Shown: one piece after another, positions 1 through 64,000 of the stretch
Layout: every line of letters starts with the position of its first letter
Numbering within the stretch: position 1 is the first letter of the stretch
From: Desulfovibrio sp. JY
GTDB taxonomy: Bacteria > Desulfobacterota > Desulfovibrionia > Desulfovibrionales > Desulfovibrionaceae
NCBI GenBank assembly: GCA_021730285.1
Contig: CP082962.1
Location: 1,364,001 to 1,428,000 of the forward strand
Length of the DNA stretch: 64,000 bases
Direction: 5' to 3'
Notes under the pieces: generated by a model
Seen by the model: the letters and a program-made list of their open reading frames with translations, nothing else
Databases searched by the model: none
What the model was told of the DNA's origin: nothing
Made by a program: the position numbers and the translations under genes

Positions 1-1
1 C

Positions 2-466
2 GAGGCCAAGCGCTTCGCCGCCAAGCACCATCCCTTTACCGCGCCCCAGCCCGGCCATCTGGAAAAGCTGGCCGACGCCCCGGCCGAGGCCCTTTCCCGG
101 GCCTACGACCTGGTGCTCAACGGCAACGAGATCGGCGGCGGTTCCATCCGCATCCACGACCGGGCCACCCAGAAGGCCATGTTCGCGGCGCTCGGCATCG
201 AGGACCAGGAGGCCGAGGACAAGTTCGGCTTTCTGCTCAAGGCCCTGGAGTTCGGCGCGCCGCCCCACGGCGGCATTGCCTTTGGCCTCGACCGCCTTAT
301 CATGATCCTTGCCGGCGCCAAATCCATCCGCGACGTCATCGCCTTCCCCAAGACCCAGAAGGCCCTGTGCCTGCTGACCGATGCGCCGGCCGAAGTGTCG
401 GCGGGACAACTGCGCGAGCTTGGCATCAAGCTGCGGTCGCGGGACAAGGACAAGGATAAATCCTAA
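2..466 (+). CDS. aspS: Aspartyl-tRNA synthetase, C-terminal part (5' end outside window)
   Basis: This is the last ~154 residues of a class II aminoacyl-tRNA synthetase that charges tRNA-Asp (or Asp/Asn). The frame is open from base 2. The segment HHPFTAP, followed by [18 protein letters not shown] and the motif-3 block [16 protein letters not shown], is characteristic of bacterial AspRS, including the ATP-binding arginine in GLDR. The gene starts outside the window, so whether the enzyme is discriminating cannot be judged. The stop lies 4 bp before def, so the two are probably co-transcribed. Confidence 0.95.
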
Positions 467-470
467 GACC

Positions 471-1004
471 ATGCTTTTGGAGATACTCAAATACCCGCAT
501 CCGACCCTGGCGGAAAAGTCGGAGCCGGTCCCGGAGACGACGCCCGAGATACGCCAGCTGGCGGACGACATGGCCGAGACCATGTACGCCAACCAGGGCG
601 TCGGGCTGGCCGCGCCCCAGGTCGGGCGCTCCCTCCGGCTGGTGGTCATCGACCTGTCCGGACCGGACAAGCGCGAAGAGCGCATCAATCTGGTCAACCC
701 GGTCATCACCAAGGCCGAGGGCGAGCAGGAGGACGAGGAAGGCTGCCTGTCGGTGCGCGACTATCGCGCCAACGTCAAACGGGCGGCCACGGTGACCGTT
801 TGCGCCACCGATCTCGACGGAAAGCCTTTTTGCCTTGAGGCCGACGGCCTTTTGGCCGTATGTCTCCAGCACGAGATCGATCATCTCGACGGCGTGCTTT
901 TTATCGACCACCTAAGCCGCCTCAAGCGCGCCATGTATGACAAACGGGTGAAACGATGGGCCAAGCAGCATCACCAGCAGCAGACGGACCAGAACGACTC
1001 GTAG
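471..1004 (+). CDS. def: Peptide deformylase
   Basis: Removes the N-formyl group from nascent proteins. The 177-residue product carries all three family motifs: GVGLAAPQ (motif I), EEGCLSV (motif II, metal-binding Cys) and QHEIDHLDG (motif III, the HExxH metal site). The ATG at 471 was chosen because MLLEILKYPHPTL is the normal deformylase N-terminus; an in-frame ATG 90 bp upstream lies inside aspS. The 3' end overlaps fmt, the gene for the enzyme that adds the formyl group, so the formylation/deformylation pair is translationally linked. Confidence 0.97.
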   Translation: MLLEILKYPHPTLAEKSEPVPETTPEIRQLADDMAETMYANQGVGLAAPQVGRSLRLVVIDLSGPDKREERINLVNPVITKAEGEQEDEEGCLSVRDYRANVKRAATVTVCATDLDGKPFCLEADGLLAVCLQHEIDHLDGVLFIDHLSRLKRAMYDKRVKRWAKQHHQQQTDQNDS

Positions 1005-1978
1005 CCGTTTTCATGGGCACGCCGCAGTTCGCGGCCACGGTCTTGCGGCATGTGCTGGCAAGCGAGGACGTGCGCGTGGCCGCGGTCTACACCCAGCCCG
1101 ACCGTCCCTGCGGCCGGGGGAAGAAGTGCCATGTCGGCCCGGTCAAGGAACTGGCCCTGGAAAGCGGACTGCCCATTCACCAGCCCGAGTCCTTCAAGGA
1201 TCCGGCGGAAGTGGACGGGCTGGCCGCCTACAAGCCGGACCTGTTGATCGTCGCGGCCTACGGCATGATCCTGCCCCAGGCCGTGCTCGACATCCCCCGG
1301 GTCATGCCCATAAACGTCCATGCCTCGCTGTTGCCGGCCTGGCGCGGCGCGGCCCCCATCGAGCGGGCCATCGCCGCCGGTGATCGGCTCACGGGCGTGA
1401 CCATCATGCGCATGGTGGCGGCCCTCGACGCCGGCCCCATGATCATGCAACGGGCGCTGGCCATCGGCGTGAACGATACCGCCGGGGAGCTTCGGGTCGA
1501 ACTGGCCGACCTCGGCGGCCGGGTGCTCCTCCATTGCCTCAAGCGGCTGCGCGTCGGCGGGGTGCCCATGGTCGAGCAGAACCCGGACAAGGTCACCTAT
1601 GCCAAGAAAATCGATAAGTCAGAGGCGTTTATCGACTGGTCGCGGCCGGCGTCCGAGGTCCACGATCTGATCCGGGCCATGACGCCGCATCCGGGCGCGT
1701 TTTTCTTCTGGCGTCCCGCCGCGGACAAACCGGCCCTGCGCATCATCGCCCACCCGGGCAAGGTGGGCTGTCCGCTGCCGCCCGGGGCCAGGCCCGGCGA
1801 CATCCTGGGCGTCATGGACTGCCAGTTGGGCGTGGCCTGCGCCGACGCGGTCTACCTCATCCCCACGGTGGTCCCGGCCGGGAAGCGGCCCATGGATGCC
1901 CAGGCGTTTTCCTGCGGCTACCTTGGCAAGTGCGAAGACGATGCCATGGCCGTGTGCGGCCCGCCAGAAGCGTCCTGA
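956..1978 (+). CDS. fmt: Methionyl-tRNA formyltransferase
   Basis: Formylates Met-tRNAfMet using 10-formyl-tetrahydrofolate. The catalytic N-terminal domain shows VAVFMGTPQFAATVL and the signature NVHASLLPAWRGAAP (formyl-transfer Asn/His region), followed by a C-terminal OB-like domain, about 340 residues in all. The ATG at 956 lies inside def (49-bp overlap) behind a GGGTG-like ribosome site. The alternative ATG at 1013 would begin inside the first beta strand and is less likely, although the 956 start gives ~19 residues more than usual. Confidence 0.95.
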   Translation: MGQAASPAADGPERLVAVFMGTPQFAATVLRHVLASEDVRVAAVYTQPDRPCGRGKKCHVGPVKELALESGLPIHQPESFKDPAEVDGLAAYKPDLLIVAAYGMILPQAVLDIPRVMPINVHASLLPAWRGAAPIERAIAAGDRLTGVTIMRMVAALDAGPMIMQRALAIGVNDTAGELRVELADLGGRVLLHCLKRLRVGGVPMVEQNPDKVTYAKKIDKSEAFIDWSRPASEVHDLIRAMTPHPGAFFFWRPAADKPALRIIAHPGKVGCPLPPGARPGDILGVMDCQLGVACADAVYLIPTVVPAGKRPMDAQAFSCGYLGKCEDDAMAVCGPPEAS

Positions 1979-1996
1979 CGGGGCAACGGAGCGTTG

Positions 1997-2842
1997 GTGG
2001 AACGAAACGAACCGTCGAGAAAGCGGCTTTTCATCGGACTGCTTTGCGGCACGGGCCTGGCCGTGTGCCTGCTTTTGGCCGTGGTCTGGATCGTGCCCTA
2101 CGTGGGGCTGGCCAATATCCATCCCCTGGCCCCGTGGGTGCTCGGCGTGGTGTTCGCCGCCGCCATCCTGGTCGTGCTGTGGGCCACGGTGGGGCTGGCC
2201 TTAAGCGTCGCGCTCGGCCGGTCGTTTCTCGGCTCGGACCATCTGCGCGGCGTCATGGCCAAGGTCTTTCTGCCGCTGATGACCATTTTCGCCCGGCTGC
2301 TCCACATTTCCAAAAGCCGGGTGCGCAGTTCCTTCATCAAGGTCAACAACGAACTGGTGGCCGCCGAGCACAAGCGCTACGACGCTTCGGAAATCCTCGT
2401 GCTGCTGCCCCACTGCCTCCAGTCCAGCCGCTGCCTGCGCCGGCTGACCTACGACATCAACAACTGCAAGCGTTGCGGCCAGTGCCCCGTGGACGGGCTG
2501 CTCACCTTGTCCGAGGCCTACGGCGTGCATATCGCCATCGCCACCGGCGGCACCATCGCCCGGCGCATCGTGGTCCAGAAACGGCCGCGCCTGATCCTGG
2601 CCGTGGCCTGCGAGCGCGATCTTTCCAGCGGCATCCAGGACACCTATCCCATCCCGGTCTACGGCGTGCTCAACGAGCGCCCCAACGGCCCCTGTCTGGA
2701 TACCCAGGTGCCCCTGCCGCATCTGGAAACGGCCTTGCGCTTTTTTCTCGTCAACGGCGAGGCGAAAAATCCCGTCTTCGACCGTTTCACCGGACGTGCG
2801 CCCCTTGGCGCGCCCATATCCGCCATCGGCGGCTCGCATTGA
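1997..2842 (+). CDS. DUF116 membrane-associated protein
   Basis: A 281-residue DUF116-family protein with two predicted N-terminal membrane segments (roughly residues 10-35 and 40-70). The soluble domain carries a Cys cluster, CNNCKRCGQCPVDG, and a further Cys in VACERD, suggesting metal or Fe-S binding. The GTG at 1997 is preferred because GGAG lies 5 bp upstream; the adjacent TTG at 1994 is possible. The gene sits between fmt and rsmB and its stop overlaps the rsmB start, so it belongs to the same translation-related operon. Its function is unknown to me. Confidence 0.85.
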   Translation: MERNEPSRKRLFIGLLCGTGLAVCLLLAVVWIVPYVGLANIHPLAPWVLGVVFAAAILVVLWATVGLALSVALGRSFLGSDHLRGVMAKVFLPLMTIFARLLHISKSRVRSSFIKVNNELVAAEHKRYDASEILVLLPHCLQSSRCLRRLTYDINNCKRCGQCPVDGLLTLSEAYGVHIAIATGGTIARRIVVQKRPRLILAVACERDLSSGIQDTYPIPVYGVLNERPNGPCLDTQVPLPHLETALRFFLVNGEAKNPVFDRFTGRAPLGAPISAIGGSH

Positions 2843-4194
2843 GCCGGGTCGCCACCACCGCCCCGCCACCGGCCCGCAAGCTGGCCCTGGCCGTTTTGGC
2901 CAGGGTGCTGCCCCAGGCAACCCGGCGCAAGGGGCCCGGCGTGGGCCAGGACGTCCAGGCCGCCCTGGATGTCGCCCTGCTCAACGCCCACGGGCTCGAT
3001 CCCCGGGACCGGGGCCTGGCCACCGAACTCGTCTACGGCTATCTGCGCCTGCGCGGCCGGCTGGCGTTCATCTGCTCGCGGTTCCTCAAGCAGCCCGACG
3101 CCGTGCCCGCCCCCGTGCGCCGCATTCTCGAACTGGCCGCCTACGAAATCCTTTTCTGCTCCAAGGTCCCGGCCTACGCCTCGGTGGACTGGGCGGTCTC
3201 GGCCGTGCGGGTCCAGGCGGGCAAGGGGCTCTCCGGCATGGCCAACGCGGTGCTGCGGCGCATCGCCGCCGATCCCGCCGTCTTTGACGACGCGGATTTC
3301 TACTGCCGGGACCGCTGTCCGGAAGCGCAATACCTAAGCCGCTTCTATTCCTGCCCGGAATGGATCGTGGACATGTGGCTGCGCGACTTCGGTCCGGAGG
3401 ACACACGGGCCTATCTGACCGCCCAGCTTACGTCCGCGCCGCTTGGGCTTCGGGTCAACCGGTCGCGCGACGGGGCGCGGGAACTCTTCGACGCCCTGGC
3501 CGCCGCGCCCGGGGTGCTGGCCGCCGATTTCCCCACCCTGGCCTTTCCGGCCGGGACCGATCTGCCCGAGGCGGCGGGAATCGATTTGCCGGCCGCCCTG
3601 GCCGCAGGCTTGCTGTCGCGGCAATCGGCCGCGGCCCAGCGCGTCCTCTACGATTTGCGCCTTGACGACTGGCCCGAGCCGATCTTCGACGCCTGTGCCG
3701 GCCGGGGCGGCAAGACGCTGCTTTTGGCCGAGGCGGGCAAGAACGTCATTGCCGGGGACATGCACGCCGGCCGGTTGTCCGGCCTCGGCCGGGAAGCGGC
3801 GCGGCTGGGCCTTGCGCCGGTGGGCGTGCTGCGGGGCTCGGCCACGCGGCTGCCCCTTGCGCCGGGCCGCATCGGCACCATCCTGCTCGACGCGCCGTGT
3901 TCGGGACTGGGGGTGCTGGCCAGACGCCCGGACTCCAAATGGCGTCGCCGGCCCGAGGACGTGGCCGGGCTCACGCGGCTGCAACGGGCCATGCTGGAAG
4001 CGGCCTACGCCGCCCTGGCCCCGGGCGGACGCATCGTCTACGTCACCTGCACCGCCCACCCGGCCGAAAACGAAGGCAATATCGACCGCCTCGGCGCACG
4101 CCACCGCGACCTGACCCTCGAAACAGAAATCCCCGCCACCCCCTCGCCCACCCTCGGCGAGACCTTTTACGGAGTCGTGTTGAGGAAAGGGTGA
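2839..4194 (+). CDS. rsmB: 16S rRNA (cytosine-C5)-methyltransferase, RsmB-like
   Basis: A 451-residue protein with an N-terminal NusB-like RNA-binding domain (to about residue 140) and a C-terminal Rossmann methyltransferase domain. The SAM site is DACAGRGGKT and the two catalytic cysteines lie in DAPCSGLG and in VTCTAHPAENEGN. The family usually has TCS at the second site, so TCT is a mild variant. The TTG start at 2839 overlaps the TGA of the DUF116 gene, implying translational coupling. The reading frame is open far upstream of this TTG, but that part is a shadow of the DUF116 gene. RsmB or a close paralogue is the best name. Confidence 0.88.
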   Translation: MSRVATTAPPPARKLALAVLARVLPQATRRKGPGVGQDVQAALDVALLNAHGLDPRDRGLATELVYGYLRLRGRLAFICSRFLKQPDAVPAPVRRILELAAYEILFCSKVPAYASVDWAVSAVRVQAGKGLSGMANAVLRRIAADPAVFDDADFYCRDRCPEAQYLSRFYSCPEWIVDMWLRDFGPEDTRAYLTAQLTSAPLGLRVNRSRDGARELFDALAAAPGVLAADFPTLAFPAGTDLPEAAGIDLPAALAAGLLSRQSAAAQRVLYDLRLDDWPEPIFDACAGRGGKTLLLAEAGKNVIAGDMHAGRLSGLGREAARLGLAPVGVLRGSATRLPLAPGRIGTILLDAPCSGLGVLARRPDSKWRRRPEDVAGLTRLQRAMLEAAYAALAPGGRIVYVTCTAHPAENEGNIDRLGARHRDLTLETEIPATPSPTLGETFYGVVLRKG

Positions 4195-4221
4195 GGAAGA
4201 TCGGTGCGGAGATAAGAAAGT

Positions 4222-4386
4222 GCGAGAGGGGGACCCTTTTTGAAAAAAGGGTCCCCCTCTCGCGCTCTCCCCTCCCCAAAACTTCTAACGGTTACAAACG
4301 CCCTACCGATAACACTTTGTAACCGTTAAAAGTCTTTAGGAAGGGGGTCCGGGGGGAACCCTTTCTACAGAAAGGGTTCCCCCCGG
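4222..4386. repeat. Interspersed composite repeat, A-B type (locus 1)
   Basis: Hairpin A (4222-4263) has arms GCGAGAGGGGGACCC / GGGTCCCCCTCTCGC around a T/A-rich loop. A spacer follows with the inverted repeat ACGGTTACAAA / TTTGTAACCGT. Hairpin B (4349-4386) has arms beginning CCGGGGGGAACCC. The element fills the junction between the convergent rsmB and methyltransferase genes, where it could terminate transcription from both sides. Confidence 0.85.
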
Positions 4387-4402
4387 TTCTTCTCCCCCAC
4401 CT

Positions 4403-5134
4403 CTACCCCATGCACGTCTTCGCCTTGAACGCCGGGAGCGGGGTCATGGCGGGGGTGTTGGCGAGGCTGATCTCGCAGGCGCAAAACGCGCCGACAGGCA
4501 AGGGCAGAAGCGGGGTGTTGAGCTGTCGCCAGGGCGCTTTCCCGCGCCAGGTGCACTTCGGGCCGGGCAGGACCGAGGCCGTGCGCAGGCAGCGTCGGCC
4601 AAGGCTCGCCCGAATGAGCCGCCCCATGGCGCAGGGCGAAAGCCAGCGGGCTTCGTGCAGCGGCCCCCGGTGATGCCCGCCGAAAAACCGCATGGACAGG
4701 CCGTACAGGGAACACCTATTGAGGTAGCCGACCAGGATGGCCTTTTTGGCCACCCGGCCGGCCTCGGCCAGGACCGCGCCCGGATCGGGGCAGAATTCCA
4801 GCACGGTGAGCAGCACGCAGAAATCGAACTCCTTGTCGTCAAAAGGCAGGTGCCCGGCGTCGCCGAGATGCAGGTCCGCCTTGGCGCCCAGGCGCCTCCG
4901 GGCCGCTTCCAGCATGGCCGGGGCCGCGTCGAGGCCGGTCACGTCGAAGCCGGCGCTGTGCAGGACGTCGAGAAAAATACCCGTGCCGCAGCCCACCTCG
5001 AGCAGGCGCTGGCCGCGACGGGGCCAGCCGGCCGTCATACGCTCGAGCAGCCGCATTTCCCGCTTGAGGGCAAACTCCCCCGTCGGGGTGGTGAACCAGG
5101 CATCGTAACGCCTAGCGGTCTCGTTGTCCCACAT
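4403..5134 (-). CDS. Class I SAM-dependent methyltransferase
   Basis: A 243-residue small-molecule-type methyltransferase (Methyltransf_11/25 type). The start MWDNETARRYDAWF matches the usual N-terminus of this group. The SAM-binding motif is LLEVGCGTGIFL, with the acidic loop VTGLDAA and motif II/III segments HLGDAGHLPF and LLTVLEFCPDP. The C-terminal ~50 residues are Cys-containing and not recognised. An in-frame start at 5233 would add 33 unconserved-looking residues. The substrate cannot be inferred. It is transcribed towards rsmB and separated from it by the composite repeat. Confidence 0.8.
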   Translation of the reverse strand: MWDNETARRYDAWFTTPTGEFALKREMRLLERMTAGWPRRGQRLLEVGCGTGIFLDVLHSAGFDVTGLDAAPAMLEAARRRLGAKADLHLGDAGHLPFDDKEFDFCVLLTVLEFCPDPGAVLAEAGRVAKKAILVGYLNRCSLYGLSMRFFGGHHRGPLHEARWLSPCAMGRLIRASLGRRCLRTASVLPGPKCTWRGKAPWRQLNTPLLPLPVGAFCACEISLANTPAMTPLPAFKAKTCMG

Positions 5135-5414
5135 GGCCACATTGGCGACGCCAAGCCCCGTCCCGGACCTCGCTTCCGGCGCGCCTGCCTCCTCGAAACG
5201 TCCGACCAGCTCCGCCGATCCGGGAAAAAACACGGCTGCGTCACCGCGTGTTGCCGGAAACCGCCGTTACCAACTCTTACCAGAACCACCCGGGCTTGGC
5301 AAAAAGCCTAGTGCGCCGGGTCACGAATGTCACGTCTATTAAAATAACATGATTTCAGTGTGTTACCTTTTAAAACAAGGGCCTTTTTCGTGAACGGGGC
5401 CCGGAAAAGGCAGC

Positions 5415-5816
5415 CTACTGCCGGATCATCTTGTGCAGCTTGGTGCGGCCGCCGTAGTTGTGCCAGACGCTGCCGTCCTTGACGAGATAGGTGCTCGGCT
5501 CGGTGTCGCTGACCAGACGGTCGCCGTTGATCGTAAACGGCATCCAGCCCTTGTGTTCCTCCAGGGTCTTGCCGTCGCGCCAATCGTAATAAACGGCGTA
5601 CTTGTCGCCCTTTTTCACGAGGCAGTACTGGTAGCTGTTGGGGCGTCTGTATTCCGACGGGCGCGAGCGCAGGTAGCAGCCCATGAGCAGGGGATCGGGC
5701 GCCTTGAGCACCTTGGCATAGACGGTCGGTTCGCCGGCGAGCTCCATTTTGGAGGCCGCGCCGCCGCATCCGGCGAGCAACAGGACCATGGCCGCGACCA
5801 GAACGACACGCTGCAT
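5415..5816 (-). CDS. Hypothetical lipoprotein
   Basis: A 133-residue protein with a lipoprotein signal peptide (MQRVVLVAAMVLLLAGC, lipobox LAGC at residues 14-17). The mature part is rich in Tyr, Lys and Arg and contains KGDKYAVYYDWRDGKT and WHNYGG. I do not recognise a family. It is probably anchored to a membrane facing the periplasm. A GAGGAG-type ribosome site precedes the ATG. The ~280 bp between it and the methyltransferase gene holds nothing I can identify. Confidence 0.7.
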   Translation of the reverse strand: MQRVVLVAAMVLLLAGCGGAASKMELAGEPTVYAKVLKAPDPLLMGCYLRSRPSEYRRPNSYQYCLVKKGDKYAVYYDWRDGKTLEEHKGWMPFTINGDRLVSDTEPSTYLVKDGSVWHNYGGRTKLHKMIRQ

Positions 5817-5907
5817 AAAAAGGCTCCTCGGGCAAAAAAGGTTGGCGGGGCGTCGGCCAGGCTGCGACCGCGCCCCGGGGTTGTGGCCACTTTGCCGGAA
5901 AACGGCG

Positions 5908-6453
5908 TCAACGCCTAGGTCCGGGACCGGGACGCGGGCCGGGACCCGGACGCCCGATCGGCCCAGGGATGCCCACAGGCCCGGGACCGCGCCAAGGGCC
6001 GACGGCCGGGCCGGGACCGCGCCAGGGACCGGGAGCCGGCCAGGGGAAGCCGATCACGACGCCGGGGCCGGGATAGACCCCGGGGTAACCCGGATAACCC
6101 GGATAGTACGGATAATACGGATAGCCGGGGTAATACGGGTAGCCAGGGTAGCCGGGATAGACCGTCACCGGCCAGCCCGGACCAGGCCAGGGGCCCGGAC
6201 CTGGGCCCGGCCCCGGACGCACTGCCGGACCAGGCCAGGGGCCGGGCCGCACGGCAATCCCCGGCCCGACAATGGGACCGGGACGAAGGCCGGGGCCGGG
6301 GCCGGGACGAAAGCCGGGGCCGGGAACGCCGATCGGTCCGGGCCGTATCGCCGGTCCGGGCCCTCCGGGCCTGGGCTGGGCCTCCGCCATGTTCGCCGCC
6401 ATCGGCAAGGACAGGACCAGGGCCAAAATCGACCAAGCGATATGCCGTTTCAT
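5908..6453 (-). CDS. Secreted Pro/Gly-repeat protein
   Basis: A 181-residue protein with a signal peptide (MKRHIAWSILALVLSLPMAANMAEA) followed almost entirely by low-complexity GPG and PG repeats. There is a central Tyr-rich block of YPGYPGYPYY type, and otherwise R-P-G-P units. No catalytic motif is visible; an extracellular structural or adhesive role is a guess. The ATG at 6453 has a strong AAGGAGG site; an in-frame start 60 bp further upstream lacks one. The GC-rich repeats make this stretch prone to slippage or assembly errors, so the exact repeat number may be unreliable. It is divergent from the diguanylate cyclase gene. Confidence 0.7.
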   Translation of the reverse strand: MKRHIAWSILALVLSLPMAANMAEAQPRPGGPGPAIRPGPIGVPGPGFRPGPGPGLRPGPIVGPGIAVRPGPWPGPAVRPGPGPGPGPWPGPGWPVTVYPGYPGYPYYPGYPYYPYYPGYPGYPGVYPGPGVVIGFPWPAPGPWRGPGPAVGPWRGPGPVGIPGPIGRPGPGPRPGPGPRR

Positions 6454-6554
6454 GGTCGCCTCCTTGTCAGGACACACACTCTCACACGATACCCATTCGG
6501 GCGACGATGACAAGAGGAGCGATCGCCTTTATCGTAGCGGCAAAAGGAGCGGCG

Positions 6555-7853
6555 ATGGCGGAAAAAACGGGCGCGGAGCACGGCCGGGGCGGCGCGGTGC
6601 TGCTGGCCGAGGGAGACGCGGCGGCGCGGGACGTGCTGGCGAGCCTGCTCGCCTCCCGCTTCGAGGCCGTGCATACGGCGGAAAACCTTGAACAAGCCCT
6701 GGACGTGCACGCCGGCAACCCCCTGGACATGGCCCTTGTTGCCGCACGGCTGCCCGGAGGGGCGTCTTCCCTGGCCATGGCCCTGCGCCGGGACGATGCG
6801 AGGCTGCCTTTTTTCCTCACCGGCGCGCCCGAGGACATCCTGGCCGTTTTGACCACCGTATCCCTGCCGGGAGTGCGTCTGGCGATTCGGCCCTTCGATC
6901 CCCTGTCCCTGGGCGCGGCCCTCGACGAAGTCCTGGAGGAGCTCGCCGCCAAACGCCTGGCCGAGGAAGCCTGGGACCTGACCCGCCACCTGCTCGACGA
7001 CGCGCCCCAGCCCATGGCCATACTCGGCGCGGCCAAGCTCGTCTTTTGCAACCGGGCCCTGCTGCGCTTCATGGGGTTGCAGTCCTTTCACGAATTTTCC
7101 GCCCGGGGCCTTTCCCTGGAGCGTTTCCTGGCCGACGCCCCGCCGGAAGGGGGCCTTGCCGCCTGGATGCGCCGGCTGGAGGAGGACCCCCTCGACCGGG
7201 AACACCGGCTGCGCCTTGCCCATCCCGACCGGCCCGGTCAGCCGGCCCATGTCTTCCAGGCCGCCGTGACGCCGCTGCCGGGCCATGATCGCCGGCTTTT
7301 GACGCTGACCGACGTGACGGAATTGGAATTGGAGCGGCGGGAGCTCCTGGACCTGGCCAACCTCGATCCCCTGACCAGGGCGATCAACCGCCGCAAACTG
7401 GCCGAGGTGCTCGCCGACGAAACGGCCCGGGCCGACCGCTACGGCGCGCCCCTGTCCCTGGTGCTGCTGGACATCGACCACTTCAAGGCCATAAACGACA
7501 CCCATGGCCACGAAGCGGGCGACACGGTGCTCGTGGAACTGGCCGGCCGGTTGCGGGCCACGTTGCGCCAGGTGGACCGGCTGGCGCGCTTCGGCGGCGA
7601 GGAGTTCGTTGTCGTGGCCCCGGGAGTGGGGCTCGACGCGACGGCGGAGCTGGCCGAACGGCTGCGCCAGGCCGTCGCGGACAAGGATTTCGCCACCGCC
7701 GGCCGGGTCACGGCCAGTTTCGGCGTGGCCGAACGCGCCCCCGGCGAGGACCCCGAACGCGCCCTGGGCCGGGCCGACAAGGCGCTGTACCGGGCCAAAA
7801 ACTCCGGACGCAACAGGGTGGAGCGCGACGCGACGCCCCAAACACAGAAGTAA
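6555..7853 (+). CDS. Diguanylate cyclase with receiver-like and PAS domains
   Basis: A 432-residue protein: an N-terminal receiver-like domain (~10-125) that seems to lack the usual phospho-acceptor context, a PAS-like domain (~140-255), then a GGDEF domain (~260-425) with the active-site loop RFGGEEFVVV and the segment DIDHFKAINDTHGHEAGD. It should make cyclic di-GMP. The product-inhibitory RxxD site upstream of GGEEF is not obvious. The ATG at 6555 is behind AAAGGAG. It is followed after 8 bp by the siroheme decarboxylase gene. Confidence 0.88.
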   Translation: MAEKTGAEHGRGGAVLLAEGDAAARDVLASLLASRFEAVHTAENLEQALDVHAGNPLDMALVAARLPGGASSLAMALRRDDARLPFFLTGAPEDILAVLTTVSLPGVRLAIRPFDPLSLGAALDEVLEELAAKRLAEEAWDLTRHLLDDAPQPMAILGAAKLVFCNRALLRFMGLQSFHEFSARGLSLERFLADAPPEGGLAAWMRRLEEDPLDREHRLRLAHPDRPGQPAHVFQAAVTPLPGHDRRLLTLTDVTELELERRELLDLANLDPLTRAINRRKLAEVLADETARADRYGAPLSLVLLDIDHFKAINDTHGHEAGDTVLVELAGRLRATLRQVDRLARFGGEEFVVVAPGVGLDATAELAERLRQAVADKDFATAGRVTASFGVAERAPGEDPERALGRADKALYRAKNSGRNRVERDATPQTQK

Positions 7854-7861
7854 CGGGTACC

Positions 7862-8335
7862 ATGGACGCCACGGACAAACGCATTCTCGACATCATCCAG
7901 ACCGGCTTCCCCATCGCCTCCCGGCCCTATGCCGCCATCGGCGAGGCGGTCGGGCTGACCGAAGCCGAAACCCTGGCCCGGGTGCGGGCGCTTAAGGGCA
8001 AAGGCATCATCCGCCGCATCGGGGCCAACTTCCAGTCGGCCAAGATCGGCTTTTGCTCGACACTCTGCGCCGCATCGGCCCCGCCGGAAAAGCTCGACGC
8101 CTTCATCAAAGCCGTCAACGCCCATCCCGGCGTCACCCACAACTACCTGCGCCAGCACGCCCTCAACGTCTGGTTCACCATGATCGGCCCCTCGCGAGAG
8201 GACATCGCCGAAGCCCTGGCCGCCATCACCGCCGAAACGGGCATCTCCATCCTCAACCTGCCGGCCGACCGGCTCTTCAAAATCCGGGTGGATTTCGCCA
8301 TGAGCGACGAAGCCAGGCCCAAAACCCCGGCCTGA
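7862..8335 (+). CDS. Siroheme decarboxylase subunit / AsnC-Lrp-like protein (AhbA/AhbB family)
   Basis: A 157-residue AsnC/Lrp-fold protein with an N-terminal winged helix (MDATDKRILDIIQTGFP...) and a C-terminal ligand domain. The blocks IIRRIGANFQSAKIGF and GVTHNYLRQHALNVWFT match the siroheme decarboxylase (AhbA/AhbB) group rather than ordinary Lrp regulators. These proteins turn siroheme into 12,18-didecarboxysiroheme in the haem pathway of sulfate reducers. I cannot decide from sequence alone whether it is the A or B subunit. The partner is not adjacent; hemL lies 21 kb away. Confidence 0.8.
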   Translation: MDATDKRILDIIQTGFPIASRPYAAIGEAVGLTEAETLARVRALKGKGIIRRIGANFQSAKIGFCSTLCAASAPPEKLDAFIKAVNAHPGVTHNYLRQHALNVWFTMIGPSREDIAEALAAITAETGISILNLPADRLFKIRVDFAMSDEARPKTPA

Positions 8336-8400
8336 CCTGGACACGGCGGCAGAAGGACTTAAAGGATAATGGCCCGTTAGATTTCCCCTTGGAGGTTGCC

Positions 8401-8835
8401 ATGCCCGATGCCATCCACGCCGTGTGTCCCAAGTGCCTCGCCGTCAACCGCGTCCTGACCGGCCGTTTGGACAGCGGGCCCGTGTGCGGCAAATGCCGCG
8501 CCCCCATCCTCGAACCACACCCCGTCACCCTGACCGGCGGCAATTTCGATACGTTCCTTTCCAAAAGCGACCTGCCCGTGCTGGTCGACTTCTGGGCGCC
8601 CTGGTGCGGCCCCTGCCGGGCCATGGCCCCGGCCTTCGACCAGGCGGCGGCCATGCTCCATCCCCGGGTGATCCTGGCCAAATGCGACACCCAGGAGGAA
8701 CTGGCCATCGCCGACCGCCTGCACATCCAGGGCGTGCCCACCATGGCCCTGTTCATCGGCGGCCAGGAAAAAGCCCGTACCTCGGGCGCACGCAGCGCGG
8801 CCGACATCGTGGCCTGGGTACGGCAGAATTTGTAA
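8401..8835 (+). CDS. trxC: Thioredoxin 2-type zinc-ribbon thioredoxin
   Basis: A 144-residue thioredoxin with the TrxC architecture: an N-terminal zinc ribbon with CPKC (residues 9-12) and CGKC (29-32), then a thioredoxin fold with the redox site WCGPC (Cys 69 and 72) and the cis-Pro segment GVPTMALF. It reduces protein disulfides in the cytoplasm and is associated with oxidative stress in other bacteria. The ATG at 8401 follows GGAGG. A B-type hairpin repeat starts 17 bp after its stop and probably serves as its terminator. Confidence 0.92.
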   Translation: MPDAIHAVCPKCLAVNRVLTGRLDSGPVCGKCRAPILEPHPVTLTGGNFDTFLSKSDLPVLVDFWAPWCGPCRAMAPAFDQAAAMLHPRVILAKCDTQEELAIADRLHIQGVPTMALFIGGQEKARTSGARSAADIVAWVRQNL

Positions 8836-8852
8836 AGAGGATTAAGAAGTAG

Positions 8853-8904
8853 CCGGGGGGAACCCTTTCTGGAGAAAGGGTTCCCCCCGGACCCCCTTCC
8901 CAAA
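8853..8904. repeat. Interspersed repeat, B half of a composite split by IS110 (locus 2, left part)
   Basis: B hairpin (8853-8890) with arms CCGGGGGGAACCC / GGGTTCCCCCCGG and the start of its tail ACCCCCTTCCC. The rest of the tail (AAAGACTTTTAATG) and the A hairpin resume at 10354, after the insertion sequence. Confidence 0.8.
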
Positions 8905-8986
8905 TACCATGTTGGCCTCGACCCTCAAACTGGCTGATAGTGCCAGTAAATGTGCTCGTAGACACAAACGAGGCGAGGAGACCAAC

Positions 8987-10069
8987 ATGGCAGGACAAGC
9001 GTTATCCCAACTTCAAGCGTTTGTGGAGGCTTCACAAGGTCGATCTTTTTTTGTCGGATTGGATGTCCATAAAAATAGTTATTTTGTTGCGTTACGTCGG
9101 TTTGATGGAGTCGTCCACACCTTGGTGATGTCGGCGAGCCCGCAGGCTCTGATCGACAAATTGGCCGCGGTGGGCGTCACCGTGGCCATGGCGGCCAGTG
9201 AATCCGGGCCGACCGGATTCACCCTGTCCAGAGCGCTCACAAAGGCAGGGATTCCCAATCTCGTGGCGGCTCCCAGTCGGATTCCCCGCCCCGTGGTCTG
9301 GGGCGCAAAAACAGACCGGCTCGATTGCGTCAAACTGGCCGATTACGCCGCCAAGGGGATGCTGCGTCCCATCGCCGTGCCGACCGAGGAGCAAGAAGCC
9401 CAGAGGAGCCTGGAGCGCCGACGACACGATCTGGCCGACGACCTGCGTCGTGTGAAACTGCGCATCCATTCCCATCTGCTTTTTTTGGGCCTTACCGAAC
9501 CACCCAATCTGAAATACTGGAGCAAGGTCGCTGTAGCATCCCTGCTTAAACTGCCCATGCATCAGGCTGCCCGGTATACGCTGGAAAGTTTTGTGCGGGA
9601 GATGCATGCCATCACCAGCGAATTGTCCCTCGTTGAACAGCAACTTGAGACAATTTGCCGCCAGGGAGAGCATGACAAAGTCATCAAGTGCCTGCGCACC
9701 GTGCCCGGTGTGGGGCCGCTCATCGCCGCGACCTTCCGTCTGGAGTTGTTTCAGCCGGAACGTTTCAGCCGGGCCGAAGAGGTGACAAGCTATCTGGGAC
9801 TTGCCCCCATGGTGCGCCAGAGCGGCGAGAGCAAGGGCCGGGCCAGGTTACGGCCCGTGGGGCAGACCAAACTGCGAAGTCTTTTAGTGGAGGCGGCCTG
9901 GAAATGGCGCGCACACGATCCGAAGGCTCAGGCCTGGTATCACAAGTTGCTGGGGAAAAGCGGCCTGGCCCAAAAGGCCATCACAGCCTTAGCTCGAAAA
10001 CTGGCCATCATTTTGTGGCGGCTGAGCCTGGAGAAACGAGCGTACCGATTTGAGGCGGTTATGGCGTGA
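8987..10069 (+). CDS. IS110-family transposase (DEDD recombinase)
   Basis: A 360-residue transposase with an N-terminal RuvC-like DEDD domain and a C-terminal Transposase_20 domain. All four acidic residues are present: D26 in GLDVHK, E72 in ASESGPTG, and D110 and D113 in KTDRLDC. The C-terminal domain has the helix-hairpin-helix VPGVGPLIAA and the block RQSGESKGRARLRPVG, which holds the likely catalytic serine. Members use a bridge RNA to choose the target. The ATG at 8987 follows GAGGAGA. The frame is full length, so the element may be active. Confidence 0.95.
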   Translation: MAGQALSQLQAFVEASQGRSFFVGLDVHKNSYFVALRRFDGVVHTLVMSASPQALIDKLAAVGVTVAMAASESGPTGFTLSRALTKAGIPNLVAAPSRIPRPVVWGAKTDRLDCVKLADYAAKGMLRPIAVPTEEQEAQRSLERRRHDLADDLRRVKLRIHSHLLFLGLTEPPNLKYWSKVAVASLLKLPMHQAARYTLESFVREMHAITSELSLVEQQLETICRQGEHDKVIKCLRTVPGVGPLIAATFRLELFQPERFSRAEEVTSYLGLAPMVRQSGESKGRARLRPVGQTKLRSLLVEAAWKWRAHDPKAQAWYHKLLGKSGLAQKAITALARKLAIILWRLSLEKRAYRFEAVMA

Positions 10070-10353
10070 AACGGCGGCGGGCGAGGATCACGCCGGCTCT
10101 GGGAAGCCCCGTGCTCCTCGCCCGCCAAGAGGGTATTGCAGCGCCAACAAGGACCTGTGGCAACGAGTAGGGAAGACTGAAAGCCTAACAGCCAACAATT
10201 TTTCGGATTGGTCGCGGAAAAGTCTGGCCGCATGGCGGCGTTTCTCAAATGGCGAAAATCCGAAAACTACCGAATCGGTACTTGGCGCTTCGGGCGCGAA
10301 TAGGAAACGGGCGGTTAGACTGCGTCAGCCGGCTTGACTTTGGGCCACATAGG
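10070..10353 (+). ncRNA. Candidate IS110 bridge RNA region (3' non-coding end)
   Basis: A 284-bp non-coding stretch directly after the transposase stop, where IS1111-type elements are reported to encode their bridge RNA. It opens with a perfect 12-bp stem (GGCGGGCGAGGA at 10076-10087 with TCCTCGCCCGCC at 10115-10126). Further on, AAAAGTCT (10218-10225) is complementary to AGACTTTT (10356-10363) in the target repeat, and GGGAAG (10170-10175) to CTTCCC (8896-8901). These short matches could be chance. Boundaries and folding are not established. Confidence 0.5.
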
Positions 10354-10469
10354 AAAGACTTTTAATGATTACAACATATTGTCGTCATACCAGCTGTAAC
10401 CGTTAGAAGTTTTTGGGAGGGGAGAGCGCGAGAGGGGAACCCTTTTTTCAAAAAGGGTTCCCCTCTCGC
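10354..10469. repeat. Interspersed repeat, A half of the composite split by IS110 (locus 2, right part)
   Basis: Tail sequence AAAGACTTTTAATGATTAC, a degenerate second tail (CTGTAACCGTTAGAAG), then the A hairpin (10428-10469) with arms GCGAGAGGGGAACCC / GGGTTCCCCTCTCGC. It lies just upstream of the nitroreductase gene. Confidence 0.8.
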
Positions 10470-10502
10470 ACCTTCTTCCCTTCAAAAAAGGAGCATGCCG
10501 CG

Positions 10503-11297
10503 ATGACACATTTGGAAATCGACAGGGAGCGGTGCGCACGGGATGGGCTATGCGCCCTGGAGTGTCCGCTGTCGCTCATTGACATCGACGAGGCGGGCTA
10601 TCCCGTGGCCACGGCGCACCTGGAAGCGTCCTGCATCGGCTGCGGGCATTGCGCGGCCGTGTGCGCCAAGGGCTGTCTGCGCATCGACGGGATCAGCCCG
10701 GACGACCTGCCCGCCGCGCCCAGGACGCCGGACGTGTTGCCGGAAGCGCTTTGCGCCTGGATGACCGGGCGGCGCTCGGTGCGCAACTTCAGCGATCGGC
10801 GCGTGCCGCGCGGACTGATCGAAACGTGTCTGGAAACGGCGCGCTACGCGCCTTCGGCCCTCAATTTCCAGCCGGTCGAGTGGCTCGTCATGACTGATCC
10901 GGCCGCCATCCGCACCCTGGCCGGGCTGTGCGCCGACTTTTTCCGCGCCGCGGGAAGCAGTCCGCGCTTCATCGAACCCTTCGACGCCGGCCGGGAAACC
11001 ATCCTGCGGGACGCCCCCTGCCTGGTGGTGGTCCACGCCGACGCGGCCGCGCCCATTCCGCCGGCCACGGACTGCGTCATCGCCCTGACCCATTTCGAGT
11101 TGGCCGCCCATGCCCTGGGACTCGGCACCTGCTGGGCCGGACTCGTACGCCGGGCCGTGGCCTCCCACGCGCCGGCCCGGGAGTTCCTCGACCTGCCGCA
11201 GGGCCACGAGATGTACGGCGGCCTCATGGTCGGCTTTCCGCGCTTTGCGATCAAACGCCTACCGCCGCGAAAGCCCCTGTCCATCATCTGGCGCTAG
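10503..11297 (+). CDS. Ferredoxin-nitroreductase family protein
   Basis: A 264-residue flavoprotein with an N-terminal 2x[4Fe-4S] ferredoxin domain (CARDGLCALECPLSLIDI and CIGCGHCAAVCAKGCL) and a nitroreductase fold (~residue 80 to the end). The FMN-binding start is RRSVRNFSDRRVPRG, with the later segment LGTCWAGLV. This architecture is common in anaerobes and fits reduction of a small organic substrate by ferredoxin-type electrons; the substrate is unknown. The ATG at 10503 follows AAAGGAG. The gene ends in CTAG, shared with the stop of the convergent hydrolase gene. Confidence 0.88.
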   Translation: MTHLEIDRERCARDGLCALECPLSLIDIDEAGYPVATAHLEASCIGCGHCAAVCAKGCLRIDGISPDDLPAAPRTPDVLPEALCAWMTGRRSVRNFSDRRVPRGLIETCLETARYAPSALNFQPVEWLVMTDPAAIRTLAGLCADFFRAAGSSPRFIEPFDAGRETILRDAPCLVVVHADAAAPIPPATDCVIALTHFELAAHALGLGTCWAGLVRRAVASHAPAREFLDLPQGHEMYGGLMVGFPRFAIKRLPPRKPLSIIWR

Positions 11298-12187
11298 GGC
11301 GCGGGGATGCTCCCCGAAAAAGCCGCCGCGTCCAGGGTGATGGTCCGCGTCCATTCGGGCGTGCCGGGATCGGCCAGGCGCAGATACAGCCTGCCCGGAC
11401 CGGACGGCGGCATGGCCACGGCAAAGGTGGCCACGGTGCGCGCGCTCCTTGGCCCCCCGCCCGTGCGCCAGATGCCGTTCTCCGGCCCGTCGGCCGTGTC
11501 GCGGGACAGGGCGAGCAGGGCGGCGAGGTTCGCCGGACGGGGCAGATCGCCCAGAAGCCCGGCGATGCGCGCCGCCCGGGCCCGGCTCGACGCGCCGATG
11601 CGGACATTGGCGTCGGCAAGGGTCGGCTCCAGGTAGTGGTTGGTCTGCCACAGCACACCATCGGCGCTGCGCGAAACGGCGTAACGCCCGCCCGGAGCCA
11701 CTTCCACCCGGGCCACCTCATGCCGGTCGGACAAAAGAAACATGCACGGCCTGCCACGGGCGAAAAGATCGGCCCGGGCCACGGCCGCCGCGACGCTGTC
11801 GCACCGCGTCAGCAGCCGGCGCAACAGGCCGCCCATGCCGGGCCCGCCCCGACGGGCCTCGGCGGGGACGCTGCCCGCCGTGGCCGAAACCACGGTGAGA
11901 CCAGCCTCGTTGACCCCGGCCTTGATCCCGGAAGCGCCGCCGCCCTCGGCAAAAAGCCCCAGATAGCGATACCCGTCCCCGGGCGTGACCAGCACGAGCC
12001 GCTGGGCCTGCACCGGATGCCAGTCGCGGTTTTTGACCAACAGCGTGCCGCCGCCGGCCACGCCGGACCCGGCCAGCCCGAACAAGGTACAGGCCCGCGC
12101 CGCCCCGGCCCCGAGAAGGACCAGCAGCAGGACGGACAGGGCGCACGCCGACCGGGCTATTGCAGCTTTTGTCCGTCCTGGCAGCAC
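11294..12187 (-). CDS. Secreted Ntn-type hydrolase, C45 / acyltransferase-like
   Basis: A 297-residue protein with a signal peptide (to about residue 32, ...LLGAGAARA) followed at once by CTLFGLAGSG. A Cys at the mature N-terminus, with GGTLLVKNRDW and later GVNEAGLTVVSA, is typical of N-terminal-nucleophile amidases of the choloylglycine hydrolase / C45 type, so signal cleavage may expose the catalytic Cys. The substrate is unknown. It overlaps the FeoB-associated-type gene by 31 bp at its start and shares its stop bases with the nitroreductase gene. The start could be slightly downstream. Confidence 0.7.
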   Translation of the reverse strand: MLPGRTKAAIARSACALSVLLLVLLGAGAARACTLFGLAGSGVAGGGTLLVKNRDWHPVQAQRLVLVTPGDGYRYLGLFAEGGGASGIKAGVNEAGLTVVSATAGSVPAEARRGGPGMGGLLRRLLTRCDSVAAAVARADLFARGRPCMFLLSDRHEVARVEVAPGGRYAVSRSADGVLWQTNHYLEPTLADANVRIGASSRARAARIAGLLGDLPRPANLAALLALSRDTADGPENGIWRTGGGPRSARTVATFAVAMPPSGPGRLYLRLADPGTPEWTRTITLDAAAFSGSIPAP

Positions 12188-12327
12188 GAGCTTGTCCCCT
12201 TCGTTCCCGAAGCGCCGTCACAGCCCGAACAGCCGCAGCCGCAGCCGCCGCCCTTCTTGAAGAAAAACCGCCGGATCACATAGCCGGCCGCCACGGCGAT
12301 GATCAAAAAAACAATCAGCTTGTCCAT
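12157..12327 (-). CDS. Small Cys-rich membrane protein, FeoB-associated type
   Basis: A 56-residue protein: one membrane helix (MDKLIVFLIIAVAAGYVIRRFFF) followed by a Lys/Gly/Cys-rich tail (GGGCGCGCSGCDG ... SCC). This is the pattern of FeoB-associated Cys-rich membrane proteins. No feoA or feoB is visible nearby, so a role in ferrous iron uptake is only family-based. The ATG at 12327 follows GAGAGGG. It overlaps the start of the downstream hydrolase gene. Confidence 0.7.
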   Translation of the reverse strand: MDKLIVFLIIAVAAGYVIRRFFFKKGGGCGCGCSGCDGASGTKGTSSCCQDGQKLQ

Positions 12328-12479
12328 GAAGCCCTCTCTTTGAAAATGAAAATCAACCTCGAAGTAGAGAATAAGCGCTTTCCAAATTCGCGCAACATGT
12401 TTTATCGGTTTAAAAAACAACACCCTCGAACCAGCGCTGCCGCTTCCTCTCCCGACGGCAACCGCCAAGGACGCGCCCA

Positions 12480-13349
12480 ATGGACAAACACCTGCTTGTG
12501 GCCGTCAGCGACGAATTCCACACCTCGCAGAGCCTGCGCTTCGTGCACAATTTCTTCACCAGCCGCGAAGAGCTCAAGCTGACGCTGTTTTACGTCGTCC
12601 CGCGCCGCCCCGACTGGCGGCTCGACCCCATCAACCTCGAGGCCAATCCCGAGGCCATCATCCATATCGAGGAAGACAAGCAGGTCCACGGCGTGCCGGC
12701 CATGGAAAACGCCAAGGAATGGCTCCACTCCATGGGGTTCTCCAAGGACCAGGTGTTCGTCAAGTTTTCCCACGGAAAACTCGGCACGGTCAAAGAGATC
12801 GTCAAGGAATCCGAGGAAGGGCTCTACGACGCGGCCGTGCTCGGCCGGCGAGGGCTGTCATGGTTCGAGGAAATGGTCAGCGACAGCGTGTCGCACCGCA
12901 TCCTCTGGGAAGAACTCAGCTTCCCCATCTGGATCTGCCGCAATCCGCAAAAGGACCGCAAGAACGTGCTGGTGTGCGTGGACGGCTCCGAGGAATCCAT
13001 GCGCGTGGCGGACCACGCCGGCTTCATGCTCAAAAACGAGCCCGCCCACGACATCACGCTGCTCCACGTTTGCTCCGACGACCGCTGCATCGACGCGGAG
13101 GAAATCTTCGGCCGGGCCCTGGCCGAAATCAAAGCCAACGATATCGGCGACGACCGGATCACCATCAAGGTCCTGACCTCGTCCAATCCGGCGCGCACCA
13201 TCCTGCACGAAGCCGATTCCAATAAATTCGCCGCCGTGGCCATCGGCCGCACCAGCCATAAGCCCTCGACACTCAAACACATCTTCGCCACGACCAGCCT
13301 CAAGATCCTGCGCGGCATCGAAGGCGCGGCCTTGTGGTTGTGTAAGTAG
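12480..13349 (+). CDS. Tandem universal stress protein (UspA-type, two domains)
   Basis: A 289-residue protein with two USP-like halves. The N-terminal half (MDKHLLVAVSDEFHTSQSLR..., to ~155) ends near DAAVLGRRGLSWFEEMVSDSVSHRIL. The C-terminal half (~165-289) begins KNVLVCVDGSEESMRVAD and ends AAVAIGRTSHKPSTLKHIFATTSLKILRG, close to the ATP-binding Gx2Gx9G(S/T) motif though not a perfect match. It is a cytoplasmic stress-associated nucleotide-binding protein. It is divergent from the FeoB-associated-type gene. Confidence 0.85.
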   Translation: MDKHLLVAVSDEFHTSQSLRFVHNFFTSREELKLTLFYVVPRRPDWRLDPINLEANPEAIIHIEEDKQVHGVPAMENAKEWLHSMGFSKDQVFVKFSHGKLGTVKEIVKESEEGLYDAAVLGRRGLSWFEEMVSDSVSHRILWEELSFPIWICRNPQKDRKNVLVCVDGSEESMRVADHAGFMLKNEPAHDITLLHVCSDDRCIDAEEIFGRALAEIKANDIGDDRITIKVLTSSNPARTILHEADSNKFAAVAIGRTSHKPSTLKHIFATTSLKILRGIEGAALWLCK

Positions 13350-13367
13350 GGAGCGGGGGGAGAGGAA

Positions 13368-13447
13368 CCGGGGGAGGGGACCTTTTTTTGCAAAAAAAGG
13401 TCCCCTCCCCCGGACCCCCACCCTCCAAAAAAACTCTTAAAAGTTAC
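13368..13447. repeat. Interspersed repeat, solo half-unit (locus 3)
   Basis: Hairpin 13368-13413 with arms CCGGGGGAGGGGACC / GGTCCCCTCCCCCGG around a T7/A7 loop, followed by a tail ACCCCCACCCTCC and a degenerate AAACTCTTAAAAGTTAC. It follows the USP gene stop and faces moeA. Confidence 0.8.
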
Positions 13448-13494
13448 GCCCCGCCACGTTGCCTTTCAATGCGGCGCTTCGCCGCCGGCGTGGT

Positions 13495-13563
13495 TGTCGC
13501 CGCAATCGTGTCCGGCGTCGAGGCGCGAAAGCGCCTCGTGTCGCCGGGCCGATTGCGGCGACA
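13495..13563. terminator. Large GC-rich hairpin between convergent genes
   Basis: The outer stem TGTCGCCGCAATCG pairs perfectly with CGATTGCGGCGACA. Inside it, GAGGCGC/GCGCCTC closes a GAAA tetraloop. On the plus strand it is followed by AT-rich sequence but no long T run, so rho-independent termination is possible rather than certain. It lies between the USP and moeA genes, in ~375 bp without a gene. Confidence 0.5.
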
Positions 13564-13611
13564 AATATTCGCATTCCCGCCACCCCGCAAAAATCCCACC
13601 CGGCAAAGCGT

Positions 13612-13690
13612 GAAGGGGGGTCCGGGGGGCCCGTGGCCCCTCGGCGGGTCCAGGGCAGCACCCTGGCAGGGTGCAGGGGCGGAGCCCCGC
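13612..13690. repeat. Second interspersed repeat family (GGTCCAGGGCAG type), copy 1
   Basis: A G-rich element with the blocks GGGTCCAGGGCAGCACCC, TGGCAGGGTGCAGGGGC and GGAGCCCC. An inverted near-copy is found at 33546-33622. It sits just downstream of moeA, near its stop. Confidence 0.7.
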
Positions 13691-13726
13691 TTCCTCCTCC
13701 TCTGCCTCTGCCTTCCCAGCCCCCCC

Positions 13727-14962
13727 CTAAATCGGCCGGACCGCCACTTCGAGCCCGCCGGCGAAGCCTTCCAGGTCGGCGGGGATGACGATGAGGCCCT
13801 CGGCCAGGAGCAGGGTCCTGAGCAGTCCGGACTTGCCGAGCACGGGGTGGGCCAGGGGCAGTTCACCGGGGCGCTGTTCCAGGCGCACCCGGACGTGGTC
13901 TTCGCGGCCCTGTTTGGAGGCGACGTTGCGCGAGAGGATGGCCGGAAAGGTTTGGACCGGGCGGTCGAAGGCGGCGACGTCGCCGGCCAGGTGGGCCAGG
14001 AGCGGCGCGCCGAACACGGCCATGACGACCTGGGCCGAGGTGACCTGGCCGGGGAGTCCGATGACGGGGCGGCCGGCGAGGTTGGCCAGGATGGTCGGCT
14101 TGCCCGGGCTTATGGCCACGCCGTGGGCCAGGATGTCCGCGCCGAGGCCGCGCAGGGCGTCGAGGGTGAAGTCACGCGCGCCGACGGAGCTGCCGCCGGA
14201 GAGCAGGGTCAGGTCGTGGGCGGCCGCGGCGTCGGCCAGGGCGGCGGTGATGCCGGGCAGGTCGTCGGGCACCAGGGGATAGGCGTGGGGTTCGGCTCCG
14301 GCGGCCGCGACCATGGCCGAGAGGGTATGGGTATTGACGTCGCGGATCTGTCCCGGCCGGGGCGTGGCCGAGGCCGGCACCAGTTCGTCGCCGGTGGAGA
14401 GCACGGCCACGGAGGGACGCCGGCCCACGGCCACCATGGTCTGGCCCAAGGCGGCCAGCATGCCGATTTCCTGGGGCCGCAGCTTCGTTCCGGCGGCGAG
14501 GATGCACTGGCCCAGAGCCGCGTCCTCGCCGGCGAACAGCATGTTTTCGCCCGGGGCCACGGGCCGGCGGATTTCGATGGCTCCGGCCCCGAGATCCTCG
14601 GTGTATTCCACCATGACCACGGCGTCGGCTCCCTCGGGCAGGAAGGCCCCGGTGACGATGCGGGCGCAATGGCCGGGCGGCAGCGGCTGGTCGGGGATGA
14701 CGCCGATGGGAATGTCCATGGCCAGGTCGAGGTAGGCGGGGCTGTTCTCCGTGGCCCCGAAGGCCTCGGCCGCTCGCACGGCGTAGCCGTCCATGGCGGC
14801 CCGGCCGGCGGGGGGCAGGTTCTCGCCGGCAACGACATCTCCGGCCAGAAACCGTCCCCGAACAGCGTCGAGCTCCACGGTTTCGGCGGGCAGGGGGGTG
14901 AAGGTCCGCAGCAGCTTTGTGAATTCGGCCGTGGATACGGCCCGGAAAAATCCCTCGCGCAT
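13727..14962 (-). CDS. moeA: Molybdopterin molybdenumtransferase
   Basis: A 411-residue MoeA that inserts molybdenum (or tungsten) into adenylylated molybdopterin. The sequence shows PPAGRAAMDGYAVRA, IVTGAFLPEGADAVVMVE, the MPT-binding domain SVAVLSTGDELV with TLLSGGSSVGARDF, and GLPGQVTSAQVV, followed by the C-terminal domain IV. It lies 15 bp downstream of glk on the same strand. A second, different MoeA-type gene is at 17669, consistent with heavy use of Mo/W enzymes. Confidence 0.93.
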   Translation of the reverse strand: MREGFFRAVSTAEFTKLLRTFTPLPAETVELDAVRGRFLAGDVVAGENLPPAGRAAMDGYAVRAAEAFGATENSPAYLDLAMDIPIGVIPDQPLPPGHCARIVTGAFLPEGADAVVMVEYTEDLGAGAIEIRRPVAPGENMLFAGEDAALGQCILAAGTKLRPQEIGMLAALGQTMVAVGRRPSVAVLSTGDELVPASATPRPGQIRDVNTHTLSAMVAAAGAEPHAYPLVPDDLPGITAALADAAAAHDLTLLSGGSSVGARDFTLDALRGLGADILAHGVAISPGKPTILANLAGRPVIGLPGQVTSAQVVMAVFGAPLLAHLAGDVAAFDRPVQTFPAILSRNVASKQGREDHVRVRLEQRPGELPLAHPVLGKSGLLRTLLLAEGLIVIPADLEGFAGGLEVAVRPI

Positions 14963-14977
14963 GGAATTGCGATCCTT

Positions 14978-15958
14978 TTAGCCCGCTTGTGACAGCAGGC
15001 TTTTGCCCACGCTCGCCGCGCCGAAAAGGCCGGTGTTGGCGTTGCGCACCAGCCGTACCCCGATGGCGTGCAACAGGCCGCCGAAGGGAGGGGAGTCGTA
15101 GAACTCCCGGGCGAAGGCCGGATGGGTGACGAGCAGCGGATTTTTGGCGGCCACGCCGCCGGAAATGTAGAGCCCTCCGGCGGCCACCACCGTCAGGGCG
15201 TAATCGCGGACGGCCCGGCCGTAGAAGCGGGCGAAAAGCTCGGTGGTGCGGCTTTCCGGGGTCAGGCGCGCGCCCACCTCGGCCGGGGTCAGGCGCTCCC
15301 CGGTCAGGAACTCGTGCAGGGCGGACAGGCCCGAGCCGGACAGCACGGAGTCGCCGCGCACGTAGTTCTCCCCGGTCCGCCGGCACACAAAGGCGGCGAA
15401 GGCCTGTTCCGCATCGCCGAAAAAGGGCATCGAGGCGTGGCCGGCTTCCGAGGCCAGGGCCAGCCGGCTTCCGTCATGCATGGGGACGAGCGCGGCGTGG
15501 CCGAATCCCGTGCCGGCCCCGATCACGGCCTGCACCCGGGAAGCGTCCATCGCCCCGGGCAGCACCATCTCGGCCTCGTCGGCCAAAAGCGCGCAGCCGT
15601 GGGCCTGGGCCAGAAAATCGTTGATGCAGGTGGCGCGGCTGAGCCCGTAGGCGCGCTCCAGGCCGTCCAGGTCGAGGTCCCATTCGATGTTGGCGAAGCT
15701 GATGCGCCGCCCGACCACCGCTCCCGGCACGGCGAACACGGCCGCGTCGGCCGTCTGCGGCGCCAGGTCGAAGCCCGCCCCCGGCAGGCTTTCGAGCAGT
15801 TCGAGGAAGGAGTCCGCGGCATTGGTCGAGGCCCAGACCGACGCTCCGAGCGCGAGTTCGCCGGACGCCGACAGCGTGAAATGCCCAAACCGGCTGTGCG
15901 TGCCGCCGATGTCCGCGGCCAGGATGTGTTTGGGGAACTCCGCGCCCAGGGGCGTCAT
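14978..15958 (-). CDS. glk: Glucokinase
   Basis: A 326-residue glucokinase of the bacterial Glk (non-ROK) type. The ATP-phosphate motif is AADIGGTHSRFGHF; other blocks are INDFLAQAHG, VIGAGTGFGHAALVP, and the C-terminal GLYISGGVAAKNP. It phosphorylates glucose with ATP. The ATG at 15958 has a clear AAGGAGG site; the frame is open further upstream, but that part is antisense to the LysE gene. It is probably co-transcribed with moeA and divergent from the LysE gene. Confidence 0.92.
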   Translation of the reverse strand: MTPLGAEFPKHILAADIGGTHSRFGHFTLSASGELALGASVWASTNAADSFLELLESLPGAGFDLAPQTADAAVFAVPGAVVGRRISFANIEWDLDLDGLERAYGLSRATCINDFLAQAHGCALLADEAEMVLPGAMDASRVQAVIGAGTGFGHAALVPMHDGSRLALASEAGHASMPFFGDAEQAFAAFVCRRTGENYVRGDSVLSGSGLSALHEFLTGERLTPAEVGARLTPESRTTELFARFYGRAVRDYALTVVAAGGLYISGGVAAKNPLLVTHPAFAREFYDSPPFGGLLHAIGVRLVRNANTGLFGAASVGKSLLSQAG

Positions 15959-16045
15959 GACGTCCTCCTTGAAAAACGGGGGGGTTTCCGGCACGGTGCC
16001 ATCGCGCCGTCGGCAGTGTGCCGGGGCGCGCCCGGAAACGCAAGC

Positions 16046-16675
16046 ATGCCCCAGACTCAAGCTTCCATCGCCCTGGCCGCCGCCGCCCTGGGACTGTCGG
16101 CCGGGCTTTCGCCCGGACCGCTGCTGTCCCTGGTCCTGACCCAGACCCTGACCCACGGCCCGGCCGAAGGCGTCAAGGTGGGGCTGGCTCCGCTTCTAAC
16201 CGACGCCCCCATCATCATCGGGGCCTGGCTGGCGGTTTCCGCCGCCCATGGCGCGCCCACGGTGCTTGGCCTGTTGTCTCTGGCCGGGGCCTGTCTGCTC
16301 GTGCGCTACGGCATCGAATGCCTGCAGGCACCGCCGCCGGACGCCGGCAAGCCGGACGCGGCCCCGAAGTCGCTGTGGCGCGGCGTGGCCACCAATTTCA
16401 CCAATCCCCACCCCTATCTTTTCTGGACCACGGTGGGGGTGCCCATGCTCATCGAGGCCGCCCGCTCGGGCACGGCCGCCGTGGTCACGTTCCTGGGCGT
16501 TTTTTACGCGGCCATCGTCGGGGCCAAGATCATGGCCGCCGTGCTGGCCGGGCGGTTTCGCCGGTTCCTCGGCAGCCGCGCCTACCGGCTGCTCATGGCG
16601 GTCCTCGGCCTGTCGCTTTTCTACTTTGCCTTCACCTTTGCCCGCGACGGACTTTCCCTGCTGGGGAAGCCCTGA
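16046..16675 (+). CDS. LysE/RhtB-family exporter
   Basis: A 209-residue inner-membrane protein with about six hydrophobic segments. The N-terminal motif ALGLSAGLSPGPLLSLVLTQ (GxxPGP) is typical of LysE/RhtB amino acid exporters. The middle has NFTNPHPYLFW, also conserved. The exported amino acid cannot be told. The ATG at 16046 is preceded by a weak GGAAACG-like site. Confidence 0.88.
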   Translation: MPQTQASIALAAAALGLSAGLSPGPLLSLVLTQTLTHGPAEGVKVGLAPLLTDAPIIIGAWLAVSAAHGAPTVLGLLSLAGACLLVRYGIECLQAPPPDAGKPDAAPKSLWRGVATNFTNPHPYLFWTTVGVPMLIEAARSGTAAVVTFLGVFYAAIVGAKIMAAVLAGRFRRFLGSRAYRLLMAVLGLSLFYFAFTFARDGLSLLGKP

Positions 16676-16759
16676 TCCGCCATTGTCCTTTGCCGCGTTC
16701 CTCCGTATTGTGTTAAGCTGTCGCACAGACCGCAATCAAACCGCCTGGAAGGTGACGCC

Positions 16760-17647
16760 ATGGCCGCCCCGTTTCGCTTAGGGCTCATCCAGATGGCCCC
16801 GGAAAAAACCGTGGCCGATTCCCTCGAAAAAGCCGCCGCCCTCGTGGCCGACGCAGGCAAGGCCGGAGCCAATGTGGTCTGCCTGCCGGAACTTTTCGCC
16901 ACCCCCTATTTCTGCCGCAACCAGGACCACGCCGCCTTCGACCTGGCCGAACCCATTCCCGGCCCCACCACCTCGGCCATGGCCGCCGCCGCCAAGGCCG
17001 CCGGCGTGGTGGTCGTGGCGCCGCTTTTCGAGCGCCGGGGACCGGGCTGCTTCCAGAATTCCCTGGCCGTGCTCGGCCCGGACGGCGCACATCTCGGCGT
17101 CTATCGCAAGATGCACATCCCCCACGACCCGGGTTTCGAGGAGAAATTCTACTTCGCGCCCGGCGACCTGGGTTTCAAGGCCTTCGACACCCCGTTCGGC
17201 CGGGTGGGCACGCTCATCTGCTGGGACCAGTGGTTTCCCGAAGCGGCCCGGGCCACGGCGCTCAAGGGAGCGCTGGTCCTGTGCTACCCCACGGCCATCG
17301 GCTGGCATCCCTCGGAAAAAGCCGAATTCGGCGAACGGCAGCGCGACGCCTGGATCACCGTGCAGCGCGGCCACGCCATCGCCAACGGCATCTACGTCGC
17401 GGCCATAAACCGCGTCGGCATCGAGGGCGGCGGGGAAGGTTACGGCGAGACCCTGGAATTCTGGGGCTCGTCCTTCGTGGCCGACCCGTCAGGACAGATC
17501 GTGGCCCAGGCGAGCGTGGCCAAGGAAGAAATCATCACCGCCGTCATCGACCCCCGGATCGTCGAAACCCAGCGCCGCCACTGGCCCTTCTTGCGCGACC
17601 GCCGCATCGACGCCTACGGCGATTTGTGCCGGCTTTACGGGGAGTGA
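16760..17647 (+). CDS. aguB: N-carbamoylputrescine amidase
   Basis: A 295-residue nitrilase-superfamily enzyme. The catalytic triad can be seen: Glu in VVCLPELFATPYF, Lys in YRKMHIPHDP, and Cys in TLICWDQWFPEAAR. The substrate-type blocks FAPGDLGFKAFDT and PTAIGWHPSEK fit N-carbamoylputrescine amidase, which makes putrescine in the arginine/agmatine route. The agmatine deiminase partner is not in the window. The next gene starts 21 bp downstream. Confidence 0.92.
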   Translation: MAAPFRLGLIQMAPEKTVADSLEKAAALVADAGKAGANVVCLPELFATPYFCRNQDHAAFDLAEPIPGPTTSAMAAAAKAAGVVVVAPLFERRGPGCFQNSLAVLGPDGAHLGVYRKMHIPHDPGFEEKFYFAPGDLGFKAFDTPFGRVGTLICWDQWFPEAARATALKGALVLCYPTAIGWHPSEKAEFGERQRDAWITVQRGHAIANGIYVAAINRVGIEGGGEGYGETLEFWGSSFVADPSGQIVAQASVAKEEIITAVIDPRIVETQRRHWPFLRDRRIDAYGDLCRLYGE

Positions 17648-17668
17648 GCGGAGGAGAAGGAGCATCTC

Positions 17669-19606
17669 ATGAAACGGAACATCTACCTGCGCACCATTCC
17701 CATCCCGGAGGCGCTGTCACGCGTCAAGGCCGTCCTTGACCGCAAGAAGCTGGTCGGCATCGAGCGCATCGGCTCCGACCGGGCGGCCGGACGCATCACG
17801 GCCGAGCCGGTCATTGCCCGCTATTCCTCGCCCACCTTCCACAGCGCCGCCATGGACGGCATTGCCGTGCGCGCCGCCGACACCTTCATGGCCCGGGAAG
17901 GTTCGCCCGTACGCCTTACTCCGGAAAAGGATTTCGTTTTCGTCAATACCGGCCATCCGCTGCCGAGCGCCTTCGACGCCGTGGTCATGATCGAAAACGT
18001 GGTCATGGACGGCGAGGCCGCCACCATCGAGGCCCCGGTTTCGCCCTTCACCCATGTCCGGCGCATCGGCGAGGACATCGTGGCCACGGAAATGGTGCTG
18101 CCCCGGCATCGGCGCATCTCGCCCTATGACATCGGCGCGCTGCTGTCCTGCGGAGCCTTCGAGATTCCGGTCTACGAGCGGATACGCATGCGCGTGATTC
18201 CCACCGGCGACGAGGTCATGGATTTTTCCGCCCGGCCCGTGCCCGGCCCGGGGCAGGTGGTCGAGAGCAACTCCATGCTGCTCGCCGCCCTGGCCGACGA
18301 GTGGGACATGACCTGCCTGCGCGTGCCCCCGGTGCCCGACGATCCCCAGGCCTTGGCCGACGCCCTCGAGGAAGGGCTCGATTCCGACGCCCACATCGTG
18401 GTCATGGTGGCCGGCTCCTCGGCCGGCAGCAAGGATTTCACCAAGGCCACCATCGCCAAATTCGGCGAGGTGCTGGTCCACGGCGTGGCCGCCATGCCGG
18501 GCAAACCGTCGCTTCTGGGCGTGGCCCGGGGCAAGCTCGTCGTCGGCGCGCCGGGCTATCCGGTCAGCTCCGTGGTCTGCTTCGAGCGCCTGCTCTATCC
18601 CCTGGCCTGCTGGCTGACCCGGTCCGAGCCCAAGAGCCGGCAGACCATTGCCGCGACGCTGGCCCGCAGCGTGCCGTCGCGCATCGGCATGACCGATTTC
18701 CTGCGCCTGTCCGTCGGGCAGGTGGGGGCGAGCTACGTGGCCCTGCCCCTTTCGCGCGGCGCGGGCAGCATTTCCTCCATGACCAAGGCCCAGGCCGTGA
18801 CCCAGCTGCCGCCCGAGGCCGAGGGGCTGGAATCCGGGGCCGTGGTCACGGCCGAGCTGCTGGTGGACGCCGGCGACCTGGCCCGCACCCTGGTCTGCGT
18901 GGGCAGCCACGACAACACCCTCGACATCCTGGCCGACATGCTCATGCGCCGCGATCCGGCCATGCGGCTGGCCTCCAGCCACGTGGGCAGCATGGGCGGG
19001 CTGATCGCGCTCAAAAACGGCTCGGCCATGATGGCCGGCTCCCACCTGTTCGACCCGGACACCCGGGATTTCAACTTTCCGTTTCTGGCCAAATACCTGC
19101 CCGGCCTGGACGTGCTCGTGGTCAACCTGGCCATCCGGGAGCAGGGGCTCATCGTCGCCCCGGGCAACCCCAAGGGCATCACCGGCGTGGCCGATCTGGC
19201 CCGCGACGGCGTGCGCTACATCAACCGCCAGCGCGGGGCCGGCACGCGTATTCTCTTCGACCACCACCTGGCGGAAGCCGGCCTGACCCCGGACCACATT
19301 TCCGGCTACGAGCGCGAGGAACACACCCACATGGCCGTGGCCGTCAACGTGAAGACCGGCTCGGCCGACTGCGGCCTGGGCGTGTATGCGGCGGCCCGGG
19401 CGCTCGGGCTCGATTTCGTGCCCCTGGCCCGGGAACGCTACGATCTGGTCATCCCCGAGGCCCTGCGCGACGATCCCAAGATCGAAGCCGTCATCGACGT
19501 GATCGCCGGCGAGTCCTTCAAGGAACAGGTGCAGGCGCTCGGCGGCTACGGCACGGCCTGGTCCGGCCGGGTCATGCGCCCGGGCATGGGCCTGCCCGAG
19601 GAGTGA
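17669..19606 (+). CDS. MoeA-like protein fused to a PBP-like domain
   Basis: A 645-residue two-part protein. Residues ~1-410 are MoeA-like (FHSAAMDGIAVRAADTF, VFVNTGHPLPSAFDAVVMIENV, RVIPTGDEVMDF, VMVAGSSAGSKDF, GVAAMPGKPSLLG). Residues ~420-640 form a periplasmic-binding-protein-like domain without a signal peptide (VGSHDNTLDILADML, RDGVRYINRQRGAGTRILFD, HMAVAVNVKTGSADCGLGV). The arrangement is known in anaerobes and is thought to be a cytoplasmic Mo/W-cofactor protein with a built-in oxyanion or cofactor sensor; the exact role is unproven. The ATG follows GGAGAAGGAG. Confidence 0.88.
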   Translation: MKRNIYLRTIPIPEALSRVKAVLDRKKLVGIERIGSDRAAGRITAEPVIARYSSPTFHSAAMDGIAVRAADTFMAREGSPVRLTPEKDFVFVNTGHPLPSAFDAVVMIENVVMDGEAATIEAPVSPFTHVRRIGEDIVATEMVLPRHRRISPYDIGALLSCGAFEIPVYERIRMRVIPTGDEVMDFSARPVPGPGQVVESNSMLLAALADEWDMTCLRVPPVPDDPQALADALEEGLDSDAHIVVMVAGSSAGSKDFTKATIAKFGEVLVHGVAAMPGKPSLLGVARGKLVVGAPGYPVSSVVCFERLLYPLACWLTRSEPKSRQTIAATLARSVPSRIGMTDFLRLSVGQVGASYVALPLSRGAGSISSMTKAQAVTQLPPEAEGLESGAVVTAELLVDAGDLARTLVCVGSHDNTLDILADMLMRRDPAMRLASSHVGSMGGLIALKNGSAMMAGSHLFDPDTRDFNFPFLAKYLPGLDVLVVNLAIREQGLIVAPGNPKGITGVADLARDGVRYINRQRGAGTRILFDHHLAEAGLTPDHISGYEREEHTHMAVAVNVKTGSADCGLGVYAAARALGLDFVPLARERYDLVIPEALRDDPKIEAVIDVIAGESFKEQVQALGGYGTAWSGRVMRPGMGLPEE

Positions 19607-19620
19607 TAGAGAGGGAAAAA

Positions 19621-19705
19621 CCGGGGGAGGGAACCCCTTTTTGAAAAAAGGGGTTCCCTCCCCCGGACCCCCACCCTCCCGAAAAACTTTCAAGGGTAAC
19701 ATCGC
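19621..19705. repeat. Interspersed repeat, solo half-unit (locus 4)
   Basis: Hairpin 19621-19666 with arms CCGGGGGAGGGAACCCC / GGGGTTCCCTCCCCCGG, followed by ACCCCCACCCTCC and the tail AAAAACTTTCAAGGGTAAC. It lies between the MoeA-PBP and GDT1 genes, which run in the same direction. Confidence 0.8.
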
Positions 19706-19739
19706 AATACAACAGTGAATAGTGAATGACGAGGGATGG

Positions 19740-20012
19740 ATGGACTGGAAACTGCTTTTCACGACCTTTGCCACCATTTTCGTGGCCGAACTCGGGGACA
19801 AGACGCAGCTCGCCTGCGTGCTGACCGCGGCCGATTCCCGCAAGCCCTGGATCGTTTTCGCCGGCTCGTCCCTGGCCCTGATCTCCACGAGCCTGCTTGG
19901 CGTCATCTTCGCGGAATTCATCTGCAACTTCGTCTCGCCGGAGATCATCAAGAAGGTCGCGGCAGTGGCCTTCGTGATCATGGGCGGGCTGATCTATTTC
20001 GACAAATTGTAG
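19740..20012 (+). CDS. Half-size GDT1/UPF0016 (TMEM165-like) cation transporter
   Basis: A 90-residue membrane protein with a single copy of the family signature, VAELGDKTQLACVL (ExGDK(T/S)), and three hydrophobic segments. Full-length GDT1 proteins have two such repeats; half-size versions are thought to pair up. The family moves Mn2+/Ca2+ in other organisms. The ATG at 19740 follows GAGGG; an in-frame ATG 18 bp upstream is possible. Its stop is 11 bp before the candidate selenoprotein gene. Confidence 0.85.
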   Translation: MDWKLLFTTFATIFVAELGDKTQLACVLTAADSRKPWIVFAGSSLALISTSLLGVIFAEFICNFVSPEIIKKVAAVAFVIMGGLIYFDKL

Positions 20013-20023
20013 GGGACAATCGC

Positions 20024-20266
20024 ATGGGACAGGAAACGGTCGTCTGCGACCTGCGCGAGCAGTGCTGAGGGCTGGGACTGGAGATAGGTTGGTATCTCCG
20101 CCTCTCCCGGGCCGACGTGCTGGAATTTCTGGTCGCCCCAAACGCCCGCCCCGTTCTCGAGGACCAGCTGGCCACCGTGTCCGGCTGGCGTCTCGACGTT
20201 AGGCAGGCCGACGGATTTTTGCGCGCGGTCTATACGCGCCATCCCCCCCGGGTCGCGGCCGGATAA
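20024..20266 (+). CDS. TusA/SirA-like candidate selenoprotein (UGA at codon 15)
   Basis: Reading through a single in-frame TGA (20066-20068) gives 80 residues, the size of TusA. The frame starts at ATG 20024 behind AGGGGA and ends at TAA 20264-20266. Its N-terminus is MGQETVVCDLREQC-U-GLGLEIGWYLRL. The predicted order beta-alpha-beta-alpha-beta-beta and the DLREQCUGLG block align with the TusA pattern D-x-R-G-x-x-C-P-x-P, placing the UGA exactly where the sulfur-carrying Cys of TusA lies. A hairpin with a GG-starting loop follows the UGA at the right distance for a bacterial SECIS. If read as Sec it is a Cys-Sec sulfur/selenium carrier; the alternative is a recent nonsense mutation. Confidence 0.65.
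20069..20108 (+). promoter_or_regulatory. Candidate bacterial SECIS hairpin
   Basis: A perfect 7-bp stem, GGAGATA (20080-20086) with TATCTCC (20093-20099), closes a GGTTGG loop. A lower stem GGGA (20074-20077) / TCCC (20105-20108) can also form. The loop starts 18 nt after the UGA, within the spacing reported for bacterial SECIS elements, and begins with G. The whole hairpin lies inside the coding frame, as bacterial SECIS must. Confidence 0.6.
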
Positions 20267-20322
20267 GCCCAGGGGCCGCCCGGCACCTGGACATTTCCCT
20301 TGAAATAAGCTGTAGAAATGGG

Positions 20323-22452
20323 ATGGGAAAAGTCCGGCACGATCCGTGGCAATGGTTTTTAAGCCGCTCCATCACCACCATCCTGACCGGCATTGTGCTG
20401 CTGGCCGCGCTGCCGGCCACGGGCTTCATCGTGGTGGCGAGCCTCGAAGCGCGCCATCAAGCCGAGCATAGGGCCTGGGACGACATCCGCAACCTGACCC
20501 GCAGTCTGGCCGCCCTCCAGCGGGGCGTGCTGCGCCAGGCCCGGGGCGTGCTCGTGGCCCTCGACCATACCGAAGAGGTTTGCGACCACCGCCCCCCCGC
20601 CTGTAACCGACTTTTTACCGACCTGCTGCGCGACCACCCCGAACTCTCCAACATCTTTCTCACCGACGCATCCGGCACGGTCGTCGCCTCAGGCCTGCCC
20701 GCCTTTCTCGGTGTCAATCTCGCCGACCGGAAGTACTTCCAGGAAGCGATGGGCACCCGCAGGCTGGGCGTCAGCAAGTTCATCCACGGCCGGGCCACGA
20801 AAAAGCCGATCCTGGCCTTCGCCCTGCCGCGCATGGACACCGACGGGCGGCTTCTGGGCGTCATCGGCCTGTCCTACTATCTCGAAGGCTACGACAAGTT
20901 CTTAAAGCGTATCGAGCTGCCGCAAAACACCCGGATCACGTTCCTCGACCCGGACGGGCTGCGCATGGTGGCTTACCCGCCGACGGAGTGGTTCCCCCTG
21001 GGCAGGCAGATCGTTCCCCGGCTCTGGGCGCGCCTCGCCAAGGACAGCGCCGACGAGGGGACCTTCATCTCGCCGCGCTATACCGGCGGAGACGGCCTGT
21101 TCAGCTTCTCCCGGCTGCGGCTTGCGCCAGGCGATCCGCCGTACATGACCATCCTCGTTTCCGCAGCCTGCAACGACGTGTTCGCCGACGCCGACAAGCA
21201 GTTGTGGCACGGCCTGCTCTCGGCCCTTGCCGCCACCGTATTCGCCCTGGTCATCGCCCAGGTGGCCGGGCGGGCGGCCCTTGGCCGGGGCATTGTCAGC
21301 CTGGTCGACGCGGCCGAACGGCTGGCCGGCGGGGACCTTTCCGCCCGGGACACGGCGGCGGCAGCCGGCAGCCTCGAGGTCCGCCGCCTCGGCGCAAGCT
21401 TCAACGCCATGGCGGACACCATCGAAGGCCGCGAGCGCGAACTGATCGAGACGGCGGCGGCCCTCGGACATATGCGCTCCATGCTTTCCAACATACTCGA
21501 ATCCATGCCCTCGCCCATCATCGGCATCGATCCCGCCGGCCGCGTCACCCACATCAACGGCAGCGCCCAGGCGCTGTTCGGCCTGGACGCCGAGGCCGCC
21601 CTGGGCCGTGAGGTGGGCGCATCCCTGCCGCAACTCTCCGGCTACATGCCCACTATGGAAACGGCCCTGCGCGAACGCCGCGCCCAGATCGTGGAAAAGC
21701 AGCCCCTGCCGCAAAACGGCAACACCCACCTCATGAACATGCTCTTTTACCCCCTCGTGGCCAACGGCACCGAGGGCGTGGTCATCCGCCTCGACGACGT
21801 CACCGAGAGCGAGCGCATCCGCGAAGCCGTGGAAAAGGCCCTTAAGGACAAGAACATCCTGCTCAAGGAAGTCCACCACCGGGTCAAAAACAACCTGCAG
21901 ATCATCCTCAGCTTCATCAGCCTGCAGGCCGACGAGGCGACCGACCCGGCCGAGCGGGAGCGTCTGCGCCTTTTAAGCACGCGCATCCGGTCCATGGCCC
22001 TGGTCCACCAGCAACTCTACAATCGCGAGGACGCCGCCACCATCGACATGGCCGAGTACGTCCGGAGCCTGGCCCAGGGAGTGCTGTCCGTGTTCAGGGA
22101 GCAGACGACCGGGGTGCGCCTTTCCTACGACACGCGGCCTTTCCCCTTGTCCCTCAACGCCGCCGTGCCCTGCGGGCTGCTCTTGAGCGAGCTTTTGACC
22201 AATGCCTGCAAGCACGCCTTTTCTCCCGGGCAAATAGGCGAGATCCGCGTGGGCTGCCGGCGGGAGGAGGGCATGGCCCGCTTCTGGGTGGAGGATACGG
22301 GGCCGGGGGTGCCGGCGGGATTCGATCCCGAGGCGGCGACGACCATGGGCATGACCCTGGTCAAGGAACTGGCCCGCCAACTGGAAGGGGAAGTAAGCAT
22401 CAGCCGGAGCCGCGAAGGCGGGGCACGCTTAGGGATCGTGTTTCCGGCCTGA
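20323..22452 (+). CDS. Membrane sensor histidine kinase (Cache-HAMP-PAS-HisKA_2)
   Basis: A 709-residue kinase: membrane helix ~15-40, periplasmic Cache-type sensor (~45-290, including DRKYFQEAMGTRRLGVSKF), second helix ~300-320, HAMP ~325-375, PAS ~390-490. The HisKA_2 phospho-acceptor block is EVHHRVKNNLQIILSFIS (~515-532), with a C-terminal ATPase containing LLTNACKHAF and WVEDTGPGVP. HisKA_2 kinases often signal to stand-alone receivers; none is adjacent. The Cache domain suggests a small extracellular ligand. The ATG at 20323 has a weak ribosome site. Confidence 0.88.
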   Translation: MGKVRHDPWQWFLSRSITTILTGIVLLAALPATGFIVVASLEARHQAEHRAWDDIRNLTRSLAALQRGVLRQARGVLVALDHTEEVCDHRPPACNRLFTDLLRDHPELSNIFLTDASGTVVASGLPAFLGVNLADRKYFQEAMGTRRLGVSKFIHGRATKKPILAFALPRMDTDGRLLGVIGLSYYLEGYDKFLKRIELPQNTRITFLDPDGLRMVAYPPTEWFPLGRQIVPRLWARLAKDSADEGTFISPRYTGGDGLFSFSRLRLAPGDPPYMTILVSAACNDVFADADKQLWHGLLSALAATVFALVIAQVAGRAALGRGIVSLVDAAERLAGGDLSARDTAAAAGSLEVRRLGASFNAMADTIEGRERELIETAAALGHMRSMLSNILESMPSPIIGIDPAGRVTHINGSAQALFGLDAEAALGREVGASLPQLSGYMPTMETALRERRAQIVEKQPLPQNGNTHLMNMLFYPLVANGTEGVVIRLDDVTESERIREAVEKALKDKNILLKEVHHRVKNNLQIILSFISLQADEATDPAERERLRLLSTRIRSMALVHQQLYNREDAATIDMAEYVRSLAQGVLSVFREQTTGVRLSYDTRPFPLSLNAAVPCGLLLSELLTNACKHAFSPGQIGEIRVGCRREEGMARFWVEDTGPGVPAGFDPEAATTMGMTLVKELARQLEGEVSISRSREGGARLGIVFPA

Positions 22453-22487
22453 AGCCGACGCTCCCCATCACCTCGGGTCTCGCCCGA

Positions 22488-22549
22488 AATCCCTTTGAAA
22501 GTTTTTGCAGGGGGTCCGGGGGAAACTTTTTTCAAAAAGTTTCCCCCGG
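22488..22549. repeat. Interspersed repeat, solo B-like half-unit in reverse orientation (locus 5)
   Basis: The tail (TTTGAAAGTTTTTGCAGGGGG) comes first, followed by the hairpin at 22516-22549 with arms CCGGGGGAAACTTTT / AAAAGTTTCCCCCGG. It lies between the convergent histidine kinase and ABC permease genes. Confidence 0.8.
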
Positions 22550-22586
22550 CCGCCGGCGGCGTCTTTCGCCCCGTCCCTTCCGTCCC

Positions 22587-23282
22587 TTAGCGCGTGCGGG
22601 CCTGGTAGCGGTTGATGTGCCGTTCCAGCCAGCGCGACAATTCCGTCAGGCAAAAGCAGATCACGAAGTAGAGCAGGGCGATGGTGATGAAAATCTCCGT
22701 CGGGGCGGTCAGCGTGCGGTTGTTGATCTGGGTGGCCGCCTTGGTGAGTTCGTTGACGCCGATGATAAAGGCCAGGGACGTATCCTTGGTCAGCGACACG
22801 AACTGGTTAACGAACGACGGGATCATATTGAACAGCGCCTGGGGCAGGATGACGTGGGTCATGGCCTGGAAATGGGACAGCCCCGTGCCGCGAGCCGCCT
22901 CCATCTGGCCCTTGGGCAACGCCTCCACCCCGGCCCGCACGATCTCCGCGATATAGGCGCTGGTGAAAACGATCAGCGCGATAAGCGCGCTCTGGGACTC
23001 GGGCAGGGTGTGGCCGAAAAGCACCGGGGCCAGGAAATAAAACCAGAAGACGACCATCAAAAGCGGAATGCCCCGGATGATCTCGATATAGATGAGAGCC
23101 GCCCAGCGCAGCAGGGGCTTTCTGGAAATGCGCATGAGCCCGCAGCCAAGCCCCAGCCAGAAGGCGCCGAAAATGCCGCCCAGGGCCAGAAGCACGGTCA
23201 TGGCCAGACCGCCGAGCGGCCCCTTGGGGTAGGCGCCGATCAGCAGGTAATCGAAATTATTGTAGATGACGTTCCAATGCAT
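22587..23282 (-). CDS. Polar amino acid ABC transporter permease (GltK/GlnP-like)
   Basis: A 231-residue permease of the His/Glu/Gln/Arg/opine class with about five membrane helices. Conserved blocks are YIEIIRGIPLLMVVFWFYF and the EAA loop AGVEALPKGQMEAARGTGLSHFQAMTHVILPQA, which contacts the ATPase. It is the last gene of a four-gene operon (ATPase, binding protein, permease, permease) and starts 12 bp after the preceding permease stops. Confidence 0.93.
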   Translation of the reverse strand: MHWNVIYNNFDYLLIGAYPKGPLGGLAMTVLLALGGIFGAFWLGLGCGLMRISRKPLLRWAALIYIEIIRGIPLLMVVFWFYFLAPVLFGHTLPESQSALIALIVFTSAYIAEIVRAGVEALPKGQMEAARGTGLSHFQAMTHVILPQALFNMIPSFVNQFVSLTKDTSLAFIIGVNELTKAATQINNRTLTAPTEIFITIALLYFVICFCLTELSRWLERHINRYQARTR

Positions 23283-23294
23283 GACCCTGCCCCC

Positions 23295-23996
23295 CTAGTG
23301 CGAACGCACGCGTAACACGCGTCGGCTGTAGAGGGTGACGCCCGCCGAGACGACGAGCGAAATGCACAGGTACATGCAGGTGGACACGGTGAAGGCCTCG
23401 AACCCGTGGAAGGTGTGGGCCTCGATCTGCCGGGCCATGTAGGTCAGGTCCATGACGCCGATGGTCATGACCAGCGACGAATTCTTGATGAGGTTTAAAA
23501 ACTGGGAAATCAGCGGCGGAATGATGACCCGGAAGGCCTGGGGCAAAATGATGTAGACCATGGCCTGGGTAAACGACAGGCCGCAGGCCCGGGACGCCTC
23601 GAGCTGGTTTTTAGGGATGGAAAAGATGCCGGAGCGGATCTCCTCGGCAATGAAGGCGCTGGTGTAGACGGTCAGGGCGATGACGCCGCAGGCGAATTCG
23701 AAGTCCTGCCTGTAGAGCCACTCGTTCACGAACTGCGGCAGTACGCTGTAGGAGCCGAAATACCAAAAGAAAATCTGTACCAGAAGCGGCGTGTTGCGGA
23801 AAAATTCGGTGTAGGTGGCGCTGGCCCAGACCAGCGGGCGCACCTTGGACAGGCGCATGACGGCGATAAGCGTCCCCAGGATCAGGGACAACACGATGGA
23901 AACGCCGGAAATCTTGAGCGTGGTGACAAGGCCCGAAACCAGCCACTGTCCGTATTCGCCGGTAACGACCTGGGTGAAATCGAAATGATACGCCAA
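23295..23996 (-). CDS. Polar amino acid ABC transporter permease (GltJ-like)
   Basis: A 233-residue permease paired with the next gene. Visible are TYTEFFRNTPLLVQIFFWYF and the EAA loop SGIFSIPKNQLEASRACGLSFTQAMVYIILPQAFR. The TTG start at 23996 is preferred because GGAGAGG lies just upstream and the product then begins LAYHFDFTQVV, as in homologues. The frame stays open to 24071 without a good start. Confidence 0.9.
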   Translation of the reverse strand: MAYHFDFTQVVTGEYGQWLVSGLVTTLKISGVSIVLSLILGTLIAVMRLSKVRPLVWASATYTEFFRNTPLLVQIFFWYFGSYSVLPQFVNEWLYRQDFEFACGVIALTVYTSAFIAEEIRSGIFSIPKNQLEASRACGLSFTQAMVYIILPQAFRVIIPPLISQFLNLIKNSSLVMTIGVMDLTYMARQIEAHTFHGFEAFTVSTCMYLCISLVVSAGVTLYSRRVLRVRSH

Positions 23997-24109
23997 CGTC
24001 CTCTCCAAACCGACGTCCGCTGACGCCGTTGTCGACCGGACCCGGCCGCCGGGGGGATGCGTCCCAGGCAACCGGGTCCTGACAAGCTGTTATCCGTTCG
24101 CCGTAACGC

Positions 24110-24928
24110 CTACGGCCACAGCTCCATTTTCCAGGTCAGGGGCAGATAGTCTTTTTTGCCCTTGCCGAACCACTTGTCGTAGATCTTCTGGTATTCGCCG
24201 GTCTCCCACATGTTCATGAGCGCCAGGTTGACGTAGTCGCGGAAGTCGGAATCGTTTTCCGGCAGCCCGAAGCCGTAGGGCTCGGGAGAGATGTAGTCGC
24301 CCACGATCGCCCAGTTGTCGGGATGGTCGTCGCTGTTCTTGATGCCGACCAGGATGGATTCGTCCGTGGTCATGGCCTGGACCTTGCCCTGCTTGAGGGC
24401 CAGGAAGGCCTCGGGGTAGGTTTCGAAGGAAATGACGGTGCAGCCGGGCTGGGCCTTTTTCACGTTCTGCTCGGACGTGGAGCCCTTGACCGAGGCCACC
24501 TTTTTGCCGTTCAGGTCGGCCACGGACTTGATGCCGCCGTCCTTTTTGACCAGCAGCTTCTGGCCGGTCATGAAATAGGTGATGGAGAAGTCGATCTGGT
24601 CCTCACGTTCTTTCTTGTGGGTCATGGTGGCGGCCACGATGTCCACGGCGCCCTGGCCGAGCATGGGGATGCGGGTGGAGGAGGTCACGGGCTTGAGTTC
24701 CAGCTTGACGCCCAGGCGCTTGGCCAGGGCCTGCATGAGGTCGATTTCGAAGCCCACGATCTGGTTGGTCTTCTCGTCGACGTAGCCGAAGGGGGGCTGG
24801 GAATCCTTGACGCCGGCGACGAGCGCGCCCCGGGCTTTGATGTCGTCGAGCTTGCCGGCTGTGGCCGCCGCGGCCGCGAGCAGGGTCAGCAGGCAGGCCA
24901 GGGCCGAAATCCAGGCGATCTTGCGCAT
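24110..24928 (-). CDS. Periplasmic amino acid-binding protein (SBP family 3)
   Basis: A 272-residue binding protein with a cleavable signal peptide (MRKIAWISALACLLTLLAAAAATA). The mature part starts GKLDDIKARGALVAGVKDSQPPFGYVD, with the family-3 blocks GFEIDLMQALAKRLG and MTHKKEREDQIDFSITYF. The composition fits a glutamate/aspartate-type ligand, but specificity is not proven. The ATG follows AAGGAGG. It lies between the ATPase and the two permeases of the same operon. Confidence 0.93.
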   Translation of the reverse strand: MRKIAWISALACLLTLLAAAAATAGKLDDIKARGALVAGVKDSQPPFGYVDEKTNQIVGFEIDLMQALAKRLGVKLELKPVTSSTRIPMLGQGAVDIVAATMTHKKEREDQIDFSITYFMTGQKLLVKKDGGIKSVADLNGKKVASVKGSTSEQNVKKAQPGCTVISFETYPEAFLALKQGKVQAMTTDESILVGIKNSDDHPDNWAIVGDYISPEPYGFGLPENDSDFRDYVNLALMNMWETGEYQKIYDKWFGKGKKDYLPLTWKMELWP

Positions 24929-24984
24929 GAAAGCCTCCTTGTGAGGGTTTTTGAGGTTGCGTGCCGTTTGTCCGCGCGGTCGCG

Positions 24985-25713
<729 letters not shown>

Positions 25714-25925
25714 GGCGCTAAGACTCCTCCTCGGGCGCAAAAGAAACACCGGCCGTCTCACGGCAGCCGAAAACCCCGGACATCACGGCAATCCCTAATG
25801 CCCCAGAGTGCTTGAGACTACCCATTTTGTCAATTGCGCACAGTCGGGAAAGCGGGATCCCGCCAGGACGGGGGCGGACTTGCGCCGGCCGCGACAGTCC
25901 CGTAGGGTTCCAGTCGGAGAAACCC

Positions 25926-28079
25926 ATGCGGCTTCGTTGGAAATTTTTCCTCATCCTGCTGGCCTTCAGCCTCGTTCCCCTGGTGGTGGTCACGGGGATC
26001 ACCCGGAGCTATGTCGCGGAGCTCGGCCGGGCCATCGCCGGAGAGGGGCGCGCACTCATCTCCGCCATCGTCAAAAACGAGCTGCGCCAGACGGCCGAGG
26101 ACTACGCCCTGGTGCTGCGGCGTTCCAAAAGCGCCATGGATTTCAGCCTGACGGTGCTGGTGACCGAGGCCGAGCGGGCACTGGCCGGGCCGCCCGGGAA
26201 ATCCGGGGCCGCCGCCGAGGTCTACCGGGCCCATGACGTGGCCTCGGACAAAAACGCGCCCCCGGACCTGGGGCAGGGCGAAAACTACGCCAAACGGCTG
26301 GCCGACGGCGGCCAGGAACGCCTGGCCATCAGCAACGAAAGCCCGGTCGTCTACCGCCCGCCCGGGGCCAGGGGAAAACACGGCGAGGACGCGCGGCTGG
26401 CCGAGCTTGGCCCCACCTTCGCCCTGCTGCGCTCCGAACTCGGCGACCTGCTCCTTTTCGCCTCGGTCACCCTGGCCGACGGCAGCCACGTGTCCTTTCC
26501 CGGCCATGCCGGCTATCCGGCCGACTACGACCCGCGCGAGCGCCCCTGGTACAAGGCGGCCAAGGCGGCCTTCACGCCCCATGCCCCGACGGGTGGGGCC
26601 GTGATCTGGAACGATCCGGCCGTGGACGCCGCCACCGGCCAGGTGACGCTGACCCTTTCCAAGGCCATGGCCGGCCCGGACGGGAGCTTCATCGGGGTGG
26701 CCAGCCTGGACGTGCCGCTCGCCCGGGTGCTCCAGGAACAGGAAATCGCCTCCCAGTGGTCCGAGGCCATGCGCACCTTCGTGGTGGCTCCGGCCACGGA
26801 CCCGCGCACCGGGGCCTCGGCGCTCTACGTCTGGGCTCAGCGCTCCTACGAGCAGCATGCCCCGGACTGGAAGAGCGTGATCAATTTCGATCGGCTGACC
26901 TCCGACGACGCGGCCGGATTCGAGGCGTTCCTGGCCACCATGGAACGGACGAAATCCGGCACGGCCGATCTGCCCTACAAGGGCGAGGACGCCTTCTGGG
27001 CTTTCGCCCGGCTGACCAACGGGTCCTATTTCCTGTGCATCGTGCCCAAGTCCATGCTGTCCAGCCTGGCCCAGCGGGCCGGGCAGGACATCCTCGACGC
27101 CACGGCCGCCATCGTGCGCCTGTCCGGCGCGACCATGGTCGTCCTGCTGGCGGCCATTACCCTGGCCGCCATCGCCATGACCCGGGTCTTTCTGCGGCCC
27201 TTGCTCGCCATGCTCGGCGGTTGGAAACGGCTGGCGGCCGGCGATTTCTCGGCCCGCCTCGACCTGCGGGTCGGCGACGAGCGCCAGGAGCTCATCGACG
27301 CCTTCAACGAAGCCGGGCCGATGATGGCCGACCACCTGCGGCTGCAACGCTCCCTGGAACTGGCCCAGGAGGTGCAGCAAAACCTGCTGCCGGCCGCGCC
27401 GCCGGCGGTGCCGGGCCTGGACATCGCCGGCACGGCCATCGCCTGCGACGAGACCGGGGGCGATTATTTCGATTATCGGGCCGTGACCCGGGGCCAGGAG
27501 ATCTGCCTGGACACGGCCGTCGGCGACGTGACCGGGCATGGCGTGCCTTCGGCGCTGCTCATGGCCACGGCCCGGGCCCTGCTCCTGGCCACCGAGGACA
27601 GCGAGACCCCGGCCGAACGCGTGCGCCGTGCCAACCGGCTGCTGTGCCGCGACGTGGGCGATTCGGGACGTTTCATGACGCTCGTCGCCATGGAAATCCG
27701 CCCCGAGGTCGGCGAAGCCCGCTATGTGCGCGCCGGCCACGATCCGGCCGTGCTCTACGACCCGGAAACGGACGCTTTCGAGGAATGGCCGGGCAAGGGC
27801 GTGCCCATCGGCATCGATCCGGCCTACCCCTATGCGGAAAACGTGCGGCCCTTTGCCTGCCCGGGACTCGTGCTGACCATCGGCACGGACGGCATATGGG
27901 AATCGCGCGGCCCGTCCGGGGAAATGTACGGCAAGGAACGCTTCCACAACTCGATCCGGCGCGCCGCCGCGGGCTGCGCCGCCGACATCCTGGCCGCCGT
28001 GCTCGCCGACCTGGCCGCCTTCCGGGGCGACTGCCGCCAGGAAGACGACGTGACCCTGGTCGTGGTGAAGAAGATTTAG
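25926..28079 (+). CDS. RsbU-type membrane serine phosphatase
   Basis: A 717-residue protein: membrane helix ~8-30, large periplasmic Cache-type sensor (with YDPRERPWYKAAKAA, the usual dCache block), second helix ~398-420, HAMP ~425-475, and a C-terminal SpoIIE/PP2C phosphatase domain. The metal-binding Asp blocks AIACDETGGDYFDYR, VGDVTGHGVPSALLM and LTIGTDGIWE are present. Such enzymes dephosphorylate anti-sigma-factor antagonists; a STAS protein is encoded at 60451, though distance alone gives no proof of partnership. The ATG at 25926 follows GGAGA. Confidence 0.9.
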   Translation: MRLRWKFFLILLAFSLVPLVVVTGITRSYVAELGRAIAGEGRALISAIVKNELRQTAEDYALVLRRSKSAMDFSLTVLVTEAERALAGPPGKSGAAAEVYRAHDVASDKNAPPDLGQGENYAKRLADGGQERLAISNESPVVYRPPGARGKHGEDARLAELGPTFALLRSELGDLLLFASVTLADGSHVSFPGHAGYPADYDPRERPWYKAAKAAFTPHAPTGGAVIWNDPAVDAATGQVTLTLSKAMAGPDGSFIGVASLDVPLARVLQEQEIASQWSEAMRTFVVAPATDPRTGASALYVWAQRSYEQHAPDWKSVINFDRLTSDDAAGFEAFLATMERTKSGTADLPYKGEDAFWAFARLTNGSYFLCIVPKSMLSSLAQRAGQDILDATAAIVRLSGATMVVLLAAITLAAIAMTRVFLRPLLAMLGGWKRLAAGDFSARLDLRVGDERQELIDAFNEAGPMMADHLRLQRSLELAQEVQQNLLPAAPPAVPGLDIAGTAIACDETGGDYFDYRAVTRGQEICLDTAVGDVTGHGVPSALLMATARALLLATEDSETPAERVRRANRLLCRDVGDSGRFMTLVAMEIRPEVGEARYVRAGHDPAVLYDPETDAFEEWPGKGVPIGIDPAYPYAENVRPFACPGLVLTIGTDGIWESRGPSGEMYGKERFHNSIRRAAAGCAADILAAVLADLAAFRGDCRQEDDVTLVVVKKI

Positions 28080-28092
28080 GAGAGGAGATGAT

Positions 28093-28256
28093 GCGAGAGG
28101 GGGACCCTTTTTAAAAAAAGGGTCCCCCTCTCGCGCTCTCCCCTCCCAAAAACTTTTAACGATTACAGGCAGTCTAAGGATACCAGACAGTAACCGTGAA
28201 AGTTTTTTGAAGGGGGGGCCGGGGGGAAACTTTTTTTCAAAAAAGTTTCCCCCCGG
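28093..28256. repeat. Interspersed composite repeat, A-B type (locus 6)
   Basis: Hairpin A at 28093-28134, tail GCTCTCCCCTCC with AAAAACTTTTAACGATTAC, inverted second tail ending AAAGTTTTTTGAAGGGGG, and hairpin B at 28219-28256. It fills the gap between the convergent phosphatase and 3D-domain genes. Confidence 0.87.
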
Positions 28257-28271
28257 TTCTTTATTCTTCCC

Positions 28272-28700
28272 TTAACTATCCGCGTCGCGTGCCTCGCTTT
28301 CCAGCAGCGTCACTTCGATATTCCGGAGTTTCCCTATTTTTTGGGCCGCGGCCAGATTGGGTACGGCCACGTCGATGGTGCGCCGGTAGCGCTGGTGCAT
28401 GGTGTCCTCGATGGTGAAGATGCCAAGTCCCTTGATGCGCACCTTGTCCCCATAGTCCCAGCCCGCGCGCAACAGGTCGCGGGAGACGGCCACGATGCCC
28501 GGCCGGATGCGGGTGCCGATGGCCGTGCCGGATTTGGTGCCGGGGCCGTTATTTTCCCGGGGGGAGGGCGTGTAGACGGTGATGGTGGCCCGGATTTTTT
28601 TCCCGGGGACATGGCTTTTGGGGGACATATTTTTATGCGGGGCGGCATGGGCTGCTACAGCGATAAACAACGTAATAGCAACAATAGAAACGACTCTCAT
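28272..28700 (-). CDS. Secreted 3D-domain protein
   Basis: A 142-residue protein with a signal peptide (MRVVSIVAITLFIAVAAHA) and a 3D (double-psi barrel) domain named for its three aspartates. The block TKSGTAIGTRIRPGIVAVSRDLL and the later IEDTMHQRYRRTIDVAV match the family, which includes the MltA C-terminal domain and lytic-transglycosylase-like proteins. A role in peptidoglycan turnover is likely but the catalytic context is reduced. The ATG follows GGAGGT. Confidence 0.8.
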   Translation of the reverse strand: MRVVSIVAITLFIAVAAHAAPHKNMSPKSHVPGKKIRATITVYTPSPRENNGPGTKSGTAIGTRIRPGIVAVSRDLLRAGWDYGDKVRIKGLGIFTIEDTMHQRYRRTIDVAVPNLAAAQKIGKLRNIEVTLLESEARDADS

Positions 28701-28883
28701 ATTGCACGTACCTCCATGCAGTACTCAAGCAATGACACATAGCAATAATAGGCAGGGTCAAAGCTGTTGGCGGGTTGATCCCTGGCGCGGCGACCATGAA
28801 TCGAAGGGGTTTAGACGATGCGAGCAATACTCTCGGAGATGAAGCGAGCCGCGAGGGTGATACGGAGTGATTCTCGGTCCGTT

Positions 28884-28945
28884 ATGAAGCGTCGCTACCT
28901 AGTGGAGCAGCTAGCGCTTGTCAAGCCGAAGCAGGCCGGTTGCGG
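28884..28945 (+). pseudogene. Possible IS3-type OrfA fragment (decayed)
   Basis: The reading MKRRYLVEQLAL, followed after a one-base shift by CQAEAG, resembles the start of IS3-family OrfA proteins (K-R-x-x-x-EQI-x-x-LKQAEAG). After that the sequence falls into an AT-rich patch (28957-29000) with no further similarity I can see. The ~470 bp between the 3D and VOC genes contain no convincing intact gene. The call is tentative. Confidence 0.3.
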
Positions 28946-29174
28946 CGGTGGGCATTATTTTTTTATTTTTATATTTCAGCTGACTACGAAAACCATACAA
29001 AAAAAGTTCTTTCGCGCGGCCGTGCGGCGCGGCCGTGGCCGCACTCCGTATTCCCCTGAATTGCAAACTGAAAGTCCGTCTGACCGGACAGGCTTGCGCC
29101 TGGCGTCCCGCGCGGCTACCATGCGCCGTGACCCGGCTGCGCCAACGGCAAGCGGCGGGTCAAGGAGTGCACCA

Positions 29175-29606
29175 ATGCCTGTCACCCGCGCCGCGCCGAA
29201 GCTTATGGTCGAGGATGTCGCCCGCTCCGTGGCCTTTTACCGGGAGGTCCTGGGCTTCGACTTCGTCTGCGGCGTCACCGAGGACACCCGGCAGGTCGTC
29301 GACCAGTGGCCCGCGCCCGGCCGACTCGCCCTGGCCGAGGTCCGTTGCGGCCAGGCCCGCCTGATCTTCCAGTCCCGGGCCTCCCTGACCGCCGAGCTGC
29401 CCCGGCTGGGCGAGGCCAAAATCGGGGGGTCGGTGGTGATCGTGCTCACCTGCGACGACCTCGATGCCCTTTACGAGCGGGTCAGCGAACGAACCCCATT
29501 TATAAAGGCCCCCCACGTCACCTTTTACGGCGCGCGCGAGTGCAGCCTCCAAGACGTCAACGGCTACGTCCTCACCTTTTCCGACGACGCCGAGCAAGAC
29601 CACTAA
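29175..29606 (+). CDS. VOC-superfamily (glyoxalase/bleomycin-resistance fold) protein
   Basis: A 143-residue single-module VOC protein. It starts [31 protein letters not shown], the usual first beta-alpha-beta unit, and ends [15 protein letters not shown] with the second half of the fold. Metal ligands typical of glyoxalase I are not all recognisable, so a catalytic function is not assigned. The ATG follows AAGGAG. hemL begins 19 bp downstream. Confidence 0.85.
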
Positions 29607-29625
29607 ACCATCTGGAGCCCATGGC

Positions 29626-30891
29626 ATGACCGATTCCGCTACCCTGTTCGAAAAAGCCCGGAAACTCATTCCCGGCGGCGTCAACAGCCCCGTTCGGGCC
29701 TGCCGCAGCGTCGGCTGCGATCCGCTCTTCATCGCCTCGGCCGCGGGGTCGAAAGTGACCACCGTCGAAGGCCGGGAAATGATCGACTACGTCATGTCCT
29801 GGGGCCCCATGCTCCTTGGCCACTGCCATCCCGACGTGACCGCCGCCATCCACGCCGCCGCCGACAAGGGGGCCAGCTACGGCGCTCCCTGCCCGGACGA
29901 GGTCGGGCTGGCCCAGGCCGTGGTCGAGGCCGTGCCCGGCATCGAAATGGTGCGCATGGTCAACTCCGGCACCGAAGCCACCATGAGCGCCGTGCGCCTC
30001 GCCCGGGGCGTTACCGGCCGGTCCAAGATCGTGAAGTTCGAGGGCTGCTACCACGGCCACTCCGACGCCTTCCTGGCCGCCGCCGGCTCGGGGCTGGCCA
30101 CCTTCTGCATCCCCGGCACCCCCGGCGTTCCGGCCGACACCGTGCGCCATACCCTGCTTGCGCCCTACAACGACCTGGACGCCGTCAAGGCCCTTTTCAA
30201 GACCAATAACGACATCGCCTGCGTCATCGTCGAGCCCGTGGCCGGCAACATGGGCCTCGTGCCCCCGGCCCCCGGCTTCCTGGAAGGACTGCGCGAGGTG
30301 ACCGCCCAAAACGGCGCGTTGCTTATTTTCGACGAGGTCATAAGCGGCTTCCGCATGGCCTACGGCGGCGCGCAAAGCGTCTTCGACATCGACCCGGACC
30401 TCACCTGCCTGGGCAAGATCATCGGCGGCGGCCTGCCCGTGGGAGCCTACGGCGGCAAGCGCCACATCATGGAGCGCATCGCGCCCTGCGGCGAGGTCTA
30501 TCAGGCCGGCACGCTGTCCGGAAATCCGCTGGCCATGGCCGCCGGCCTGGCCACCCTCAAAACGCTCAAAAACGCCGACTACGCCGGCCTTGCCGGGCGC
30601 ACCAAGGCCTTTGCCGAAGAGCTGGCCGCAATCCTGCGGGACAAGGGCGCGCCGGTGTGGCTCAACCAGGCGGGATCGCTTTTCACGCTCTTTTTCTGCG
30701 AAGGCCCGGTCACCAACTTCGAAGACGCCAAAAAAAGCGACACCGCACGCTTCGCCGCCTACTACCAGCAGATGCGTGCGGCCGGGGTATTTCTCGCCCC
30801 CTCGGCCTTCGAATGCGTCTTCACCTCGTTTTCCCATACCGAAGACGACTTCGCCCGCACCCTCGATGCTGCCCGTAGCGTGAAGTTTTAG
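29626..30891 (+). CDS. hemL: Glutamate-1-semialdehyde 2,1-aminomutase
   Basis: A 421-residue PLP enzyme that converts glutamate-1-semialdehyde to 5-aminolevulinate, the first tetrapyrrole precursor. Typical blocks are [43 protein letters not shown], the PLP-lysine segment [17 protein letters not shown], and [16 protein letters not shown]. Its length is normal. It supplies the same pathway as the siroheme decarboxylase subunit at 7862. Confidence 0.96.
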
Positions 30892-30912
30892 CAGGGGATA
30901 TGCCTCCGGCGG

Positions 30913-30975
30913 CCAGGGGGAAACTTTTTGCAAAAAGTTTCCCCCTGGACCCCTTTCAAAAACTCTTAAAGGGGA
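30913..30975. repeat. Interspersed repeat, solo B-like half-unit (locus 7)
   Basis: Hairpin 30913-30948 with arms CCAGGGGGAAACTTTTT / AAAAAGTTTCCCCCTGG, then ACCCCTTTCAAAAACTCTTAAAG. It follows the hemL stop and probably terminates it. Confidence 0.8.
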
Positions 30976-31019
30976 TGGCCTTCCTCTTCGCCACACAGTC
31001 GAAGGGGGAAAACCGCAGA

Positions 31020-31140
31020 GCCTACGATCCGCCACATATGGGGCGTGTGGGCTGGTCCGGGGGAAGGGGGAGCGGATGCGAAGGCGTATTCTTCAAATAT
31101 ACGCCACCCGCGTCCGCTCCTTCTTCCACCGGACATCAAC
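31020..31140. repeat. Third repeat family: ATATGGGGC unit plus GCG-TATT-hairpin, copy 1
   Basis: One unit containing CCGCCACATATGGGGCG, then a long hairpin: GGAGCGGA near 31069-31076 pairs with TCCGCTCC at 31112-31120, and an inner stem GGCGTAT/ATACGCC closes around TTCTTCAA. The same core, GCGAAGGCGTATTCTTCAAA, recurs at 45664. It fills the ~300-bp gap before the HlyD-like gene together with locus 7. Confidence 0.75.
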
Positions 31141-31190
31141 GGAAGGCTCCCCCCTGCAGAAGCGGCAACCGCAATGAAAAGGGACACCAT

Positions 31191-32564
31191 GTGATCCTGC
31201 CGTGGAAGCGTAAACAGGCCGCTCCGCCGGCCATTCCCGGCGCCCCCATGCCGCCGGCCGCCCGTTTCGCCGCCTTTCAGCCCGACGCCCTGGAAATCAT
31301 GGCCGCGCCCACTCCGGCGCGCTACCGCCTGACCCTCTATCTGCTGCTCGCCTTCGTCCTTTGCGCCTTGCTGTTCGCCTGCCTGGCCAAGGTGGACCGC
31401 ATCGTGGCCGCGCCGGGAAAACTCGTTTCCTCCAGGCGCAACGTCACCGTGGCCGCCCTGGAAAGCGCCGTCATCCGCCAGATCTACGTCTCGGCCGGAC
31501 AGTCCGTGGCCAAGGGCGACCCGCTGGTGGCCCTGGACCCCACGCTGGCCCAGGCCGGACTGGTGGAGCGCGAAAAGGACTGGCAAAGCCTGGCCGCCAA
31601 GGTCTGGCGACTGACCTGCGAGACCGGCGGCAGCTGCAAGCCGCCGGCCGGCCTGACCGAAGCCGAGCTGGCCCTGGAACGCGGCCTGCTGTTGGCCCGC
31701 CGCCAGGAACACGCCGCCAAGGCCGAAGCCCTGCTCCGGCAGGTCCGGGAACTTGCGGCCAAGCTGGCCACCAACGCCGCCGAGTCCGCCAAGAACAGGA
31801 AACAGATCGCCCTGGCCCGCGACCTGGAGAAGATGTACGGCGACATCTACAAGCAGGGCGCAAGTTCCAAGGTCGAATACATGAAGGCCCAAAGCAGCCG
31901 TATCGACGCCGAGGGCCAGTTGACCAAACTGACCAGCGAAGCCGCCGAGCTGCGCGAATCCCTGGCCCGGGCCCAGGCCCAGGCGCGCGATTTCGAAAGC
32001 AACTGGCAGGCCGAGGCAGCCAAGGATCTGGCCGAAGCCAGCCGCTCCCTGGCCTCTGCCGGGCAGGAAAAGCGCAAGGCCGAACACCTGCGCGAACAGG
32101 TCATCCTGCGCGCCCCCGAAGACGGTCTCGTCCTGGACGTCGCCGCCAAGGCCGCCGGGGCCGTGGCCGGGCAGGGCGAAACGCTCCTCACCATCGTCCC
32201 GCGCGGCGACGACCTCGTGGCCGAGGCCGAAGTGGCCGCCCAGGATATCGGCCGCGTGCGCATCGGCGACCAGGTGCGGCTCAAATTCGAGGCCTTCCCC
32301 TTCCAGCGCCACGGCACGGCCACGGGCGTGGTGCGCACCATCAGCCCCGACGCCTTCGAAAAGCAGACCCAGGAAGGCCAACGCCTCGTCTACCGCGTGC
32401 GCGCCGCCATCACCCAGGCCGCGCTCAGCAACGTGCCCCCGGATTTCCACCTCTTCCCCGGCATGACCGTCACCGCCGAGATCAAGGTCGGCCGACGCCG
32501 CGTCATCACCTACCTGCTCTATCCGCTGATCCGCTCGTTCGACGAGAGCCTGCGCGAACCCTAA
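31191..32564 (+). CDS. HlyD-family membrane fusion protein
   Basis: A 457-residue periplasmic adaptor of type I secretion. It has an N-terminal cytoplasmic stretch, one membrane helix (~45-65, LYLLLAFVLCALLFACL), a biotinyl-lipoyl half-motif (VTVAALESAVIRQIYVSAGQSVAKGDPLVALDP), a long coiled coil (~120-310), and the C-terminal half with ILRAPEDGLVLDVA and DQVRLKFEAFPFQRHGTATG. The GTG at 31191 follows AAAAGGG. No ABC exporter or TolC gene is adjacent, so partners must lie elsewhere. Confidence 0.88.
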   Translation: MILPWKRKQAAPPAIPGAPMPPAARFAAFQPDALEIMAAPTPARYRLTLYLLLAFVLCALLFACLAKVDRIVAAPGKLVSSRRNVTVAALESAVIRQIYVSAGQSVAKGDPLVALDPTLAQAGLVEREKDWQSLAAKVWRLTCETGGSCKPPAGLTEAELALERGLLLARRQEHAAKAEALLRQVRELAAKLATNAAESAKNRKQIALARDLEKMYGDIYKQGASSKVEYMKAQSSRIDAEGQLTKLTSEAAELRESLARAQAQARDFESNWQAEAAKDLAEASRSLASAGQEKRKAEHLREQVILRAPEDGLVLDVAAKAAGAVAGQGETLLTIVPRGDDLVAEAEVAAQDIGRVRIGDQVRLKFEAFPFQRHGTATGVVRTISPDAFEKQTQEGQRLVYRVRAAITQAALSNVPPDFHLFPGMTVTAEIKVGRRRVITYLLYPLIRSFDESLREP

Positions 32565-32584
32565 CCCCACGGAGCGAATACAAA

Positions 32585-32887
32585 ATGAGCGACGAACTGT
32601 TCGTGGACGGTATTTCCGGCGTCGGTTTCGGCAAGGGCGCCGTGCGTATCGACTTCTTCGCCTTCTCCGCCGAAAACCCGGACGGAAAGGGAAAACCCGC
32701 CAAGGAAAACAAACAACGCCTGGTCATGACCACCGAAGGCTTTGTCGAATCCTTTGCCCTGCTCGCCGGCGTGATGGAAAAGCTCAAGGCCGCCGGACTG
32801 GTCACGAAGCGCCCGGCTGCCGTCGGGGAAAAGTCCCAAACTCCGGCCACGGGAAACGACCCCGAAAGCCCCAGCCCGAATTTTTGA
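32585..32887 (+). CDS. Hypothetical protein downstream of hlyD-like gene
   Basis: A 100-residue soluble protein, MSDELFVDGISGVGFGKGAVRIDFF..., with a basic middle and a Pro/Ser-rich tail. The block LVMTTEGFVESFALLAGVMEKLKAAG suggests an amphipathic helix. No signal peptide or known domain is seen. It starts 20 bp after the HlyD-like gene and is probably co-transcribed, so a link to the same secretion system is a reasonable inference. Confidence 0.65.
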   Translation: MSDELFVDGISGVGFGKGAVRIDFFAFSAENPDGKGKPAKENKQRLVMTTEGFVESFALLAGVMEKLKAAGLVTKRPAAVGEKSQTPATGNDPESPSPNF

Positions 32888-32945
32888 CAATCCGCCCCGG
32901 ACCGCCTACCACCGCCTCCCCCCAACCGCACGAGGAGGTGCACCC

Positions 32946-33539
32946 ATGTCCGCGACAATGGATGTTTTGGAACGCAGCCGCGCCAGGCGCGCCCGTGCCC
33001 TGGAAATCGTCGACGCGCTCGGCCTCATGGGCTCCTGGAGCCGCTTCGGCCGGCCCGTCCTGGTCGGCGCGGTGGCCCACGACCTGGCCCTCGACCCGGA
33101 CATCGACCTCGAGGTCTATTGCGAGACCCTGCGCCCGGAAGACGGCTTCGCCGTCCTGGCCCCGGCCGCCAGGCACCCGGGCGTGCGCGAAACACTGTTC
33201 CAAAACCACATGCACGGCCCGGACAAGGCCCTCTATTGGCAGATCCGCTTCCAGGACGCCGACGACACCACCTGGAAAATCGACATGTGGAGCGCCCCCG
33301 AAGACTACCCCCTGCCGCGCGGCGAACACCTCGTCGGCCCGCTGCGCCAGGCCATGACCCCGCAACTGCGCCGGATCATCCTCGAACTCAAAGCCTGGCG
33401 CGCCGCGACCCCGGACGTCGACTTCCTCTCCATCGACCTCTACCGGGCCGTCGTCACGGACGGCGTCCGCGACCCCGAAAGCATGCGCGACTGGCTTGCC
33501 CGCAACGAAACCGGCGTGCTGTCCGACTGGCGGCCGTAA
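32946..33539 (+). CDS. Nucleotidyltransferase-like protein
   Basis: A 197-residue protein. Near the N-terminus, GSWSRFGRPVLVGAVAHDLALDPDIDLEVY has the layout of a nucleotidyltransferase-fold active site (G-S ... D-x-D), and IDMWSAPED may supply a third acidic residue. The GS is not in the usual spacing, so activity is uncertain. The rest is helical. The ATG follows GAGGAGG. It may belong to the hlyD-like operon. Confidence 0.6.
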   Translation: MSATMDVLERSRARRARALEIVDALGLMGSWSRFGRPVLVGAVAHDLALDPDIDLEVYCETLRPEDGFAVLAPAARHPGVRETLFQNHMHGPDKALYWQIRFQDADDTTWKIDMWSAPEDYPLPRGEHLVGPLRQAMTPQLRRIILELKAWRAATPDVDFLSIDLYRAVVTDGVRDPESMRDWLARNETGVLSDWRP

Positions 33540-33545
33540 GCCGGC

Positions 33546-33622
33546 AAGGGCTCCGCCCCTGCACCCCGCCAGGGCGCTGCTCTGGACCCGCCGGAGGGCT
33601 TGATGCCCTCCGGACCTCCCTT
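33546..33622. repeat. Second interspersed repeat family (GGTCCAGGGCAG type), copy 2, inverted
   Basis: Blocks GGGCTCCGCCCCTGCACCC, CGCCAGGGCGCTGCTCTGGACCC and CCGGAGGGC...GCCCTCCGG form internal hairpins. It is the reverse complement of the element at 13612-13690. It lies between convergent genes, like copy 1. Confidence 0.7.
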
Positions 33623-33675
33623 TACCGGGTTGGGATGGTGGGTGGTGCTGGGGTGGATTGCGTCGGTCCGCTTCG

Positions 33676-34989
33676 CTAGCCCGTGTAGCTGGCGTAGTGC
33701 TTGCCGACGCGGTCGATGAGTTGCAGGTGGCGGTATTCGCCTTTGATCTGTCCGGCTTCGTAGATGCGGTAGGCTTCTTCCACGCATTTCTCGCAGGCGC
33801 CGATGGGCGCTTCGACGCCCAGGCACAGCGGGTTGCGGGTGGATTCCGTCTCGTATTTGACCACGCCCCGGCAGTGGTCGCACAGCCGCACGGATTCGGT
33901 TTGGTATTCCGTTATGGCGTCCGTATCGTAATACAGCGTCTTGCGGCGCGAAAACCAGCCATGGGCGGTTTCGCCCTTGGGGGGCTTGGGGTTGCGGGTC
34001 AGGGCGAGGATGTCGCGGCAGACTTCCTCGATGTAGGCCGTGACCTTGGCCGGCTGGCGGATGGCTTCGGGGTCGAAGTTCGGTTCGCGCACGTGGGAGT
34101 AGTCGAGGCCGGCCATGGACAGCACGAGCCCCAGGTTGACGTAGGGCAGCGCGCCCTGGATGGCGTAGCCGCCTTCGAGCACGGCGATGTCCGCGCCGAG
34201 AAGTTCGGTCAGCCTGGCGTAGCCCTGGGCGGAAAAGGCCATGTCGGTGATGGGGTCGGAGAAGTGGTTGTCCTGGCCGGCGGAGTTGATGACGAGGTCG
34301 GGCTTGAACTCGGCCAGAAGGGGCAGGACCACTTCGCGCACGGCAAAGAGGAAGCCTTCGTCCGAGGTGCCGGGGGGAAGCGGGATGTTGACGGTTTTGC
34401 CGAGCGCCCCGGGACCGCCCATTTCGTAGGGGTAGCCGGTGCCGGGGTAGAGGGTGCGGCCGTCCTGGTGCAGGGAGATGAAGAGCGTATCCGGGTCGTT
34501 CCAGTAGACGTCCTGGGTGCCGTCGCCGTGGTGGCAGTCGGTGTCCACGATGGCCACGCGCAGGGGGCCGTAGGTTTCGCGCAGCCATTCGACCATGACG
34601 GCTTCGATGTTGATGTTGCAAAAGCCGCGCGCGCCGTGGACCACCTTCATGGCGTGGTGGCCGGGGGGGCGCACCAGGGCGAAGGCTTTTTTGGCCTCCT
34701 TGTCGAGCACGGTGCGGGCGGCGCGCATGGCCCCGCCGGCTGAAATCATGTGCGAGGTGGTGGTGACGGAGGCGACATCGGGGAAGCAGAAGTGGGTGCG
34801 GGCGACATCGGCGGCCGTGGCCAGGTCGGGCTTGAGCTCGGTGATGCCGGGGATGTCGAAGACGCCTTCCTCGCGCAGCTGGTCCTGGGTGTAGAGCAGG
34901 CGTTCCTGGCGTTCGGGATGGGTGGGGGAGATGGCCCAGTCGAAGGCCGGGAAAAAGACGATGCCGAGCGTGTTTTTGGCCTTCAGCAT
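33676..34989 (-). CDS. Histone deacetylase / acetylpolyamine amidohydrolase family protein
   Basis: A 437-residue zinc-dependent deacetylase-fold protein. The active-site blocks are VRPPGHHAMKVVHGARGFCNINIEAV (tandem His) and VDTDCHHGDGTQDVYW, with the metal Asp in AGQDNHFSDP and the later EGGYAIQGAL. The C-terminal ~70 residues add a Cys-rich zinc-ribbon-like part (LCDHCRGVV and GACEKCVEEAY). Bacterial members act on acetylated small molecules or proteins. The gene start overlaps the end of the HyuA gene by 7 bp, so the two are coupled. Confidence 0.88.
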   Translation of the reverse strand: MLKAKNTLGIVFFPAFDWAISPTHPERQERLLYTQDQLREEGVFDIPGITELKPDLATAADVARTHFCFPDVASVTTTSHMISAGGAMRAARTVLDKEAKKAFALVRPPGHHAMKVVHGARGFCNINIEAVMVEWLRETYGPLRVAIVDTDCHHGDGTQDVYWNDPDTLFISLHQDGRTLYPGTGYPYEMGGPGALGKTVNIPLPPGTSDEGFLFAVREVVLPLLAEFKPDLVINSAGQDNHFSDPITDMAFSAQGYARLTELLGADIAVLEGGYAIQGALPYVNLGLVLSMAGLDYSHVREPNFDPEAIRQPAKVTAYIEEVCRDILALTRNPKPPKGETAHGWFSRRKTLYYDTDAITEYQTESVRLCDHCRGVVKYETESTRNPLCLGVEAPIGACEKCVEEAYRIYEAGQIKGEYRHLQLIDRVGKHYASYTG

Positions 34990-36665
34990 GACTGGGACAC
35001 CGCCTTTTTGTACGCGGCCAGCACACCTGGCCGCACCTGGCAGGCCACCCGGATGTTGTGCCCGACCTGGGTTTGCCCTTCGACCATGGGGAAGGAGGAC
35101 AACTCGACCGTCTCCACCGGCGTTTCGGTGAGGTCCGCGCCGAGGCTCTCCAGGTATTCGCGCAGCTTCGAAGCGGCCTCGCCCTCGGCCGCCGCCGGGC
35201 TGTAGTTGTCGGCCACGGCGCGGGAAAGGCCAAGCGAGGGGATGGTCAGGCGTCCGGCGGCGGTATCGGCGAAAAGCTCCACGGAAAACGTCGGCCGGGC
35301 CAGGGCCGCGCCGATGGCGTTGGCCACGGCAAAGCTCTCGGGCACCACCACCTTCTCGGAAAACGCGTCCTGGAGCAGGCCGGACAGGGCCAGGGCCGGG
35401 CCGCCCATGACGTAGACGCGGCTTGGGGCCACGCGCCGGCCTTCGAGCAGCTCGAAGATGGTGTAGACCGGACGGTCGTTTATTTCGCGCACAAAGGCCG
35501 CCACTTCGGAGCGGATGTGGTTGACGGCGCTTATGATCGCGGCATCGGCCACCTCGTCGGGCTCCATGCCGACGGCTTCGCCGGCGGCGGCCAGGCCTCG
35601 GAACGAGGCGCGGGGATCGCCCAGGGCGATGACGTTTTGGATATTGAGCGCATCGACCAGGGTCGGGGCGGGGCCGCCCAGGGCCATGGGCGGGCCGAGG
35701 CGTCTTGGGCCGACGCGCACGGCCTCGCGGTCGACGGTAATGGCCGAGTCGCCCCCCACGCCGATGGACCGGGTGCGCAGCGCCCGGACCAGGGTCGGCC
35801 GGCCGGCGATGGCGATGCCCTCGTTTTCGACCAGGGGCGCGCCGGCGGCGAACACCGCAATGTCGGTGGTGGTGCCGCCGATATCGAGGATGACGGAATC
35901 CTCGGCGATGTCGCACACGGCGATGATCCCCATGACCGAGGCGGCTGGGCCGGATAGGATCGACTGGACGGGCAGGCCGCGCGAGACGCCGAGCGGCATG
36001 GTGCCGCCGTCGGCCTTGAGCACGTTGATGATGTCCGGGGACAGGCCGAGCTCGGCGACGGACTGTTCCACGGCATCGCAAAAGCGGTTGTAGAGACGCC
36101 ACACGGCGCTGTTGCAATAGGCGGTGGCGATGCGCCGGCCAAAGCCCAGCCGGCCGGAAAAGGAATGGCCCAGGGACACGAACTCGGACGCGCCGGCGAG
36201 TCGGTCGCGAAGAGCCAGTTCCTGTTCGGGATGGCGGGTGGAGAACTTGGTCACGGCGGCGTGGACGCTAAGCCCGGCGGCGCGGCAGGCGGCCACGGCG
36301 GCATCGACGGCGGCCATGTCGAGGGGGGCTGTTTCCCGCCCACGGTGGTCGATGGCCCCGGGCAGGACGAAATAGTGGTCGCCCAGGCGGTAGGCCTCGG
36401 GGTCGATGCCCGGGCCGCCGGAGACCAGCATGCCCACCGGATCGGCCGTGCCTTCGATGATGGCGTTGGTGGAAAGGGTGGTGGACAAATTGAGCCGGGT
36501 GATGGCCCTCGGCCCGGCCACGGCCACAATGCTGGAAAGGGCCTCACGCACGGAGGCAAGCAGGTCGTCGTGGTTGGTGCGCAGTTTGGCGCAGGCCACG
36601 ATGCCTTCCGGCCCGATCAGGACCGCGTCCGTATGGGTGCCGCCGACGTCGATGCCGCAAAGCAT
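34983..36665 (-). CDS. Hydantoinase/oxoprolinase (HyuA-type) family protein
   Basis: A 560-residue protein of the ATP-dependent hydantoinase / 5-oxoprolinase A family, with the actin-like phosphate motif LCGIDVGGTHTDAVLIG, LNLSTTLSTNAIIEGTA, and SVILDIGGTTTDIAVF. The ATG at 36665 is preferred over the GTG 9 bp upstream. No HyuB subunit follows; instead the next gene is the overlapping deacetylase, and the two may act on the same amide-type substrate. Confidence 0.85.
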   Translation of the reverse strand: MLCGIDVGGTHTDAVLIGPEGIVACAKLRTNHDDLLASVREALSSIVAVAGPRAITRLNLSTTLSTNAIIEGTADPVGMLVSGGPGIDPEAYRLGDHYFVLPGAIDHRGRETAPLDMAAVDAAVAACRAAGLSVHAAVTKFSTRHPEQELALRDRLAGASEFVSLGHSFSGRLGFGRRIATAYCNSAVWRLYNRFCDAVEQSVAELGLSPDIINVLKADGGTMPLGVSRGLPVQSILSGPAASVMGIIAVCDIAEDSVILDIGGTTTDIAVFAAGAPLVENEGIAIAGRPTLVRALRTRSIGVGGDSAITVDREAVRVGPRRLGPPMALGGPAPTLVDALNIQNVIALGDPRASFRGLAAAGEAVGMEPDEVADAAIISAVNHIRSEVAAFVREINDRPVYTIFELLEGRRVAPSRVYVMGGPALALSGLLQDAFSEKVVVPESFAVANAIGAALARPTFSVELFADTAAGRLTIPSLGLSRAVADNYSPAAAEGEAASKLREYLESLGADLTETPVETVELSSFPMVEGQTQVGHNIRVACQVRPGVLAAYKKAVSQSC

Positions 36666-36762
36666 GGGCAGCACGTAGCATTAAGGCCGGCCGGCGTCGA
36701 GATGGGCGACGGCGGGGAGGCCGGAAAAGAGGCGGGCCGCGAACCTTTTCCGAAAGCAGGCT

Positions 36763-37542
36763 TCAGATCACGCCGGCGACGAGCAGGGCGGCGAGAAAAA
36801 GCAGCATGAGCCCCACCAACCGGTGGAGCGCCACGATGGTCATCTTGCCGAGCAAACGCGCCCCGAAAAAGGCGCCCGCAAAGGCGCAGATCGTGGCCGC
36901 GCCCAGAAGCGGCAGGTTGCCGGCCACTTCGGGCGCGCCGAGATGCCCGACGTAGACGGTCAGCCGGGTAGCGTCGACCAGACAGGCGACCACCACGCCG
37001 GTGGCGATAAACGCCTCCTTGGAAAGGCCCAGGCGCAACAGGAAGGCGCTTCGAAACGCGCCCTGATGCCCGGAAAGACCGCCGAAAAATCCCGAAATAG
37101 CCCCGCCGAACGGCAGCACCCCCGGTCGTAGGCCTTTGCCTTTCAACGGCTGCGCGATTTCAAGGGCCGAAAAGACGCCGATCAGTATCCCGACGATGCT
37201 TTTGACCGGGGTGACCGCCAGGCTCCGCCCGAAAAGCGCATAGGTGAAAAAGGGCGGCAGATCGGACAGCCAGACAAGCAGACCCGCGCCGGCAAAGCTC
37301 GCGGCCATGGCCGGCAGCCCGAAGCGCAGGCACACGCGCCAATCGGCCTTACCGGCAAAAAGGGTGAGCTTGAAAAGGTTGTTGGCGAAATGCACCAGCG
37401 CCGTCATGGCCACCGCCGCTTCGATGGGGAAAAAGATGGCCATGACCGGCGTCAGGATGGTGCCAAGGCCGAAGCCGGAGAAAAGCGTCAGCCCCGACGC
37501 GGCCAGGGACGTGGCGCAAACGATGATAAATGTCATGCTCAT
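36763..37542 (-). CDS. TauE/SafE-family anion permease
   Basis: A 259-residue membrane protein with about eight hydrophobic segments. The repeated family signatures are seen near LFSGFGLGTILTPVMAIFFP and GGAISGFFGGLSGHQGAFRSAFLL. Members export or import sulfite, sulfoacetate and other organosulfur anions; the substrate is not known here. It precedes the HyuA and deacetylase genes on the same strand with a ~100-bp gap. Confidence 0.88.
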   Translation of the reverse strand: MSMTFIIVCATSLAASGLTLFSGFGLGTILTPVMAIFFPIEAAVAMTALVHFANNLFKLTLFAGKADWRVCLRFGLPAMAASFAGAGLLVWLSDLPPFFTYALFGRSLAVTPVKSIVGILIGVFSALEIAQPLKGKGLRPGVLPFGGAISGFFGGLSGHQGAFRSAFLLRLGLSKEAFIATGVVVACLVDATRLTVYVGHLGAPEVAGNLPLLGAATICAFAGAFFGARLLGKMTIVALHRLVGLMLLFLAALLVAGVI

Positions 37543-37697
37543 GCAGACTCCGCTCCGAAAGGTTGTTCCCGCCTTCTCGCCTGCGCTTCGGGGCGAACCG
37601 GTGACAAGCGGATGGCTTCATGGGCTCGGTTGTGGGATTGTGAAGCCGCAGGAAGCGCCTTGGCGCGCCTCCCGCCCTCTCTGTCGGATGTTTTATC

Positions 37698-37725
37698 GTT
37701 ATAAATATACTCATTACCATATCAA
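37698..37725 (-). promoter_or_regulatory. Possible promoter in an AT-rich patch upstream of the TauE-like gene
   Basis: On the minus strand, TTGATA (37725-37720) and TATAAC (37703-37698) are 16 bp apart in a ~50-bp AT-rich island that stands out from the GC-rich surroundings. It lies ~156 bp upstream of the gene. The remaining ~380 bp between the TauE-like gene and the chemoreceptor gene shows only a small GGGGCCGGCCCC palindrome. Confidence 0.3.
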
Positions 37726-37979
37726 TTTATAATATCACACACAACCACCTGACTTTACGGCAGCTTCGCCACGCGGCGTTTCTCTTGCCGCATCGCCTGT
37801 TGTCGAAAAGCAGCTTGCCGCCATTTACAGTGACACCTACGTGAAATAGGGGCCGGCCCCTTTGATAGCATGCTTCCAATGTACCGACCCGTGGACACAA
37901 AACGGGTTCCATGGCATGGTATTATCCTCGCCGTTGCGTTCCCGCGGCCATTTCCGCAACCCCGTCAGGAGGGAACGGC

Positions 37980-40034
37980 ATGCGCCTGTCGCTTCGCGTC
38001 AAATTCTTCACTCCGATTTTGGCCATCGTCGTCATCGGCATGGTGGTTCTGGTCGCGGTAAACGACCGTACGACAAACTCCGCCCTGGAATACGTCGAGG
38101 GCCAGTCCATGACGCTTTTGTGCCAGTCCATGGCCAAGGACATCACCGGCACCGTGGCGTCCAACCTCAAGGTTCTGGCCAGCTTCGCCAAGACTCCGCT
38201 CTTCATCGCCGCCGCCAAGGGCAACGATACCCAGGCGGCCAACGCCATGCTCGACATGATGGTCGCCGGCATGACCGGAGCCGACTACGCCAACATCTTC
38301 GACCCGCAGGGCACCTCGGTCGCCTCGTCCAACGAAAAAAGCGTGGGCAAGATCAAGGTGCCCGACCGGGACTACTTCAAAATGGTGACCAAGGAGGACA
38401 AGGCCGACGTCGTGTCCAAGGCCATTGTCAGCCGCACCACCGGCAAGGCGGCCGTGGTCCTGGCCCAACCCATCCGCGACGCCTCGGGCAAGCTCGTGGG
38501 CGTGCTCAATAGCGGCATGGACCTCGAGTCCCTGACCAACGACCTTGCCGCGACCAAGATCGGCCAGACCGGCTACGCCTTCATCCTCGACGGGCAGGGC
38601 ATGGTCCTGGCCCATCCGGACAAGTCCCTGCTCATGAAGACCGACTTCGCCACGACCGAGGCGGGCAAGCGCATCCTGGCCACGACCCGGACGGCCGTGC
38701 TCGCCTACCGCGACGCCGCCGGGGACCATCTGGTCGCCGTCACCCGGGAGCCAAAGACCGGCTGGCTGTTCGCGGTCGAAACGCCGCTGAGCGAATTTCG
38801 GGCCATCACCGACACGGCCATGCGGCAAAACATCCTCATCGCCCTGGGCGTCACCCTGGCCATCCTGGCCGCCATCCTCGTCCTGATGCGGGCATTCGTG
38901 CTCAACGGCCTGCGCCGGTGCGTGGATTTCGCCGCCGCCGTGGCCCGGGGCCAGCACGACCATCGCCTGGACATCCACAGCCGGGACGAGCTGCAGACCC
39001 TCGGCGACGCGCTTGTTTCCATGAATGAAAGCATCATGGCCAGTCTTGGCGAGGCCAAGGCCAAGGGCGAGGAGGCCGTGGCCCAGGCAGGCCGCGCGGC
39101 CGACGCCCTGGAAGAGGCCAAGAAGGCCCAGGCTGCGGCCGAGGAGGCCAAGACCCAGGGCCTGCTCATGGCCGCCGACCGGCTGCAGGACGTGATGCAG
39201 GCCCTGACCGAGGGTTCGTCCCAGCTGGCCGAGGAGGTTTCGACCGTCGTTTCCTCGGTGCAGGAGCAGGAGCGGCGCACGGCGGAAACCGCCACCGCCA
39301 TGGAGCAGATGAACGCCACCGTGCTCGAGGTGGCCAAGAACGCGGGCGCGGCCGCGGCCAAGGCCGGCGAAGCTCGCAGCCAGGCCCTGGACGGGCGCGC
39401 CGTTGTGGAAAAGTCCCTGGCCGCCATAAGCCGCGTCGACACCGTCTCCCGCGAGGTCAAGGCCGGCATGGATGCGCTGGGGGAAAAGGCGCAGGCCATC
39501 GGCGCCATCATGAACGTCATCTCCGACATCGCCGACCAGACCAACCTGCTGGCCTTAAACGCCGCCATCGAAGCCGCCCGCGCCGGCGACGCCGGCCGGG
39601 GCTTCGCGGTCGTGGCCGATGAGGTGCGAAAGCTGGCCGAGAAGACCATGGTCGCCACCAAGGAAGTGGGGCAGTCCATCGGCGCCATTCAGACCGGGGC
39701 GCGGGACAGCATGAACAAGGTCGACGAGGCCACCGAGGCCGTGGCCCACGCCACGGAACTGGCCGGGGCGTCCGAGGCGGCCTTGCGCTCCATCGTCGAG
39801 CTGGTCGACGAGACCTCGGGCCAGGTGCAGGGCATCGCCACGGCGGCCGAGGAGCAATCCGCGGCCAGCGAGCAGATCAGCCGGGCCGAGGAGGACGTCA
39901 GCCGCCTGTCCGCGGACATCGCCCGGGGCATGCGGGAATCCTCAAGCGTGGTGGACAACATGACCAGACAGGTCGACGCCCTGGAGGAGATGGTCGCCGC
40001 GTTCCGGGACAATTGCGCCGGCTCGGACTGCTAA
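37980..40034 (+). CDS. Methyl-accepting chemotaxis protein
   Basis: A 684-residue chemoreceptor: helix ~10-32, periplasmic Cache-type domain (~40-280, including [26 protein letters not shown]), second helix ~285-305, HAMP ~308-360, then a long coiled-coil signalling domain. The hairpin tip reads [20 protein letters not shown], followed by [17 protein letters not shown]. No C-terminal CheR-binding pentapeptide is seen. The ATG at 37980 follows AGGAGGG; the frame is open 69 bp upstream without a site. Confidence 0.92.
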
Positions 40035-40098
40035 AGCGCGGGCCCACAATCGCGGCAGGCCGTATGGGCGACGGTCTGCCGCGACAACGTCGTCACGA

Positions 40099-40117
40099 AT
40101 ATTCCTCTATGGAATAT
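40099..40117. promoter_or_regulatory. Palindromic operator-like site downstream of repressor
   Basis: A perfect inverted repeat ATATTCC-N5-GGAATAT, of the same type as the site at 41058. A further half site GAATATTCC is at 40127-40135. The site lies between the chemoreceptor stop and the 3' end of the repressor gene. Confidence 0.55.
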
Positions 40118-40154
40118 ATCGGCTTCGAATATTCCTTTCTCCGCGCACAGCCGG

Positions 40155-40991
40155 TCAATCGAGATCCTTGGCCGTCCAGATGCAGCGGCCAATGATCTCG
40201 AAATCGTCGGCATCGGACACCAGGAGCACGTTCAGGTCATTGTCCGAGGCGATGGCCAGCCGGCCGTCGCGCTCCACCAGCCGCTTGATATACATCTGCC
40301 CGTTGTAGCGCAGGTAATAGATCTTGTTCTTCACGAACTGCCGGCGGCCTTCGTCGATGAGCACCACGCTGCCGTCGGCGATGGTGGGATCCATGCTGTC
40401 GCCGAAGGCCCGGATGACGGTCATGTACTCCGGGTTGCCCTTGGAACGGATCCATTCCGTGCGAAAACTCAGGTAAGTGAGCGTCCGGTCGCCCGTCTCG
40501 GTGGAGCCGCCGCCCATGGAACCCGTGGCCTCGCGCAGGGGCACCTCGGTATAGTGGAGCTGGTGCATTTCCCTGGCCCGGATGTCGCGCAGCCGGGACT
40601 TGAGTCCTGCATTGTCCGTTCCGGACGCCACAGCGCGCCCCGGCGTCTCGCCGCCGTACAGGGGCTCGCGGACATGGTAGCGGCGCGCGCCGTCCCCCTC
40701 GGGCAGATACGCCTGATTTTCCAACCCATCCCGGCCAAGCGCCAGCATTTCCTCGTAGGACAGCTCGAAAAAGGCGGCGAACCGGCGGCGCAGCCCAGGC
40801 TTGGGCATCTGCTTGCCGGACAAGATCTTGCTGACATAGCCCTGGCTGACGCCGACAAACGCCGCCAGCTCCGCCTGGTTGGCGTTCTCCATGGCCGCCA
40901 GATCGACCAGGGCCTTCCAGAAGCACTGCTCCTCGCCGGAACGCGGCGAACCGGCCTCAGGCACGGCGGCAGGGGGCATGATGCGCATCAT
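40155..40991 (-). CDS. CI-type phage repressor (HTH + S24 peptidase domain)
   Basis: A 278-residue regulator. The N-terminal XRE-type helix-turn-helix (~30-90) includes NQAELAAFVGVSQGYVSKILSGKQ. The C-terminal LexA/CI-like S24 domain (~190-278) has the catalytic Ser in RAFGDSMDPTIADGSVVLID and the Lys in KIYYLRYNGQMYIKRLV. Such repressors are inactivated by RecA-stimulated self-cleavage; a cleavage site (AG or CG) in the linker is not obvious. It is divergent from a Mor-like gene, across palindromic sites that are probably its operators. Confidence 0.85.
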   Translation of the reverse strand: MMRIMPPAAVPEAGSPRSGEEQCFWKALVDLAAMENANQAELAAFVGVSQGYVSKILSGKQMPKPGLRRRFAAFFELSYEEMLALGRDGLENQAYLPEGDGARRYHVREPLYGGETPGRAVASGTDNAGLKSRLRDIRAREMHQLHYTEVPLREATGSMGGGSTETGDRTLTYLSFRTEWIRSKGNPEYMTVIRAFGDSMDPTIADGSVVLIDEGRRQFVKNKIYYLRYNGQMYIKRLVERDGRLAIASDNDLNVLLVSDADDFEIIGRCIWTAKDLD

Positions 40992-41025
40992 TTTCCTTTT
41001 TTGCCCCAGCTCGGGGGGGAATGTC

Positions 41026-41078
41026 CATTCCTTTTTTGGAATATTATTCTTGACAAATATTCCAACTAGGAATACCAG
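41026..41078 (+). promoter_or_regulatory. Mor-gene promoter with two operator-like palindromes
   Basis: CATTCC-N6-GGAATA (41026-41043) and TATTCC-N5-GGAATA (41058-41074) lie about three helical turns apart. A TTGACA box (41050-41055) and a weak TACCAG (41073-41078), 17 bp apart, form a promoter towards the Mor-like gene, and the second palindrome overlaps the spacer. A third palindrome of the same type is at 40099. This is the geometry of a repressor-controlled promoter. Confidence 0.6.
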
Positions 41079-41132
41079 TGATCCTTATCAGCCCTTGCTC
41101 GTCCACGCCACATTGTCACGGAGACGGTTTTG

Positions 41133-41387
41133 ATGCGCGAATTCGAAATGGAAGCAAAGCTAGCGGAAAGCCTTGGCCAGACCGCGGCCCGAGCCGCGCT
41201 CGACGCCCTTATCGCCGAGTGGGGCGGCTGCCGGCTGGATATCCCCAACGGCACGAGTTCGCGCAAAAAGCGACGTGACAACGAAATCCGACGCATGTAC
41301 CAGGCCGGGGTCGACCTTTTCGCCCTGCGCGACCAGTTCGGCCTGTCCGACCGGCATCTGCGCCGCATTGTGGCGCGCGTTCATTGA
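41133..41387 (+). CDS. Mor-like transcription activator (phage Mu Mor/C family)
   Basis: An 84-residue protein whose C-terminal half, RRDNEIRRMYQAGVDLFALRDQFGLSDRHLRRIV, is the helix-turn-helix of the Mor/C family, which activates middle and late genes of Mu-like phages. The N-terminal dimerisation part is shorter than in Mu Mor. The ATG at 41133 follows GGAGA. It is divergent from the CI-type repressor and its promoter carries the palindromes. No Mu transposase genes are visible nearby. Confidence 0.75.
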   Translation: MREFEMEAKLAESLGQTAARAALDALIAEWGGCRLDIPNGTSSRKKRRDNEIRRMYQAGVDLFALRDQFGLSDRHLRRIVARVH

Positions 41388-41398
41388 GAGGATGCAGA

Positions 41399-41546
41399 CC
41401 GGGGGGAAACTTTTCTGAAGAAAAGTTTCCCCCCAGACCCCCTTTCCAAAGACTTTTAACGATAACAGCCTGTCACCGTTAAAAGTTTTTAGGAGGGGAG
41501 AGCGCGAGAGGGGGACCCTTTTTTCCAAAAGGGGTCCCCCTCTCGC
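41399..41546. repeat. Interspersed composite repeat, B-A type (locus 8)
   Basis: Hairpin B (41401-41434), tail ACCCCCTTTCCAAAGACTTTTAACG, the inverted second tail CCGTTAAAAGTTTTTAGGAGG, then hairpin A (41504-41546). Between the tails the ends GATAACAG and CTGTCACC face each other. It lies between the convergent Mor-like and hybrid kinase genes. Confidence 0.87.
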
Positions 41547-41566
41547 ATATCACTTCCTCATTCCCC

Positions 41567-43588
41567 TTATTCCTTCCGCAAGGCCCGCTCCATGGCCGCC
41601 ACCAACTCCCGGGGTTCGAAGGGCTTGGTGACGTATTCGTCCATCCCAGCCTCCAGGCCGAGCTCCCGGTCCGAATCCATGGCGTAGGCGGTCAGGGCCA
41701 CCACCGGGATGGACGGAGACAGGCCCGGCACCTGGCCGGAACGGATCAGTCGCGTGGCATCGAGGCCGTTTAGACGCGGCATCTGGATATCCATGAGCAC
41801 CAGATCGAAGGGTGCCCGGCCGAGCAGCGACAGGGCCTCCTTGCCATCGGCCGCGGTTTCCACCTGATGGCCGAGTTTCGTGAGGGCGCGCACGGTGAAA
41901 ATGCGATTGACCGGCTCGTCCTCGGCCAGGAGGATGCGCAAGCCGGCGCTGGCCGGGATCTTCGGCGGCACGGCGTTTTTTCCCGCGCCACGGTCCTTAT
42001 TGGATTCGGGCAAGCCGCATTCCAGGGTCAGGTAAAAGGTGCTGCCCCGGCCGGGCTCGGATTCCAGGGTGATGTCGCCGCCCATCATGCCGGCCAGCCG
42101 GCGAGCGACGGTCAGTCCCAGTCCCGCGCCGCTGTATTTCTTGGTCAGATAGTCCTCGCCGATGCCGAACGGCTCGAAAATAGTGGCATGTCGCGCCGGT
42201 TCGATGCCCACGCCCGTATCGGCCACGGCGATATGCAGCCGGATGCGCGCCGGCGCGACCTCGTGCGCCGGTTCGCCGGTCGGGCCTTCCCACAACCCGA
42301 TACGCACGGTCACGGAGCCCTTCTTGGTGTACTTGAAGGCGTTGCCGATCAAGTTGATGCAGATCTGCTTGATGCGGTTCGGGTCGCCGATGAGCCGGGC
42401 GGGCAGCAGCGGATCGAAATGATAGGCGAAGGTAAAGGGGCGCAGCATGCTTTGGGTGGCGAAATTGCGCAACAGGGGCAGCAGTTCCGCTTGCAGGTCG
42501 AACTCGCGCACAACGAGCATGAGCCGGCCGGCCTCGACGTTGGACAGGTCGAGCAGGTCGCCGACGATGTGCATGAGGATGGAGGCGGACTGGCGGATGA
42601 TGCCCAGGTACTCCCTGGTTTCGTCGCCCGCGTCGCCGTCGAGCAAGAGCTGGGTCATGCCCATGATGCCGTTTAGGGGTGTGCGCAGTTCGTGGCTCAT
42701 GTTGGCCAGGAACTGGGTCTTGGCAACGCTTGCCGACTCGGCCGCCTGCTTGGACGCACGCAGTTCCGCTTCAAGGCGCTTTTGTTCGGACACGTCGTCA
42801 AAGGCCCAGACGACCCCCTTCTCCCGGTCCTCGGGAGACAGGCTCTTGCCATGGGTGCGCACCAGAATCGTCGCGCCGTCAGCCCGGCGCATGGCGTATT
42901 CGCCGCTGTGCATGCCGGATTCCAGCAGATCCTGGACCGAAGCCTGGAGGAAGTCCTGGTACGATTCGGGCGAAGCGAACAACACGGCGCCATCCGTGTC
43001 GGCAAGCGCCGTGGCCGAATAGCCGAACACCTCGGCCCCACGGGCATTTATCTTTTCGATGCAATGGTTTCGGGACAGGATCATGCCCACCAGGGCGTTG
43101 TCGAAGACGATTTCCATCTCCCGAAGCGCCTTGGCCAGATGGATGCTGGCCTCGAGCTCCCCGGTGAGGACCAGGCAGTGCGCCTCCATGCCCCCGGGAC
43201 GGTCCGTATGGTCGTTTCGCGGCATCGCCCGGGTGCGCACGGTCAGGGAAGAGCCGTCGGCCCGGCGCAAAAATTCCTCCTGGCACATGGGCACGCAGCC
43301 CGAAGCCAGGGCGGCAAGCAACGCCTGGCGTTGCCCGGGATCATGGTAGAGCGCCTCGCCGGCATCGCGACCGAGCAGGGCTTCCTCCCTGTCGTAGCCA
43401 AGTTGTCGCACGGCCTCCGGCGAGACCCATGTCAGGCGGTCCGCCGCATCCGTGCGATAGGCAAGGACCGTCTCGCCCTGGACGAAATTCTGGAAAACGC
43501 AAAGCGCCGTGGAAACCGCCCGAGGCGTGGAAGATTGCGCCGACGAAGCACGCGCGGCATCCATATTGCCCTGTCGTGGCCCGACCAT
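41567..43588 (-). CDS. Hybrid sensor histidine kinase (PAS-PAS-HisKA-HATPase-REC)
   Basis: A 673-residue soluble kinase: two PAS domains (~40-140 and ~150-270), the HisKA block [19 protein letters not shown] (~295-313), a HATPase domain with the N box [14 protein letters not shown] and the G boxes DTGVGIEP and [14 protein letters not shown], and a C-terminal receiver with phospho-Asp in LVLMDIQMP. No membrane helix is visible. The ATG at 43588 follows GAGGA. It lies between two phage-like blocks and may be a host gene. Confidence 0.92.
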
Positions 43589-43792
43589 GGCATTCCTCGC
43601 AGGAGAACTGGCAAGTGATTTTTCTACCGATACCAGTCACCATACCCGGTGGGGAGCCTGCTCGCAACCACATCTTGCACAAAAAAGGACTCCTCGCCGG
43701 CGGCGCGAAGCCCCTGCGCCCAGGCCGTGTCTGCCGCGACAGGCCGAACGGGGCGCGACGGACGCAGCCGCGACGACGGGAAAGGCGGGAGA

Positions 43793-44179
43793 CTACCGGG
43801 AGGTTCGGCGGCGACAGAACTGGTCGCACAGATCGGCGGCGCGATCGAGGGTGGGGCCGCAGCCGTTGGTGAGATTGGCCACGTACAGCGCATTTTGGGT
43901 CTGTCGGCACAGGGACAGGCACCCGGGGAGGTCCGGCGGCGGCGAGGAGAGTTCCGTGCGGTAACGCCCGCAAATGGGGTTGGACAGGCAGGCGCCCGGT
44001 GTGGGCAGGCTCGAGCAGAACTCGTAGAATTCCTTGACCGACATGGCCGGCGCGCCTCCGCCGTCGCCAGGCGCCGCCATCCGCCCGCCGCAGCCTGGAA
44101 AAAGGGCCACGGCCATCAAAAGGGTCGCCAGGGACAACACCAGGGGAGGGCAGCGGGAAAAAAACGACCGGGGGGACAT
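43793..44179 (-). CDS. Hypothetical Cys-rich lipoprotein
   Basis: A 128-residue protein with a lipoprotein signal (lipobox LFPGC near residue 30). The mature part has eight or more Cys in CSSLPTPGACLSNPICGRY, GCLSLC, GCGP and LCDQFC, suggesting several disulfides. It resembles no family I recognise. The ATG at 44179 follows GAGGAG. The ~200 bp between it and the kinase gene shows nothing recognisable. Confidence 0.65.
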   Translation of the reverse strand: MSPRSFFSRCPPLVLSLATLLMAVALFPGCGGRMAAPGDGGGAPAMSVKEFYEFCSSLPTPGACLSNPICGRYRTELSSPPPDLPGCLSLCRQTQNALYVANLTNGCGPTLDRAADLCDQFCRRRTSR

Positions 44180-44349
44180 GAGGGGCTCCTCGGAGACGAT
44201 TTCATTTTTTGTGCCCGACCCCTCCGTGCTTGTAAAGGCTTGTTCCCACACCGGGAAGACCGTCACATAACGTTTCGTTTATTTATGACATAGACTGTCT
44301 GGTCGCTGACCGCCTTCCGTGGTCCCTTTGGAGCCATGGGAGGTGCGCC

Positions 44350-44598
44350 ATGCACACGACGAATACGTCCTTGCCGGTATTTCCCGCCTCCATCGGCGGC
44401 GCAACCCTTTCACACTACGCCAGCGTTGCCGAGGACGGAACGCTGTGCTTCGTCAGCGACAGGGTCTACCGCGCCTGCCCGGACTGCGGCACGGTGTTTG
44501 CCGGCTCCGCCTATCGCACGGCTTTCGACGGGCCGCCGGCTTGCCCGTATTGCGGCGAGCCCCAGTCACGGCCCCTGCCGCCGAGGCGGTTGTCATGA
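44350..44598 (+). CDS. Small zinc-ribbon protein (phage-like cluster)
   Basis: An 82-residue protein with two CxxC pairs, CPDC and CPYC, forming a likely zinc ribbon. The ATG at 44350 follows GGGAGG. Its stop overlaps the next start (ATGA). First of four tightly packed small ORFs that look like a phage accessory block; the function is unknown. Confidence 0.6.
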   Translation: MHTTNTSLPVFPASIGGATLSHYASVAEDGTLCFVSDRVYRACPDCGTVFAGSAYRTAFDGPPACPYCGEPQSRPLPPRRLS

Positions 44599-44858
44599 GT
44601 TCCATGCAGCGCCTGGCCTCGCGAAAGCTTCTGGCGGCGGTTTTCGCCATCGCGGCCGTGGCCGCCAACCGCAAATGGGGGCTTGGGCTCACGCCGGACG
44701 AGATCCAATCCATCACCGATATCGCACTGGCCGCCATCGGTTCCCAGGCCGGCATCGATCTGGCCGAACGGGCGCTGCCGCTTTTCACCCGGCCCGCAAC
44801 CGCCGACGGCGCGACCGCCGGCGACGCCAAGGAGGCAAGCGACGGCCATGGCTCTTGA
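44595..44858 (+). CDS. Small phage-like protein
   Basis: An 87-residue protein, MSSMQRLASRKLLAAVFAIAAVAANRKWGLGL..., with one hydrophobic segment (~12-24) and an acidic tail. The segment TPDEIQSITDIALAAIGSQAGIDLAERA is helical. Position between two small genes suggests a holin or holin-associated role, but that is a guess. It overlaps both neighbours by 4 and 11 bp. Confidence 0.55.
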   Translation: MSSMQRLASRKLLAAVFAIAAVAANRKWGLGLTPDEIQSITDIALAAIGSQAGIDLAERALPLFTRPATADGATAGDAKEASDGHGS

Positions 44859-45117
44859 AACCGTGTTCCTGCCGGCCTGGATCTCCTTTCTGACCGGGCT
44901 GGCCCTTTTTTTCACCCGCCGCTGGATCGCCGACGTTGCCCTCAGCCTCGACAGCCTCGACGAGAGGCTGCGCGAGCTGGAAAAAAGCCAGGCCGACTGC
45001 CGCCTGGAAATGGCCACCGGCCATCCCAGCCGGGCCGAGATGGACCGGGCCGTCGACCGGCTCGACAACCACGCCACCCGCCTGACCATCCTGGAAGAAC
45101 GCGATCTCGCGGCCTGA
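44848..45117 (+). CDS. Small membrane protein, DUF2730-like
   Basis: An 89-residue protein with an N-terminal membrane helix (LPAWISFLTGLALFFTRRW) and a coiled-coil remainder (DERLRELEKSQADCRLEM...). The shape is like DUF2730 proteins of Mu-like phages, often encoded next to lysis genes. The ATG at 44848 follows AGGAGG, with a 10-bp-plus spacing. It overlaps the preceding gene. Confidence 0.55.
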   Translation: MALETVFLPAWISFLTGLALFFTRRWIADVALSLDSLDERLRELEKSQADCRLEMATGHPSRAEMDRAVDRLDNHATRLTILEERDLAA

Positions 45118-45148
45118 CGCTCTTCAACCCGCCATGGAGGAATTTCCC

Positions 45149-45271
45149 ATGCCAAGCGCCCCCATCCGCGCCGTCAGCCTCGACGGCCTGCTCACCCTCA
45201 ATCCCCACCTCACCCTGGCCGATATCCTGGCCCTGTGGCGCTGGACCGGCCCGTCCGAGCGCCTGCATTAG
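45149..45271 (+). CDS. 40-residue hypothetical protein
   Basis: MPSAPIRAVSLDGLLTLNP... with a C-terminal LADILALWRWTGPSE. The ATG at 45149 follows GGAGGA at good spacing and it continues the run of small phage-like genes. It is too short for family assignment. Confidence 0.45.
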   Translation: MPSAPIRAVSLDGLLTLNPHLTLADILALWRWTGPSERLH

Positions 45272-45295
45272 GGGAGGAGGAGGGCGGGAATGCAT

Positions 45296-45372
45296 GCGAG
45301 AGGGGAACCCTTTTTAGGAAAAAAGGGTTCCCCTCTCGCGCTCTCCCCTCCCAAAAACTTTTAACTTTTTTG
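45296..45372. repeat. Interspersed repeat, solo A half-unit (locus 9)
   Basis: Hairpin 45296-45339 with arms GCGAGAGGGGAACCC / GGGTTCCCCTCTCGC, then GCTCTCCCCTCCC and AAAAACTTTTAAC. It follows the small ORF block. Confidence 0.83.
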
Positions 45373-45442
45373 GTGTGTTACGGGCAGATTTTCTATTTCC
45401 TTTCAAGAGCGCTCTTTGGAAGGACAAAATCAAGCATGATGC

Positions 45443-45640
45443 GGGAGCCAGGAGCGGCCGTAAGCTGGGAACCGCCATATACGGGGCGGGCAGCCAGGCG
45501 TGGTCGAAAGCTGGAATCCACCCACAAATGGGGCGGGCAGCCAGAGGCGAACGAAAACTGGAAACCGCACAGATATGGGGCAGGCAGTTGGGGACGGCCG
45601 AGAGCTGGAAATCGACCATATATGGAGCGGGACAGCCAGG
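45443..45640. repeat. Degenerate tandem repeat of ~46-47 bp (about four units)
   Basis: Units starting AGCTGGA at 45463, 45509, 45556 and 45603 contain a CC(A/G)N...ATATGGGGCGGGCAG block and a CCAGGGGCG-like end. Spacings of 46, 47 and 47 bp are direct counts. A single unit of the same family is at ~31020-31060. No open reading frame follows the period. Confidence 0.7.
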
Positions 45641-45721
45641 GGCGGGGAGGGGGTGTGGCGGACGCGAAGGCGTATTCTTCAAATATGCGCCGCGCGCGTC
45701 CGCCACACCCCTTCCCCGCCC
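45640..45721. repeat. Long hairpin, third repeat family, copy 2
   Basis: Outer arms GGGCGGGG (45640-45647) / CCCCGCCC (45714-45721) and GGGGTGTGGCGGACGCG / CGCGTCCGCCACACCCC form an almost continuous stem. The apex, GCGTATTCTTCAAATATGCGC, is shared with copy 1 at 31082. Changes in the outer arms relative to copy 1 are compensatory, suggesting the fold is conserved. Confidence 0.75.
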
Positions 45722-45802
45722 AACCGATCAAATTGATCTTGGTCCGGTTTCCGGACGACGTCCCCGCATCCAGCATGTCGTATCCAAGCAAGGAGAGCGG
45801 TT

Positions 45803-46348
45803 ATGAGCAAATCCGGGCGGGAAACCCGCCTGACGGACCGGCAACGCCGCTTCGTCCAGGAATATCTGGTCGACCTGCGTCCGGCGGCAGCGGCGGTACG
45901 GGCCGGCTACGGCGCAAAATGCGCCAAAGTGACCGGGAACCGGATCAAAAACCTGCCCCACGTCCGCGCCGCCATCGAGGAAGCCATGGAAGAGCGCAGC
46001 CAACGCCTCGGCATCACCCAGGACCGGGTGGTGCTGGAACTGGCCCGCATCGCCTTTGCCGACATCAGGGAATTCGTGGACTGGGACGCCGGCGGCGTGA
46101 CGCTTCGGGCCTCCCGGGAGCTGACGCCGCAGCAGACCGCCTGCGTGTCCGAAATCGTGGAGAGCGCCGGCAAGTCGGGCAAGGGGCTTCGCATCAAGCT
46201 CCACGGCAAGACCCAGGCCCTGGCCGCCCTGGCCCGGCACCTGGGCGGGCGCGAGGCCGCCGAAGAAGCTTCCGGCGCGCGCCCCGTCACCGTGGTCACC
46301 TGTGTGCCGCCGCCCGATCCTCTGCCCGACGCCTCCGGGGAGGCTTAA
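45803..46348 (+). CDS. Phage terminase small subunit
   Basis: A 181-residue Terminase_2-type (XtmA-like) DNA-recognition subunit. It starts RLTDRQRRFVQEYLVDLRPAAAAVRAGYGAK, the family's helix-turn-helix, then KVTGNRIKNLPHVRAAIEEAMEERSQRLGITQDRVV. It selects phage DNA for packaging together with the large subunit at 46927. The ATG at 45803 follows GGAGAG. Confidence 0.88.
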   Translation: MSKSGRETRLTDRQRRFVQEYLVDLRPAAAAVRAGYGAKCAKVTGNRIKNLPHVRAAIEEAMEERSQRLGITQDRVVLELARIAFADIREFVDWDAGGVTLRASRELTPQQTACVSEIVESAGKSGKGLRIKLHGKTQALAALARHLGGREAAEEASGARPVTVVTCVPPPDPLPDASGEA

Positions 46349-46462
46349 CGCCTCCTGCCTTCAAAACGCGCTGTAAGGCCCCTTGCGGCAGAGCCTCATC
46401 CAGCCGCCCACCGAGTCATACGTTTGGAAAAGGGTACGCGTGGGAAGGGGCTCCCTCCCTTT

Positions 46463-46807
46463 TCAGAGATGTTCCCCTCGTTCCCCCTTGTTGCCGAACG
46501 CCTGCGGTTTGGCCGCCCCACCCTGCACGCGCGAGCGGCAGTAGGCCCGCAGCGCCTCGAAATCCACCGCGCCCATGCTTGCCCCGTTGTCGTTTGCGGC
46601 GTGGAGCAGCCGGGCGGCCATCAGGCAGTCGGCCACCGGATCTGGAGCGGGAGCGGGTTGCGCGGCGGCTTCCGTCGCCTTGAGCACCCTGGCATAGGCG
46701 CCAAGCCCCGATCCGCGCCGGCCGGCCGATGCCACCGCCCCGACGCAGACGGCGATCGCCAGCACCAGAGCCAATACCAGCAGACGTTTGGGCCAAACCT
46801 TTGCCAT
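46463..46807 (-). CDS. Hypothetical exported protein inside the terminase block
   Basis: A 114-residue protein with an N-terminal hydrophobic segment (RLLVLALVLAIAVCVGAVASAG), probably a signal peptide or anchor. The rest includes DCLMAARLLHAANDNGASMG and has no recognised domain. The ATG at 46807 follows GGAGGT. It is encoded antisense between the two terminase genes, as phage morons often are. Confidence 0.6.
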   Translation of the reverse strand: MAKVWPKRLLVLALVLAIAVCVGAVASAGRRGSGLGAYARVLKATEAAAQPAPAPDPVADCLMAARLLHAANDNGASMGAVDFEALRAYCRSRVQGGAAKPQAFGNKGERGEHL

Positions 46808-46926
46808 GACCAATACCTCCAGGTCGTAGACCTGTTGTCAACTCTGAGGCCTGCCCAAACCGTGCCAGAAAAAATCCCATTTATTCCAGACTGTTTTCCT
46901 TTCCCTGAAACTCCTGGAGCGCTGCA

Positions 46927-48384
46927 TTGCAACATTTTGACGATATATCGGCGAATCCCGCGCGCCATGGCGATCGCATCGTCATCGATTACAAGCCCCA
47001 GCCGCGCCAGGCCGCCCTGCACGCCTGCCCGGCCAACGAAATCCTTTTCGGCGGTGCGGCCGGCCCCGGCAAAAGCCATGCCCTGCGCTTCGAGGCGCTG
47101 CTGGCCTGCCTGCGGGTATCGGGCCTTCGCGCCTACCTTTTCCGGCGCACGCAACCCGAACTGGAGCACAACCACATCCTGCCGGCGCTGTCCCAGTTTC
47201 CCAAGGGCATCGGAACGTTCCGGGCCGCCAAGCATCGCTTTGAATTCATGAACGGTTCGATCCTGTTTTTTTGCAGCTGCCACCGCGAAGCCAACGTGTT
47301 CGCCTACCAGGGGGCGGAGATCCATCTGCTGCTCATCGACGAACTGACCCATTTCACCGAATTCATGTACGACTACCTGCGCGGCCGGTTACGCTGCACC
47401 CTCGATGTGCCGTCCGGCCTGCGCCACAAAATTCCGGGCATCGTGTGCGCCTCCAATCCCGGCGGCGTGGGCCACGCCTTCGTCAAGGCCCGGTTCGTGG
47501 ACTTTGCCCCGCCCATGGTGCCAAGGCGCGCCCCGGCCGGTGAAGGGGGCATGCTGCGCTGCCACATTCCCGGGCGGCTTGCCGACAACCCCATCCTCCT
47601 CGCCCGGGACCCGGGCTATGCTAAACGCCTCGACGCCCTGCCCGAACCGTATCGCACGGCCTACCGCGACGGCGACTGGGACGTGTTCATGGGCCAGGCC
47701 TTCGCCTTTTCCAGGCGGCTGCACGTGGTCAAACCCAGGCCCGTGCCGGAGACGGCCCCGCTTTTCATGACCTTCGACTGGGGCTACGGCGCGCCTTTTT
47801 CCGTGGGCTGGTGGTGGGTGGACGGGGAGGGGAGGCTTTTGCGATTCGCCGAATGGTACGGCACCAACGGCTCGCCCAACCAGGGCCTGCGCCTGACCGA
47901 TTCGCGCATCGCCGCCGGCATCTGCGAACGGGAAACGCGCCACGGCATCGCCGGACGCTTCATCACCCGGCTGGCCGGGCCGGACTGTTTCGCCAAGAAA
48001 CCCGATTATCGCGGCGGCGGCCAGGGTCCGAGCACGGCCGAGGTCTTTGCCGCGTCGGGAATATTCCTGGCCCCGGGCGATCCCTCGCGCACGGCCAAGA
48101 TCCGCCAGTTCCACGAACGGCTGCGGCCCCGCGTCGACGGGCCGCCCATGCTCCAGGTCTACGACGTGTGCGAACACTTCATCCGCACCATCCCGCTTCT
48201 GGTCACGGACCGGCGCAATGTGGAGGACATCGACACCACCGGCGAGGATCACATCTATGACGAGGCCTGCCATGCCTGCATGGCCCGGCCCCTGGCCCCG
48301 GGGGGCGGGAAAACGGAAATGCGGCCGGCGGCCCGGATCATCGACGCCGTGACCGCCGTCCAGGACGGACAGGAGATGCCATGA
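46927..48384 (+). CDS. Phage terminase large subunit
   Basis: A 485-residue packaging motor. The ATPase domain has Walker A FGGAAGPGKSHALRF (~43-57) and Walker B LLLIDELTHF. The nuclease domain includes LFMTFDWGYG (first catalytic Asp) and TGEDHIYDEACHAC (later acidic residues). The TTG start at 46927 follows GGAG at normal spacing. No portal, capsid or protease gene follows: only one more small gene, then AT-rich DNA. Confidence 0.9.
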   Translation: MQHFDDISANPARHGDRIVIDYKPQPRQAALHACPANEILFGGAAGPGKSHALRFEALLACLRVSGLRAYLFRRTQPELEHNHILPALSQFPKGIGTFRAAKHRFEFMNGSILFFCSCHREANVFAYQGAEIHLLLIDELTHFTEFMYDYLRGRLRCTLDVPSGLRHKIPGIVCASNPGGVGHAFVKARFVDFAPPMVPRRAPAGEGGMLRCHIPGRLADNPILLARDPGYAKRLDALPEPYRTAYRDGDWDVFMGQAFAFSRRLHVVKPRPVPETAPLFMTFDWGYGAPFSVGWWWVDGEGRLLRFAEWYGTNGSPNQGLRLTDSRIAAGICERETRHGIAGRFITRLAGPDCFAKKPDYRGGGQGPSTAEVFAASGIFLAPGDPSRTAKIRQFHERLRPRVDGPPMLQVYDVCEHFIRTIPLLVTDRRNVEDIDTTGEDHIYDEACHACMARPLAPGGGKTEMRPAARIIDAVTAVQDGQEMP

Positions 48385-48668
48385 TGGAACAGGATTTCAC
48401 TTTCGCCATGTTGGTCCAGGCGGGTCTCGCCCTGTTGTTTCTGCTTGTCGGCTGGCGGCTCGGCCGGGAAAGCGCCGGGCGGGCCATGTTCGACCAGCCG
48501 CTGCTGTCCCGGCCGTCCGAGGCCATGCCCGAGGAACCCGATCCCTGGGCCGAGGCCGCCCTGGATATGGAGGGCGCGCGCCACGCGGTGGATAGTTTTT
48601 CACCAAACGAGCCTGAAAGGCCTGGTTCGACTACGGGTGAAAACCATCATCCATATAATTTTACATGA
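48381..48668 (+). CDS. Small membrane protein after terL
   Basis: A 95-residue protein with one membrane helix (MLVQAGLALLFLLVGWRLG) and an acidic tail ending in an odd GSTTGENHHPYNFT. The ATG overlaps the terminase stop (ATGA). The tail changes composition and runs into AT-rich DNA, which may mark the right end of the phage block. Confidence 0.6.
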   Translation: MMEQDFTFAMLVQAGLALLFLLVGWRLGRESAGRAMFDQPLLSRPSEAMPEEPDPWAEAALDMEGARHAVDSFSPNEPERPGSTTGENHHPYNFT

Positions 48669-48920
48669 TTTTTTATTGTCGATCGTATCGGTTGGCCCTG
48701 TATTTAAAATATACAGAGCGCGCCTTTTCCCGGCCCCGACTGTGCGCGTTTTATCCAGCCTGACGGTGATCGCTGCGCGTCATTCTCTATAACTTACTTA
48801 TTTTATTAAATAATATTACATGGCACGGTCCATGCTTTACTTCGTGCAAACGCCGCGACCAACGGCCGGCAACACGCCGGCAATGCGGAAAAAACTTTCG
48901 CGCACCAACGTTATACGGAG
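48669..48920. other. AT-rich gene-free stretch at the end of the phage block
   Basis: About 250 bp clearly more AT-rich than the flanks, with TATTTAAAATATAC and TTATTTTATTAAATAATATTAC. No gene, tRNA or clear direct repeat for an attachment site is seen. It also holds the promoter region of the Spy-like gene. Confidence 0.5.
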
Positions 48921-48929
48921 GACTACGAC

Positions 48930-49424
48930 ATGAACGGCAAGAAATTCGGCATCGTCCTGACCGCTCTGGCCACCCTGGCCCTTTCCGCTTCCCTGGCCAT
49001 GGCCCGCCCCGGCGGCCCTGCCGGCGTCAGAGGCGGCGGTAACGGCCCTGCGGACTGTCCGGGTTACGGCGGCGGCTTCATGACCCAGCTGACTCCGGAA
49101 AAGCAGGCCGCCTTCCAGAAGCTGCATGACGACTACGCGGCCAAGACCGCCCAGTTGCGCGCCGACCTCGGCGTCAAGCGGGCCGAGCTCAACGCCCTGG
49201 CCGTGGCCCAAAATCCCGACCAGACCAAGATCGACGCCCTGACCAAGGAAATCGGCGACATGCAGGGCAAGCTTCTGTCCGCCCGCACGGCCTTCCGCAT
49301 CCAGGTCACCAAGGAAATCGGCCCCATGGGCAACGGCCCGATGGGCTGGGGCGGACGCGGCGGCATGGGCGGCTTCCACCATCGCGGCAACGGCGGCTAC
49401 GGCCCCTGCGGCGGCGGCTTCTAA
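48930..49424 (+). CDS. Spy/ZraP-like periplasmic protein
   Basis: A 164-residue protein with a signal peptide (MNGKKFGIVLTALATLALSASLAMA). The mature part has a helical core (LTPEKQAAFQKLHDDYAAKTAQLRADL ... LLSARTAFRIQVTKEI) of the Spy/CpxP/ZraP type and a Gly/Met/His-rich C-terminus that may bind metals. Such proteins are envelope stress chaperones or zinc-binding proteins. The ATG follows GGAGG. Confidence 0.8.
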   Translation: MNGKKFGIVLTALATLALSASLAMARPGGPAGVRGGGNGPADCPGYGGGFMTQLTPEKQAAFQKLHDDYAAKTAQLRADLGVKRAELNALAVAQNPDQTKIDALTKEIGDMQGKLLSARTAFRIQVTKEIGPMGNGPMGWGGRGGMGGFHHRGNGGYGPCGGGF

Positions 49425-49496
49425 AACGAGCGTATGACCAGGGGGTCGGTTTCCAACCGGCCCCCTGACGCGACAACAGCGTATGCAGGCGACACT

Positions 49497-49748
49497 ATGT
49501 GGGGTTGTTTCAATTCATACCCGTTTTCATTCTCCGGAGGCGGTTTTCCCTTCTTCGGGCTGATCGTCCTGGCGGTGATCGTGATCGCGGGGATCTGGGT
49601 CATCCGGGCCCTGCTTCCCGATCCGCATCCCCGGCGAAACGCCCGGGCCGACCGCGACGACGCCCTGCGGATCCTTCGCGTCCGCCTGGCCGAGGGCAGC
49701 ATCTCCGAGGAAGAATTCGAACGCCTCAAGCGCGCCGTCGAATCGTGA
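49497..49748 (+). CDS. Small membrane protein with SHOCT domain
   Basis: An 83-residue protein with one membrane helix (FGLIVLAVIVIAGIWVIRALL) and a C-terminal SHOCT motif (DDALRILRVRLAEGSISEEEFERLKRAV). SHOCT modules are short oligomerisation segments. An upstream in-frame ATG at 49434 is possible but MWGCFNSYPF is the more natural start. It follows the Spy-like gene after 72 bp. Confidence 0.75.
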   Translation: MWGCFNSYPFSFSGGGFPFFGLIVLAVIVIAGIWVIRALLPDPHPRRNARADRDDALRILRVRLAEGSISEEEFERLKRAVES

Positions 49749-49834
49749 GCCCAAATGCGTCATCAACGCTTCCGGCAGCGCCAGAAGCGTTGTTACCATA
49801 AAGCGCAGACATCCCTCCTTCCGTCTCCGCGTGA

Positions 49835-49868
49835 CCCGAAGCGGCTTCCCGCCGCTTCGGGCTTTTTC
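49835..49868 (+). terminator. Rho-independent terminator
   Basis: A perfect 11-bp stem, CCCGAAGCGGC / GCCGCTTCGGG with loop TTCCC, followed by CTTTTTC. It terminates the Spy-SHOCT pair. Confidence 0.8.
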
Positions 49869-49938
49869 ATGCGGTGACATTTGGTCCCGACATTGCTAGA
49901 CACCGGCCCACGTGGCGAAACGTCGCAAGGAGAACCTC

Positions 49939-50550
49939 ATGAGCGAAGAGAAAAAGCAATCACCGGCCACCGTCAGCCGTACCGCTGCTATCCTCGGCGG
50001 CTGCCTGGCCCTCTTGGTGGGTTTTTACCTGGGATTTACCGCCCATGGCATGATGGGACGCCAAGCGGGCGCTCCCGGCGTGGCCCAGGCCCCGGCCCAG
50101 GCCCCGACCCAGCCCGCCATGGACACCGCCATGGCCGACCGCATCAAGGCCATCGAAAAACAGACCCAGCTCGAGCCGGCCAACACCGCCGCCTGGACCC
50201 AGCTGGGCAACCTGTATTTCGATTCCCACCAGTCCGAAAAGGCCATTGCCGCCTACGAGAAATCCCTGACCCTCGATCCGCGCCAGCCCGACGTGCTGAC
50301 CGACCAGGGCGTCATGTACCGGGATAGCGGCCAGTTCGACAAAGCCCTGGCCTGTTTCGACAAGGCCATCGCCCTGAACCCGGCCCACGTGATCGCGTAT
50401 TACAATAAGAGCGTTGTGCTGGAACACGACAAGCACGACAAGGCCGGAGCGATCAATGCGCTGAAGACCCTGGCCGCCAAGAATCCCAACGCCACCCTGC
50501 CGAGCGGCCAGACCGTGACCCAGGCCTTGCAGGAACTCTCCGGCCAATAA
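49939..50550 (+). CDS. Membrane-anchored TPR protein
   Basis: A 203-residue protein with one N-terminal helix (AAILGGCLALLVGFYLGFTAHG) and three or so TPR units (AWTQLGNLYFDSHQSEKAIAAYEKSL, VLTDQGVMYRDSGQFDKALACFDKAI, VIAYYNKSVVLEHDKHDKAGAI). It is similar in shape to TPR proteins used in cytochrome or secretion assembly; the partner is unknown. The ATG at 49939 follows AAGGAG. Confidence 0.83.
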   Translation: MSEEKKQSPATVSRTAAILGGCLALLVGFYLGFTAHGMMGRQAGAPGVAQAPAQAPTQPAMDTAMADRIKAIEKQTQLEPANTAAWTQLGNLYFDSHQSEKAIAAYEKSLTLDPRQPDVLTDQGVMYRDSGQFDKALACFDKAIALNPAHVIAYYNKSVVLEHDKHDKAGAINALKTLAAKNPNATLPSGQTVTQALQELSGQ

Positions 50551-50586
50551 CCCGCTCTCAGCAAACACGTTGCGAGGCGTCCAATT

Positions 50587-51513
50587 ATGCGCGCGACACG
50601 CCCCTTGGTCCTTGTGCTCTTTTTGAGCGCCATGCAGCTGGCCGGCCCCTGGCATGCCGTTGCCGCCGAGAATGCGTCCCTGACGCGCCAGATCGCAGCC
50701 CTCGAGCAACGCGCGCACGGACGCCTCGGCGTCGCCTTTCTCGATGGCGCGGGCTCCCGCGCCTTTGCCTACCGCGGCCAGGAGCGCTTTCCCTTTTGCA
50801 GCACCTTCAAGTTCCTCGTCGCGGCGGCCGTGCTCCAAAAAAGCATGGCCGCCCCGGCGCTGCTCGATAGGCGCATCCGCTACGGAGAAGGCGACCTGCT
50901 GTCCTATGCCCCGGTAACGCGCAAAAACCTTGCGCAGGGCATGGCCGTGGCCGAACTCTGCGCGGCGGCCTTGCAAGTCAGCGACAATACGGCGGCCAAT
51001 CTGCTCATCCGTGAACTCGGCGGCACCCAGGCGGTCAATGCCTTTGCCAAAAGCCTCGGCGACACAGCCTTCCGCCTCGACCACCTCGAACCCGACCTCA
51101 ACGCCGCCATCCCCGGCGATCCGCACGATACGTCCACGCCCGAGGCCATGGCCCGCTCCATGCGCGAAATCGCCCTGGGCAAGGTCCTTGGGCCCTCGCA
51201 GCGGGACCGCTTCGTCGCCTGGATCAAAGGCAACACCACGGGCGACACCAGCATCAAGGCCGGCCTGCCGCCCGGCTGGACCGTCGGCGACAAGACCGGC
51301 GGCGGCAGCTACGGCACCAGCAACGACGTGGCCGTCATCTGGTCGCCCAACGGCAAACCCATCATCGTCCTCGCCGTCTACTTCACCCAACAGCAAAAAG
51401 ACGCGCCGGCCCGCCGGGACGTCCTGGCCGACGCCACGCGCCTCGTGCTGCTCCATTTCTTCCCAGAAACCGAAGGCTCCTCCACCGCCGACAACCGGCC
51501 TAAATGTTATTAG
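50587..51513 (+). CDS. Class A beta-lactamase
   Basis: A 308-residue periplasmic serine hydrolase with a signal peptide ([27 protein letters not shown]). All class A motifs are visible: S72-T-F-K75 (SxxK), S132-D-N134, E168-P-D-L-N172 (Glu166 equivalent) and K236-T-G238. A Cys precedes the active Ser (CSTFK), a feature of some carbapenemase and DES-like enzymes, but no disulfide partner is certain. It should hydrolyse penicillins. No regulator gene is next to it. Confidence 0.93.
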
Positions 51514-51527
51514 GTAGGAAAGAGAAT

Positions 51528-51675
51528 GCGAGAGGGGGACCCTTTTTGGAAAAAGGGTCCCCCTCTCGCGCTCTCCCCTCCTAAAAACTTCTAACGGTGA
51601 CAGACTGTTATCGTTAAAAGTCTTTGGAAAGGGGGCCCGGGGGGATAACCTTTCTCCAGAAAGGTTTCCCCCCGG
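51528..51675. repeat. Interspersed composite repeat, A-B type (locus 10)
   Basis: Hairpin A 51528-51569, tail CTCCTAAAAACTTCTAACGG, a facing CAGACTGTTATCG, and hairpin B 51637-51675 (one stem position is imperfect: GGATAACC against GGTTTCC). It is between the convergent beta-lactamase and ilvD genes. Confidence 0.87.
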
Positions 51676-51689
51676 TCTCTCTCTTCTCC

Positions 51690-53366
51690 TTACCCTTTGA
51701 CCGGATCCTTGTAGATCGCGCCCTGGGCGGCGGATTTGACCTGGGCGGCGTAGCGGCGGAGCAGCGGCGAGGTAATTTCCTTTTGCGGCCGTCTCCAGGC
51801 AGCGCGGCGTTTTTCCAGCTCGGCCGCGTCCACCTTGAGTTCGAGCTTGCGGGCCGGGATATCGATTTCCACGGTATCGCCCTCGTGGACCAGGGCGATG
51901 GGGCCGCCCTCGGCCGCCTCGGGCGAAACGTGGCCGATGGCGGCGCCGCGCGTGCCGCCGCTGAACCGGCCGTCGGTAATAAGCGCCACGGTCGAGCCCA
52001 TGCCCATGCCCATGATGTTGGAGGTGGGGGAGAGCATCTCGCGCATGCCGGGGCCGCCTTGCGGACCTTCGTAGCGGATGACCACCACGTCGCCGGCCTT
52101 GATCTTGCCGCCGAGGATGGCTTCGTTGGCCGCCTCCTCGTCGTCGAAGACCCGGGCCGGGCCGGTATGGCGCATCATTTCCGGGACCACGGCCGACTGT
52201 TTGACCACGGCGCCGTCCGGGGCCAGGGAGCCGCGCAGGATGGCGATGCCGCCCTCGTTGGCGTAGGGCGCGTCGGCCCGGATGACATCCGGATTCTTGA
52301 TCCCCGCCTTGAGGTCCTTCAGGTTCTCGCCAAGGGTCTTGCCCGTGGCGGTCATGACGTCGAGGTTGAGCAGCCCCTTGGCGGCCAGGGCGCTCATGAC
52401 GGCCGGAATGCCGCCCGCGGTATCGAGGTCGCTCAGGTAGTGGTGGCCGGCCGGGGAGAGCTTGCAGAGGTTCGGCGTCTTGCGCGAAATCTTGTCGAAG
52501 AGGTCGAGGGTCAGCGGCAGGCCCGCCTCGGCGAAGACCGCCGGCAGGTGCAGCACGGTATTGGTGGAGCAGCCGAGCGCCATGTCCATGGTCACGGCGT
52601 TTTCGATGCTCTTTTCGGTAACGATGTCACGCGGCCGGATGTTTTTGGCCAGAAGATCCATGACGCGCATGCCGGCGGTCTTGGCCAGCCGCACCCGTTT
52701 GGCGGTCACGGCCGGGATGGTGCCGTTGCCGGGGAGCCCCAGGCCCACCGACTCCGACAGGCAGTTCATGGAATTGGCCGTGAACATGCCCGAGCAGGAG
52801 CCGCAGCCGGGGCAGGCGTTTTGTTCCAGCTCGTCGAGCTTTTCCGCGTCGATGGCCCCGCGCTTGAACTTGCCCACGGCCTCGAACACGTCGATCAGGT
52901 CGCAGGAGCCGTCCGGCGTGGAACCGGCCATCATGGGGCCGCCGCTGACGATGATCGACGGGATGTTGAGGCGCAGCATGGCCATGAGCATGCCCGGCAC
53001 GACCTTGTCGCAGTTGGGGATCATGACCAGGGCGTCGAAGGGATGGGCCATGGCCATGATTTCGATGGAATCGGCTATGATTTCACGGCTGACCAGGGAA
53101 AAGTGCATGCCGTCGTGGTTCATGGCCAGCCCATCGCACACGCCGATGACCGGGAAAGCCATGGGCGTGCCGCCGGCGAGGCGTACGCCGGCCTTGACCG
53201 CGTCGGCAATGGTGTTCAGGTGGATATGGCCGGGTACGACCTCGTTGGCCGAATTGACGATGCCGATAAGCGGACGCTCCATCTCTTCCCGGGTGAGCCC
53301 CAGGGCGTAGAGCAGGGAACGGTGGGGAGCTTTTTCCAATCCTGATTTAAATTGCGAGCTGCGCAT
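51690..53366 (-). CDS. ilvD: Dihydroxy-acid dehydratase
   Basis: A 558-residue Fe-S dehydratase of branched-chain amino acid synthesis. Fe-S-cluster Cys blocks are seen in [29 protein letters not shown] and [18 protein letters not shown], and the C-terminal [13 protein letters not shown] is conserved. The ATG at 53366 ([19 protein letters not shown]) is the normal start; the frame is open 66 bp further upstream. It is divergent from the glycosyltransferase gene. Confidence 0.96.
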
Positions 53367-53509
53367 GGCTGTTTCCTTGGTCCTTGAACGGTGTTGGCCG
53401 ACCGGAAGCGGTCGGCGGCCGGAGTTTCCCACAGGACAGGACCGGCTGGCAAGGGCACGGCTTGCACGAAAGGCGCTTGTGCCGCACCATAGGGCGCATC
53501 GGAGGCAGC

Positions 53510-54535
53510 GTGCGCATCCTGAACCTGCACCATACCGCCTTTGTCCAGGTCTTTCGCGCCCTGGGGCACGAGGTGTTATCGCTCGGCACCACGGCCGATT
53601 GCGACGTGGCGCTTGGCGAAGCGCTTTCCCGAAACAGGCTTGGGGAACTGCTTGCCGCCCGCTTTCCCGATCCCGACTGCGTGTTCTGGTTCGATTCCTG
53701 CGAAGTGCCCTGGATTTTCGGCCTGGAGACCCTGCCCACGCTCACCATCGGTTATTCCGTGGACCAGTACATGCACCCCTGGCATGTGCCGTACAGCGCG
53801 GCCTTTGACGCTTTTTTCGTGGCGCAAAAGGATTTTCTGCCGCTTTTTACCGAGTGTCCGACAGGCCGACCCGCCTTCTGGTCGCCGCTTTTCTGCAATC
53901 CCCGACGCGACAAGGCAGGGGAGCAGGCGCGCGATATTCCCGTGTCCTTCGTCGGCACCCTGGACGGCCGGATCAATACAACGCGGCGCGCCTTTCTCGA
54001 CGCCTTTCGCCAGCGCGCGCCGCTTTTCGCCACTACCGGCAGCTATGTGCCGATCTTTCAACGCAGCCGCATCGTGCTGAACCAGAGTGTGGCCGGGGAG
54101 CTCAATTTTCGGATTTTCGAGGCCATGGCCTGCGGCGCGGCCGTTTTGACCGAGGAGACCGGCAACGGCCTGCATGACCTTTTTACGCCCGGGGAGAACA
54201 TCCTGACCTACAAGCGTGGCGCCCCGGCCGATGCCGCCCGTGTGGCGCAGGTCGCCCTGAACGACCCGGACCTCGCCGCGCTTGCCGCCGCCGGCCGCCG
54301 CACGGTGCTCGCCCATCACACCATCACCCAGCGGGCCAGAACCATCCTCGACACGGCCAAAAGCCTGATCGCTTCCCGCGCCCCGGCCAGGCGACTGGCC
54401 CAACTCCCCACAATAACCACCGAGATCCGCAAGGCCTACGCCATGCTGGCCGTGGACGAGCACCTGCCGCTCCCGGACGCGCAACGATTATTTTTTTTGA
54501 AGATGGCGGATGGTTCCGGGGGGAAACTTTTCTGA
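53510..54535 (+). CDS. CgeB-like glycosyltransferase, 3' end running into a repeat
   Basis: A 341-residue GT-B-type protein. The C-terminal domain has [36 protein letters not shown], the nucleotide-sugar binding block of CgeB-like transferases. The GTG at 53510 follows GGAGGCA. The last seven codons or so (GSGGKLF and the stop) are inside the B hairpin of locus 11, so the original C-terminus has probably been replaced by repeat sequence. Confidence 0.78.
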
Positions 54536-54680
54536 AGAAAAGTTTCCCCCCGGGCCCCCCTTCCAAAGACTTTTAGCGATTACAAAGTGTTATCGCTACA
54601 ACATCTGTCACCGTAAAAAGTTTTTCGGAGGGGAGAGCGCGAGAGGGGGACCCTTTTTTCAAAAAGGGTCCCCCTCTCGC
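54516..54680. repeat. Interspersed composite repeat, B-A type (locus 11)
   Basis: Hairpin B 54516-54553, tail CCCCCCTTCCAAAGACTTTTAGCG, inverted second tail CACCGTAAAAAGTTTTTCGG, and hairpin A 54639-54680. It lies between the convergent glycosyltransferase and flavin-reductase genes and includes the stop codon of the former. Confidence 0.87.
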
Positions 54681-54695
54681 ACTTTCTTTCCCTCT

Positions 54696-55970
54696 CTACC
54701 TCTTCGCTTCATACGGGCGCGCGTAGGGGTCGATGGTTTTACCACCCGTGCGGAGGGACTTCTTCCAGCCCATTTCGGCGATGCGCAGATAGAGCCAGCC
54801 GGGCATGGGGCAGGGCACCTGGATATTGGGGCTGGACAGATCGCTTTCGGTCGCCTCGCCGACGAGGAGCGCCGCTTTTTTCTCCAGGGCCTGCCGGGCG
54901 CGTCGTCCCAGGAAACCGAGCTTTTCCAGTTCCCGGCCCGTATAGAATCCGCCTCCGCCGACCGACACGCCGCCAAGCCAGGCAAACCCCAGTTGCGAGG
55001 CGGCCAGACGGCAGCCCTCCAAGGCGGCGTCGTTATTGCGCGCTTCGGGAAAGCCGCAATTGGCGATGGCCACAAAACCGGTTTGCCGAGTGGTGGCGAT
55101 TCCGGCGCCAAGGGCGGCCAGATGGCTCAGAACGAACGTAACGTGCCCAGGCAGAAAATCGCCGTAGAGCGGGAAGGCAAGGGCAACGCCGTCCGCCTGT
55201 TCCACCAGCCTGACAAGCCGGTCGAAAGCCTCCTCGTTCTTGGCGGCTTCCAAAAGGCTTACGGTCTCCGTACGCGCGCCTCGAGCGGACAGGCATTTGG
55301 CCAGATAGCCGCCCAGCATGCCCGACACGCTGCCGGTGCGTTTCGGCGAACCGTTGCAAATGACGATTGTCGGCTGCTTTGGCGGTGCGGCGGGATGTTG
55401 CCCAAAGGAAAAGGCCTGCTCGAGCTTGGCGCGCCACATTTCCGGCGTCGCATCCGCCTGGACAACGCAGGACGCTTTACGGACTGAACCCAGATTGGCC
55501 GCGTTGCGATCCAGGAGCCCTTGAAAAAGGCGCTCCTGCTCGACATCCCGGTGCGGCAGCCAGCCAAGGCTGATGAGGTCGGGATTGCGGCCATAGCGCA
55601 GGGGATGTCGCGTACGCCCCTCGACCGTATGGAAAAACGGCAGCAGGGTGGAGAGCACGCAACGCTCGAGGAGCATCTTCATTTGTCCGGACAACCCGCC
55701 AAAGACAACAGGCGAGGCGGTAACGACCACATCGGCGGCGACAAGCCGGCCGGTAAGTTCCCGGCACGGGTCGTCGATCAGGCACCGGCCGGGCGTCTTG
55801 ATCCAGCAACCGAAGCAGCCTTTGCACGGCGACACGCAAAGACTTTCCACATCGACCACATCCAGGGCGTAGCCGGCTTCCCGGGCCGTTTCCCGCACCA
55901 GGCCGCGAAAAACGTCTTTTGCCGCCCCATCCTGCCCAAGCCCGTCCAGAAACAAACAAATTTTTGCCAT
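54696..55970 (-). CDS. Two-domain NADPH-dependent FMN reductase-like protein
   Basis: A 424-residue protein with two flavodoxin-like (NADPH-dependent FMN reductase) halves. The N-terminal half (~1-190) has the Cys motif CVSPCKGCFGCWIKTPGRC, typical of iron-sulfur flavoproteins, and ASPVVFGGLSGQMK. The C-terminal half (~205-424) has VICNGSPKRTGSVSGML. It is divergent from a TetR gene that probably controls it. The ATG follows AGGAGGA. The substrate may be a quinone or xenobiotic. Confidence 0.8.
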   Translation of the reverse strand: MAKICLFLDGLGQDGAAKDVFRGLVRETAREAGYALDVVDVESLCVSPCKGCFGCWIKTPGRCLIDDPCRELTGRLVAADVVVTASPVVFGGLSGQMKMLLERCVLSTLLPFFHTVEGRTRHPLRYGRNPDLISLGWLPHRDVEQERLFQGLLDRNAANLGSVRKASCVVQADATPEMWRAKLEQAFSFGQHPAAPPKQPTIVICNGSPKRTGSVSGMLGGYLAKCLSARGARTETVSLLEAAKNEEAFDRLVRLVEQADGVALAFPLYGDFLPGHVTFVLSHLAALGAGIATTRQTGFVAIANCGFPEARNNDAALEGCRLAASQLGFAWLGGVSVGGGGFYTGRELEKLGFLGRRARQALEKKAALLVGEATESDLSSPNIQVPCPMPGWLYLRIAEMGWKKSLRTGGKTIDPYARPYEAKR

Positions 55971-55994
55971 ACCGAGTCCTCCTGGATTGTATCC

Positions 55995-56013
55995 ATGTTG
56001 GCAATGGCAACAT
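55995..56013. promoter_or_regulatory. Candidate TetR operator
   Basis: Inverted repeat ATGTTG-N7-CAACAT in the 113-bp gap between the divergent flavin-reductase and TetR genes. A second AACAtTGTT lies near 56042. Both are in the right place for TetR binding. Confidence 0.4.
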
Positions 56014-56083
56014 CCGTGTATCTTCTCATGTGGACATCGTCAACATTGTTTGCTTCAATACTGGGCAAGGAACACGACGACCC

Positions 56084-56707
56084 ATGCATGATGACGCCTA
56101 TCACCACGGCAATCTACGGAAAGCGTTGCTCGATGCCGGCGAACGGCTGCTTGAGCGGGACGGAGGAGGGGGCATCAGCCTGCGGGACCTGGCCCGCACG
56201 GCCGGGGTGAGCCATGCCGCGCCGTATAGGCACTTCGCCTCCAAGTCCGACCTGCTGGCCGCCTTGGCGACGCGCGGCTTCGACCGGCTGCATGAAGAGC
56301 TGGACAGGATCTCGGCCGCTGCGGACCTGGACGCCGGGGAGCAATTCCTGGCGTCTTGCAAATGCTACATCGACCTCGGCGTCACCCGGCCGGCCATGTA
56401 CCGGCTCATGTTCGGCGACGCCGCGCGGCTGGAGCACGCGAACCCGGAATTGCGAGAGGCGGGAAAGAGGGCGTTCGACGCGCTGGTCGCGTCCATTGTC
56501 CGGGGCCAGGAAGCGGTTTTTTTCCGCCAGGGACCGCCCCATATCCTGGCCGTGACCGTGTGGGCCATGGTCCACGGGCTGACGGATCTGGCCATCGCGG
56601 GGCATCTGCCGTCGGAATGCGGCCTTGCCCCGGATGGCGAAAACGTCAGCGACGCGGCCTGCGCCTTGCTGCTCAGCGGTCTTGTGCTTCCCGACCGGGA
56701 ACCCTGA
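56084..56707 (+). CDS. TetR-family transcriptional regulator
   Basis: A 207-residue regulator with an N-terminal TetR helix-turn-helix (YHHGNLRKALLDAGERLLERDGGGGISLRDLARTAGVSHAAPYRHFASKSDLLAAL) and a helical ligand domain of the TetR_C_33 type. It probably represses the divergent flavin reductase. Its 3' end overlaps the convergent DUF1992 gene by 35 bp. Confidence 0.9.
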   Translation: MHDDAYHHGNLRKALLDAGERLLERDGGGGISLRDLARTAGVSHAAPYRHFASKSDLLAALATRGFDRLHEELDRISAAADLDAGEQFLASCKCYIDLGVTRPAMYRLMFGDAARLEHANPELREAGKRAFDALVASIVRGQEAVFFRQGPPHILAVTVWAMVHGLTDLAIAGHLPSECGLAPDGENVSDAACALLLSGLVLPDREP

Positions 56708-57074
56708 CCGAGACGCGTTCCACCACCTTGCGGTAATAGTCCGCATCCTGCTCCAGGTTGACCGGCCGCCGGCGGCGGGCGTTGACCTTCATGACAAGGT
56801 AATTGAGCTTTTGCATCTGCTTGTACCGTTCCTGCTCGTCGGTCGCGGCGGCAAGCAGTTCGGCGGCCGTCATGATCTCTTTTTCCTGCGTCAGCTCTTC
56901 GGGCACGTAGCCGGCGTTCTTGAGGATCTTGTAGGCCATGCGCAGGTCCTCGGGGATCATGGAATCGTCCTCGTAAACAATCTTCTTGCCCTTGCCCTCG
57001 AGGTTCTCGAACTCCCCCTTGCGCATGGCCGCGGCAATGCGCTCCTCGGCAATGATGCTCACGGCAAAAAGCAT
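56673..57074 (-). CDS. DUF1992 (DnaJ-homologue subfamily C 28-like) protein
   Basis: A 133-residue protein with the DUF1992 block VSIIAEERIAAAMRKGEFENLEGKGKKI and the later PEDLRMAYKILKNAGYVPEEL. No J domain is present; function is unknown. It starts 9 bp downstream of the Mla-type lipoprotein gene and is probably the last gene of that operon. Confidence 0.85.
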   Translation of the reverse strand: MLFAVSIIAEERIAAAMRKGEFENLEGKGKKIVYEDDSMIPEDLRMAYKILKNAGYVPEELTQEKEIMTAAELLAAATDEQERYKQMQKLNYLVMKVNARRRRPVNLEQDADYYRKVVERVSVRVPGREAQDR

Positions 57075-57083
57075 GGCCCTACC

Positions 57084-57722
57084 TCATTGCTGTTGCATGA
57101 ATTTCTGGATGCGCGGCAGACCGCCATCGAGCCAGGCCACGACCTTGGGCACGACGCGGCCCAGGGCATCGGAGGCGGCATTGGCCACGGCGTCGCCGCT
57201 GAAATTATCCAGCGGCGCATAGGCGTTGAAGTCCCCGCTGGAAATACGCGTCCCCAGATTCCGGGACCACAGGTCGAGGTGGAGCGACACCACGAACCGG
57301 CCGCCCTCGGTCTCGTCCACGTTGAACGCGGTAAGCTGGCCGGTCAGGACCGCGTCATGGGTCACGCGCGGCTGGTAATCGACCGGGGTCAGGCTCGCGG
57401 ACTGGCATTCGATGCCGTGGCGCAGGGCCTGTCCCACCAGGTCCTGGGGCGCGCCTTCCCAGTAGTACTGGAGGCTCGCGGTCAGCACATTGTCATGGGC
57501 GGTCAGGACCGCGGTGCGGTCCAGGTTCTCCAGTGCCTTGAGCGGCTTGATCCCGAGCGGCAGGCGCTGTTGGGCATTGGCGGAGCCGGGGCAGGGGGCC
57601 TGGCCCAAATCCACTCGCAGGTATTGCTGGGGCGGCGGCGGCTTGCCGAAACAACCGGCAAGGCTCGCGCCCAGGATCAGGCTGAAAACAATCCAAACGG
57701 CGATATGGGAAAAACGCTTCAT
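57084..57722 (-). CDS. ABC-type transport auxiliary lipoprotein (PqiC/LetB-partner type)
   Basis: A 212-residue lipoprotein with lipobox LAGC (MKRFSHIAVWIVFSLILGASLAGC). The mature part, PPPPQQYLRVDLG... and later RISSGDFNAYAP, fits the ABC_trans_aux family that accompanies Mce/MlaD-type lipid transporters. It is the fourth gene of the mlaE-mlaF-mlaD operon. Confidence 0.8.
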   Translation of the reverse strand: MKRFSHIAVWIVFSLILGASLAGCFGKPPPPQQYLRVDLGQAPCPGSANAQQRLPLGIKPLKALENLDRTAVLTAHDNVLTASLQYYWEGAPQDLVGQALRHGIECQSASLTPVDYQPRVTHDAVLTGQLTAFNVDETEGGRFVVSLHLDLWSRNLGTRISSGDFNAYAPLDNFSGDAVANAASDALGRVVPKVVAWLDGGLPRIQKFMQQQ

Positions 57723-57723
57723 A

Positions 57724-58629
57724 TCATCTACCCGCTGGCGGCCGGATAAGCTCCCAGGGCCGCTCGCGCAGCCGGCCCATGAGGTCTTTGACTTCCCGGC
57801 TCGTCCGGTTGAGGTTTTTGAGAATATCTTCCATTTGTTCCTGGTCGTAATTGAAGCCCTGGCGCACATCGGTCACAAGGCCGCCGATGCCGTCGGTCTT
57901 GCGCTGGATATTGACGAGCGTCCTGACCAGTTCCCTTTCCACCGAAGACACGGCCTTGTCCATGCGCTTAAGCGATGCGTCCAGGGTATCGGCCGCCTTG
58001 CCGCCCTTGGTCGAGAGCTTGTCCCAATTGGTGCGAAAATCGTTGGCCGCCCGGCGCAGATCCTCCACCAGCTTGGGCGTGTTTTCCAGGGCCCGGCGCA
58101 GGGAGTCGGTGTTCTCCTTGCTGAAAAGCTTGTCGATGTTGTCGGCGATGTCGTTAATTTTCGGCCGGATGTCATTGAGCAGGTCTCCCGCCTTGGCCGC
58201 CAGTTCCTGCATATCCATGGTGGGTATGGACGGGATCGTTTGGCCGGGCTCCAAGCGCGCTCCAGGCTCGCCGCGCAGGTCGAGCAGAACATAATAATCG
58301 CCCACCAGCCCCTTTTGGGCAATGCGGGCCACGGTTCCGGAAAACAGCGGAAACCCTTGTTTGATGTCGACCTTCACGGCGATGTAGTGCGGATCGCCGG
58401 GGTCGAGGTCTATGGACGCCACCCGGCCGATATCCAGACCCGCGTATTTGACGGTCCGCCCGGGGCTCAAATCCTTCACCGAAGTGAACCGGATCAGATA
58501 ATGGTCGTATTTGACCCAGAACCAGTTACCGCCAAGCACCACCATGAACGCGCCCAGGATGCAAAGGCCAAGCAGCAGCGTCCCGTAGGCCTTGAAGTAA
58601 TCCGAGCGACTCGCCTTGGCTGACAGCAT
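57724..58629 (-). CDS. mlaD: MlaD/MCE-family lipid transport protein
   Basis: A 301-residue protein with an N-terminal membrane anchor (YGTLLLGLCILGAFMVVLGGNW) and a single MCE domain (~45-130, including LSPGRTVKYAGLDIGRVASIDLD), then a long coiled coil. It should form a hexameric ring that carries phospholipids between membranes. The ATG overlaps the stop of the ATPase gene. The symbol follows family usage; orthology to E. coli MlaD is not certain. Confidence 0.88.
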   Translation of the reverse strand: MLSAKASRSDYFKAYGTLLLGLCILGAFMVVLGGNWFWVKYDHYLIRFTSVKDLSPGRTVKYAGLDIGRVASIDLDPGDPHYIAVKVDIKQGFPLFSGTVARIAQKGLVGDYYVLLDLRGEPGARLEPGQTIPSIPTMDMQELAAKAGDLLNDIRPKINDIADNIDKLFSKENTDSLRRALENTPKLVEDLRRAANDFRTNWDKLSTKGGKAADTLDASLKRMDKAVSSVERELVRTLVNIQRKTDGIGGLVTDVRQGFNYDQEQMEDILKNLNRTSREVKDLMGRLRERPWELIRPPAGR

Positions 58630-59471
58630 CAATCCCCCTCGGATGCGGCGCACGGAACCGCCATGGCATGTCGGCGCGCCACGAGGTCGGCCCATGGTTC
58701 TTCCAGAATGCGGCTTTCCCGGGACGGCAACCGACGCAGAAACTGCCCGATAAACGGGTCGTCGCAAGCCGCCAGATCGGGCAGGGACCCCTGAAACAGC
58801 ATTTTGCCGGAACCCAGCACCACCACATGGTCGGCAATGGCGTACAGGCTTTCCAGGTCATGGGTCACGACCACGATGGTCATGTCAAACGTGGCCTTGA
58901 GTTCGAGAATGAGCTGATCCATGTCCGCGGCCGTGATGGGGTCCAGACCCGATGTCGGTTCGTCGCACAACAGCACGGCCGGATCGAGGGCCATGGCCCG
59001 GGCCAGCCCGGCCCGCTTGCGCATGCCCCCGGAAAGTTCGCTCGGGAAATAGTTCATGAAGTCGCCAAGGCCCACCAGACGCAGCTTGAGTCCGACCACT
59101 TCCTCGATAAGCGAATTGGACAACTCGGTGTGTTCGCGCAGGGGCAGGGCGATGTTCTCGCCCAGGCGCAACGAGCCCAGAAGCGCCCCATCCTGAAAGA
59201 GCACTCCCATGTGCCGGAGCATGACCAGCCGCTCGCCGGCGTCCATGGCCGCCATGTCGCGACCGCCGAGGACGATGCGCCCCGATTTTATGGGGACCAA
59301 CCCGATGATGTTACGCAAAAGCGTGGATTTGCCGCAGCCCGATCCGCCCAGGATCACGCTGACTTTCCCGCCGGGGAGGGTGGTTTTCACACCGGAAAGC
59401 ACCACCCGCTCGCCGTATCCGACGCAGACGTCCTGCAAACTGATATCCGGCGATTCCAGGCGACCCGCCAC
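58629..59471 (-). CDS. mlaF: MlaF-type ABC transporter ATPase
   Basis: A 280-residue ATPase with Walker A LGGSGCGKST, Q-loop FQDGALLGSL, signature LSGGMRKR (the Mla-type form) and Walker B VLLCDEPTSGLDP. The GTG at 59471 follows AAGGAG. The frame stays open far upstream, but that part is antisense shadow of mlaE. It powers lipid transport with mlaE and mlaD. Confidence 0.92.
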   Translation of the reverse strand: MAGRLESPDISLQDVCVGYGERVVLSGVKTTLPGGKVSVILGGSGCGKSTLLRNIIGLVPIKSGRIVLGGRDMAAMDAGERLVMLRHMGVLFQDGALLGSLRLGENIALPLREHTELSNSLIEEVVGLKLRLVGLGDFMNYFPSELSGGMRKRAGLARAMALDPAVLLCDEPTSGLDPITAADMDQLILELKATFDMTIVVVTHDLESLYAIADHVVVLGSGKMLFQGSLPDLAACDDPFIGQFLRRLPSRESRILEEPWADLVARRHAMAVPCAASEGD

Positions 59472-59485
59472 GCAACACTCCTTTT

Positions 59486-60250
59486 TCAGCGAAAGATATA
59501 ATTGAGGGCCGTAAAAAACAAATCCAAAAGAATCATAAGGAAGATGGATTGCACCACCGCCCGGGTCGTGCGACGGCCGACGTCGGCCGCGCCTTCCCGG
59601 GCCAAAAAGCCCTGCCAGCAGGCGATAATCGTAATGGTTACGCCAAACCCGGCGCTTTTGACCAGCCCCGCGAGCAGATCGCGCATGGTCAGAAACCCGG
59701 CGGTCTGAAGAAAATAGGCCTTGCCGGAAAGTCCCAGGGCCAGGGCGGAAAAAATGCCGCCGGCCGATATGCCGATGCAGTCGCCCCACAGGGTGAGCAG
59801 GGGGGCCATGACGCACATGGCCGCGAATTTCGGCCAGACCAGAAACCGGACCGGGTCCACCCCCATGACCTCCAGGGCGTCGATCTCCTCGGAGATGCGC
59901 ATGGTGGCGATTTCGGCGGTAAAGGCCGCGCCGGCCCGGCCGGCCATGATGAGGCAGGTGAGAAGCGGCCCGAGTTCGGTGATGATGGAATAGCCGACCA
60001 GATTGGCCACGTAGCTCAGGGCCCCGACCTTTTCCAGCTGGGTGGCGGATTGCAGGGCCAGGATGATGCCGACGCAGGCGGAGATGATGCTGATGATCGG
60101 CAGCGAATCCGCCCCGATCCAGGCCATGTGCGACCAGGTCCGCGAGCGCAGATACGTCTTGGTGCGCCGCAGCGGGTTGAGCGTCCCCCTGGCGCAACGT
60201 ATCAGCCCCGAAACCAACCAGACAAGTGTGGCCGCTTCCCCCTGCGCCAT
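59486..60250 (-). CDS. mlaE: MlaE-type ABC transporter permease
   Basis: A 254-residue inner-membrane permease with about five helices. The MlaE blocks ALQSATQLEKVGA, ELGPLLTCLIMAGRAGAAFTAEIATMRISEEIDALEVMGVDPVRFLVWPK are clear. It is the first gene of the operon; the repeat locus 12 lies upstream, between it and the STAS gene. Confidence 0.93.
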   Translation of the reverse strand: MAQGEAATLVWLVSGLIRCARGTLNPLRRTKTYLRSRTWSHMAWIGADSLPIISIISACVGIILALQSATQLEKVGALSYVANLVGYSIITELGPLLTCLIMAGRAGAAFTAEIATMRISEEIDALEVMGVDPVRFLVWPKFAAMCVMAPLLTLWGDCIGISAGGIFSALALGLSGKAYFLQTAGFLTMRDLLAGLVKSAGFGVTITIIACWQGFLAREGAADVGRRTTRAVVQSIFLMILLDLFFTALNYIFR

Positions 60251-60278
60251 AGCTTATTGTCTCCTGAAGTGGATAGAT

Positions 60279-60433
60279 GCGAGAGGGGAAACCCTTTGAA
60301 AAGGGTTGTCCCCTCTCGCGCTCTCCCTTTCCTAAACTTTTTACCTTGTGGACGGGAGTGAGTGAACCCTTTTTAAAAGTCTTTGGAAAGGGGGTCCGGG
60401 GGGAAACTTTTCTTCAGAAAAGTTTCCCCCCGG
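60279..60433. repeat. Interspersed composite repeat, A-B type (locus 12)
   Basis: Hairpin A 60279-60319 (slightly shortened), a degenerate spacer CTAAACTTTTTACC, TTTAAAAGTCTTTGGAAAGGGGG, and hairpin B 60396-60433. Unlike most composites it lies between genes on the same strand. Confidence 0.85.
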
Positions 60434-60450
60434 TTCTCTCTTTTCCTGCC

Positions 60451-60783
60451 CTAATCAGGCAGGCCGAACAGATCGGACAGCTGCGTCAGGTTGAAGAGCT
60501 TGCGGACCTGGGGCGAAATCGACCGGATAGCCACCGACCGACCCGTTTCCGCCAGTTGCTTGCGCAGTTCGAGCAGCAGGGCCAGACCGGAACTGTCGAT
60601 GTAGGTCAGGTCCGCCAGGTCCAGCTCGATATCCTTCCCCGTCTTGCCGACAAGTTCCAGCAGGCGCTCCCTGACCGTGGGCGTGACCGAAAAATCGATT
60701 TCGCCCGAAAATACGATCCGCCCGGGCGCGTCCCCGGTCGTCACCCGCCAATGGGCTTCCTTGCGTGCGTCGTGGTCGTCCAA
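60451..60783 (-). CDS. STAS-domain anti-sigma factor antagonist-like protein
   Basis: A 110-residue STAS protein with the phospho-site block LTYIDSSGLALLLELRKQL (Ser in DSSG), preceded by GRIVFSGEIDFSVTPTVRERL. The TTG at 60783 is preferred because GGGAGG lies just upstream; an ATG at 60828 would add 15 residues. It is a candidate partner for an RsbU-type phosphatase such as that at 25926, but not adjacent to it. Confidence 0.8.
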   Translation of the reverse strand: MDDHDARKEAHWRVTTGDAPGRIVFSGEIDFSVTPTVRERLLELVGKTGKDIELDLADLTYIDSSGLALLLELRKQLAETGRSVAIRSISPQVRKLFNLTQLSDLFGLPD

Positions 60784-60871
60784 ACCGCCTCCCGCCGTCC
60801 CTGCGTTTGCCAAACAAGGCCCAGCCATACGAGCCCCCGGACCGGACCGCCAATGCCGCCTCACCTTGCGT

Positions 60872-61804
60872 TTATTCGCCGCCCTCGGCGGTGAGCGTCT
60901 CGGCCAAACCGAAATGTTCGAGGAGCCCGGCCAGTTCGCGGCGTGAGCTGTAGTGAAAGGTGATTTTGCCGTGATCGACCGAACCCGCCGCCTTGACCAT
61001 GACGCCAGCCCGCTCCGTGAGCGGACCTTCGATGTCCCGGAGCACCTGTTCCAAAACGGCTTTTTTGGCCGGACGCGCTGTTTTTTCCCGAACGGACCTG
61101 GCGCCGCTTTCGGGCAGCTTCCCGTGTATCTTGGCGTAGCCGGCCGCGTCCTCGGCCTCGCGCACACTGCATCCCGTCTCCACGATATACCGCCACAAGG
61201 CCTCGCAGAGGGCCGGGTCCGGCAGCGACAACAGCGCCCGGGCATGGCCGGCGGTCAACACGCCCTTGGCCAAATCCTCCTGGATGGGCGCGGGGAGTTG
61301 CAGCAGGCGCAGGGCGTTGGCCACGGCGGGGCGGCTTTTGCCCACTTTTTTGGCCAGCGCTTCCTGGCTCATGCCGAACCGGGTCAGGAGCAGATGCAGA
61401 CCGCTGGCTTCCTCCATGGGATTGAGGTCTTCGCGCTGAAGATTTTCCACCATGGCCAGGGCCAGGCTTTGTTCGTCGTCCACTTCCCGCACGAGGACCG
61501 GGATTTCGGTCAGGCCGGCCAATCGGGCGGCCCGCCAGCGGCGTTCGCCGGCCACGATCTCATGGGTTGCGCCCGAGGCATCGGCCACCGGACGCACCAG
61601 CACGGGCTGCAACAAGCCCTGTTCCCTGATCGAAGCCGCCAGATCGGTCAGGGCATCCTGGTCGAACGCCCGGCGCGGCTGTTCCGGGTTGGGGCGGATG
61701 GCTTCCAGGGCAAGGGTCTGCACATCCCCCCCCGGCTTGTCGTCCCGATAGCCGCCAAGCAGGGCTTCGAGTCCCCTGCCGAGTCCTTTCTGGGCCTGCG
61801 CCAT
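60872..61804 (-). CDS. parB: Chromosome partitioning protein ParB
   Basis: A 310-residue ParB/Spo0J protein. It starts MAQAQKGLGRGLEALLGG, has the CTPase/N-terminal block IVAGERRWRAARLAG and ENLQREDLNPMEEA, then the helix-turn-helix GMSQEALAKKVGKSRPAVANALRLLQLP. It binds parS, and two perfect parS sites lie 0.6 and 1.6 kb away. It is separated from parA by a divergent gene. Confidence 0.96.
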   Translation of the reverse strand: MAQAQKGLGRGLEALLGGYRDDKPGGDVQTLALEAIRPNPEQPRRAFDQDALTDLAASIREQGLLQPVLVRPVADASGATHEIVAGERRWRAARLAGLTEIPVLVREVDDEQSLALAMVENLQREDLNPMEEASGLHLLLTRFGMSQEALAKKVGKSRPAVANALRLLQLPAPIQEDLAKGVLTAGHARALLSLPDPALCEALWRYIVETGCSVREAEDAAGYAKIHGKLPESGARSVREKTARPAKKAVLEQVLRDIEGPLTERAGVMVKAAGSVDHGKITFHYSSRRELAGLLEHFGLAETLTAEGGE

Positions 61805-61958
61805 GCCATATTCCTTCTTGCAACGTTTGCGCGCGCACCGTATCCGTGATCGGACTTGACGCGCGATGCGGGAACGTTACCTTCTTTTCATGTCTTTTGA
61901 AATGGCCGTCTCGTGACGCAATCGCGCCAATCCGTAAAAACCGTCCAAGGAGCCCTTC

Positions 61959-62390
61959 GTGCCACCCATCTCAGCCCATTTCCTGGAACTCTACGATGCC
62001 GCCGGCGCCTTGCGCGGCGTGCGGTTAAGCCCCGAACTGTGGGAAGCCGTCAGGGACAACCTGCTGCCCGTCATCGAAAAAGCGCTGTATGTCCTGGACC
62101 CGTCCTGTCGCCCGGAGCCGGAAGAACGTCCCGAGCCCATCGGGGACTGGGAGAACCTGCTGGCCTACTGGGATTTCACCTATGAGCCGAGCTATGACGT
62201 GGCCTGCGCCCATTGCGGCGCATCCACCGAGGACTGGCGCCAGGACGACCCGCGCAAGTTCCGCTTGCGCGCGGCCAACCTCGGGGGACTGGTAACCTTC
62301 CAGTGCCAGTCCTGCAAGTCCCTCGTGCTCAAAAAGCATTTCAAGAAGCATCTCACCGTGGAATGCCAGCCCTTCGTGGAGCACAAATAA
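61959..62390 (+). CDS. Hypothetical zinc-binding protein
   Basis: A 143-residue protein with the Cys pairs CAHC and CQSC plus a late Cys (TVECQPF), suggesting a zinc ribbon. The N-terminal part (LSPELWEAVRDNLLPVIEKALYV) is helical. GTG start at 61959 after AAGGAG. It lies between parB and parA on the opposite strand. I do not recognise a function. Confidence 0.7.
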   Translation: MPPISAHFLELYDAAGALRGVRLSPELWEAVRDNLLPVIEKALYVLDPSCRPEPEERPEPIGDWENLLAYWDFTYEPSYDVACAHCGASTEDWRQDDPRKFRLRAANLGGLVTFQCQSCKSLVLKKHFKKHLTVECQPFVEHK

Positions 62391-62404
62391 CCCTCGCACC
62401 GCCC

Positions 62405-62440
62405 AAAAAAGGCCGCTTCCGAGAGGAAGCGGCCTTTTTT
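62405..62440. terminator. Bidirectional rho-independent terminator
   Basis: A 16-bp symmetric stem, AAAAAAGGCCGCTTCC / GGAAGCGGCCTTTTTT with a GAGA loop. It can act on both the upstream plus-strand gene and parA on the minus strand. Confidence 0.85.
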
Positions 62441-62455
62441 GTTTCACGTGAAACA
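62440..62455. other. parS site 1
   Basis: TGTTTCACGTGAAACA, the perfect 16-bp palindrome bound by chromosomal ParB in many bacteria. It immediately follows the terminator and lies downstream of parA. Confidence 0.92.
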
Positions 62456-62536
62456 CCGTGTTACCGGCGGCATCGTGAAAAGAGAACGTCGAGGGTTATC
62501 CGAAATATCTTCCTATAAGGCAGTACGGCACAAAAC

Positions 62537-63304
62537 TCAGGCCGGCTGACGTCGGACGACTTCCTGGGCCAGGGACAGATAGGCCGAGGCGCCACGGGAT
62601 TTGACGTCGTGGGTCAGGACAGGCTTGCCGTAACTGGGCGCTTCGGACAGACGGATATTGCGCGGAATAAGGGTCTGGAAATACAGCTTGGGAAAGCATT
62701 TCCATATCTCGCGCTTGACATGGCGATTGAGCTTGTTGCGGCCGTCATACATGGTCAGGGCCACGCCAAGCAGCGTCAGACGGTTATTGAAGCGTTTGCG
62801 CACCTGGTCAAACGTACGCAGCAACTGGGCGATGCCTTCCAGGGCGTAGTATTCGCATTGCAGCGGCACGAGCAATTCGCTGGCCGCGCAAAGGGCGTTG
62901 AGGGTCACCAGTCCCAGGGAGGGCGGACAATCGAGCAGGATGTACTCATAGTCATCCTGCACAGTGTCGATCAAGGCCCGGAGGAAATATTCCCGGCGCG
63001 GTTTGTCCACCAGCTCGATTTCTGCCGCCACGAGATCGGGACCGGAAGGAAGCACGCTCAGAAAGGGGAGTTCCGTGCCGACGATAGCTTCCTTGGCCCG
63101 GGCCGGTTCATACAAGACCGTGTACAGATTTTCGCTGACCTGGTCGGGATAGACGGAAAGACCGCTGCCGGCATTGGCCTGCGGATCACAATCGATCAGC
63201 AGGGTTTTTTTTTCCATGACGGCCAGGGATGCGGAAAGATTGACCGCCGTCGTGGTCTTGCCGACGCCGCCCTTTTGATTGGCAATAACGATGACCCGCG
63301 CCAT
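62537..63304 (-). CDS. parA: Chromosome partitioning ATPase ParA/Soj
   Basis: A 255-residue ParA ATPase with the deviant Walker [10 protein letters not shown] (residues ~10-18), Walker A' and B in [15 protein letters not shown] and [11 protein letters not shown]. The ATG at 63304 follows GAGGAGGG. It works with ParB on parS for origin segregation. The gene is flanked by the two parS sites. Confidence 0.96.
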
Positions 63305-63360
63305 AAGCCCTCCTCGATCCCATATGATCAGCCAGGGCGCAACGCGCCACGGCGCAGACA

Positions 63361-63376
63361 TGTTTCACGTGAAACA
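63361..63376. other. parS site 2
   Basis: A second perfect TGTTTCACGTGAAACA, 57 bp upstream of the parA start, between parA and the next small gene. Confidence 0.92.
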
Positions 63377-63387
63377 GTGGAAAAGGC

Positions 63388-63678
63388 TTAATCGCGGAAC
63401 ATGCGATGGCAGTACGATTGCGCGTCATCAAGGGACTCGACGAGCATGACGCATCCTTCCACGTCGCCCTTTTTGACGGCATTGAGCAGCTGTCCGGCAA
63501 GATGGGAAAAATCCTCGGCCTCGTCCATCCACGTTTCACCGGCCTGCTGGTGCAGGCGCTGGGCTAAGCGGAAAAAACGATTCACATCCGCTTCTTCAGG
63601 AAGATTGGCTTCCGCGACCTGGCTTTGGATTTTCGTAAAAACCGTTTCAAGATCACGTTTCGTGGTCTGGAATTCCAT
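63388..63678 (-). CDS. Hypothetical protein upstream of parA
   Basis: A 96-residue soluble, mostly helical protein (MEFQTTKRDLETVFTKIQSQVAEANL ... AQSYCHRMFRD). No domain is recognised. It is on the same strand as parA, 83 bp upstream, and may share its promoter. Confidence 0.65.
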   Translation of the reverse strand: MEFQTTKRDLETVFTKIQSQVAEANLPEEADVNRFFRLAQRLHQQAGETWMDEAEDFSHLAGQLLNAVKKGDVEGCVMLVESLDDAQSYCHRMFRD

Positions 63679-63754
63679 TACCTGGTTCCGTCCTTGAGGC
63701 AGTTTGAACGTTGGTAACAGCTTCGATTAGTGTACCTTATCCATCCTGTCAATA

Positions 63755-64000
63755 TCAAGCCCGGTAATATTGCCGGTACCACTCAATAAACCGGGCAATG
63801 CCGGTTTCAATGGGCGTCGACGGCTTGAATCCCACGTCACGAATCAGATCGTCAACATTGGCATAGGTTGCCGGAACGTCGCCAGGCTGCAACGGCAACA
63901 TCTCCTTAATTGCTTTTTTACCCAATGCATCTTCAATAGTCTCGATAAAATGCATAAGGGTAACACTATTGTTGTTGCCAATGTTATACAGCCGATACGG
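63755..64000 (-). CDS. NAD-dependent sugar-nucleotide epimerase, C-terminal end
   Basis: The last ~81 residues of an extended short-chain dehydrogenase, [30 protein letters not shown] ... [23 protein letters not shown]. These blocks match UDP-glucuronate 4-epimerase-type enzymes. The 5' part lies outside the window. Confidence 0.85.

Follow-up and report, generated by a model that had tools for sequence, protein, structure and literature searches.

A candidate TusA-like selenoprotein with an adjacent Cys-Sec pair in Desulfovibrio sp. JY and related sulfate reducers

The window analyzed here is a 64,000-nucleotide stretch of the Desulfovibrio sp. JY chromosome. It carries a short gene whose frame opens with ATG at 20024, closes with TAA at 20264-20266, and is interrupted by one in-frame TGA that is separated from the TAA by 65 codons. 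Reading and translation of 20024-20266 confirmed the 80-codon frame with a single TGA at codon 15 that had been reported in an initial annotation of this DNA. With the TGA translated as selenocysteine (Sec), the product reads MGQETVVCDLREQC-U-GLGLEIGWYLRLS... The features of the locus are as follows.

19722 to 20012, plus strand: half-size GDT1 transporter gene (Pfam PF01169, E 2.4e-22), 11 nt upstream of the selenoprotein gene

20011 to 20016, plus strand: likely ribosome-binding site AGGGGA, 7 nt ahead of the ATG, read from the sequence

20024 to 20266, plus strand: putative selenoprotein gene, 80 residues, predicted TusA-like fold (TGA-as-Sec translation; UGA conservation in the order; dN/dS of about 0.19 after the UGA)

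20066 to 20068, plus strand: UGA, codon 15, very probably encoding Sec (Cys codon just before it, kept in 144 of 145 copies)

20080 to 20099, plus strand: putative bacterial SECIS hairpin, 7-bp stem (8 bp with a closing U-G, 20079 to 20100), 6-nt loop GGUUGG, loop 18 nt past the UGA

The GDT1 gene encodes one PF01169 domain in 96 residues, and its stop codon occupies 20010-20012. The AGGGGA element agrees with the ribosome site noted earlier before the ATG. Codon use on both sides of the TGA had been described as good, but it is not so throughout: the ATA codon within the hairpin is rare here (14 of the 317 Ile codons in 15 long ORFs of the window), and its presence fits a constraint on the RNA. 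Farther upstream, a long inverted repeat seen by eye (19621-19666) lies between GDT1 and a gene ending at 19606. That gene, a 645-residue frame at 17669-19606, resembles by eye a fusion of MoeA with a substrate-binding-protein-like domain.

A homologue search with TGA translated as Sec had been suggested as a check on the selenoprotein assignment. Among 59 relatives, 35 were matched, and 35 of the 36 matching places contained exactly one TGA, the remaining one containing none. A profile search of the order matched at least 142 of 247 genomes, representing at least 32 of the 51 genera sampled. At least 140 genomes, among the matches listed, have a copy with TGA, and two matched genomes (G104 and G114) have, among the same matches, a sole copy without it; these genomes, like those with SelA discussed below, were tallied by hand from the match lists, with one genome per species. 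We read 145 UGA copies, one per genome, 140 of them from the order search and five more from the search of the 59 relatives. The UGA lies at the same codon of the same motif in all 145 copies. It is preceded by Cys in 144 copies and by Gly in one, so the Cys-UGA context noted in the window extends to nearly the whole family, and it is followed by Gly in 126 copies. Two copies (L078 and L263) contain one more TGA in frame, at the penultimate codon of the match, which is probably the real stop, and one (L079, in G207) has an extra in-frame TAA in mid-gene, reflecting either a sequencing error or a decaying gene.

In a sample of the phylum, 6 of 395 genomes were matched, all within the window's own family. 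A DNA pattern combining Cys-UGA with the hairpin gave at least 54 matches in 84,980 species genomes, and 54 of 54 encode the family with Cys-UGA; since the pattern itself held Cys-TGA, this agreement confirms the protein and not the codon. The pattern regains 53 of 62 known copies and its 54 matches are fewer than the order search would lead one to expect, indicating that this set is partial. It includes Solidesulfovibrio, Pseudodesulfovibrio, Humidesulfovibrio, Halodesulfovibrio, Nitratidesulfovibrio, Desulfonatronovibrio, Desulfonauticus and others, the named genera being ones that we take to belong to the Desulfovibrionales, and five matches labelled only Proteobacteria or Deltaproteobacteria. 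Over the 45 codons past the hairpin, the median dN/dS among 13 copies from the same genus is 0.19 (of 78 pairs, 77 could be used, and dS was close to 1 in many), which argues strongly against drift. Decay of the downstream part as a pseudogene had been named as an observation that would count against a selenoprotein; what we observed is the opposite, purifying selection.

The initial annotation had pointed to a hairpin suitable as a SECIS element after the UGA. In the window this hairpin reads GGAGAUA-GGUUGG-UAUCUCC, and its loop begins with GG. The bacterial SECIS model, as set out in the portion of PMC13188914 drawn on here, calls for a loop of 3-9 nt, a stem of 4-16 bp, a G in the first two loop positions, a spacing of 16-37 nt and an MFE of at most -7.5. 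The window copy lies within all of these limits, with a stem of 8 bp counting the U-G pair, a loop of 6 nt, a spacing of 18 nt and a stability of -9.2 kcal/mol. So do 121 of the 145 copies, as compared with a mean of 15 of 145 (6-21) when the same proteins were recoded with synonymous codons drawn from the family itself. Many of the 24 copies that fall outside the strict limits form a group with a shorter stem. The sole UGA copy read with Gly in place of the Cys before Sec (L082, in G148) has a best hairpin of -6.5 kcal/mol, short of the strict limit. As a control, none of nine homologues without UGA lies within the limits, L071 falling narrowly short at -7.4 kcal/mol; the loci without UGA numbered ten among the matches listed, and L073, whose match has no start, was excluded from this control.

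Base pairing within the hairpin is likewise conserved. In an alignment of 58 distinct rows, 92.9% of the cells belonging to the seven stem pairs are paired, and changes on both sides are observed at four of the seven. The observed pairing beats all 500 shuffles on four of five measures, and on the fifth, the number of further pair types, the observed value was reached in 23 of 500. In a control in which the pairing partner was slid along the sequence, a shift of +2 scores the same for covariation (0.173), though just 48% of the cells then form pairs. The innermost pair does not form in 12 of 62 copies. Codon choice follows the pairing: Ile at residue 21 is encoded by ATA in 39 of 45 copies, and the Tyr codon facing the Ile codon is TAT in 43 of 43, while Tyr facing Val is TAC in 38 copies and TAT in 18. 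Taken alone, the window hairpin is not significantly more stable than shuffled sequences (z -0.76). It is thus not unusually stable for its composition, and the SECIS claim rests on the family. An Rfam scan of 19950-20350 returned a single match with an E of 7.2, far under the gathering score.

The lack of selenocysteine machinery from the genome had also been named as evidence that would count against Sec. We found SelA, SelB, SelD and a tRNA-Sec with anticodon TCA, all present in the window genome. Its selD gene (L111, G000:C1:3713393-3714313) contains an in-frame TGA near the start, and from its sequence the selenophosphate synthetase looks like a selenoprotein as well. Across the order, and among the matches listed, SelA was matched in 137 of the 140 UGA genomes versus 80 of the 107 others (Fisher p 2.9e-8, uncorrected for kinship); 2 of these 217 matches lie under the family cut-off, and G100, counted as positive, has a weak match only. 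The three UGA genomes that lack a SelA match are incomplete or highly fragmented (G103, 77% complete; G111, 63%; G232, 820 contigs). In another set of genomes searched for SelA, G002 and G009 were without it, and SelB scored above the cut-off in G002 and not in G009. On these comparative grounds we consider it nearly certain that the UGA at 20066-20068 is decoded as selenocysteine via the SECIS element at 20080-20099 and the SelA, SelB, SelD and tRNA-Sec of the genome.

A further suggestion had been to look for Cys at the Sec position in relatives. Of the 146 copies read from the orthologous group, 145 contain UGA and one contains Cys-Pro-Cys, and in none is the UGA replaced by a plain Cys codon. 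The absence of a plain-Cys form among these 146 copies suggests that Sec may be chemically indispensable. The exception, L067 in G104, is an orthologue situated between MBL-fold and FMN reductase genes in which Cys-Pro-Cys replaces Cys-Sec, and it is the one homologue we found of a kind that had been raised beforehand as contrary evidence, namely with neither UGA nor a Cys exactly at this position. Two relatives in the same genus retain Cys-UGA. G104, which is 85% complete, is absent from the genomes with a SelA match in the order search. Together with the Cys-Pro-Cys, this is the pattern that one would expect had the use of selenium been lost.

Cys at the Sec position is found instead in distant paralogues, at least nine of which (L068-L074, L076 and L077) were among the matches listed, with a CG(L/T)(V/M/I)P-type motif. 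They are homologous to the Sec family by profile comparison (probability 98.9%, E 4e-17, based on eight of the nine loci, the Cys-type profile leaving out L067 and L073). Unlike the Sec family, they have Cys for Sec, preceded by another Cys in five of the nine and by Val, Thr or Met in four; none of the nine has a tested neighbour gene beside it on the same strand, and the eight that were tested have no SECIS. L068 and L069 gave no match in Pfam or NCBIfam.

The selenoprotein gene has a recurrent setting. In 106 of the 145 copies it is flanked immediately upstream by an MBL-fold gene and immediately downstream by an FMN reductase gene. In eight copies a glycosyltransferase-like gene (named by eye) takes the place of the MBL gene, seven have the FMN reductase only, and eight have none of the tested genes. 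As for genes within about 1.6 kb on the same strand, 117 copies have ComF there and 80 have a nitroreductase. The neighbour test used a few query proteins, with E at most 1e-6, on the same strand and within 250 nt upstream and 350 nt downstream. One representative of each neighbour is supported by Pfam (PF00753, PF03358, PF00881 and, for ComF, a phosphoribosyltransferase match). Of 118 FMN-reductase neighbours (those of 117 Sec copies and that of L067), 87 showed a CX2CX2CX3-8C motif in a crude scan, and we take motifs of the CX2CX2C type to be typical of iron-sulfur flavoproteins.

What kind of protein carries the Cys-Sec pair was addressed by structure prediction. An AlphaFold2 model based on a 30-row alignment (pLDDT 90.7, pTM 0.80) has the order beta-alpha-beta-alpha-beta-beta and places Sec15 two residues before helix 1. 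The top Foldseek match in the PDB is the SirA-like protein 3hz7 (E 0.012, TM 0.63/0.68), and the YeeE(TsuA)-YeeD(TsuB) thiosulfate-uptake complex ranks 20th (TM 0.70); no PDB match goes below an E of 1e-3, and the scores of unrelated folds are not far off. By sequence, no Pfam or NCBIfam model matches the window protein, none of 30 family members matches PF01206 or NCBIfam beyond scattered hits at E of 0.057 or higher to unrelated models, and the best hit in a profile search of PDB sequences is unrelated (E 0.13).

Profile-profile comparison with 26 TusA domains of relatives gave the Sec family a probability of 10-15%. Its local score of 19.5 does not reach the highest value among 40 column shuffles (24.3), and its global score alone exceeds all 40. 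The 30-row Sec profile reached 6-10%. Adding the Cys-type paralogues raised the probability to 14-21%, with local and global scores both above the 40 shuffles, and the Cys-type group alone reached 41% (global) and 71% (local, E about 4e-5). When the profiles are aligned globally, Sec falls on the TusA Cys, and the preceding D-x-R is aligned as well.

Like TusA/SirA (PF01206), the gene product has the size, the predicted beta-alpha-beta-alpha-beta-beta fold and a D-x-R-x-x-x-(C/U) block before helix 1. Unlike TusA/SirA, it has Sec for Cys, an extra preceding Cys, a conserved E-x-x-W-Y-L-R and W55, and neither a Pfam match nor the CPxP motif, its Cys-Sec being followed by Gly, His, Arg, Lys or Ala. 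The window genome also encodes two ordinary TusA-domain matches. The predicted fold and the motif position favor the original description of a TusA/SirA-like protein with Sec on the catalytic Cys; with the Pfam match and the CPxP both missing and a Foldseek E of 0.012 at best, we do not claim formal PF01206 membership. In the predicted TusA-like domain, Sec immediately precedes helix 1, at the site that the sulfur-carrying Cys occupies in TusA. Kinship judged from sequence is marginal, and for this reason we call the protein TusA-like and not a PF01206 member.

Taken as a whole, the locus probably encodes a Cys-Sec selenoprotein with a TusA-like fold, acting in redox chemistry or as a sulfur or selenium carrier, from a family outside the catalogues examined. 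Its substrate and role we infer as follows. The Sec15 selenolate would act as the nucleophile and accept sulfane sulfur, selenium or an oxidized thiol as an Se-S or Se-Se adduct, and Cys14 would resolve this adduct to give a vicinal selenenylsulfide, by analogy with the Gly-Cys-Sec-Gly site of thioredoxin reductase. In most relatives the neighbouring FMN reductase may supply the electrons that reset the Cys-Sec pair, and the MBL-fold hydrolase may act on a small thiol or persulfide partner. The mammalian thioredoxin reductase site likewise has adjacent Cys and Sec, with Gly following as in 126 of 145 copies here. In mammals, however, the site extends a large flavoenzyme at its C terminus (described in part of PMC10298544), whereas here it lies inside an 80-residue domain. 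As a tentative proposal, the family, which is almost purely Sec, would use this residue to carry sulfane sulfur or selenium, would bring its own Cys for resolution and would be reduced by a flavoprotein, forming a selenium-dependent sulfur-relay branch in sulfate reducers.

A serious rival is that the same selenoprotein has a plain thiol-redox role, as a disulfide, selenenylsulfide or peroxide reductase that carries no sulfur, and that its likeness to TusA is one of fold only. The vicinal Cys-Sec pair of 144 of the 145 copies points this way, as does its contrast with the at least nine Cys-type paralogues, where a preceding Cys occurs in only five of the nine listed. So do the adjoining flavin enzymes, the missing CPxP, the weak sequence kinship to TusA and the Cys-Pro-Cys of the single UGA-less orthologue, which could be a dithiol. 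We nevertheless regard a purely redox role as rather unlikely, given that Sec falls on the sulfur-carrying Cys of TusA in the global profile alignments and that the top structural match is SirA-like. Sulfate reducers also have heavy sulfur traffic, which speaks for a carrier.

The initial annotation had linked the protein to the GDT1 transporter, and it could in principle serve this cation/proton antiporter. The gene does lie 11 nt behind GDT1 in the window, and GDT1 is upstream in 16 of the 145 copies, 13 of them in the window's genus and three in one other genus. No GDT1 was detected close to the remaining 129 copies, however, and the arrangement with MBL upstream and FMN reductase downstream prevails in the 106 copies noted above. 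Within the window's genus, a close homologue of the FMN reductase is present in 12 of 14 genomes (G002 and G006 have weak partial matches only), and in all 12 it belongs to an MBL-FMN-ComF cluster with no selenoprotein gene in between. In the window genome this MBL-FMN pair persists at about C1:2,128,561-2,130,474, 0.74 Mb away from the selenoprotein gene. Most simply, the gene appears to have left the MBL-FMN operon in this genus and moved to GDT1, behind which it now stands, while the gap at its old place closed. On this reading the linkage is a lineage-specific arrangement, and we judge service to GDT1 to be improbable. That the UGA is a true stop, ending a 14-residue leader or marking a pseudogene, with the frame behind it either unused or started on its own, is scarcely credible: the frame is formally interrupted and L079 has a further TAA inside it, but no other stop codon occurs at the position in 145 copies, the protein is conserved on both sides with a dN/dS of 0.19, and the SECIS pairing, the codon choice and the association with SelA speak against it. 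We reject the leader-peptide and pseudogene readings on the grounds of conservation, dN/dS and SECIS.

The Sec-based reading adds a candidate family to the bacterial selenoproteome. Table 1 of a 2026 catalogue (PMC13188914), covering 119 families, has no TusA/SirA selenoprotein entry, and the terms TusA and SirA are absent from the accessible text of that paper, of a 2022 review and of the paper describing deep-Sep (PMC12013277). More broadly, we found no TusA/SirA selenoprotein family in print in the main-text portions covered of a literature including PMC13188914, PMC12013277, PMC9312934, PMC2432076, PMC5322559, PMC1914089, PMC5029168, PMC11097638 and PMC10298544. According to the deep-Sep paper, in the part consulted, that method may fail to identify selenoproteins correctly when they lack Cys homologues, which all known selenoproteins seem to have (PMC12013277). 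Since none of the orthologues found has Cys at the codon for Sec, the present family would fall in a blind spot that the deep-Sep authors admit, and searches relying on Cys/Sec pairs would pass it over. Should the carrier role prove true, selenium chemistry would enter the sulfur-relay proteins of sulfate reducers.

Other observations connect proteins of this type with selenium. YedF has a SirA-like domain and is tied to selenium by genome context (PMC2432076 and PMC5322559, in the portions seen); there its SirA-like domain is described with a CPXP motif, unlike the selenoprotein here, and no YedF selenoprotein appears in those parts of the selenoprotein tables examined. The YeeE/YedE transporter family does stand in the 2026 selenoprotein table (PMC13188914, as seen in part), with Sec in the transporter and not in a TusA domain. 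Selenium depletion in Methanococcus maripaludis raises the transcript levels of a TusAD sulfurtransferase system by 4.5-4.6 log2-fold (PMC11097638, in the section drawn on here), a response that offers another hint tying TusA-type proteins to selenium.
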